Below, in pieces: positions 1 to 33,131 of a DNA stretch of 33,131 nucleotides (position 1 is its first letter; each line of letters begins with the position of its first letter). The DNA is taken from positions 1 to 33,131 of the forward strand of contig JAGYIN010000014.1 in the NCBI GenBank assembly GCA_018402665.1, read 5' to 3'. This DNA comes from Schleiferiaceae bacterium. Its GTDB lineage: Bacteria; Bacteroidota; Bacteroidia; Flavobacteriales; Schleiferiaceae. Both the position numbers and the translations under genes were made by a program. The notes under the pieces were generated by a model, which saw only the letters and a program-made list of their open reading frames with translations, did not search any database and was not told the origin of the DNA.

Positions 1-581
1 TTTAATACTTCTCCTCCGACAGAGGGTTTCTCCGGAAGATGCGCCAAATTGCCAACCAATGCGAAGGTAAGAAAATATCATAAAGTCAAGCGATAGAGTA
101 GGTGCTTTTTGAGGTACCTCTCTGGCAATCGCGGAAGTGTTGTTCGGAATATTCCGAACAAAAAATTCAAGCCAGTAGAAAATATTACCGGATAATAATT
201 CACTCAATCTGATCTGGATCGTCCATTCGATTCACCTTCGTCCTTTTCTCTAAAATGTCTGTCTAGTAATTGTTCAGAGGAGGGATTTGAACCTTCTGCT
301 AAAAAGCCCTACATTTAACGTGTTAAGTAAGTCAATTGGGTAAAATGCCCTCCGCACTCGGTTGGGTTGCTTAGCGGATTGACCAAGCAAAAACATTGGT
401 CCTAAAGTGTTGATATAGAGCATAATGAGAGCGTAGGTCCGAATCCCTTATTCTATGCCGCAGCAATTTTCTACGCGGGGTTGGAATAACGCCCTAGGCG
501 CGAAAATATCTCATAGATGACCAAAATAATTTCCGAAAACGTATTACTCAAAACGCATGGAAACTTGATTTAAGTCACGTC
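1..581. other. 581-bp stretch without a recognisable gene
   Basis: I see no convincing open reading frame on either strand, and no complete tRNA or other RNA. The stretch contains a perfect 22-bp palindrome (140-161), a 10-bp palindrome GAGGTACCTC at 111-120, and two short patches that resemble tRNA T-arms but do not fold into tRNAs (about 285-299 and 434-452). It may be the 3' flank of a gene outside the window or decayed sequence. Confidence 0.5.
140..161. repeat. Perfect 22-bp palindrome, possible operator
   Basis: The half-site TTGTTCGGAAT is followed directly by its exact reverse complement, with no spacer. The lack of a loop and of a T-run on either side argues against a terminator. 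Perfect symmetry fits a binding site for a dimeric regulator, but no gene start lies close by, so the target is unknown. Confidence 0.5.
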
Positions 582-595
582 TTAATACATCAAGT
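563..595 (-). terminator. Stem-loop over the fnr stop codon
   Basis: ACTTGAT plus TTAAG (563-574) pair with CTTAA plus ATCAAGT (581-595), with a 3-nt bulge and a 6-nt loop. The stop codon of the regulator gene (582-584) lies inside the right arm. There is no strong T-run on the minus strand, so it may be a weak terminator or an RNA-stabilising 3' structure. Confidence 0.3.
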
Positions 596-1286
596 CTGCT
601 TCAGTTTTAAGCGCTGATTTATCCATGATTTGAATGTGTTTACCAGAAGTGCTGAGGATGCCTTTCTTTTTGAATTCAGCGAGCATTCGAATCAAACTTT
701 CCGTAGCCGTACCGACCATATTGGCCAGTTCTTCTCGTGAGAGTTGAATGTCGATTTGTTCGGCAGCATTTGTTCCAAAAGTTACTTCGAGCAACAAGAG
801 CATTTCAGCGAGCCGCTCCTTAACGGATTTTTGCGTCATGTTTGAAAGGACCTTGCCCCATTCGCCCAGCTCATGGCAACTAGATTGCAAGAGTTGAAAG
901 GAAAAAGAGGGGCTGTTTTTTACTTGGTTTAGGAAAACTTCTTTTGGGATAAAACATGCATTCACCTCTGTATGAGCGATTAAAGAGCCGATCATAGGGT
1001 CGTTTGAAATCATAGCGCGATATCCGACCATATCACCGGGTTGAACAAATTGGATGATTTGATCTTTGCCTTTTGGCCCCAATTTACTCAGCTTGCCAAT
1101 CCCGCCATTTAGACAATAAATGCCGTTAACACGCATGCCTTCATGATAGATGGTTTGCCCTTTTTTGAAGGACATGCATACTTTCTGTCCGTTAATTTCT
1201 GAGAGGCCATCTGCGTCGAGGGCATTAAAATGACTCTTTGAAATGTGCTGGCAAGTGGCGCAATTGTGCTTTTTTGAGGCGTGCAT
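582..1286 (-). CDS. fnr: Crp/Fnr-family transcriptional regulator, FNR-like
   Basis: This is a 234-residue regulator with an N-terminal cyclic-nucleotide-binding-type beta barrel (about 20-140) and a C-terminal winged helix-turn-helix (about 180-225). The recognition helix has Glu196 and Arg200 in the i/i+4 spacing used by FNR and CRP to contact DNA half-sites. Cys9 and Cys12 form a CxxC near the N-terminus, and further Cys are at 37, 58, 111 and 137. They could hold an oxygen-sensing iron-sulfur cluster, but the spacing is not that of E. coli FNR, so the ligands are uncertain. I chose the ATG at 1286. The longer reading frame would need a TTG at 1325 that lies inside the FNR-like box. The gene is divergent from the cbb3 oxidase operon, the classic place for its regulator. 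Confidence 0.85.
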   Translation of the reverse strand: MHASKKHNCATCQHISKSHFNALDADGLSEINGQKVCMSFKKGQTIYHEGMRVNGIYCLNGGIGKLSKLGPKGKDQIIQFVQPGDMVGYRAMISNDPMIGSLIAHTEVNACFIPKEVFLNQVKNSPSFSFQLLQSSCHELGEWGKVLSNMTQKSVKERLAEMLLLLEVTFGTNAAEQIDIQLSREELANMVGTATESLIRMLAEFKKKGILSTSGKHIQIMDKSALKTEADLMY

Positions 1287-1318
1287 AATGGCTGGTAGTA
1301 GGTAATTAATTCGAAGAT

Positions 1319-1332
1319 ATGACAAATATCAA
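1319..1332. promoter_or_regulatory. FNR-like box between fnr and ccoI
   Basis: The sequence ATGACaaatATCAA matches the FNR consensus TTGAT-N4-ATCAA at 8 of 10 positions, with a perfect right half. It ends 22 bp before the predicted ccoI -7 element, which is close to the classical -41.5 activation position. It overlaps a possible -7 element for the regulator gene on the other strand, which would allow autorepression. Confidence 0.55.
1323..1330 (-). promoter_or_regulatory. Possible -7 element of the fnr promoter
   Basis: On the minus strand this reads GATATTTG, matching the Bacteroidota TAnnTTTG element at 5 of 6 fixed positions. It would place the transcript start about 30 nt before the fnr ATG. 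It lies inside the FNR-like box, so a bound regulator should block it. Confidence 0.35.
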
Positions 1333-1354
1333 TTGAGCACAATGCTCCACGTGT

Positions 1355-1362
1355 GACTTTTG
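1355..1362 (+). promoter_or_regulatory. Possible -7 element of the cco operon promoter
   Basis: GACTTTTG matches TAnnTTTG at 5 of 6 fixed positions. It lies 22 bp after the FNR-like box and only 8 bp before the ccoI ATG at 1371, so the transcript would start at or just before the start codon. Confidence 0.4.
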
Positions 1363-1370
1363 TAGGGTCT

Positions 1371-3650
1371 ATGGATTCAAACGCTCAACACTACGATTCC
1401 TCTTGTGCCTTCTGCAATCAACCCATCGATGGTTCGGCGGTCGTGAATCGCAGAGAACGCCTGTTTTGCTGCGCTGGTTGCGCAACCGCACATGACATGC
1501 TCTCAGGAGATTCCGGCTATGGACCCGCTCCAGAATTACTTTCAAAATATGAACATTTAGTCGTGGCGACAGCAGATGAAGGCTTCCAAAGGTATAGCTC
1601 TACGGCAGCTTTATGGGAAGTTAGCCTTCCAGCCATTCATTGTACCTCTTGTCTTATTTTGCTAGAACGCATGTCCGAGTGGCTGGACGGGGTAACAGAT
1701 GTGCGTGTTAGTTTCAGCGCAAAGCGTGCGACGGTGTATTTCAATCCAGAACTGGTTTCCATTCCAGTGGTAGCGACCTGGTTAGATTTTGTCGGTTATC
1801 CACCTTCACTGATCCCGGCGAAGCGCCAACACAGCTCCGAGGTGATGAAACTAGGAATCGCGGGTTTCGCCATGGGAAATGCAATGATGAGTGCCTTTCC
1901 AGAATACTTTGGGTTGGATGCTCAGGGACATTCGGAATTATTGATTTTGTTCCGTTACAGCACCGCATTTTTCGCAACAGTAAGCTTGATCGTCGCTGGT
2001 AGATTTTATTTGGAAAGTGCCTGGAAAGCGATTCGAGGACGAACCTGGTCGTTAGACATTCCTATTGCTATCGGAATGACGGCGCTTTGGGGGTGGAGCT
2101 CAGTGTTGCTTGTTCAAGGCACTAGTGGCGGTTATTTTGATTCGCTCTCTGGACTGATTTTCTTTCTGTTACTGGGTAAATTTTTACAACGTCGGACTTA
2201 TGCGGCTTTCAGTTTTGAACGTACGGTTAATGATTTCTTGCCGTTAAGTGTGTTCTGCGTAAACCGTGGCCAATTCGTTCGCCTCGGCGATTTGCAAGAA
2301 GGGGACACGATAGAATTGGCCAAAGGCGGGATAGTACCTGCAGAAGTTCATGCGTTATCGGACGTTGAAATTGACTACAGTTTCATCACAGGGGAGTCAC
2401 AACCCGTCTCGGTGAAGGCAGGAGATACCTTGCTGGTAGGCGGTAAAATTCTGAGCGAAGGACTGCGAGCTACGGTCGCTAAAAAGGCACAGAGCACTTC
2501 CGTTGAGCAGTTGTGGAAAGACGAAGTACCGGATACAGGATGGGTGAGTCCTAAAATGACGGCTTGGTTCACCCTAACCGTGATTGCATTGGCCATCGTC
2601 GGAGGACTAGTGTGGTGGGATATAGACCCTACTCGCGCCATAGAAATCTCAGTGTCAGTGCTCATCATCGCTTGTCCATGTGCGCTATCACTCGCGGCTC
2701 CTTTTGCCTATGGCACCGCTGCTGGTGTTTTAAGTAAGTATGGAGTTTTTTTGAAAAGTGGGCGTGGCGTAGAGGAATTGGCCAAAATAAAGCACATTGC
2801 ATGGGATAAAACGGGTACGCTCACAAGGCAGAATATAGCCGGTGATCTAGAGCTGCATCGACGTGAGTGGAGCGGTGAGCTGGCGAGCATCGTGGCTCGA
2901 AGCGCTCACCCGATCGCTGCTGGGATTCGCCGTGCGTTGGACGCCGAAATACTTCCGGAAGCCATCACCCAGTGGCGCGAGGTGAATGGCGAAGGGATAC
3001 ACGCCAGAGATATCCAAGGCCGCACCTGGTTCGTAGGTTCGGGAACGGGTTGTGGGAGGCCCGCAGGGCCGACCTACGCGGTATGTGATGGGACACTGGT
3101 GGCATTGTACCGCCCATCGGCAGCGTACAGAACGGAATTGACTCTTGTATTTCGGGAATTAGAAGACTTGGGCATTACGCATCACTTAATTTCAGGCGAT
3201 GCACCTAGAGAATTGCCTCAAGAATGGCATGCTTCCTTTGCGGATCGGATACATTTTGAACGTTCTCCCGGGCAAAAAGCGCAGCTCATTACGCCTTTGG
3301 AAAATTGCTTATTCATCGGAGATGGTCTCAACGACATCGATGCGATGAAATCGGCTGCGATCGGCTTAGCAGTAGTCGAAGGGAAATTGGGATATTTTCC
3401 GAAAAGTGACGGGATTCTTTTTGCAGATCAGTTGCATCAGTTCACACACGTTTTACGCTATTCAAAACGTATGGTGGCGACGGTCAAAGCAGCCTACATC
3501 CTCTCCCTAGTATACAACTTAACCGGAGTAGTACTCGCATTGATAGGCCATCTTAGTCCAGTCATAGCAGCTGTTCTAATGCCGTTAAGCTCTATTTCAG
3601 TAGTGCTTTTTGTGGTGCTGTTCGCATGGGGGTTTGCACCTAAAGACTGA
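1371..3650 (+). CDS. ccoI: Copper-transporting P1B-type ATPase, CcoI/FixI type
   Basis: This 759-residue inner-membrane pump belongs to the CcoI family, which exports copper across the membrane for CuB insertion into cbb3 oxidase. From N to C it has a Cys-rich segment (Cys12, 15, 33, 34, 37), a heavy-metal-associated domain with CxxC (Cys91, Cys94), membrane helices, the actuator TGES motif (340-343), the CPC transport motif (435-437), the phosphorylation motif DKTGT (Asp479), an HP pair (513-514) and GDGLND (650-655), with two closing helices. The ATG at 1371 is preferred over a GTG at 1353 because the predicted promoter lies between them. It is first in the cco operon, before ccoS and ccoNO, which settles CcoI over a general copper exporter. 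Confidence 0.93.
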   Translation: MDSNAQHYDSSCAFCNQPIDGSAVVNRRERLFCCAGCATAHDMLSGDSGYGPAPELLSKYEHLVVATADEGFQRYSSTAALWEVSLPAIHCTSCLILLERMSEWLDGVTDVRVSFSAKRATVYFNPELVSIPVVATWLDFVGYPPSLIPAKRQHSSEVMKLGIAGFAMGNAMMSAFPEYFGLDAQGHSELLILFRYSTAFFATVSLIVAGRFYLESAWKAIRGRTWSLDIPIAIGMTALWGWSSVLLVQGTSGGYFDSLSGLIFFLLLGKFLQRRTYAAFSFERTVNDFLPLSVFCVNRGQFVRLGDLQEGDTIELAKGGIVPAEVHALSDVEIDYSFITGESQPVSVKAGDTLLVGGKILSEGLRATVAKKAQSTSVEQLWKDEVPDTGWVSPKMTAWFTLTVIALAIVGGLVWWDIDPTRAIEISVSVLIIACPCALSLAAPFAYGTAAGVLSKYGVFLKSGRGVEELAKIKHIAWDKTGTLTRQNIAGDLELHRREWSGELASIVARSAHPIAAGIRRALDAEILPEAITQWREVNGEGIHARDIQGRTWFVGSGTGCGRPAGPTYAVCDGTLVALYRPSAAYRTELTLVFRELEDLGITHHLISGDAPRELPQEWHASFADRIHFERSPGQKAQLITPLENCLFIGDGLNDIDAMKSAAIGLAVVEGKLGYFPKSDGILFADQLHQFTHVLRYSKRMVATVKAAYILSLVYNLTGVVLALIGHLSPVIAAVLMPLSSISVVLFVVLFAWGFAPKD

Positions 3651-3656
3651 TAAAAG

Positions 3657-3672
3657 TCAGCTTTCAAGCTGA
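3657..3672. repeat. 16-bp inverted repeat between ccoI and ccoS
   Basis: TCAGCTTTCAAGCTGA is a perfect palindrome 7 bp after the ccoI stop codon. It has no T-run, so termination is unlikely. It might be a small mRNA hairpin or a protein site within the operon. Confidence 0.3.
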
Positions 3673-3730
3673 GCATTGTCATAGAGATTCATTTTGGCGA
3701 AGTAGACCTTTGAAGGGTAATCCAACCGCT

Positions 3731-3892
3731 ATGAACATCATCTTTCTTTTACTCTTCTTTTCCCTGCTGATCGCAGCGGCATTTTTAGCAGCCTTTGTTT
3801 GGAGTGCTAAAAGTGGCCAATTCGAAGATGTCGAAGGTCCGGCGATGCGCATGCTTCGGGAAGAGCGCAAAAAACAGACAACTAATTCGTAA
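3731..3892 (+). CDS. ccoS: Cbb3 oxidase maturation protein CcoS
   Basis: This is a 53-residue protein with one N-terminal membrane helix (about 4-24), followed by a short cytoplasmic tail containing the family's typical Lys-Ser-Gly-Gln-Phe-Glu-Asp segment after the helix. CcoS proteins are small inner-membrane factors needed for cofactor loading of cbb3 oxidase. I chose the ATG at 3731 because it gives the usual CcoS length. A TTG 21 bp upstream would add only seven polar residues. It lies 80 bp after ccoI and 7 bp before ccoNO, the usual ccoI-ccoS order. Confidence 0.9.
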   Translation: MNIIFLLLFFSLLIAAAFLAAFVWSAKSGQFEDVEGPAMRMLREERKKQTTNS

Positions 3893-3899
3893 CAATTCC

Positions 3900-6017
3900 A
3901 TGGAGAAGGAAATTTTCAAGTACGACAACGTCACCACCCGTAACTTTTTGGTGGCAACCGTCGTTTGGGGCGTGATCGCCTTTCTAGTGGGTCTGACAGC
4001 AGCCATTCAGCTGTTCTATCCGGACCTTAATTTAGACCTGCCTTGGTTGACCTTTGGTCGACTTCGTGCATTGCACACGAATGGTGCTATTTTCGCTTTT
4101 GTAGGGAATGCCATTTTCGCTGGGGTCTACCACTCGATGCAGCGTCTACTAAAGACGCGAATGGCTTCGGATCTGTTGTCTAAAATTCACTTTATCGGTT
4201 GGCAGTTGATCATCGTTTCTGCGGTCATCACCTTACCCATGGGCTTCACCTCCTCTAAGGAATATGCTGAGCTAGAGTGGCCTATCGATATCGCCATAGC
4301 ACTAGTATGGGTCATCTTCGGAATCAACATGTTCTGGACGATACTCAAACGTCGCGAACGCCATTTGTATGTAGCTATCTGGTTTTACATTGCCACCTTT
4401 GTTACGGTAGCGGTACTTCATATCGTAAACAATATCGAGCTCCCGGTGAGCGCCTTTAAATCGTACAGTGTTTTTGCAGGAGTACAAGATGCCTTGGTGC
4501 AGTGGTGGTACGGCCACAATGCAGTTGCTTTCTTTTTAACGACTCCGGTACTTGGTTTGATGTATTATTTCCTGCCTAAGGCAGCGGAGCGTCCAGTTTA
4601 TTCGTACCGATTATCGATCATCCACTTCTGGGCATTGATCTTCATCTACATCTGGGCAGGACCCCATCACTTGCTCTATACAGCTTTACCTGATTGGGCG
4701 CAGAGTTTGGGAACGGTATTCTCAATCATGCTGATCTTCCCGTCATGGGGAGGTATGATTAACGGACTACTCACATTACGCGGTGCTTGGGACCGTGTTC
4801 GCGACTCCGCTGTCCTAAAGTTCTTCGTGGTAGCCATCTCTGCTTATGGTATGGCGACTCTTGAGGGGCCGCTGCTCTCATTAAAAAACTTGAACGCGAT
4901 AGCGCACTACACGGATTGGATTCCTGCACACGTGCACATTGGAACCTTAGGCTGGAATGGATTTTTGATCTTCGGAATGATTTATTGGTTATTGCCCCGA
5001 TTGTATCAAACGTCGTTGTACAGTGAGAAATTGGCCAACTGGCACTTTTTCATAGGGACGCTAGGTATCGTTTTCTGGGCGCTTCCGATGTACGTCGCAG
5101 GGTTCACTCAAAGTATGATGTGGAAACAATTCAATCCAGACGGTAGCCTCTTGTACGGGAACTTCCTCGAAACCGTAACTCAAATCATCCCGATGTACAT
5201 GTTACGTGCCTTTGGTGGACTGCTGTATCTAGCGGGAGCCACGCTCTTAGTGATCAATGTCGTACTTACGATAAAATCTGGAAGTCTACTCCGTAACGAA
5301 GAGGCCAGCGCTCCTGCCTTAGCAAAACGCTACCAAAAGGAAAAAGGTGAATACTGGCACCGTTGGATCGAACGTCGTCCTGTGACGCTTCTATTTTGGA
5401 GTACAGTGGTCATTTTAATCGGCGGTGCGGTGGAAATCATACCAACGATGAAAATAGATGCGAATGTGCCTAAGCTCGAAGCAGTGAAGCCATACACGCC
5501 ACTAGAATTGGCGGGTAGAGATTTATATATCCGAGAAGGTTGTAATGCTTGTCACTCTCAAATGGTACGTCCGTTCCGCTCCGAAACTGCCCGATATGGC
5601 GAATACTCAAAAGCGGGAGAATTCGTTTACGACCACCCGTTCCTTTGGGGATCCAAGCGTACTGGGCCAGATTTACATCGTGTTGGAGGGAAGTATCTGA
5701 ACAGCTGGCACTACTACCACATGAAAGATCCGACCATCATGTCACCTGGATCTATCATGCCGCGCTATGGATGGTTGCTCACGAATGCGCTCGATTTCGA
5801 AAGTATCCGGCCAAAGATTGAAGCGATGATCACCCTTGGGGTTCCATATACGGCAGAAGAAGCGGAGCATGCAGACGCTATCGCTCTTGAACAGGCACAA
5901 AAGATTGCTGAGAACCTGAACAAAGATGAGAACATCGAGGTGCTTCCTGAAAATGAGATTGTAGCGTTGATTGCCTATTTGCAGCGCTTAGGTACAGATA
6001 TTAAAACTGTCGAGTAA
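3900..6017 (+). CDS. ccoNO: Fused CcoN-CcoO: catalytic and mono-heme subunits of cbb3 oxidase
   Basis: This 705-residue fusion reduces O2 to water at a heme b3-CuB centre and receives electrons through a heme c. Residues 1 to about 480 are CcoN. The conserved ligands are visible: His59 and His344 (low-spin heme b), His346 (heme b3), and His206, His256 and His257 (CuB). Tyr250 is the helix-VII tyrosine and Glu322 the proton-channel glutamate. Numbering is one less than Pseudomonas stutzeri CcoN, as far as I recall it. Residues about 490-705 are CcoO, with a membrane anchor (about 496-512), heme c site Cys548-x-x-Cys551-His552, and probable axial Met620. The ATG at 3900 follows ccoS by 7 bp, and an upstream frame extension overlaps ccoS and is not real. 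The stop overlaps the ccoQ ATG by one base. Confidence 0.96.
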   Translation: MEKEIFKYDNVTTRNFLVATVVWGVIAFLVGLTAAIQLFYPDLNLDLPWLTFGRLRALHTNGAIFAFVGNAIFAGVYHSMQRLLKTRMASDLLSKIHFIGWQLIIVSAVITLPMGFTSSKEYAELEWPIDIAIALVWVIFGINMFWTILKRRERHLYVAIWFYIATFVTVAVLHIVNNIELPVSAFKSYSVFAGVQDALVQWWYGHNAVAFFLTTPVLGLMYYFLPKAAERPVYSYRLSIIHFWALIFIYIWAGPHHLLYTALPDWAQSLGTVFSIMLIFPSWGGMINGLLTLRGAWDRVRDSAVLKFFVVAISAYGMATLEGPLLSLKNLNAIAHYTDWIPAHVHIGTLGWNGFLIFGMIYWLLPRLYQTSLYSEKLANWHFFIGTLGIVFWALPMYVAGFTQSMMWKQFNPDGSLLYGNFLETVTQIIPMYMLRAFGGLLYLAGATLLVINVVLTIKSGSLLRNEEASAPALAKRYQKEKGEYWHRWIERRPVTLLFWSTVVILIGGAVEIIPTMKIDANVPKLEAVKPYTPLELAGRDLYIREGCNACHSQMVRPFRSETARYGEYSKAGEFVYDHPFLWGSKRTGPDLHRVGGKYLNSWHYYHMKDPTIMSPGSIMPRYGWLLTNALDFESIRPKIEAMITLGVPYTAEEAEHADAIALEQAQKIAENLNKDENIEVLPENEIVALIAYLQRLGTDIKTVE

Positions 6018-6211
6018 TGTTGAAGTTTATCAAACACAGTATGTTAAGCATGGATTCTGTGGAGTTTTATCCCATGGTTGCCTTGCTGCTTTTTGGCTCC
6101 TTCTTTTTGGGTTGGTTGGTGTATTCCATCATGATGCCTAAAGCGGATGCTGAAGCATTTTCTAGAATTCCATTAGACGTCACTGAACCAAAGGACCAAA
6201 GCCATGAATAA
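6017..6211 (+). CDS. ccoQ: Cbb3 oxidase small subunit, CcoQ-like
   Basis: This 64-residue protein has one membrane helix (about 19-39) followed by a short charged tail, as in CcoQ/FixQ, the small subunit that stabilises the cbb3 complex. Sequence signature is weak in this family, so the call rests on size, topology and position between ccoNO and ccoP. Its ATG shares one base with the ccoNO stop codon and its end overlaps the ccoP start by 8 bp, which suggests translational coupling. Confidence 0.8.
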   Translation: MLKFIKHSMLSMDSVEFYPMVALLLFGSFFLGWLVYSIMMPKADAEAFSRIPLDVTEPKDQSHE

Positions 6212-7136
6212 GAAATTTTTCACTCTATTATTGATTGCCACTTTACCGCTGATGGGGTTATGGGGGTATATGCGATTGCCAGATGAAGCAGCTGTATCGT
6301 TGCTGGCGAATGGCAATAATTGGCTGATTGCCGTATTAGTACTCTTTATTTTCATAGCGGTACTACGCATGTTCTCGTATTTGAATCAACTCCAAAATTT
6401 AGTAATGGAACAGCAAGCCGAGGAAGCAGGGGTTGCACCAGAATCGGTACCAAAGCGCCCGTCGTGGTGGAGTGGGTTCTATGCCCGGATGACCGATGCA
6501 GTACCGGTGGAAAATGAAGAAACCATCATGACGGATCACGAGTATGATGGTATTGTTGAGCTGGACAATAACCTACCTCCATGGTGGAAAGCGGGCTTCT
6601 ATTTAGGGATTGTTTTCGCTATTGTTTACCAAGCACGTTGGCATGTTTTTAAAACCGAACCACTCTCGCAACAGGAGTACGCGTTGGAGATGGAGACAGC
6701 ACAGGAAGAAGTTCAGGCTTATCTAGCTACAGCAAAAGATTTGGTCGACGAGAATAATGTGGTTGCGCTCGAAGATGGTGCGGCGCTTTCAGCCGGTGCA
6801 AAGATTTTCTCGACCAATTGTGCTGTATGTCACGCAGCAGATGGCGGTGGCGGGGTAGGTCCGAACCTTACCGATCCATACTGGAAACACGGAGGCGGTA
6901 TTGCGGATGTATTTAAAACCGTAAAGTACGGGGTGCCAACGATGGGTATGATCGCCTGGAAGGACAACCTGAGACCGGGTGAAATGCAAGAAGTGAGTAG
7001 CTATGTGCTCAGCCTTAGAGGAAGTACACCCGCTAACCCGAAGGACCCTGAAGGTGATTTATATGAAGCTACGGAAGCTACCGAAGAAGCTACTAGCGAA
7101 GCGGCACTAAGCACAGAGTTATCCACGATTGAATAA
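6204..7136 (+). CDS. ccoP: Cbb3 oxidase cytochrome c subunit CcoP, apparently mono-heme
   Basis: This 310-residue membrane cytochrome passes electrons to the oxidase core. It has two N-terminal helices (about 5-22 and 38-56), the FixP N-domain signature DNNLPPWW (121-128) with a third helix (about 128-145), a periplasmic linker, and one cytochrome c domain with Cys206-x-x-Cys209-His210 and likely axial Met249. The Glu/Thr-rich tail (about 280-310) looks disordered. Only one CxxCH is present, whereas proteobacterial CcoP normally has two heme c groups. The CcoP identity rests on the FixP signature and the operon. A hairpin terminator follows directly. Confidence 0.92.
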   Translation: MNKKFFTLLLIATLPLMGLWGYMRLPDEAAVSLLANGNNWLIAVLVLFIFIAVLRMFSYLNQLQNLVMEQQAEEAGVAPESVPKRPSWWSGFYARMTDAVPVENEETIMTDHEYDGIVELDNNLPPWWKAGFYLGIVFAIVYQARWHVFKTEPLSQQEYALEMETAQEEVQAYLATAKDLVDENNVVALEDGAALSAGAKIFSTNCAVCHAADGGGGVGPNLTDPYWKHGGGIADVFKTVKYGVPTMGMIAWKDNLRPGEMQEVSSYVLSLRGSTPANPKDPEGDLYEATEATEEATSEAALSTELSTIE

Positions 7137-7141
7137 TATAG

Positions 7142-7166
7142 AGGGCCCTGAAATGGGCCCTTTTTT
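7142..7166 (+). terminator. Intrinsic terminator between ccoP and ccoG
   Basis: AGGGCCC (7142-7148) and GGGCCCT (7155-7161) form a perfect 7-bp GC-rich stem around a 6-nt loop, followed by six Ts (7161-7166). It starts 5 bp after the ccoP stop and ends 4 bp before the ccoG ATG. It should reduce transcription into ccoG and could hide its ribosome binding region. Confidence 0.8.
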
Positions 7167-7170
7167 AGCG

Positions 7171-8565
7171 ATGAGCGAAGAAAGTTTTAGAGATTCGATA
7201 GCCACTATAAATGCTGAAGGAAAACGAAATAAAATCTTCCCGAAAAAAGTTTCAGGCAGGTTCGCTACCGCTCGTCGGTATGTAGCGTGGTTTCTATTAG
7301 TAGTGTTGTTCACCGCACCTTGGATCAGTATCGGTGGACAACCTATATTTATGATCGATGTGATTGACAGGAAGTTTGTACTCTTGGGTCAGATATTTAG
7401 GCCCGCGGACACCATTATTTTTGTCTTACTGATGATCTCTGGAGTGGTCTCGGTAATTGTCTTTACCGTGGCCTTCGGACGTATTTTTTGCGGTTGGATC
7501 TGTCCACAGACCATTTTCTTGGAACAGGTATATCGTAGAATCGAATATTGGATTGAGGGCGATAGAAACCGGCAATTAAAACTAGATCGACAAAACTGGA
7601 ATTTCGAGAAAATTTGGAAAAAGGGAGTGAAGAACGTATTGTTTTATGCCATAGCCTTTCTGGTATCGAACGTGTTCTTGCAATATTTAGTAGGTGTAGA
7701 TCGATGGAAGTTATTTTTAACGGAAGGGCCTGCGCAACACTTGGGCACATTTAGCTCGATCGTTGTTTTTTCGTTCATCTTTTACTTGGTTTTTGCATGG
7801 TTCAGAGAACAAGCATGCATCGTAGTATGCCCTTACGGCAGACTCCAAGGGGTCCTTCTCGATCGAAATTCATTAGTCATCATTTACGATTGGATTCGAG
7901 GAGAACCTCGGGCTAAAGGCAAACGCAAAACGGAAGAATCACCTAAAGGAGACTGCGTAGATTGTGGACTATGCGTTCAGGTGTGTCCAACCGGGATCGA
8001 TATTCGCAACGGTACACAGCTCGAATGCGTGAACTGTACAGCATGTATCGATATATGTGATAGTGTCATGGAAAAGGTGGGACTGGAGCCTGGTTTGATT
8101 CGTTTTGACAGTACAAATGGGGTAGAGCAAGGCAAGCGTAACATTATGACTCCACGGGTTTGGGCCTATATCGGTGTGATGATTGCCATGATGGGAGTGG
8201 TTATTACTATGCTAGCGACGCGCAGTGAAGTGGAGACCATGGTTATGCGAATGCCGGGTAAACTCTTTGAGAAGAATGGTACTACGATAGAAAACGCGTA
8301 CAACTTTACCGTGATTAACAAAACAGACGCTGCTAAAGCGGTATATCTTGAACTGCTCGAACCTGTTGGAACCATTCGTTTGACTGGCGGTGACTCTATC
8401 AGGATGACCGCTGAAGACATCGTTCACGGAGCAATGATAGTGGCCATAGAACGCGAGGTTCTTGAAGCAGAGAAAACCAAAGTGATTTTCCGAATAACAG
8501 ATAACAAAGGCCATGAGATTGATCGTGTAAAAACGAATTTTTTAGGGCCGTTAGTACGAAAGTAA
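7171..8565 (+). CDS. ccoG: Cbb3 oxidase assembly ferredoxin-like protein CcoG (RdxA/FixG)
   Basis: This 464-residue inner-membrane iron-sulfur protein belongs to the CcoG family, which is linked to copper reduction and cbb3 assembly. It has several membrane helices (about 36-56, 80-102, 155-175, 195-213), a CGWICP motif (Cys107, Cys111), a second CxxxCP pair (Cys216, Cys220), and a dicluster ferredoxin region with Cys262, 265, 268, 272 and Cys286, 289, 292, 296. A further helix (about 346-366) is followed by the Ig-like FixG C-terminal domain. I chose the ATG at 7171 because frame extensions to TTG 7129 or ATG 7153 would run through the terminator hairpin. Confidence 0.93.
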   Translation: MSEESFRDSIATINAEGKRNKIFPKKVSGRFATARRYVAWFLLVVLFTAPWISIGGQPIFMIDVIDRKFVLLGQIFRPADTIIFVLLMISGVVSVIVFTVAFGRIFCGWICPQTIFLEQVYRRIEYWIEGDRNRQLKLDRQNWNFEKIWKKGVKNVLFYAIAFLVSNVFLQYLVGVDRWKLFLTEGPAQHLGTFSSIVVFSFIFYLVFAWFREQACIVVCPYGRLQGVLLDRNSLVIIYDWIRGEPRAKGKRKTEESPKGDCVDCGLCVQVCPTGIDIRNGTQLECVNCTACIDICDSVMEKVGLEPGLIRFDSTNGVEQGKRNIMTPRVWAYIGVMIAMMGVVITMLATRSEVETMVMRMPGKLFEKNGTTIENAYNFTVINKTDAAKAVYLELLEPVGTIRLTGGDSIRMTAEDIVHGAMIVAIEREVLEAEKTKVIFRITDNKGHEIDRVKTNFLGPLVRK

Positions 8566-8566
8566 G

Positions 8567-9010
8567 ATGAGTAAGTTTCGATTTAATTGGGGTTGGGGTA
8601 TTGTAGTGACCATGTTGCTTTTTGTAGCATTAATGGGCTATACGGTCTATCTTACTTTTCAAAATGACTATATTTTAGAGTCGGACACGTATTATCAAGA
8701 CACCCTTGAATATGACAAGGTTATGCAGGCTGAAGTTTTGGGCAATACACTCTTTAAAGACCAATTCTGGAATGCTGACACTCTCGGAAATATTCGCTTG
8801 TCCCTGCCGATGAAAGTAGATTCCGTCCATTGCCTCTTGATTCATCCGGAGAATAGTGCCTTCGACCGCATACTCAACGTATTGCATCAAGAAAATAAGC
8901 TCTTGTTGCGTTTTGAAGAAATTCCGAATGAAGGGATGCTGTGGCGCGTCGAACTCAGCGCATTCATTGGTGCGAATCAGGCATTGCTCAGAAAGCGATG
9001 GAAACACTAG
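8567..9010 (+). CDS. ccoH: FixH/CcoH-like cbb3 assembly protein
   Basis: This 147-residue protein has one N-terminal membrane helix (about 9-29) and a periplasmic domain. Just after the helix is a Tyr/Asp-rich segment like the YY-x-x-x-x-x-Y-D pattern common in FixH. CcoH is a stable partner of the oxidase during assembly. The ATG lies one base after the ccoG stop codon, and the end overlaps the next gene by 13 bp, so the three genes are clearly co-translated. Sequence conservation in the family is low, and the operon position carries much of the call. Confidence 0.85.
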   Translation: MSKFRFNWGWGIVVTMLLFVALMGYTVYLTFQNDYILESDTYYQDTLEYDKVMQAEVLGNTLFKDQFWNADTLGNIRLSLPMKVDSVHCLLIHPENSAFDRILNVLHQENKLLLRFEEIPNEGMLWRVELSAFIGANQALLRKRWKH

Positions 9011-9711
9011 GTCTACTTTCAGGTGCCTTCATTTTAGGCCTTAGCTCCAGTGCTCACTGCAGTCTGATGTGCGGCCCCGTGCAGTCCGCTTGGCTTAGTG
9101 CAACGAGTGCGTTTGCACTAGGTGTCTATCATGTTGGAAGATTGCTAAGCTACGTGCTCATAGCATTAGGCTTCTATTCGCTAGGAAAAGCCGGTATCAT
9201 TTCATTATCCGCGTCAAAGGGCACATTAATGCTTGGAATCAGCCTCATCTTTGGTGCTATGATGTACCTAGCTGTCGAGTATCTGTTGCCGGGTTCATGG
9301 ATGCGTCCCTTACTACGACTCTCGAGCAGGGCAGGTCGACTTCCAGTGGCCCCCCGCTTATTCACTTTCGGTGCAATTAATGGACTACTACCGTGCGGTA
9401 TGGTTTGGATGGCAGCAAGTCTATCCTCACAACTCTCGTCCGTGCTACTTTTACCCGTCCTTATGGGGGCCTTTCTTTTAGGTACCATGCCGGCCTTACT
9501 GGGAGTGGGCGCCTTTAAAAATGCGTTGGTACGATGGGCCTTAAAGTATCCTAACCGTGGCCAATTCCTTCCCACAAAACTCCGCATTCCGCTGCTCATT
9601 TTCTTGCTTGGCATCATCTTCGCCACTCGCGGCTACTATTTCGGCGATCAGCTTCAATCTTCAGGCAACCAAAACGACCCATCTGCAGTCTGCCTTCCTA
9701 TTCCTAACTAA
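8998..9711 (+). CDS. DsbD_2/SafE-like membrane protein of the cbb3 cluster
   Basis: This 237-residue membrane protein belongs to the cytochrome-biogenesis transmembrane family often annotated as sulfite exporter TauE/SafE. It has about six helices, the N-terminal motif HCSLMCGP (His20, Cys21, Met24, Cys25), a YHVGRLLSY segment (44-52), and NGLLPCG (128-134), all typical of the family. The paired His/Cys/Met residues in membrane helices suggest copper or thiol handling for oxidase assembly, but its exact role is not established. The ATG at 8998 is inside the end of ccoH and gives the family's usual start. A frame extension upstream is entirely within ccoH. It is the last gene of the locus before a terminator. 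Confidence 0.85.
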   Translation: METLGLLSGAFILGLSSSAHCSLMCGPVQSAWLSATSAFALGVYHVGRLLSYVLIALGFYSLGKAGIISLSASKGTLMLGISLIFGAMMYLAVEYLLPGSWMRPLLRLSSRAGRLPVAPRLFTFGAINGLLPCGMVWMAASLSSQLSSVLLLPVLMGAFLLGTMPALLGVGAFKNALVRWALKYPNRGQFLPTKLRIPLLIFLLGIIFATRGYYFGDQLQSSGNQNDPSAVCLPIPN

Positions 9712-9743
9712 AAAAGCCCGGACTACAGTGCTGTAATCCGGGC
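9710..9743 (-). terminator. Terminator between convergent cco locus and usp gene
   Basis: GCCCGGACTACAG (9716-9728) pairs with CTGTAATCCGGGC (9731-9743), with one mismatch. On the minus strand it is followed by a run of Ts (9715-9710), making it a good terminator for the stress-protein gene. It can also act on the plus strand after the membrane-protein gene, where the T-run is weak. Confidence 0.8.
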
Positions 9744-9788
9744 CATTTGATCGGTTCTAGGTAGAAAGCAGAGGTATTCCTTGCCTCA

Positions 9789-10559
9789 TTACTCGTGCAA
9801 CACCACTAGAGGGCTGTCGTGTTGCAGTGCGAGACTTTTCGTCGCGCTGCTGTGAAATAAACCTTGTAACAAACTACGTTTGTGGTGCACCGCAACGGTC
9901 AACTGCGGCTGGACAAGGTGTTCTGCGGTTGCCAAACCGCCAGAGAGGTTTTTGTGAAAGACCTTCACTAGATCCAACTCTTCAAAGCGTCCGAAACCGG
10001 CCTCTTGTGGCTCGTTGACTACTTGGACTGCCTGCACATCTGCATCAAGCTCATTTTTGATCGTGCTCCATTCCTTTTTCACACTTTCCGATAGCCCGTG
10101 GCCATCCGTGGCAAAAAGTATATTCTGAATGGGAAATGAAAACTCCGATTTTTCAGGAATCAGGAACACAGGAACATGAAGCGCATTGATAATATGACTT
10201 GCATTTGTGCCTAGCTGATGGTCCAGCCAGTCTTGAACACCATGGGTGGCCATCACCACCCAAATATTGCTTTTGTCGCGGCTAAGGTGCTGAAGTTCTT
10301 CTTTCAAAGGAAAGGCGGTCACTTTGCTTTGACAAGGAATGTGAGCGGGGATGTTTTTTAGGAAATCATCCATGCTCTCCTGTGCATTTTTCGCTAGCAT
10401 CTCGGTTAGGGATCCGGAGAATGTGGCAGAGGTATTAGGAATAGCGTAGCTGTGAACGGGCATGATTCCTGCACCGATCTGTTCTGCAAGACCTAAAGCG
10501 TAGTTCAAAGCATGTTTCGATAATGCACTGAAGTCTACAGGAAGTACGATTGTTTTCAT
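9789..10559 (-). CDS. Tandem-domain universal stress protein (UspA family)
   Basis: This 256-residue cytoplasmic protein has two Usp domains in tandem (about 1-135 and 142-256). Domain 1 has the beta1 motif IVLPVDFS (4-11) and a THG...GT segment resembling the nucleotide-binding loop. Domain 2 starts with ILFATDG and has lost that loop. Such proteins bind ATP or other ligands and help survival under stress or low oxygen. I chose the ATG at 10559, and a TTG 15 bp upstream is less likely. The upstream FNR-like box and promoter fit induction together with the cbb3 operon, which the convergent position beside the cco locus supports. Confidence 0.88.
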   Translation of the reverse strand: MKTIVLPVDFSALSKHALNYALGLAEQIGAGIMPVHSYAIPNTSATFSGSLTEMLAKNAQESMDDFLKNIPAHIPCQSKVTAFPLKEELQHLSRDKSNIWVVMATHGVQDWLDHQLGTNASHIINALHVPVFLIPEKSEFSFPIQNILFATDGHGLSESVKKEWSTIKNELDADVQAVQVVNEPQEAGFGRFEELDLVKVFHKNLSGGLATAEHLVQPQLTVAVHHKRSLLQGLFHSSATKSLALQHDSPLVVLHE

Positions 10560-10590
10560 TTGGCTGTGATGCAATTCAGGTTTATATCCT

Positions 10591-10598
10591 CTAAAGTA
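10591..10598 (-). promoter_or_regulatory. Possible -7 element of the usp promoter
   Basis: The minus strand reads TACTTTAG, matching TAnnTTTG at 5 of 6 fixed positions. It lies 22 bp from the FNR-like box, the same distance as at ccoI, and predicts a 5' leader of about 25 nt. Confidence 0.45.
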
Positions 10599-10620
10599 GC
10601 TTCAAAGCCAAACGAATTCG

Positions 10621-10634
10621 TTGATAATTATCAG
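10621..10634. promoter_or_regulatory. Near-perfect FNR box upstream of the usp gene
   Basis: TTGATaattATCAG matches TTGAT-N4-ATCAA at 9 of 10 positions. Its centre is about 68 bp upstream of the usp ATG, and about 43 bp upstream of the predicted transcript start, a class II activator position. The likely binder is the FNR-type regulator encoded at 582-1286. Confidence 0.65.
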
Positions 10635-10705
10635 TCCGTGAAGGAATTATTCTTTATGTGTCGCACGATTCATCGATTGAAAATACCGTTTTATCTTTTA
10701 GCAAA

Positions 10706-10805
10706 CTGAGGAAGCGTCCTTTTGGTTGAAAACCAAATAAGACAATTGAAAAACGAACCTCTCTGCATAGATAAAGGCCGGCGTTATTTGCCGGTTTTTT
10801 TTTTT
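10706..10805 (+). ncRNA. Candidate intergenic small RNA
   Basis: No protein gene on the plus strand leads into the strong terminator at 10773-10805, so some other transcript probably ends there. A possible -7 element TATCTTTT (10692-10699, 5 of 6 matches) would start an RNA of about 100 nt. It would contain a perfect hairpin, TTTGGTT-GAA-AACCAAA (10721-10737), then a single-stranded stretch, then the terminator hairpin. The 5' end is a guess, since no good -33 element was found. Confidence 0.35.
10773..10805 (+). terminator. Strong intrinsic terminator with no upstream gene
   Basis: CCGGC (10778-10782) pairs with GCCGG (10790-10794), extended by G-T and A-T pairs to about 10 bp, and is followed by 11 Ts (10795-10805). 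It works only on the plus strand. The nearest upstream plus-strand gene ends at 9711 and has its own terminator. Confidence 0.75.
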
Positions 10806-10823
10806 GCTTCAAACAATCTGTTT

Positions 10824-10840
10824 ATGCAACATTGTTGCAT
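10824..10840. promoter_or_regulatory. Inverted-repeat operator, probably for the Fur/Zur-type repressor
   Basis: ATGCAAC-ATT-GTTGCAT is a perfect 7-3-7 inverted repeat just upstream of the -7 element, in the -33 to -7 spacer region where a bound repressor would block transcription. The operon it precedes encodes a Fur-family protein, so autoregulation is the simplest reading. That the site is Zur-specific is inferred. Confidence 0.6.
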
Positions 10841-10846
10841 TTTTAG

Positions 10847-10854
10847 TATATTTG
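10847..10854 (+). promoter_or_regulatory. Perfect -7 element of the metal-uptake operon
   Basis: TATATTTG matches the Bacteroidota TAnnTTTG element exactly. It lies 22 bp before the lipoprotein ATG and 6 bp after the inverted repeat. Confidence 0.6.
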
Positions 10855-10876
10855 ACCTTACTAAAACACATATACG

Positions 10877-11419
10877 ATGAAACAGAAATACGCAATCTTA
10901 CCCATTTTAGTTTTCGCTTTATATTCTTGTGATCCCGTAGAGCCTACAGATCCAAAGGAAGAGGAGTTGATTACGACCGTTTCGGTAGAATTAATTGGCC
11001 CAAATTCAACAGCGGTTCTTTCCTATATAGATCTTGATGGCGATGGTGGTGCAGCCCCCGTTTTTTCTGTTGATTCCTTGGATGTGAATACAGTTTATTC
11101 CGGGAGTATAACTCTATTAAACGAAAGTGAAACGCCCGCTGAGGACATCACGGCTGAGATTTTTGATGAAGCTGATGATCACCAATTTTTCTTCACGAGC
11201 AACGGAGGAACGAACTATTCCTACACTGATCAAGATAATAACGGGTATCCCGTTGGCTTGACTTTTGAACTTACAACGGGCGATCCCGGTACTGAAGAGT
11301 TTACATTTATCTTGAGACATTTACCGGCTAAAGACGCGGACGGTGTGATGGACGGAGATATTACCAATGCTGGAGGAGAGACCGATATCCAGGTGGTCTT
11401 TGATGTCATTGTTCACTAG
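10877..11419 (+). CDS. Lipoprotein partner of a TonB receptor, putative metal binding
   Basis: This 180-residue protein has a lipoprotein signal ending at Cys18 and a short acidic linker, then a beta-rich domain. It belongs to a Flavobacteriia family that I recall being labelled type 1 periplasmic binding fold superfamily protein, though no function is proven. Acidic loops such as DLDGDGG (about 52-58) and the conserved Asp/Gly-rich C-terminal segment (about 150-172) could hold metal ions. It is the first gene of an operon with a TonB receptor (overlapping by 17 bp) and a Fur/Zur-type repressor. It may pass metal to the receptor at the outer membrane. Confidence 0.75.
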   Translation: MKQKYAILPILVFALYSCDPVEPTDPKEEELITTVSVELIGPNSTAVLSYIDLDGDGGAAPVFSVDSLDVNTVYSGSITLLNESETPAEDITAEIFDEADDHQFFFTSNGGTNYSYTDQDNNGYPVGLTFELTTGDPGTEEFTFILRHLPAKDADGVMDGDITNAGGETDIQVVFDVIVH

Positions 11420-13700
11420 GTTCCAACTCCTCGTTTTGATCAGTTTTGGGTGGGTGCTAACCGTGTCTGCCCAAAGTTGTGTCTACACGTTGCAAGGCTC
11501 TGTGTTGGACGCGCATGACCTCCAGCCTATGGAGAACGTGAGTATTTTTGTACAAGAGATCGGTCGTGAAGTTTGGACGAATGATAAAGGTCAATTCGAA
11601 TTTAAGCAACTGTGCAGTGATGAGTACCATTTGGTTATTCAGCATGTAGGGTGTCCTTCACAGCGGCTGCTTCTATCGTTTCATAGCGATACGGCCGTTA
11701 CAATTTTCATGGAGCACCATCAGAACATGCTGCATGAGGTAGATGTACACGATCAACATGATGAGGAATTGGATGATCATAGGTTAGGAAAGATAGCTTT
11801 GGACGAAAATGGTCACAAATCTTTAGCGGCCGCTATAGAATTGGTCCAGGGAGCGAGCATGATTTCGAACGGTTCAGATATCGGCCTCCCCATTTTGCAG
11901 GGGCTTTCTGGAAATCGAGTAGCTATTGTTAACAATGGTTTTGTCCACATGGGGCAGCAATGGGGTGCAGATCATAGTCCTGAAATAGATCTAAATGCAA
12001 CAGGCGAGTTGCGTGTGATTTCCGGATCGGGAACCATAAGATATCCAGGCAGTCATATGGGGAATTTAATACTTCTAGAACCTAATCCCATTCCCTTCGA
12101 TCCGCATCTGCACGGTAGATGGACATCAGTTTTAGAATCAAATGGCCTCGGCACTACTATTAATGCGCAGATTTACAAGGGGTTAAATAATTACCAATGG
12201 CGGTTAGGTACTACATTCAAGAAAATGGGCGATCGCAGGGCACCAGCGTATTTTTTGAACAATACAGGAACACAGCAAAACCACCTTAATGCAGAGTTTC
12301 GGAGACAGTGGAGTTCAGGTGCGGAATGGCAGCTTTATTACACCTATTTCGGTGCAGAATTCGGGATTTTGAGGGGTAGTCATATTGGAAATTTAAGCGA
12401 TCTTAGGGATGCTTTCGATCGTCCCGTTCCGTTTTACACGGATACCATTTTTTCGTATCGCATTGAGTCCCCGCGTCAATCTGTAAACCACCACCAATTA
12501 AAATCTGCCGTAAGTTTAAATCTAACGAGCGGTAAACTAGAGTGGAATACAGCCGTTCAGCGCAACCTTCGTCGAGAGTTTGATGTTCGACGCAACGGTC
12601 GGAGCGATCAACCTGCACTAAGTTTACTACAGTATAATTTTCAGAACGAATTGGTATGGTCAAAGAATCGTGCTTTAGAAATGGGTTACCAATTCTCAGG
12701 AAAGAATAATTGGAACTTACCCGAGACCGGTATTTTGCCGCTACTTCCGAATTATACCTCCTTTACTAATGGCATTTATCTTACGAAAAAACATACCAGA
12801 GGTCCTCTAAAGTTGGAGACTGGAGCGCGTTATGATTTTCAATTGCGAAATGTAGTCCGGTTAACGAATTCGCAGCCTCGGGAGGTCGAGCGTTTTCAGG
12901 ATGTCTATCATAATGTTGCCGTGCTCAGTCGCGCTACAATCATGCTGCATAAAAAATGGCAGCTTTTAGGGGAATTGGCCTATAAACAGCGACCGCCAGA
13001 AATTAACGAGTTGTACTCTTTTGGACTGCATCAAGGCGTAAGTGGAATTGAAGAGGGGTCGATTGATTTGAAGCAAGAAAAGGGATTAAAAGGTGCACTT
13101 CATTTACGCGGACTATTGGGAAAGGACCTGCATGTAGATTTAAATGGCTACGTGCACCAATTCGAAAACTATATTTTTTTACAACCTCAACAAGATTATC
13201 GACTCACTATTCGAGGGGCTTTTCCCGTCTTTACCTATGAGCAATGTGATGCAATCTTATACGGTAGTGACTTAAAGGTGAGTTATATGCTCAGTGGCCG
13301 CTGGAAATTGGAATCGAATTGGTCTTATATTTATGCACGTAACCTCACGGATGCACTCCCACTCAACTTTATCCCTCCATTAAACGGTTCTAATACGGTA
13401 CATTACGAGATTTCTGAATGGCAAAATTGGCGTAATCTTAGACTTTCGATGAATCATCGTTACGTCGCGGAGCAGTGGAATTGGGACCCGAGGCTTGATT
13501 TAGTCGCTCCGCCTCCCGCATACCAACTTTTGAACATTTCATTCGGAGGTACCTTTAAAGGCATAAAAAATGAGCCTCAAATTCGAATAGGTATAGAGAA
13601 TTTAGCTAACGTGAAGTACCGCGATTATTTGAACCGTCAGCGTTATTTTGCAGATGCGACGGGAAGAAACCTCACTTTAAGTTGGCTTCAACATTTTTAA
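11403..13700 (+). CDS. TonB-dependent receptor, probable zinc/metal uptake
   Basis: This 765-residue outer-membrane transporter has a signal peptide (about 1-23), a carboxypeptidase-regulatory-like domain (about 26-105), a His/Asp/Glu-rich segment (about 105-138), a plug domain with GNRVAIVNNGF (170-180) followed by a GQQWGADHSPEID stretch, and a 22-strand-type barrel ending in an aromatic Phe. The His-rich segment before the plug suggests capture of zinc or a similar ion, as in ZnuD-like receptors. I chose the ATG at 11403 because it begins a good signal peptide. The longer frame from 11367 is inside the lipoprotein gene. The stop codon is one base before the repressor ATG, supporting metal-controlled expression. 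Confidence 0.88.
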   Translation: MSLFTRFQLLVLISFGWVLTVSAQSCVYTLQGSVLDAHDLQPMENVSIFVQEIGREVWTNDKGQFEFKQLCSDEYHLVIQHVGCPSQRLLLSFHSDTAVTIFMEHHQNMLHEVDVHDQHDEELDDHRLGKIALDENGHKSLAAAIELVQGASMISNGSDIGLPILQGLSGNRVAIVNNGFVHMGQQWGADHSPEIDLNATGELRVISGSGTIRYPGSHMGNLILLEPNPIPFDPHLHGRWTSVLESNGLGTTINAQIYKGLNNYQWRLGTTFKKMGDRRAPAYFLNNTGTQQNHLNAEFRRQWSSGAEWQLYYTYFGAEFGILRGSHIGNLSDLRDAFDRPVPFYTDTIFSYRIESPRQSVNHHQLKSAVSLNLTSGKLEWNTAVQRNLRREFDVRRNGRSDQPALSLLQYNFQNELVWSKNRALEMGYQFSGKNNWNLPETGILPLLPNYTSFTNGIYLTKKHTRGPLKLETGARYDFQLRNVVRLTNSQPREVERFQDVYHNVAVLSRATIMLHKKWQLLGELAYKQRPPEINELYSFGLHQGVSGIEEGSIDLKQEKGLKGALHLRGLLGKDLHVDLNGYVHQFENYIFLQPQQDYRLTIRGAFPVFTYEQCDAILYGSDLKVSYMLSGRWKLESNWSYIYARNLTDALPLNFIPPLNGSNTVHYEISEWQNWRNLRLSMNHRYVAEQWNWDPRLDLVAPPPAYQLLNISFGGTFKGIKNEPQIRIGIENLANVKYRDYLNRQRYFADATGRNLTLSWLQHF

Positions 13701-13701
13701 A

Positions 13702-14115
13702 ATGACCAGTGAAAAAACACTAAAGCAGTTCAATCTGCGCATTACAAAAATTCGTATCGCGGTATTGGATGCATTAAGCGCATCACCAGCAGCGCTCTCT
13801 TACAGCGTCTTACAGGATGCTTTAAGTGCATTTGATCGTACAACGCTTTACCGTACACTACTCACGTTAACAGACCATGGACTGATCCATAAAGCTTATG
13901 AAGAGAATGGGGAGTCCTACTATGCGCGTTGCTTCGGTTGTACGGGTCAAGATCATCATCACGAGCACCTCCACTTAAAATGTTCTTCTTGCGGCGGTGT
14001 AGAATGCCTAGAAATCTCAGAGGAATTGAAATTGAATTTAGCCCAATTGCCCTTTGAAGAAATCAACATCTCCGCCAAAGGTCCTTGCAGTTCGTGTGCT
14101 ATTCAAGGGGGTTAA
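13702..14115 (+). CDS. zur: Fur-family metal-responsive repressor, Zur-like
   Basis: This 137-residue regulator has an N-terminal winged helix with DRTTLYRTL (45-53), the Fur-family recognition helix, and a C-terminal dimer domain. Cys94, Cys97, Cys129 and Cys132 form the two CxxC pairs of the structural zinc site. The His cluster at 85-91 (HHHEHLH) matches the regulatory metal site. Sequence alone does not firmly separate Zur from Fur. The Zur reading comes from the neighbouring His-rich receptor and absence of siderophore genes. The gene follows the receptor by one base, and its end overlaps the convergent AMP nucleosidase gene by 4 bp. Confidence 0.75.
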   Translation: MTSEKTLKQFNLRITKIRIAVLDALSASPAALSYSVLQDALSAFDRTTLYRTLLTLTDHGLIHKAYEENGESYYARCFGCTGQDHHHEHLHLKCSSCGGVECLEISEELKLNLAQLPFEEINISAKGPCSSCAIQGG

Positions 14116-14882
14116 AAAACCAAATGCTTGATAGTTTCTCCTTTGTTAATGAGCTGCTTCAATGAGTCAATACCAATTTTTACGTGCCTTTCATCGTAAA
14201 GTTTTGAATTCAAAGCATCTTTTTCCAAAGTCTTCACGCCTTCAGGAATCATAGGTTGATCCGTTACAAGCAAGAGCGCACCTGTTGGTATTTTGTTATG
14301 AAACCCGACCGTAAATAAGGTCGCGGTTTCCATGTCTATAGCATAGGCACGAACCTTTTTAAGGTATTTTTTGAATTTACTATCAAACTCCCAAACTCTC
14401 CGGTTTGTTGTGTACACGGTTCCCGTCCAATAATTAATGTTATTATCCCGAATGGTAGTACTTACTGCTTTTTGAAGGGCGAATGAAGGCATTGCAGGAA
14501 CCTCTGGAGGAAAGTAGTCGTTCGATGTTCCTTCTCCGCGAATGGCACCAATAGGTAAGATAAGGTCACCAATGGTATTTCGCTTTTTAAGCCCACCACA
14601 TTTTCCCAAGAACAAGACGGACTTTGGCTTTATAGCACTCAGTAGATCCATTACTGTTGCTGCATTTGGCGAACCCATACCAAAGTTTATTATGGTTATT
14701 CCGTCATGTGTAGCGCTGGTCATGCTTTTACCTCTGCCCTGAATTTCAGCACCTGTGAGCCCAGCGAAAATATCAACATAATGCTGGAAGTTTGTGAGTA
14801 GGATGTAGGCTCCGAACGCGTCTAAAGGAACTCCTGTATAGCGAACGAGCCAATTCGTTACAATCTCTTCTTTTGTTTTCAT
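14112..14882 (-). CDS. amn: AMP nucleosidase
   Basis: This 256-residue enzyme of the PNP/UDP phosphorylase superfamily hydrolyses AMP to adenine and ribose 5-phosphate. Visible motifs are the phosphate/ribose-binding GMGSPNAA (68-75), GKCGG (93-97), and the AIDMETA purine-binding segment near residue 180-190. It corresponds to the C-terminal catalytic part of the long E. coli Amn, and short forms of this length are common in Bacteroidota. It overlaps the repressor gene end by 4 bp and is divergent from the MbnP-like gene, with 104 bp between them. No link to metal handling is evident. Confidence 0.85.
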   Translation of the reverse strand: MKTKEEIVTNWLVRYTGVPLDAFGAYILLTNFQHYVDIFAGLTGAEIQGRGKSMTSATHDGITIINFGMGSPNAATVMDLLSAIKPKSVLFLGKCGGLKKRNTIGDLILPIGAIRGEGTSNDYFPPEVPAMPSFALQKAVSTTIRDNNINYWTGTVYTTNRRVWEFDSKFKKYLKKVRAYAIDMETATLFTVGFHNKIPTGALLLVTDQPMIPEGVKTLEKDALNSKLYDERHVKIGIDSLKQLINKGETIKHLVF

Positions 14883-14986
14883 GTCAAATGGGTTTAGGAC
14901 AAGGGTCGCTCTTGAGAAAAAAGTCTCCTGAAGTACCTCAAGTTACAAAATTCGTACCTTGTTAAAGTAAAAATTCTACCTCGACA

Positions 14987-15934
14987 ATGAAGAAAATCTA
15001 TTTCGCATTAAGTGCATTATTGTTTGCTACTGCAGCCCATTCACAGAGCAAGACTGTGATTTTAAATGTTGAACACAGAATTGGCACGGATACTTGTGCC
15101 ACAGGTGTTGAGGGCATAAATAATTTAGGCAATCCATTTAAACTCAATAGGATCCAGTATTATATGGATGAAATTATTCTAGTGCATGACGGCGGTTCCT
15201 CGGATACTGCAGTGGCATTGGCATTAGTAGACGGCTTCAATGAAACCAGCTTAACCTTGGGAACATTTACCGTTGACTCGCTGGAAAGTATTCGTTTTGC
15301 CATAGGGGTGAATGCCTCTTTGAACCATTTGGATCCAACGACCTATAATCCTAACCATCCATTAGCACCGAAAAGTCCTTCCATGCATTGGGGTTGGACA
15401 GCAGGATACCGCTTTATTGCAGCGGAGGGTTTAGGCGGTAGTACTTTTAGCCAAATCTTCGAATTCCACGGTCTAGGCGATGGAAATTACGCGCATTTAA
15501 CCGTGCCTACCTCAGGTACGCTCATTGCTTCTGATACGCTATTGATTACGATAACGGCAGATTATAATGAGCTTTTCCGGGGAATAAATTTAGGTTCAGG
15601 TCCTATCAGTCATGGCGAAACTGGCGGGGCAGCCCAGACCTTATACAACATCAATAATTACGTTTTCACTTCGAGCGAAGGCAATGCAGCTATGGGATTA
15701 ACTGAGAAGATACCTGTTGTAGGCATTTATCCTAATCCATCAAATGGCCAATTCATCATTGAATCTTCCCAGGCAGGGACTTACGAAGTGTTGGACATGC
15801 TCGGAAGAAATATTATGAACGGCACATTAGCCCCAGGAACGAACAATGTGAACCTTAATGCAAATGGTTTGTTCTTATTGTGTATCAATTCTTTAGAAGG
15901 AGAAACTACCGTACACAAACTGCATGTTAAATAG
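14987..15934 (+). CDS. MbnP-like copper-binding-type protein with a T9SS sorting domain
   Basis: This 315-residue secreted protein has a signal peptide (about 1-20), an MbnP-family domain (about 22-215) and a C-terminal T9SS type A sorting domain (about 245-315, opening with YPNPSNGQF at 248-256). The MbnP domain carries the MHWGW segment (133-137) and other conserved His (30, 67, 114, 124, 161, 170). In methanotroph MbnP a Trp is oxidised to kynurenine by the di-heme enzyme MbnH and the protein binds copper. Trp135 or Trp137 are the natural candidates here, by inference. The type IX tail means it is probably exported across the outer membrane. It overlaps the first MauG-like gene by 11 bp. 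Confidence 0.85.
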   Translation: MKKIYFALSALLFATAAHSQSKTVILNVEHRIGTDTCATGVEGINNLGNPFKLNRIQYYMDEIILVHDGGSSDTAVALALVDGFNETSLTLGTFTVDSLESIRFAIGVNASLNHLDPTTYNPNHPLAPKSPSMHWGWTAGYRFIAAEGLGGSTFSQIFEFHGLGDGNYAHLTVPTSGTLIASDTLLITITADYNELFRGINLGSGPISHGETGGAAQTLYNINNYVFTSSEGNAAMGLTEKIPVVGIYPNPSNGQFIIESSQAGTYEVLDMLGRNIMNGTLAPGTNNVNLNANGLFLLCINSLEGETTVHKLHVK

Positions 15935-16988
15935 AGTATTCTTATTAACCTTCTCGATAGTATTAGCTGTTGGTTGCGCAAAAGCTCCAGAGCCGATATG
16001 GGATGCAACACCATATACCTTAGCGTTCGGTGGTCTGCCTGAACCAGAGTTACCTGCAGATAATCCGCTCACAGAGCAGGGTGTAAAACTAGGGCGCATG
16101 TTATTTTATGAAACCCGTCTATCCGGGGATAACTCTATGGCTTGCGCATCCTGTCACAAGCAAGAAAACGCATTTACAGATACGAGTAGATTTTCAGTAG
16201 GAATTGATGGCTTAGAAGGACACCGTCAGGCGATGAGTGCTGTAAATATGCTTTGGAATACGAACGGCTATTTTTGGGACGGTCGTGTACAAAAGCTTAG
16301 AGATCAGAGTATCATGCCGATCCAGGATCCTCTAGAAATGAACGAAACCATGGAGAATGTGGTAGAGAAACTGGAGCAGGATACCCTGTACACGCATCAA
16401 TTTTTCAGAGCCTTCGGCAGTGAAAATATATCGTCATACCGCATAGGCTTAGCGCTAGAACAGTTTATGAATTCCATAGTTTCTTACCGCAGCAAATATG
16501 ATTTGTACCTGGAAGGCACAGCAACCTTTACGGAGGAAGAGGAGCTCGGTATGGATTTATTTTTTAATGAATACAATCCCTTTTTCCCTGAGACCTCGGG
16601 AGCGGATTGTGGTCATTGCCATGGCGGGAAAAACTTCAGTTCGCAGGAGTACATGAATAATGGATTAGACAGTATTTATAATGATGATGGTCGCTATGAG
16701 GTGACGGGCCTAGAATCGGATCGTGGGGCGATGAAAGTAACGACACTAAGAAATATTGAGCTAACTCCACCATACATGCATGACGGTCGTTTCAAAACCT
16801 TAGAGGAAGTGATCGATCACTATAATGAAGGTTTGCACAATAATGCTTCGCTTAATCCTGCCCTTGCCATGACTATGGGAACGGGTTTAATGCTCACCGA
16901 TACCGATAAGAGTGCTTTACTTGCCTTTCTGAAGACCTTAACAGACACGAGTTTGATTCAAGACTCTCATTATGCTTCGCCTTTCTAA
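15924..16988 (+). CDS. MauG/MbnH-like di-heme cytochrome c peroxidase, lipoprotein
   Basis: This 354-residue periplasmic lipoprotein (lipobox Cys18) has two heme c sites: Cys74-x-x-Cys77-His78 and Cys229-x-x-Cys232-His233. It has the family's FWDGR segment (117-121) and PYMHDG (283-288) with the probable distal ligand Met285. The family includes bacterial cytochrome c peroxidase, MauG and MbnH. The adjacent MbnP-like gene, overlapped by 11 bp, points to an MbnH-like role of oxidising its partner. The Met at the distal position is peroxidase-like, so a plain peroxide reductase remains possible. Confidence 0.88.
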   Translation: MLNRVFLLTFSIVLAVGCAKAPEPIWDATPYTLAFGGLPEPELPADNPLTEQGVKLGRMLFYETRLSGDNSMACASCHKQENAFTDTSRFSVGIDGLEGHRQAMSAVNMLWNTNGYFWDGRVQKLRDQSIMPIQDPLEMNETMENVVEKLEQDTLYTHQFFRAFGSENISSYRIGLALEQFMNSIVSYRSKYDLYLEGTATFTEEEELGMDLFFNEYNPFFPETSGADCGHCHGGKNFSSQEYMNNGLDSIYNDDGRYEVTGLESDRGAMKVTTLRNIELTPPYMHDGRFKTLEEVIDHYNEGLHNNASLNPALAMTMGTGLMLTDTDKSALLAFLKTLTDTSLIQDSHYASPF

Positions 16989-17925
16989 ATTTCTGTTCAT
17001 CGGTTTAATTTTGGGTTCATGCGTGCCTGATGAGTCCGTTTTTGAGGGACTTAATACTACTTATCCGGTACTAGAATATCCCGCAGATAATCCCAACAAT
17101 GCTGCTGCGGCATCTTTAGGTGAACGACTTTTTTTTGATCCTATATTGAGTGTAGACTCAAGTATTAGCTGCGGTTCTTGCCATAAGCCAGAACTGGGTT
17201 TCGCGACAAACGACAGGGTTACGCCCGGTGTAGGTGGAGTTTTAGGGAAACGTAACAGTCCATCTTTACTAAACGTTGGTTTCCAGCCTTATTTCATGCG
17301 TGAAGGCGGGGTCCCGTCTTTGGAGATGCAAGTCTTAGTCCCATTAGGTGATGCGACTGAAATGGCACATAACGTGGTAGACGCCGTTCGACGATTGAAT
17401 CGAAATACCAGCTACAGAAATGAATTTCTTACGGTCTATGGGGATACGGCCTCTGCTTTTTTATTGGTTCGAGCATTAGCGAATTTCGAACGTACGCTCG
17501 TTGACTTTGATGCTCCTTTTGATCATTTTATTCAAGGCGATGCGACTGCACTGAGCAACGAGGCCATCAAAGGCGGTAAATTATTTTACGGAAAAGCAGC
17601 ATGCGTGCAGTGTCATTCAGGTGTTTTACTTACTGACTTCGGTTTCGCAAACAATGGAACGGCCATAGTGGATTCAACAGACTACGGTCGAGAATTATTG
17701 ACGAATGAAAGTGGTGATAGGTATGTTTTTAAGGTTCCATCACTGCGAAAGGTGCAGATCACAGCTCCTTACATGCACGATGGCTCAGTGGCCACCCTTG
17801 CTGATGTTGTTGAGCAGTACAATACTGGCGGGGCAAACCATTCGTATACCGATTCTAGAATAGAACCCTTAGGTTTATCTGGTAGCGAGAAAGCGCAATT
17901 GGTCGCATTTTTGGAGGCACTATAA
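16972..17925 (+). CDS. Second MauG/MbnH-like di-heme lipoprotein
   Basis: This 317-residue lipoprotein (lipobox Cys17) has two heme c sites, Cys67-x-x-Cys70-His71 and Cys211-x-x-Cys214-His215, and PYMHDG (266-271) with Met268. It differs from the first paralogue at the usually conserved WDGR segment, which reads FMREGG (108-113), so the site around the first heme may differ. It overlaps the upstream gene by 17 bp and is the last of the trio. The convergent cytidine deaminase gene ends 5 bp away, with no terminator between them. Confidence 0.88.
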   Translation: MLRLSKFLFIGLILGSCVPDESVFEGLNTTYPVLEYPADNPNNAAAASLGERLFFDPILSVDSSISCGSCHKPELGFATNDRVTPGVGGVLGKRNSPSLLNVGFQPYFMREGGVPSLEMQVLVPLGDATEMAHNVVDAVRRLNRNTSYRNEFLTVYGDTASAFLLVRALANFERTLVDFDAPFDHFIQGDATALSNEAIKGGKLFYGKAACVQCHSGVLLTDFGFANNGTAIVDSTDYGRELLTNESGDRYVFKVPSLRKVQITAPYMHDGSVATLADVVEQYNTGGANHSYTDSRIEPLGLSGSEKAQLVAFLEAL

Positions 17926-17930
17926 TCGCC

Positions 17931-18398
17931 TCATTCAGGCAGCGTAAAGCTAAAAGGCAATAGGCCCTGAACGCCGGTGAATGCCAAGGCCTTGTCCGTC
18001 TTATTGAGTAAGATCAATTCAAAGGGCCTTATTTGTCTCAATTCTGTTTCATGAAGCACTTGTCTGCATGATCCGCATGGAGCTGCAGGTTCGCGCTCTG
18101 ATTCCCCGGTCATGATGTAAACGGTTTGAATGGCTTCATTCGGATGAGCAGCTTTCGCCGCTAGTACTGCCACACGTTCGGCACATAAACCTGAAGGGAA
18201 GGCCCCATTCTCTTGATTCGTACCTACAATCATTTCACCCGATTCCATGACCACGATGCTTGATACGGGATAATTAGAGTAGGGGGCATATGCAGAAAGT
18301 AACAACGCTTCTAGTCGCTCAGCTATCGCTTTGGGAATGGCCAATGTTTGGCGCCAATGCTCATAGGTTCTGTAGTGAATGGTTATCTGGTGCCCCAT
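17931..18398 (-). CDS. cdd: Cytidine deaminase
   Basis: This 155-residue cytoplasmic zinc enzyme deaminates cytidine and deoxycytidine to uridine forms in pyrimidine salvage. The active site is visible: Cys72 and catalytic Glu74 in CAE, and Cys108 and Cys111 in PCGSC. The substrate-binding segment AYAPYSNYPV is at 36-45 and the NQENGAFPSG loop at 61-70. Length is close to the homotetrameric form of about 130-160 residues. It is a single gene between the MauG-like gene (convergent) and the peptidase gene's terminator. Confidence 0.93.
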   Translation of the reverse strand: MGHQITIHYRTYEHWRQTLAIPKAIAERLEALLLSAYAPYSNYPVSSIVVMESGEMIVGTNQENGAFPSGLCAERVAVLAAKAAHPNEAIQTVYIMTGESEREPAAPCGSCRQVLHETELRQIRPFELILLNKTDKALAFTGVQGLLPFSFTLPE

Positions 18399-18465
18399 TT
18401 GTAAGTGTTTAAGTTCTTTTACAAGTTACCCTTTAATCAATAATTCGAGTTTAAATTATGCTCAA

Positions 18466-18494
18466 AAAGAAAGGGCACCCCACGGGTGCCCTTT
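18466..18494 (-). terminator. Terminator of the dipeptidyl peptidase III gene
   Basis: AAAGGGCACCC (18470-18480) pairs perfectly with GGGTGCCCTTT (18484-18494) around a CAC loop. On the minus strand it is followed by a T-run, and it starts 21 bp after the peptidase stop codon. Confidence 0.88.
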
Positions 18495-18514
18495 ACATTG
18501 ATTAGATGTAGTTC

Positions 18515-20527
18515 TTATTCAAAGCTGTACGCCGTTCCGTAACGCAACATTTGACCCAGAAAATCCATAGGGTATTCAACGGTAACATCCACGATACTGT
18601 CTTCTTCGAATACGGGCACCATCTCAGGATTTACAAACCCGCTGTATGGGGCTAAATTTAGCGGCTCTGAGCGTCTCAAGACTTCCGCGTGAAGCTCTTG
18701 ATCTACTTTAACACCATAGGTCTCCACGAGATTTCTACCGGCTTCAAAGTCACCTTCACTTTTGATGCGCTGAATTTCGCGTAACAGCTCACCAAAATAC
18801 CCGCGCAACTTGTCATAGTCGTTCACTACGAAATAGGTTTTACCATCGATCACCTTACGTTCGACTACATTCTCCTCGCGTCCGCGTTCGAATGCCCATG
18901 AGGCTACCAATTGACGGTTGCGCATGTGGTCTTCCTCTATATCATCGCCGGGAAGAATACGACGCAATTGGAGCATCATTCCATTCGACATATAGTTGTC
19001 GTATTCTGCATAGCCTGGTTCTTTATTTTCCATTAAACCAATCTCCTGCATTTTGTCGTCCAGAATGAAGTAAAGTGCAACGAGATCCGCACGTGCCTCT
19101 TCAAGCGTAGAGCTGTAATTTTTGAGCGTTTGCTTCGGTGTTCCAATACCAGGATTAATCTTTCCTGATGCATGACCTACAACCTCATGAAGTGCCGTAT
19201 GCATTTTTGAGCCCAATTCTCCATACTTTTCCGCACGCTCATTGTGCATGGTAGAAAACCCAAATTCTTGAGCCATTCCTTTACCAGCGCTTGCATGGTA
19301 GGCATCTTCAATATTACCTAAGGATACAGATTTAGAACCGTGCTCAACGCGAATCCAGTTCGCATTGGGAAGATTCACACCAATAGGCGTTGCGGGAGTT
19401 GCATCACCGGCTTCACCGGCTACGGTAACGATTTTATAGCTTACGCCCACCACGTTTTTCTTTTTGTGGTCATCCATGATAGGACTATGATCTTCAAACC
19501 ACTGTACATTATCTGCGACGACAGCCATTCGTTCGCTCGCATCAAAGTCTTTGACTTGAACGACCGTTTCGTAGGAACCGCGGTATCCCATCGGGTCATT
19601 GTAAACCTCTACGAAACCATTGATGTAATCTACATCACCGCCGGTTGTTTTGACCCATGCGATATTGTAGTCATCCCACTTTGTAAGATCTCCTGTCTCA
19701 TAGTATTCGATCAAAAGTGTCAATGCGGCAGCTTGACCATCATTTTCCGCAACTTCTTTTGCCTTTTCTAGGTGACCAATTATTTCTTTAATGCTATTCG
19801 CATAACGCCCACGAGCACTGAATACTTCTTCATAAATCGCTCCATTTTCATCACGCGAAAGACGGCTATTTAGCCCATGACTTACCGGGCGGTCCGGATC
19901 GGCATCTACTTTAGCAGCATAAAAGGCCTCTGCTTCTGCCTGAGTGATGTCCGGTGCATAAAAATTAACTGCAGAAGCCAGTAATAAATCTACGCCATCA
20001 GCCCGATTTACTTTCTTCGCATCAAATTCAGGATCAAAAATGGCGCGCTGCGCTTCTTCAGAAAGTGTAACTCCGAGCGTATCTAATGCAGAAAGGAACC
20101 AAACCTGATCGAAATCGGCAGCGAATTTCATATTGCTGTAATGGTGGTGAATTCCGTTAGCGAAGAATACACGTTTTGCATAAACCTCAAAATCTGCGTA
20201 TTGCTGACCTTCACGATCAACAACGCCATCGCTCGAAAGAATGGCCTCGAGCGCTTTTCGTATTTCTAAATTATGGCGGTAATTACAATCCCACATAATA
20301 TCACGTCCTGCCAATCCTGCTTGCGTAAGGTGATAGGCATAAATGCGTTGTTGCGGTTTGAGATCATCCCATGAAGGGATTTGATAGCGCAATACTTTGA
20401 TATCTGCAAAGCGGTCTACTTGCCACTGAAAGTCATTGTGTGCAGTTTCGGTGTGCATTTCTTCTTTTGGGTTACAGGAGCTCAAGACTAGTGCAGCCGC
20501 AGCTCCTAGGAATACAATTTTTTTCAT
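18515..20527 (-). CDS. Dipeptidyl peptidase III (M49), lipoprotein
   Basis: This 670-residue zinc metallopeptidase of family M49 removes dipeptides from the N-terminus of short peptides. The zinc motif HEVVGH (447-452) is the HExxGH signature and EEARAD (476-481) provides the third zinc ligand. A lipoprotein signal with Cys18 anchors it, unlike the cytosolic eukaryotic form, so it acts in the periplasm or at the cell surface on peptides. Lipid-anchored M49 enzymes are known in Bacteroidota. It is flanked by its own terminator and lies 39 bp after the VF530 gene end. Confidence 0.93.
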   Translation of the reverse strand: MKKIVFLGAAAALVLSSCNPKEEMHTETAHNDFQWQVDRFADIKVLRYQIPSWDDLKPQQRIYAYHLTQAGLAGRDIMWDCNYRHNLEIRKALEAILSSDGVVDREGQQYADFEVYAKRVFFANGIHHHYSNMKFAADFDQVWFLSALDTLGVTLSEEAQRAIFDPEFDAKKVNRADGVDLLLASAVNFYAPDITQAEAEAFYAAKVDADPDRPVSHGLNSRLSRDENGAIYEEVFSARGRYANSIKEIIGHLEKAKEVAENDGQAAALTLLIEYYETGDLTKWDDYNIAWVKTTGGDVDYINGFVEVYNDPMGYRGSYETVVQVKDFDASERMAVVADNVQWFEDHSPIMDDHKKKNVVGVSYKIVTVAGEAGDATPATPIGVNLPNANWIRVEHGSKSVSLGNIEDAYHASAGKGMAQEFGFSTMHNERAEKYGELGSKMHTALHEVVGHASGKINPGIGTPKQTLKNYSSTLEEARADLVALYFILDDKMQEIGLMENKEPGYAEYDNYMSNGMMLQLRRILPGDDIEEDHMRNRQLVASWAFERGREENVVERKVIDGKTYFVVNDYDKLRGYFGELLREIQRIKSEGDFEAGRNLVETYGVKVDQELHAEVLRRSEPLNLAPYSGFVNPEMVPVFEEDSIVDVTVEYPMDFLGQMLRYGTAYSFE

Positions 20528-20565
20528 CTGATTTTGGGTAATTAGACCTGTAAGATACTACAGAA

Positions 20566-20799
20566 TCAGAGCTTTTCTTCCACGCCGTTTGGAAAGGTTT
20601 CTACGTAGAGTTGTTCTAGCTTTTCTCGCGCCCACGGTGTTTTTCGAAGGAATTTAAGGGAGGATTTAACAGAAGGGTCGAACGTAAAGCAACGCACGGG
20701 TAAACGCAGCGCTAATTGTTCCCATCCATAAAAAGCCACCAATGCTTCTACCATATGTAGCAGCTTAACACCGTGCAGTGGATTATTTAACTGACTCAT
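20566..20799 (-). CDS. VF530-family protein (DUF2132)
   Basis: This 77-residue protein matches the VF530 family, small helical proteins suggested to bind DNA. It has the characteristic NPLHGV opening (6-11), a YGW segment, RCF, and [15 protein letters not shown] (about 46-60). I chose the ATG at 20799 because the family begins shortly before NPLHG, and the longer frame adds residues from the overlapping gene. It overlaps the end of rlmF by 17 bp, so the two are co-transcribed and probably translationally coupled. Function is not established. Confidence 0.85.
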
Positions 20800-21658
20800 T
20801 ATCCTGATTTTGAAATGTCCAAGCAACGAATTGGCTGGACTTATTTCCGTGGGTCATTTCAATAACTTTTAAATCCGTTGGGTTCCCTTTTCTAATGAAT
20901 CGCTTAAAGGTGCGGATATGATCTTTTTTAGAAACCAAACAGGTAAACCACTGAATTTGCGCCCCAAATTCGGCGCTCTCTAGTGCAAGCTTTTTTAAGA
21001 ATGCCTCTTCTCCGCCTTTATACCAGAGCTCATTGGCACTTCCGCCAAAATTGTGATGTGTTTCATCCGCACCGTGTAAGTTTTTGTTTTTACGAGCATT
21101 AGCGGCTAACGCCTCACTCTTATTCTTGTAAAAGGGGGGATTACAAACTAAGAGATCGAATTGTTCCTTTTTTTCGATAATGCCTGTGAGCATGTTGCTC
21201 TTAAACTCTTGCCGTCTAATTTTTGTACCGAGCATGCTTGCATTCATTCGAATGAGTCCCTTCGCATAGGAAATAGATTCTTTGTCCACTTCAGTGCCTA
21301 CGCATTCCCAATTGAAGGCGGCAGTTCCTAAAAGCGGATAGATGAGTGAGGCACCAGTGCCGATATCTAGCATTCGTGCTCTTCTTCCTTCGATTTTAGA
21401 CAGTAAATCGTTGGCATGAAGAAGGTAGTCGAATCTTCCCGGAACAGCGGGGCAGAGGTGCCCGTCTTTTAAGGTCCAATTCACGTTAAAACGCCACTTT
21501 AAGAGTGCTTTATTCAACAGATAAACGGCCTTTGGATCGCTAAAATCTATACTCTTTCTCGCAAACTTCCTAGGTATGATGTATGCACCAAGTTCAGGGA
21601 CGGCATTGACCAGTACAGAAAACTTATAATTTGAATCAAAGGGGTTGTTTGCGTGCAC
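20783..21658 (-). CDS. rlmF: 23S rRNA (adenine1618-N6)-methyltransferase
   Basis: This 291-residue S-adenosylmethionine-dependent enzyme methylates A1618 of 23S rRNA. It has the RlmF N-terminal region ([23 protein letters not shown] at 69-81), the SAM motif DIGTGAS (98-104) and the NPPF catalytic motif (173-176). Only a GTG start is available at 21658; it gives an N-terminus that aligns with the family's HxxNPF-type opening. It overlaps the VF530 gene. Length is close to the 308 residues of E. coli RlmF (YbiN). Confidence 0.92.
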
Positions 21659-21778
21659 TTGCTGTATTCCTTATGAATTCGCAAGGTAGTAAAGCCTTTG
21701 ATCAGAATGATTGGTGTAGCCATTTACCTTTCGCGTGTTATTGACAAAATCCTAAAGAAGACCTCGGCAAAAATCAAA

Positions 21779-21817
21779 GGTGCGGTATCATCAAAAAATG
21801 CCGCAAGGTGCGATATC
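21779..21817. repeat. Direct repeats GGTGCGRTATC upstream of the envelope operon
   Basis: GGTGCGGTATC (21779-21789) and GGTGCGATATC (21807-21817) are 28 bp apart and lie 46-84 bp before the lipoprotein ATG. This is close to the distance of a promoter, and the copies could be sites for an activator on one face of the DNA. The 204-bp gap otherwise holds a possible -7 element TATATTTC (21834-21841). Confidence 0.35.
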
Positions 21818-21862
21818 GCTCTTTTTATTGTTTTATATTTCCGATTCTTAAAATGATCGAAT

Positions 21863-22387
21863 ATGTATAAATTTCTAAAAACGGCCGGAATCATTGCGGT
21901 TTCAGTTATGATGGCAACCAGTTGCTCTGGCCCGGGTGAAGTTCATGAATACGCAGTGAATGATCTCGAGTTTAGCCTTGAGGGTCCTTTGTTTGCTGGT
22001 CCAAACGGTGCACAGACTGAGATTTTAATTGATTTGGCCGATGTTCTGGGTGAATCCTATGAAGATGGAATGAAAATCAGCGATGCGCGTTTGAAAACCG
22101 CTACCGTATTTCCTCATGACAGTTTGGGTTTCTCTCAAATCAATGCCTTTGTAGTCGCATTCGCTAGTGATAATGAGGATGTGGCTATGCAAGAAGCAGC
22201 GGTCAAAAATCCATTAGAAGAGGGTGCCGCTGAAGCTGTTTTGGATGTAGCTCCTGAGGCTGAACTTGGTGAAATAATGGAGGACGGTAAAGTATATGTA
22301 GTATTAGATGCGGACCTCGCAGAAGATTACTGGGACGGTAATCGCGACTTTAAATTGAATTTTACACTTGAATTAACCATAAAATAG
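21863..22387 (+). CDS. Lipoprotein of unknown function
   Basis: I do not recognise this family. It is 174 residues long with a clear lipoprotein signal (Cys21) and an acidic, probably beta-rich mature part. An Ala/Glu-rich stretch (about 112-140) looks like a linker. It starts a tight three-gene operon with a DUF2147 protein and a DUF6268 barrel (gaps of 6 and 2 bp), so it likely works in the envelope with them. It resembles exported beta-sandwich lipoproteins in general only. Confidence 0.75.
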   Translation: MYKFLKTAGIIAVSVMMATSCSGPGEVHEYAVNDLEFSLEGPLFAGPNGAQTEILIDLADVLGESYEDGMKISDARLKTATVFPHDSLGFSQINAFVVAFASDNEDVAMQEAAVKNPLEEGAAEAVLDVAPEAELGEIMEDGKVYVVLDADLAEDYWDGNRDFKLNFTLELTIK

Positions 22388-22393
22388 AAGACC

Positions 22394-22876
22394 ATGCTTC
22401 GCAAATTAACATTGTTGGCAATTTCCGCTGTCATTGCTTTTGGAACGTTAAGTTTTGATGTTCCGCAAAAATCAGATAATCCAGGAGATAAACTCATAGG
22501 TGTATGGGAACCTTCAAACGGCCGTTCTCGTATAAAAATTGATCGTATCGGTAACAAATATTACGGACGTGTGGTATGGCTAATTGAACCGAACGATGCC
22601 GATGGAAATCCTAGACTAGATATCAATAATCCTAATCCAGATTTACGTAACGCCCCATTAAGAGGTTTCCGTATGCTAAAGGATTTCGTTTACCAAGGCG
22701 ATGATAGTTGGACCGAAGGAACACTTTATGACCCGAACAATGGATCGACGTACAATGGTATCATCAAAATGAGAGATGAAAACACATTGGATATGCGAGG
22801 ATATATTGGGGTAGAGGCATTAGGACGTACAGACGTATGGAAGCGTTTGAAAGTGCCTACTAGAACGAAGAAATAA
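22394..22876 (+). CDS. DUF2147 family secreted protein
   Basis: This 160-residue protein has a signal peptide (about 1-20) and a DUF2147 domain, a lipocalin-like beta barrel. Family features are the LIGVWEP opening (34-40), the YGRVVWL strand (57-63), a DADGNPRLD-type loop, the GTLYDPNNGSTY segment (112-124) and the closing LGRTDVWKR (144-152). The function of the family is unknown; it is often next to envelope genes. It sits 6 bp after the lipoprotein and 2 bp before the barrel gene. Confidence 0.85.
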   Translation: MLRKLTLLAISAVIAFGTLSFDVPQKSDNPGDKLIGVWEPSNGRSRIKIDRIGNKYYGRVVWLIEPNDADGNPRLDINNPNPDLRNAPLRGFRMLKDFVYQGDDSWTEGTLYDPNNGSTYNGIIKMRDENTLDMRGYIGVEALGRTDVWKRLKVPTRTKK

Positions 22877-22878
22877 GC

Positions 22879-24003
22879 ATGAAGCGTAATCTATTGAAGT
22901 TAACGGCGGCAGTATTCGTCCTTGCTTCAACCCAAGTTCTAGCACAATCTGATTCATCCTATTTCGAGGAGGAGATTGATTGGAGCTTGTACGATGACGT
23001 TGGTTTTGCAGATGAAAGCGCAAAACGCTTGTGTAGCCCGAAACTTGAAGGCCAGTCTCCGGCAAAATTGATTTCCCTAGGGTACGATTTCCAGGGGCCT
23101 TATGCGTTAACTGCAGGGCAAATCAATGATGCCAACGGTGATGCCATTAATGATCCGTCTACTTCCGATCAGGAAATGACGGTGAATTCAACAACAGGCA
23201 TTCGTGCAGGCTTTAACGTTCCGGTTGTGGGTAACAACAACATCCTATGGCAAATGGGGGCGAACTATTGGGAGTCAAGCTACCAGTATGCGGAAACGCC
23301 AACTAGCTCAGATAATCCGCTTCACCAAACCTTGTCTGAAAACGGGTTGCGTACCACAGGAATTTCAACGACTATTTTCAAACCGTTGGATGAAAAGTCG
23401 TTTATCTTATTTCAAGGTTCCGCAGATTTGAGCGGTACCTATGGTGCAGCTTTAATGCCCATGGAATATTTAAAGTACTCTGCTGCTGCAATTTGGGGTC
23501 GTCGTCCTACTGAAAAGAAGCAATGGGGTGTGGGTCTTGCTAGGACCTATCGTGCGGGTGAATTGAATTACATTCCGGTAATTCTTTACAATTCTACAGA
23601 TGCGATGAATAAATGGGGAGCGGAAGTATTATTCCCTGCGCGTGCGCACGTGAGAAGAACCATCAATCCAAGAAATATGCTGTTCTTCGGTTACGAGCTG
23701 GAGGGCCAGTCGTACCGTTTGTATGAAAACTTACCTGGATTTGATATTCGTGATGAAGATCTCGAGATTCGTCGTGGTGAGGCTCGTATTCGCGCCATTT
23801 ATGAATTCTCATTAAAAGATTTTGTTTGGATGTCCATTCAAGCGGGTTACCGTGTGAATTACCGCTACGACGTGGATCGTTTAGTAGATGGTGTTGAGAT
23901 TTATCGTGCTTTCGGTCTTCTTCGTGACGACGCTTATGCACAGATTAATGGTCTTGGAAATCCGTTCTACATCAGTGTGAGCGTCAATCTAGTGAGTCCG
24001 TAA
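22879..24003 (+). CDS. DUF6268 family outer-membrane beta-barrel protein
   Basis: This 374-residue protein has a signal peptide (about 1-22), then a series of alternating beta strands with aromatic girdles, ending in the NLVSP tail. It fits the DUF6268 outer-membrane beta-barrel family of Bacteroidota, for which no substrate is known. A region about 40-45 residues into the mature part carries a Cys in an otherwise Cys-poor protein. It is the last gene of the operon, before a bidirectional terminator. The DUF6268 assignment is from memory of family patterns. Confidence 0.72.
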   Translation: MKRNLLKLTAAVFVLASTQVLAQSDSSYFEEEIDWSLYDDVGFADESAKRLCSPKLEGQSPAKLISLGYDFQGPYALTAGQINDANGDAINDPSTSDQEMTVNSTTGIRAGFNVPVVGNNNILWQMGANYWESSYQYAETPTSSDNPLHQTLSENGLRTTGISTTIFKPLDEKSFILFQGSADLSGTYGAALMPMEYLKYSAAAIWGRRPTEKKQWGVGLARTYRAGELNYIPVILYNSTDAMNKWGAEVLFPARAHVRRTINPRNMLFFGYELEGQSYRLYENLPGFDIRDEDLEIRRGEARIRAIYEFSLKDFVWMSIQAGYRVNYRYDVDRLVDGVEIYRAFGLLRDDAYAQINGLGNPFYISVSVNLVSP

Positions 24004-24024
24004 GCAAACGCAACGAATAAGAAT

Positions 24025-24054
24025 AAAAAAGCCCCGCAATGCGGGGCTTTTTTT
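24025..24054. terminator. Bidirectional terminator
   Basis: GCCCCGC (24031-24037) and GCGGGGC (24041-24047) pair around AAT, with an A-run before and a T-run after. It ends both the barrel operon (plus) and the nitroreductase operon (minus). Confidence 0.92.
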
Positions 24055-24070
24055 ATGGCAAATTTTCGTG

Positions 24071-24790
24071 CTAATGAATCTTGATCACCTCTTCGTTAGG
24101 AAGTCTTCGACGGGGTCCCCAGAAACCGTGTTCCTCACCTTTACCGCAGCCGATCACCATGTTGATTTCGGCACGACGGGGTAAGCCAAGAATCTTCTTT
24201 ACTCTATGTGCATCAAACCCTTCCATTGGACAGGTGTGGAATTCTTCTGAAGCCATGCTTAACATGAAATTCTCTGCAGCGAGCGCGGCGCTTTTGTGAA
24301 CGGTTATTCTTTGCTGTGCGTGTCCTTCTGCTCTGTAGATAGGTCGAAATAAGCCTATACAGAAGGAAAGGAGCCTCCTATACAATCCTAAAATACCTAG
24401 GCCGTCATTCATGTAGGAGAAGGGCATCAGTTTAGTGTAATAGACCAAGCGCATTTTAATGGACTTCGCTTCCCGGCCAACGCGTTCGGCATCCTTTAAA
24501 ATGAGGTTCTTATGCCACTGCACTCTGTGACGCCATTTATCTCTTCGGGTAACAATCACCACCAGTTCTTGCGCTGTGCGCGCTGCACTTTGATTGAGGC
24601 AAGCGTGAATCAATTTCTTTTTCTTTTCTTCATCGCGCACCCAATGGAACTCCCACAGTTGCATATTACTGCTGTTAGGAGCTAATGTGGCGTGTTCTAA
24701 GGCTTTTTCTACTACTTCGAATGGTACCGGGTGATTCGGGTCGAACTTTCTATTAGAGCGGCGAAATTGGATGATTTGATCAAAGGTCAT
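24071..24790 (-). CDS. Nitroreductase-family FMN oxidoreductase
   Basis: This 239-residue protein belongs to the nitroreductase superfamily, FMN-dependent NAD(P)H oxidoreductases. It has the N-terminal RRSNRKF segment (9-15) that binds FMN phosphate, the APNSSNMQLWEFHWV stretch (37-51) around FMN, and the C-terminal IGCGKGEEHG region. An insert of about 40 residues with positive charges (about 95-150) is longer than in small members. The substrate cannot be predicted. It lies 11 bp after the arylsulfotransferase-like gene, probably the third gene of that operon. Confidence 0.85.
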   Translation of the reverse strand: MTFDQIIQFRRSNRKFDPNHPVPFEVVEKALEHATLAPNSSNMQLWEFHWVRDEEKKKKLIHACLNQSAARTAQELVVIVTRRDKWRHRVQWHKNLILKDAERVGREAKSIKMRLVYYTKLMPFSYMNDGLGILGLYRRLLSFCIGLFRPIYRAEGHAQQRITVHKSAALAAENFMLSMASEEFHTCPMEGFDAHRVKKILGLPRRAEINMVIGCGKGEEHGFWGPRRRLPNEEVIKIH

Positions 24791-24801
24791 AGTTTAGGTC
24801 T

Positions 24802-26094
24802 TTAAGGCATTACTCTGCCCCAATTGGCTAAATGATGGTGCCCTTCATGCTGTGATGGTAAAATGTTCTTGTATTTCACTTCTCCATCTTTAAGGATCCA
24901 TAAAACACTAGAATTCTGCTCCTCGACGAAGTAACCTCCGCCTGGTAAGGCATCGACTAAACTCTCTGTGAAGGAGAAAATTTCATTTTGAGCGAATAAT
25001 TCAGGATAAATAGGTTCGAATCGGTCGCTCTTGAGGTAATAGCGTAGAACGCCTGAAAACTGTTCATCGACCACAAGGAGTTCATCTGCCAATTTATGCG
25101 CATCTGGTCGTTCACCTTTGAGCGTTTGACCGCCGTTATTGAAGAAGATGATCGTTGAGTCGGACTCTATATCGACATCGTGTTGTGAAATAAAAGGGCC
25201 TTCAATCAATTCAACAACTTCACCGGTCGAGGGACGGTAGTGCATGATCCACGAGCTTGTGCGCGATGAAATAAAGACATCGCCCTTTTCCATGAACGGA
25301 CCCGACACTAATACAGGCTGAATATCATTGATGTGTAGCGGATCTCCCGGTGAATCTGATTTGATCAATAGATGAGTTAAGTCGTTTTCAATCAGAATTT
25401 CAGTGACGCTTTTGTGAAAGAGAAGATGTCCAGTGGTCGCATCAAACTGGGTAATGGTATTATCAATGAATGGGAATTCACGGCCGTCAATACTGAATTG
25501 GGCACCATAATAAATGTGTTCTCCCTTATCCTTGTTGTACGTATTGGCCCAAAAAGTGTTGTCCGCGCCCATGTTGATGGCGTGATGATGTGCGATCGTA
25601 TCCTGTTTCCAGAGGCGCTCGCTGTTTTTATCAATCTTAATGATTCCGGTAACGCCGTTCAATGAATAGATGAGGCTGCTGTCCGGGAGCATGAGCGAAT
25701 GCATGATTCTATTGTGTGGATTCGCTAATCGGTCCACGTTCCAGCTTTTTAACTCTTCACCTGTTTTCAGATTTTTGATAACGATTTTACGCTTCCAATT
25801 CGCCGTAGCATAGCTTATGAGCACCTTAACATCTTCTTCTAAGGTATTCACCGGTTCAAAGTCCTCAGGGGACGGGATGAAAACTAAGGGCAAACGTTCA
25901 ACGGCCGCTTTTGCTACGAGTAAGCGGTCTGGTAACGTTGAAAAATAGGTGACTGCACGACTTACGTTATGCGGGACCCACTGTTTTCCTTTTGTGGTCT
26001 CACGTACGAGCCAACTGAATAAACACAATAAGGTTAATGCGATTACTGTATTCGCTAAAAACAGTGGGAGCTTGCGAAGGATTGATTTAAGCAT
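24802..26094 (-). CDS. Arylsulfotransferase (ASST)-like propeller protein, membrane anchored
   Basis: This 430-residue protein has one N-terminal membrane helix (about 11-31) and a beta-propeller domain outside the inner membrane. Active-site-like residues occur in the order known from ASST: His169-171, DPLHINDI (His254), ISSRTSS (Arg278) and SQHDVD (His305), and the protein ends in a His-rich tail (416-421). ASST enzymes move sulfate from one phenol to another. Because the spacing of these residues differs from E. coli ASST and no DsbA-like partner is nearby, another transferase or binding role is possible. It lies between the TonB receptor (38 bp) and the nitroreductase (11 bp). Confidence 0.75.
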   Translation of the reverse strand: MLKSILRKLPLFLANTVIALTLLCLFSWLVRETTKGKQWVPHNVSRAVTYFSTLPDRLLVAKAAVERLPLVFIPSPEDFEPVNTLEEDVKVLISYATANWKRKIVIKNLKTGEELKSWNVDRLANPHNRIMHSLMLPDSSLIYSLNGVTGIIKIDKNSERLWKQDTIAHHHAINMGADNTFWANTYNKDKGEHIYYGAQFSIDGREFPFIDNTITQFDATTGHLLFHKSVTEILIENDLTHLLIKSDSPGDPLHINDIQPVLVSGPFMEKGDVFISSRTSSWIMHYRPSTGEVVELIEGPFISQHDVDIESDSTIIFFNNGGQTLKGERPDAHKLADELLVVDEQFSGVLRYYLKSDRFEPIYPELFAQNEIFSFTESLVDALPGGGYFVEEQNSSVLWILKDGEVKYKNILPSQHEGHHHLANWGRVMP

Positions 26095-26132
26095 TGTTCA
26101 TGTTTAGAACGGCAAAGGTAGGTCAATAGGGT

Positions 26133-28520
26133 TTAAATCTCTAAGATGAGGCCGATGGTTGGCAACAGTCGGCCCGTATCACTAGATATGGTTTTCACGG
26201 AATACGCATCAGCATTTGCGGCATCCACTAATGGTACCCCATTATCGTCTCTTTCGACCGTTAAATAAGGCATTAAAGGAATCGCGGAGCTTGTGAAGTT
26301 TTGAAGGTCTAAAAACCAGGTCAAACTGTAATTTTTCTTGTTGTAGGTTTTGTCTAAACGAACATCAATCACGCTGTAACTAGGGAGGCGTTCGCTCATG
26401 ATGTTTTGACTGTCAAATATGCCCCGCTGCAGTACATCCCAATTGGTACGAATGGCACTTAAATCTGCATCAAAAGGTGTATATGGTGTGCCTGTGGCCC
26501 AACGGTATTTAGCCCCGATTTGCCAGCCTTTTCCCCATACTTTACCTAGTACAAAATTCACGTTATGTCGGTTGTCCCAAACTGTGGGTAACCAGGGGTT
26601 TGATTCATTTAATCGGGTGTCGCTGTACCCGTAATTATAGCTTAAAGTCCACCAATAGGTCCCTTTGAGTTTTTGTTGCAAAAACAGCTCGAATCCATAG
26701 GAACGGCCCTCTGCATCGGCAGAACTCGTTTGATCGCCGACGGCAACGTACGCACCAATAGCTTGTGAGAAAGATTGCTCATCGTCCCACAAATAGGGCA
26801 TGCTGCTGTAGTATTTGTAATATGCTTCCAATGAAAAACGATACGTTTCCCCGTTTTGGAATTCGATCCCTGTTGCTGCTTGTGCAACGGAGCCTGGTCC
26901 CGTTCCGTACGTGGTCCAATTATTAGCTTCATTTGCCAACATCACAATGGCCGGTGGGAGTTGATTGTACCACCCAAGGTTACTTTGAAATGCCCATGCC
27001 TCATTGAGGTGGTATTGAGCACTTGCACGGGGTGAGATTCTCAGTAAAGAATTTAGGTTCAGGTTGTGCATGTCCAATCGTAATCCAGCACTAGTACTGA
27101 GCCTGTTTTCAAGGTAATTTCGAGTGACGTGCGTGAAAGCGCCCAAACTTTGAAAAGAAAGGGCAGAGGTGTAATCTGCCGTATCGATGCGTTGTACCGT
27201 TTCATCGTTGTTGTATCGAACGCTGGTCATATCGAGATCGTAGTCGCGGTGTACAAAGTTCAATCCATACTTCCATTGCCATTGTTCAGAGACGACGTAG
27301 TGTGTCAGCTTCGCTCGGGTATTGGTTTCTGTAGAGGCATAGGCCAATTGGCGATCTTCAAGAATACCGGTATTTCCAATGTATTTCTCCGCTTGATTAC
27401 CCACATGATCGCGGCTTAGAACGTATTCCCAACGACCATTGTCTTTAAAAATTCGGTAACGTGCCCCGATAACTTCTGTCTGTTGATCCCCTTCTGGAAT
27501 GTAGCCAACATTGTAAAGTAGGGCATCGCTGCCTCTACCGTCCTTGTATAGTCGGTATTGATCCCAACCACCAACTCCAATGATCGTCAAATCCTTATTC
27601 TGCGCAAAACGGTGGTGAATTCTGAGCTGCGCGTCTTGATACGCGGGGAGCACGGGAATATTAAACAATCTGAAGTAATGTTGTGAAAAGCTGTTTCTAC
27701 CGCTCAAGGTAACCGCAGTATTCTTCCCTAGCGGTCCTTCAAAGGTGATGCCGTAATCTGTTCCGCCTTGTGTTGCACGAATACCCCAACGATCCGTTCG
27801 AGCGTTTCTACCTTCAAGCAATAAAACTCCCGAGAGGGCATCATCGACTTCTGCCGGAAATCCGCCAGTGATCAGGTCCATGCCTTGGATGTGGTCAAGA
27901 TTGATCAAGCTTACAGCCCCGCCAGAAGCGCCTTGAATGCTAAAATGATTTACAGTCGGCAGTGAAATACCGTCTAATAAATAGCGATTTTCATTTGGCG
28001 CACCCCCGCGCATGGCAATGGCATAACCAAAGGAAGGTTTGGGCAACACACCGGGGAAACTTTGAATGACTTTACTGAGATCTAAAACTGCACCCGGCAT
28101 ACGCATCATTTCGCTCCGGTTGATGTTTTTGATACTTAGCGGCGTTTCAGGGGTGCGGTGAAACGCATCCGCTCGAACGGCAACTTCGTCTAAAGAAGTG
28201 ATTCGTTCAACGTATAAACTAACGAAAGTCGGTTTCGTGGAGCGTACCTGTACTTCGTGTAGGGTTTGAATCTGACCTTTCGGACTTTTCGCACGTATGT
28301 TATACAGTCCCGTGGGTAGTTTTTCGAAAGAGAACTTTCCAGAAGCATCTACTTTCGTTGCAAGCTGAAAATCTCCTTGTATGACATCCACTTCCCAGCC
28401 CACAAGTGGACCTAAGTTGAGTGCGTCCAGCGCTTCTCCTTCAAGTGTCCCGAGATTTTGAGCGTATGCTGTAGAAGCAAATAATAGTGCGGCGGTTAGG
28501 TAGGATAGGGCGATGCGCAT
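26133..28520 (-). CDS. TonB-dependent receptor with carboxypeptidase-regulatory domain
   Basis: This 795-residue outer-membrane receptor has a signal peptide (1-20), a carboxypeptidase regulatory-like domain (about 22-108), a plug domain (about 125-235, with MRGGAPNENRYLLDG and GGFPAEVDDALSG), and a barrel that covers the rest. It is Bacteroidota-type but has no SusD partner next to it, so it is not a classic SusCD glycan pair. It is the first gene of a minus-strand operon with the ASST-like and nitroreductase genes. The substrate is unknown; an aromatic or sulfated compound is conceivable only from its neighbours. Confidence 0.9.
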   Translation of the reverse strand: MRIALSYLTAALLFASTAYAQNLGTLEGEALDALNLGPLVGWEVDVIQGDFQLATKVDASGKFSFEKLPTGLYNIRAKSPKGQIQTLHEVQVRSTKPTFVSLYVERITSLDEVAVRADAFHRTPETPLSIKNINRSEMMRMPGAVLDLSKVIQSFPGVLPKPSFGYAIAMRGGAPNENRYLLDGISLPTVNHFSIQGASGGAVSLINLDHIQGMDLITGGFPAEVDDALSGVLLLEGRNARTDRWGIRATQGGTDYGITFEGPLGKNTAVTLSGRNSFSQHYFRLFNIPVLPAYQDAQLRIHHRFAQNKDLTIIGVGGWDQYRLYKDGRGSDALLYNVGYIPEGDQQTEVIGARYRIFKDNGRWEYVLSRDHVGNQAEKYIGNTGILEDRQLAYASTETNTRAKLTHYVVSEQWQWKYGLNFVHRDYDLDMTSVRYNNDETVQRIDTADYTSALSFQSLGAFTHVTRNYLENRLSTSAGLRLDMHNLNLNSLLRISPRASAQYHLNEAWAFQSNLGWYNQLPPAIVMLANEANNWTTYGTGPGSVAQAATGIEFQNGETYRFSLEAYYKYYSSMPYLWDDEQSFSQAIGAYVAVGDQTSSADAEGRSYGFELFLQQKLKGTYWWTLSYNYGYSDTRLNESNPWLPTVWDNRHNVNFVLGKVWGKGWQIGAKYRWATGTPYTPFDADLSAIRTNWDVLQRGIFDSQNIMSERLPSYSVIDVRLDKTYNKKNYSLTWFLDLQNFTSSAIPLMPYLTVERDDNGVPLVDAANADAYSVKTISSDTGRLLPTIGLILEI

Positions 28521-28597
28521 CTGTTATCAGAATTTTATTCAAAGGTACAACGCAAAGTTTCCCAATGTGTTTAGGAAACGCCCATATTCTCTACGAA

Positions 28598-28909
28598 TTA
28601 TTGAAGTTTAGCCACCGTTTGCCAAGCGCCGGCATTGATACTCTGAATACCAACGCCCTGTAAAATAGATGCGGCATTCCCTGCACGAGCACCGCTTCTG
28701 CAACACAAGATGATGGGTTGATTTTCCTTTTGTAGTTGCGCTGTTTTCTGAGCCAAATTTCCCAAGGGAATATTTACTGCGCCCTTCGCATGGCCTTGTC
28801 TGAATTCACCCGGAGTCCGAACGTCCACAATTTTGGCCCCCGCCTGCAATGCTTCAATAATGCGGTCTTGTTTCTTTGACCCGCCAAATAAAAATGATAG
28901 TAATCCCAT
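28598..28909 (-). CDS. Rhodanese-like single-domain protein
   Basis: This 103-residue protein is one rhodanese domain with the active-site loop CCRSGAR (residues about 69-75), in which the second Cys would carry the persulfide. The VDVRTPGEFRQGHAKGAVNIPLG segment (about 29-51) is split here as VDVRTPGEF and GHAKGAVNIP. A hydrophobic start (MGLLSFLFGG) suggests weak membrane association. It may hand on sulfur in the cytoplasm. It stands alone on the minus strand, 69 bp after the YkuK-like gene. Confidence 0.9.
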   Translation of the reverse strand: MGLLSFLFGGSKKQDRIIEALQAGAKIVDVRTPGEFRQGHAKGAVNIPLGNLAQKTAQLQKENQPIILCCRSGARAGNAASILQGVGIQSINAGAWQTVAKLQ

Positions 28910-28978
28910 GCTTCGATATTTTAAGCGAATCTAGGGAGTTAAAAAGGAACGAGTGTGACTCTACGCACAGGGTAGGGG

Positions 28979-29431
28979 TTATAACAAATGGTCCGCTGCC
29001 ACTGACGCTACCTGGATATGTTGTTTTGTGCTCATAGTGTACCCTAGACCTAAAATCCATCCTTTAACCATAGGGATGACTTTATGTGACGCATGATTTT
29101 CATCTTCATTATAATCAACGTCAATGGTAATCGGTGTGTCGATTCCTTCACCGCGCAAATATTGCGCTGTATTTATACTGTCTTCAGCTTCTTTAAAAAG
29201 GCGAGTGATCATGTCCCTGATGAGTTGTTCACGGCGTTTGGTGAGAATATAATGCACACCCTTTCCCGGATGACGAAAGGCGATTACCGTGGCATACAAG
29301 CTGTGGCCGCCTATGTTTTGAGAATCGGAACCTACGCTGAGCAGTACGTTCGGATTTCGCTGGAGATATGCTTTTACATATGCAGCACTATTTTCTACTA
29401 GTGTACCATCAAGTTTACGATATTGCGTCAT
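28979..29431 (-). CDS. Ribonuclease H-like YkuK family protein (DUF458)
   Basis: This 150-residue protein belongs to the DUF458/YkuK family, with an RNase H-like fold. It has the LSVGSDSQ motif (about 30-38) with a possible metal-binding Asp, a further Asp pair in IDVDYNEDENH (about 104-114), and a conserved Lys-rich helix. Biochemical activity is unproven. I chose the ATG at 29431. The longer frame to 29527 runs into the divergent gene starting at 29450 and adds no family sequence. Only 18 bp separate the two starts, so their promoters must overlap the neighbour's coding region. Confidence 0.85.
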   Translation of the reverse strand: MTQYRKLDGTLVENSAAYVKAYLQRNPNVLLSVGSDSQNIGGHSLYATVIAFRHPGKGVHYILTKRREQLIRDMITRLFKEAEDSINTAQYLRGEGIDTPITIDVDYNEDENHASHKVIPMVKGWILGLGYTMSTKQHIQVASVAADHLL

Positions 29432-29449
29432 AGACCCTAAAGTTGGAAA

Positions 29450-29911
29450 ATGTTTTCGAGAGAAGAAAAAAAAACACTGAATACTGCCTTTTTTAATCAG
29501 TTCGTACGTCATATGTCGCGCCACCACAGCATTGGCGGTGGCGGTGGACGCTGGGAATCCTACAAGACAGGCGTAAAAGGTCTCTATTTTAGACTATTAA
29601 CAACACCGATCGTCGGTATAGCAATCGACATTCAGCAAAAAGATCCGGAGATTAGAGCATTATTGTACGACCAATTCTTAGAGTTGCGAAGGCTACTAGA
29701 AGCTGAATGGGGTGATGATGTACTCTACGAATCTTCACACTTTTTAGAAAGTGGTGTGGAAGTGTCAAGAATCTCTATCAAGCTCGAAAACGCCTATTTC
29801 TACGACAAAGAGCAATGGACTGAAATTACGCGTTGGTACGAGAAGCATCTACTGGGTTTAGATGCATTTTGGGACACCGTAGGGGATATCGTTAAGGCGT
29901 TGGCCCGCTAA
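29450..29911 (+). CDS. DUF4268 domain protein
   Basis: This 153-residue soluble protein matches the DUF4268 family, which has no proven function. Typical features are the N-terminal FNQF region, a WESYKTGVKGLYFRL-type segment (about 35-49) and a C-terminal helix ending in a Trp-rich WYEKHL stretch. The family occurs near DNA-modification or endonuclease genes in some genomes, but none is here. It overlaps the convergent NlpC/P60 gene by 4 bp and is divergent from the YkuK gene. Confidence 0.82.
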   Translation: MFSREEKKTLNTAFFNQFVRHMSRHHSIGGGGGRWESYKTGVKGLYFRLLTTPIVGIAIDIQQKDPEIRALLYDQFLELRRLLEAEWGDDVLYESSHFLESGVEVSRISIKLENAYFYDKEQWTEITRWYEKHLLGLDAFWDTVGDIVKALAR

Positions 29912-30693
29912 TCGATCATCCGTTTTAGCACCCTAAGCTTATGGGTATGGCGGCCCAATTCTGCATTGTAAATCCCACTGTGGTCTAATCCATCCACACG
30001 AACACGTCCGCTGGCGTGGATAATGTGAAAATCATCAAGTATGATCCCCACATGGGTAATGGCACCTTCTGCATTATCAAAAAACGCGAGATCTCCAGGT
30101 TGGCATTCTTCTAAAAAGCTAAGCGTTGTTCCTTTTTTGGCTTGCTGAGAGGCATCTCGCGGAAGGTAGTGGCCTGCTAATCGGTAAACCATCTGAGTAA
30201 ATCCGCTACAGTCGATACCAAAAGGAGTGCGTCCGCCCCACTGGTAGGGCGCATTGAGGTAGGAAAAAGCAAAATCTACTAATTCATTGCGATCTTTCTT
30301 TCCAGTGGTGAAAGCGCCTTCAAAAGTGTACGAATGCTGTTCCAAGCGTATGGTACCTGCATCGAGAAAGGGCAAATAGGCACCTTGAACGATCAAAGGG
30401 TAGTCAGTGGGACCTGTTCCTTGCAATAATTGGACAGGATCTAAACTAACCCGAAGTGGAGTAGTAGCTAATAATTCATAGTATGAAGCGGAAATGGGCT
30501 GGTATTGTAAACGGTCAATCCAACCTTCATAGCCATCATGATCCAGCTGAATCCGAACCCATTTCGGTTGTTCTTCAAGAATACTAAAACTCTCTCCGAA
30601 CAGCACTACATTCACCTGCTCCGAAGCATCAGATGGTGCTCCACGCATGGGGACCACACTGAGAAACGCTATGCCTTTGTCAAATTCGCTCAC
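29908..30693 (-). CDS. NlpC/P60 cell-wall peptidase with SH3 domain
   Basis: This 261-residue protein has an SH3-like domain (about 8-75, with a second SH3-like part to about 125) and an NlpC/P60 domain with catalytic Cys162 (in GIDCSGF), His214 (in THVG) and His226 (in IIHASG). Such enzymes cut gamma-D-Glu-meso-DAP bonds in peptidoglycan stem peptides. The start codon is GTG at 30693. There is no signal peptide, so it may act on recycled muropeptides in the cytoplasm, or it may be exported another way. It ends by overlapping the DUF4268 gene by 4 bp. Confidence 0.9.
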   Translation of the reverse strand: MSEFDKGIAFLSVVPMRGAPSDASEQVNVVLFGESFSILEEQPKWVRIQLDHDGYEGWIDRLQYQPISASYYELLATTPLRVSLDPVQLLQGTGPTDYPLIVQGAYLPFLDAGTIRLEQHSYTFEGAFTTGKKDRNELVDFAFSYLNAPYQWGGRTPFGIDCSGFTQMVYRLAGHYLPRDASQQAKKGTTLSFLEECQPGDLAFFDNAEGAITHVGIILDDFHIIHASGRVRVDGLDHSGIYNAELGRHTHKLRVLKRMID

Positions 30694-30750
30694 AGGTCAC
30701 AATTTACGGGCTAATCAAAGCGCAACGTTAAAAATGGGTCAATTTTATAA

Positions 30751-30786
30751 ACAGCCCCTCTTACCCCGAAAGATAAGAAGGGCTGT
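30751..30786 (-). terminator. Hairpin after the thiolase gene
   Basis: ACAGCCC (30751-30757) and TCTTA (30759-30763) pair with TAAGA (30774-30778) and GGGCTGT (30780-30786), a 12-pair stem with one mismatch and a 10-nt loop. It begins 6 bp after the thiolase stop. The minus-strand T-run after it is weak (TTATAAAATT). Confidence 0.6.
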
Positions 30787-30791
30787 GCTAT

Positions 30792-31970
30792 TTAAATCAA
30801 TTCTAGTACTAACGCAGAGGCACCACCACCGCCATTACAAATGGCAGCTGCACCGGTTTTACCTCCGTTTTGTTGCAGCACACCGATCAATGTAGTAATG
30901 ATGCGTGCACCTGATGCACCCAGCGGATGTCCTAGACTGACTGCGCCTCCGTGCACGTTTACCTTTGCTGCATCCAGTCCCAATAATTTCATATTCGCCA
31001 ATCCAACCACAGCGAAGGCCTCATTGAATTCGAAAAAATCTACCGCATCCATTGTAATGCCCGCCTTTGCTAAAGCCTTTGGCAATGCTTTCGCAGGTGC
31101 CGTTGTAAACCATTCCGGTTCTTGAGCTGCATCCGCATAACCTGTGATTTTAGCAATAGGTTGCAATCCTAATTCCGCCGCTTTTGAAGCACTCATAAGC
31201 ACAACTGCAGCGGCACCGTCGTTTAATGTGGAAGCATTGGCTGCGGTTACGGTACCGTCCTTCTTAAATACAGGACGTAATTGAGGTACCTTATCCGTAT
31301 TCACTTTTGTATATTCTTCATCGGTATCCACGACAAGGGCATCGCCGCGGCGTTGAGGAACAGCAACGGGTACCACTTCATTAGCAAATTTTCCACCGTC
31401 CCATGCGGCAGCACTTCTGCGGTAGCTCTCTAGCGCAAATGCATCCTGATCTTCACGAGTAAAGTGGTGTTCTTCAGCGCATAATTCTGCGCAAACGCCC
31501 ATATGTTGCGCGTTATAGACGTCGGTCAGCCCGTCTTTTACGAGCCCGTCAACGAGCGAAATATCGCCCAATTTTACTCCAGTTCTACCCGTCGGTAAAT
31601 AGTGGGGTACAGCACTCATATTTTCCATTCCACCTGCAACAATGATATCGACATCTCCGGCCTTAATAGCTTGAGCGCCCATCATGATGGCTTTCATACC
31701 TGAGGAACACACCTTGTTGATAGTGGTACATGGAACTTGGTTGCCAATTCCTGCGGCCATCGCCGCCTGACGCGCAGGTGCTTGACCTACATTCGCCTGC
31801 AAAACATTGCCCATGTAGACTTCTTCTACAGCATCTGCAGGTAAACCGGCTTTTTCTAACGCGCCTTTTATCGCCGCAGCACCTAAGGCTGGGGCAGGGA
31901 CGCTACTTAGTGCTCCGCCAAAGCTGCCCATAGGGGTTCTGACAGCACTTACGATCACAACTTCTTTCAT
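30792..31970 (-). CDS. Acetyl-CoA C-acetyltransferase (thiolase)
   Basis: This 392-residue enzyme joins or splits acetoacetyl-CoA and two acetyl-CoA, for fatty-acid breakdown, ketone or polyester metabolism. Visible active-site residues are the nucleophile Cys88 (in INKVCSSG), His348 (in GHPLGASG) and Cys378 (in CNGGGG). The ATG at 31970 gives the usual thiolase start (KEVVIVSAVRTPMG), and an in-frame start at 32000 adds ten unrelated residues. It stands alone, with a terminator behind it and the HD-family gene divergent, 82 bp away. Confidence 0.93.
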   Translation of the reverse strand: MKEVVIVSAVRTPMGSFGGALSSVPAPALGAAAIKGALEKAGLPADAVEEVYMGNVLQANVGQAPARQAAMAAGIGNQVPCTTINKVCSSGMKAIMMGAQAIKAGDVDIIVAGGMENMSAVPHYLPTGRTGVKLGDISLVDGLVKDGLTDVYNAQHMGVCAELCAEEHHFTREDQDAFALESYRRSAAAWDGGKFANEVVPVAVPQRRGDALVVDTDEEYTKVNTDKVPQLRPVFKKDGTVTAANASTLNDGAAAVVLMSASKAAELGLQPIAKITGYADAAQEPEWFTTAPAKALPKALAKAGITMDAVDFFEFNEAFAVVGLANMKLLGLDAAKVNVHGGAVSLGHPLGASGARIITTLIGVLQQNGGKTGAAAICNGGGGASALVLELI

Positions 31971-32052
31971 CTTCTGTAATGTTATTTGGGTTCGTGTCAA
32001 AAAGACCCCACTAAACTACTAAATTGGTGCTCTAGAAACGAAGGTATTGGGT

Positions 32053-33131
32053 ATGAAAGCATCGAATTGGATACAGCAGCAGCAGAAGTGGGTCTATTTC
32101 AGTATTATAGGCACATTATGTATCGCATTGCTGTTTATCAGCATTCCATTTAAAGCCCAATTTCAATACGATTACCGTCTCGGACAAGTGTGGCTGGAAG
32201 ACGATTTGATTGCACCCACAGACTTTGCACTTCCAAAATCGCCAGAGCAATTGGAAGAGGATCGGCAGCAATTGATCGCCCATAAAGACCTGTACTACAA
32301 CTATACCAATCAGATCAACAATTGGCGTTCGACACTAGATTCCACGCTCGTACCTGAGGCAGAATTCATTGAATGGCAGCGACGTGGTATCGTTCTGAAC
32401 CACCCTACAGATAATCATAAAGTTTTGCTTGCGGACGGCACCCCTATAAGTTTGAAAAACAGTCTTTCTCCAGATTATTTAAGGGCAAAATACGCCTTGC
32501 CGGACAGCATAGCATTGGCCCCTACATTTACGCTGAATACCTCACTGACAGACAGCGCTGTAACGGTAAAATTGAATGCGCTCACAACCTACCGTGGGGT
32601 CATAACAAAAGGAACGCCTATCGTGCTTCGAGGCGCAACCGTCACCGCTGAAAAGTTTGAAATGCTTAAAGCGCTCGAGGCAAATTTCGATGGGATTGCG
32701 GAAGATCTAAATTGGCAGGGTAGAGCAGGTGCATTGCTTTACCTCCTGCTGGTTTTCTTGGGATTGGCACTTTACCTCAATGCATACGATGCTCAAATTA
32801 TCGCGCACAGTTCTAGTCTTAATCTGCTGTTGTTCTCCATTACAGGAGCAGGCATTGCGACCTTATGGGCCTCTTCCATCAGCGTTTTAAATGTGTTCCT
32901 GGTTCCGCTCGTTTTATTACCGGTCCTCGTACGAAGTTTCTTCAACGACCGACTAGCGCTCATCACTCACATCTTCCTCCTTTTGATCGTTGCTCCATTC
33001 ATCAGTGGTGCCGTTCATTTTATTGCGGTCCAATTCGCCGCAGGCCTCATCACCCTGTTCAACATCCGCGGCATTTACAAGAGGAGCCAGTTGTTCCAGA
33101 GCACATTTAAAATTATGGGCATCTTGCTGAT
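32053..33131 (+). CDS. pgpH: 7TM-HD family protein, PgpH-like cyclic di-AMP phosphodiesterase (5' part)
   Basis: The frame opens with an ATG at 32053 and runs without a stop for 359 codons to the window end, so the C-terminus is missing. A membrane helix (about 14-32) is followed by a 7TMR-HDED extracellular domain (about 36-222, with the QVWLEDDLIAPTDFALPKS region near 45-63 and the ITKGTPIVLRGATVT segment at 184-198), then membrane helices from about 226 onward. This layout is that of PgpH-family proteins, which carry a cytosolic HD domain after the membrane helices and break down cyclic di-AMP. That HD domain would lie beyond the window, so the enzymatic call is by family. Confidence 0.85.
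   Translation, partial: MKASNWIQQQQKWVYFSIIGTLCIALLFISIPFKAQFQYDYRLGQVWLEDDLIAPTDFALPKSPEQLEEDRQQLIAHKDLYYNYTNQINNWRSTLDSTLVPEAEFIEWQRRGIVLNHPTDNHKVLLADGTPISLKNSLSPDYLRAKYALPDSIALAPTFTLNTSLTDSAVTVKLNALTTYRGVITKGTPIVLRGATVTAEKFEMLKALEANFDGIAEDLNWQGRAGALLYLLLVFLGLALYLNAYDAQIIAHSSSLNLLLFSITGAGIATLWASSISVLNVFLVPLVLLPVLVRSFFNDRLALITHIFLLLIVAPFISGAVHFIAVQFAAGLITLFNIRGIYKRSQLFQSTFKIMGILL

Follow-up and report, generated by a model that had tools for sequence, protein, structure and literature searches.

The closest described relative of the locus analysed here is the MbnP-MbnH pair of Methylosinus trichosporium OB3b (solved structures 7l6g and 6e1c), of which we take 6e1c to be MbnH. Manesis and others reportedly found in 2021 that MbnH acts on MbnP by oxidising the first Trp of its WxW motif. 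A later paper calls the roles of mbnPH unknown or speculative (PMC9601215). MopE and CorA are surface or secreted proteins of methanotrophs that hold copper(I) by means of two His and a kynurenine derived from Trp; their di-haem neighbours have been proposed as the kynurenine makers (PMC3912023, PMC3423442, PMC3621798); the CorA kynurenine is described as a second-sphere ligand (PMC3912023). All the kynurenine-copper proteins in the cited papers come from methanotrophs. Here we describe a conserved, probably exported form present in many Bacteroidia.

The window (the whole stretch of DNA analysed, 33,131 nucleotides from a Schleiferiaceae bacterium) carries three genes for which an earlier note had proposed an MbnP with a type IX tail followed by two MauG/MbnH-type partners. 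Sequence and fold bear out this architecture, and the genes overlap serially, P/H1 by 11 bp and H1/H2 by 17 bp. The features are as follows.

14987..15934, + strand: P, T9SS-tailed MbnP of 315 aa (Pfam MbnP and Por_Secre_tail above cut-off; fold)
15044..15682, + strand: MbnP core domain of P, residues 20-232
15716..15931, + strand: T9SS type A sorting domain of P, residues 244-315
15386..15397, + strand: P motif H134-W135-G136-W137, invariant in 81/81 tailed MbnPs (window and best 80 of 355)
15074..15076, + strand: P His30, candidate metal ligand, conserved in tailed MbnPs
15467..15469, + strand: P His161, candidate metal ligand, conserved in tailed MbnPs
15611..15613, + strand: P His209, candidate metal ligand, conserved in tailed MbnPs
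15924..16988, + strand: H1, MbnH/MauG-type di-haem predicted lipoprotein of 354 aa (CCP_MauG, 184.5 bits)
16275..16277, + strand: H1 Trp118, the bridging Trp (MauG Trp93 position), W in 63/63 H1
16821..16823, + strand: H1 Tyr300, axial-ligand position, Y in 63/63 H1
16972..17925, + strand: H2, MauG/MbnH-type di-haem predicted lipoprotein of 317 aa (CCP_MauG, 153 bits)
17299..17301, + strand: H2 Arg110 where the bridging Trp is expected, R in 64/65 and K in 1/65 H2
17818..17820, + strand: H2 Tyr283, axial-ligand position, Y in 65/65 H2

A promoter scan gave 7 candidates against 6.9 expected and a terminator scan 5 against 2.5; none was taken as meaningful. No methanobactin gene was found among the seven window proteins scanned.

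The locus resembles the pair of M. trichosporium in the core fold and WxW motif of P and in having a di-haem enzyme from that superfamily next door; 6e1c is the best solved match of H1. It differs in that P adds a T9SS tail as well as further conserved His, and in that the module has two enzyme types, one of them lacking the bridging Trp. MopE-SACCP (Methylococcus capsulatus) and CorA-CorB (Methylomicrobium album) likewise have a co-transcribed di-haem protein, but only one such partner each, and the descriptions on which this likeness is drawn mention no T9SS carriage. The module probably represents an MbnP-MbnH system rebuilt around type IX export and equipped with a second di-haem enzyme of divergent kind.

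P begins with a signal peptide (judged by eye) without a lipobox Cys. It scores 81 bits against the MbnP profile of Pfam (PF20243, cut-off 27) and 38.3 bits against the MbnP_like_WxW equivalog TIGR04052, below the cut-off of 140; by these scores P is related to the TIGR04052 MbnPs but falls outside that narrower group. Sequence searches did not reach the solved MbnP (phmmer to E 1, profile to E 0.01), which was reached by fold alone, the core of P matching 7l6g. The C-terminal domain matches by fold the T9SS sorting domains 8glk, 8gl6 and 5ag8. It is like that of the type A substrates NucA, RemA and RgpB, from which P differs in having an MbnP domain as cargo.

In a collection of species genomes, 355 relatives of P were confirmed, with record titles including Schleiferiaceae, Cryomorphaceae, Crocinitomix, Saprospiraceae, Chitinophagales, Aureispira and Edaphocola. 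Detailed counts use the best 80 of the 355, a selection that leans towards the query. Both Pfam domains, MbnP and tail, are present at E 0.001 in 81/81 proteins (window P and the best 80 of 355) and, together with the fold match, this led us to reject a tail acquired by chance. The genome of the window encodes SprA and the PorU sortase, and 39 of its 41 sorting-tail matches lie above cut-off. The earlier note knew of no described T9SS-exported MbnP; we found none either in the literature searched (bioRxiv and many subscription papers lay outside it), where no paper combined MbnP with type IX secretion, with or without Bacteroidetes/Bacteroidota, or kynurenine with type IX secretion and copper.

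Comparison of the 81 tailed MbnPs (window and best 80 of 355) with 41 ordinary MbnPs delineates what is particular to P. WxW (W135 and W137 in P) is invariant in 81/81, as are the positions of W137 and Y141 among those aligned. The residue just before WxW is His in 81/81 tailed but in 0/41 ordinary MbnPs, which mostly have Phe or Tyr there. Similarly, His124 is found in 76/81 versus 0/41, His30 in 81/81 versus 13/41 and His209 in 81/81 versus 15/41 (an alignment that is less sure), whereas His161 is common to both (81/81 and 39/41). Conversely, an aligned lipobox Cys occurs in 30/41 ordinary MbnPs and in 0/81 tailed ones. Because HWxW is carried by 15 of the 21 untailed relatives read, His134 probably predates the tail.

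H1 and H2 each contain a CCP_MauG domain and two CxxCH motifs, and both score below the cut-off of the MbnH equivalog-level model TIGR04039 (362.85 bits; H1 247.9, H2 199.8). The best solved match of H1 is the di-heme enzyme 6e1c (E 2.4e-55); H2 is closest to 1iqc (E 2.9e-40), a di-haem peroxidase of the classical type, and 6e1c ranks third among its solved matches. The two proteins are 32% identical and fall in separate clades, and recent duplication was rejected. The axial position of the second haem is occupied by Tyr in MauG and by Met in classical peroxidases. In an alignment of 165 rows, filtered by length and haem motif and including references and own-genome paralogues, this position is Tyr in all 128 H1 and H2 and Met in 1iqc. 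A classical cytochrome c peroxidase is therefore disfavoured for both, despite the match of H2 to 1iqc.

The enzymes part at the column between the haems, which we take to be that of MauG Trp93, the MauG numbering (Trp93, Gln103, Pro107, Glu113) fitting the alignment spacing. The bridging Trp is regarded as important for charge sharing between haems. This column is Trp in 63/63 H1 and in 28/31 ordinary partners, and Arg (64/65) or Lys (1/65) in H2; all aligned H1 and H2 conserve Gln, Pro, Glu and Tyr at their respective positions. A second Trp column is Trp in 60/63 H1 and 28/32 ordinary partners, and Tyr in 55/65 H2. As a group, H2 has no conserved Trp: 13/65, including the window H2, have none beyond the first 25 residues, and the window H2 has none at all. 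Arg at the bridge is not a strict rule for H2, being refuted by eight relatives with Phe, either unlinked to P or oppositely oriented, and by Ser in one H2 in series with a tailed MbnP (locus L186); H2-like enzymes beside untailed MbnPs have W, F, M, R or K. The two partners of the earlier note stand as two types of predicted di-haem lipoprotein, but not as equivalents, the bridging Trp being present in H1 and absent from H2.

MauG and BthA share with H1 and H2 the two c-type haems and the Tyr axial position; they differ from H2 in that its bridge is Arg or Lys in the cassettes and that it adjoins an MbnP. According to one paper, MauG Trp93 lies midway between the haems, and BthA, with Ser257 in place of this Trp, nevertheless forms a stable bis-Fe(IV) state (PMC6405878); a bridging Trp is accordingly no essential trait of such enzymes. 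Since a bridging Ser is compatible with bis-Fe(IV), H2 need not be inactive.

Two other readings bear on these residues. The haem proteins could be electron-transfer or peroxidase partners that make no covalent change, P being a surface redox or adhesion protein. We arrive at the modification of P by inference, and both the lack of a conserved Trp in H2 and its classical peroxidase match suit such partners, but the invariance of WxW and the precedents (MbnP-MbnH and the kynurenine-copper sites of MopE and CorA) make this very unlikely. Alternatively, the enzymes could act one after the other or bring about distinct changes, for instance at W135 and at W137 or Y141, giving a modified residue or cross-link other than simple kynurenine. 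The joint retention of two enzyme classes that have opposite residues at the bridge, the invariant His134 adjoining W135 and the invariance of W137 and Y141 all fit this idea; it is nonetheless unlikely in our view, as ordinary MbnP has the same WxW with one enzyme and the residues of P are unchanged at genus loci devoid of H1. In any event, the module is a case of two different di-haem enzymes retained with one likely substrate.

In a tree built from the MbnP core without the tail, the tailed MbnPs group together in a single clade (69 rows, support 100/99; 100/100 when five more distant long tailed MbnPs are added), apart from ordinary MbnPs and with untailed relatives nearest. Repeated gains of the T9SS tail are thus unsupported, although the bootstrap was flagged as not fully settled. 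The enzyme tree (SH-aLRT only, quick search; 146 rows after omission of those from 10 near-duplicate loci) recovers H2 as one clade (support 100) that adjoins 27 ordinary MbnP partners (support 91). The H1 clade (support 98) lies outside the ordinary partners and 52 of its 53 rows are H1, the odd one being a third enzyme in L134. The M. trichosporium 6e1c grouped with peroxidase references rather than with H1, H2 or ordinary partners, a join flagged as possibly false (long-branch).

The window locus is no local oddity, as its gene set is common to many related bacteria. PF20243 is present in 218/295 sampled genomes of the class. A tailed-MbnP profile matched 84/395 genomes at E 1e-15; its best score was at least 240 bits in 35 genomes, 34 of these 35 matches extending into the tail, and about 130-160 bits in eleven further genomes. 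The earlier note had called for a survey of MbnP-T9SS fusions beside paired MauG genes, and this survey was positive: among the 70 of the best 80 loci (of 355) with at least 2150 bases 3′ of P, 52 have both enzyme types directly downstream. The order is P-H1-H2 in 26 and P-H2-H1 in 24, and two more have both types in a frame-broken or longer run; the remainder comprises 9 loci with H1 only, 7 with H2 only and 2 with neither. Outside the genus of the window, the corresponding figures from the same best 80 are 40/54 with both, 9 with H1 only, 3 with H2 only and 2 with none. Gaps are short: in the best 80 of 355 loci, 125/137 measure at most 20 bases and 62/137 are overlaps.

Four of the 18 exceptions (from the best 80 of 355) are genus loci from which H1 has been lost. 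The other 14, all outside the genus, come from 12 genomes, and a search of these located both types, by best match, in 10. The reading covered 30 of the 52 matches, and in G439 and G442, the two genomes where both types did not turn up, some matches are truncated or fall outside those read. Each enzyme type adjoins its own copy of P in two genomes. Incomplete assemblies may account for the missing enzyme in other loci.

Forty ordinary MbnP loci were chosen by hand for comparison, one per genome, among the best matches listed, with frames below about 300 aa. One di-haem gene lies within about 4 kb in 33 (two of them short, one upstream) and none in 7, one of which sits at a contig end. Two complete di-haem genes were found at 0/40, one locus having an extra 102-aa di-haem fragment 3.6 kb off. 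An H2 match of at least 450 bits occurs in 32 of the 35 genomes with a tailed MbnP versus 1/360 others (both searches covered an equal number of genomes under the same handles), with a Fisher value of 1.7e-42 that overstates the association because the genomes are related. The window H2 itself scores 429.6, under this cut; a looser cut (E 1e-102) takes in 35/35 tailed-MbnP genomes but also 71/360 others. Untailed HWxW MbnPs exist as well, mostly with one H2-like enzyme, and we therefore rejected the view that H2-like enzymes are exclusive to tailed MbnPs. Nor are two enzymes tied to the tail, since three of 15 untailed-MbnP loci (L268, L282, L283) have two in series. In all, 18 loci and 14 genome loci of the analysis were chosen by hand from match lists.

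Close relatives provide natural deletions. The group of the window comprises 22 loci readable after P, the window included and two outside the genus (L071-L089 largely duplicate assemblies L040-L058, from which the genus losses were counted). H1 is present in 17/22, in one of them cut by a contig end, and lost or decayed in 5/22, with P and H2 retained. It is cleanly removed in L044, internally deleted in L048 and L056 (the latter retaining both ends but neither haem motif) and reduced to decayed scars in L052 and L058. At these five loci, P retains every conserved His, Trp and Tyr and H2 both haem motifs. Searches of the five genomes recovered short pieces of H1, and no complete copy exceeded 44% identity. 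Conversely, H2 loss was seen at 0/21 loci of the group where H2 is at least partly readable. Two contigs are interrupted: that of G317 ends after P, with H1 and an H2-like gene on a different contig, and that of G312 stops at an H1 fragment. To judge from losses with P and H2 kept, H1 is therefore dispensable in the genus of the window, or replaceable by an unlinked 42-44% paralogue. Of the proposal in the earlier note, the conserved module of a T9SS-tailed MbnP and two di-haem genes is upheld; a modification of P by both enzymes stays conjectural, given that H2 has lost the bridging Trp and that H1 is missing or decayed at 5/22 loci of close relatives. The natural deletion lines can help to ask what each enzyme does.

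These losses could mean that H2 alone modifies P and that H1 is a periplasmic peroxidase carried in the operon, for example removing peroxide. The intact residues of P where H1 is gone agree with this, as does the tree, in which the H2 clade, not H1, adjoins ordinary MbnP partners of Bacteroidia. However, H1 is a neighbour of P whichever way the two enzyme genes are ordered, nine loci readable beyond the genus (from the best 80 of 355) have H1 only directly downstream of P, and H1 has the MauG-type Tyr ligand rather than the Met of a peroxidase, with 6e1c as best solved match. We regard an H1 without a part in modifying P as improbable.

The explanation that we favour, at slightly better than even confidence, is a co-translated maturation-and-export module in which W135 would become kynurenine, form part of a copper(I) site and leave the cell by the T9SS. 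T9SS cargo is folded before it crosses the outer membrane. P would reach the periplasm via its signal peptide and fold there, and the di-haem lipoproteins would convert W135, the first Trp of WGW, to kynurenine; we presume this site from the Trp that is reportedly oxidised in the M. trichosporium protein. As H1 and H2 look like periplasmic lipoproteins and the cargo folds beforehand, this conversion most likely takes place in the periplasm, ahead of export. Kynurenine and invariant His (candidates H30, H134, H161 and H209) would then build the copper(I) site, and the folded, modified P would be exported through SprA. PorU would cut off the tail, leaving P held at the surface or released, where it may bind extracellular copper in the manner of the methanotroph proteins MopE and CorA. 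For the two enzymes we infer different roles, as we infer the oxidation, the copper and the export: H2 would be the committed partner in the genus of the window, and H1 a second, separately derived enzyme that assists or adds a further change and can be lost. The architecture, the conservation, the differences in residues and the losses are read directly from the sequences. This explanation is slightly weakened by the classical peroxidase match of H2 and by the three untailed loci with two enzymes. It suggests how many Bacteroidia may handle copper outside the cell and leads one to ask if cargo of the type IX system can undergo oxidative maturation in the periplasm before it is exported.

An extension of it, which we hold to be doubtful, is a two-enzyme maturation route shared across Bacteroidia, in which H1 and H2 would carry out a two-step or two-site oxidation of the tailed MbnP, yielding a His-rich copper centre whose modified residue or cross-link differs from plain kynurenine and which is finished before export via the T9SS. 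If true, a surface copper centre would be fully built prior to secretion.

The neighbourhood of P in relatives gives some indications of a copper setting. HYC_CC_PP, a small Cys/His-rich protein, lies near P in 38/61 stretches from outside the genus and near ordinary MbnPs in 0/40, the stretches reaching up to 7 kb per side of P and 4 kb for ordinary MbnPs, and the profile used being made from nine of the same 61 loci. It is absent from the genome of the window and from the genus loci around P, so that these indications apply to relatives rather than to the window. HYC_CC_PP also adjoins one untailed MbnP (L271). When 110 of 200 selected neighbour proteins were scanned, 22 matched the NCBI HYC_CC_PP model, 4 CopZ-type models and also 4 multicopper-oxidase models. 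A small lipoprotein, a TonB receptor and a Fur-like regulator remain near P in part of the genus; since this synteny is confined to part of the genus, the upstream TonB receptor and Fur-like gene were excluded as parts of the module.

Two di-haem genes also stand in series with an MbnP that lacks the T9SS tail, at three loci (L268, L282 and L283). At L282 and L283, one di-haem enzyme carries FWDGR and the other FKDGG; the Trp/basic pair therefore also exists without a T9SS tail. In addition, the two enzymes can be divided between two tailed MbnPs of a single genome, one adjoining H1 and the other H2, as observed in one assembly (L090 and L100) and at L119.

The genome from which the window comes carries other MbnP and MauG-type di-haem genes:

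L069:6870-8755, contig C10, ordinary MbnP-MbnH pair
L002:1414-2878, contig C1, lipoprotein MbnP with WxW and a preceding MbnP-resembling lipoprotein
L067:2467-3612, MauG-type di-haem gene
L068:3839-5020, MauG-type di-haem gene

In an alignment of the di-haem enzymes, the bridging Trp position is occupied by Leu in the enzyme of the ordinary pair, 5′ of which lies a small Cys-rich protein with CNGKC. At L002, the lipoprotein immediately preceding the MbnP resembles it by eye and lacks WxW; MbnP searches gave no match to it, and a di-haem gene is absent nearby. No MbnP match was found in the stretches read around the L067 and L068 genes. A 605-aa T9SS-tailed protein is encoded two genes away from the former.

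Upstream of the cassette in the window lies a further series:

10877-14115, lipoprotein, TonB receptor and Fur-family regulator

The TonB receptor is heme/copper-like, with matches below cut-offs. In some members of the genus, this series stays close to the cassette. Outside the genus, tailed MbnPs frequently have a small Cys/His-rich protein 5′, of the NCBI family HYC_CC_PP:

L101:6500-6919 and similar, HYC_CC_PP

A literature search on this family name found no paper. The cassette was also observed at L135, within a record titled Phycisphaerales, that is, non-Bacteroidota, which reflects either wrong binning or transfer.
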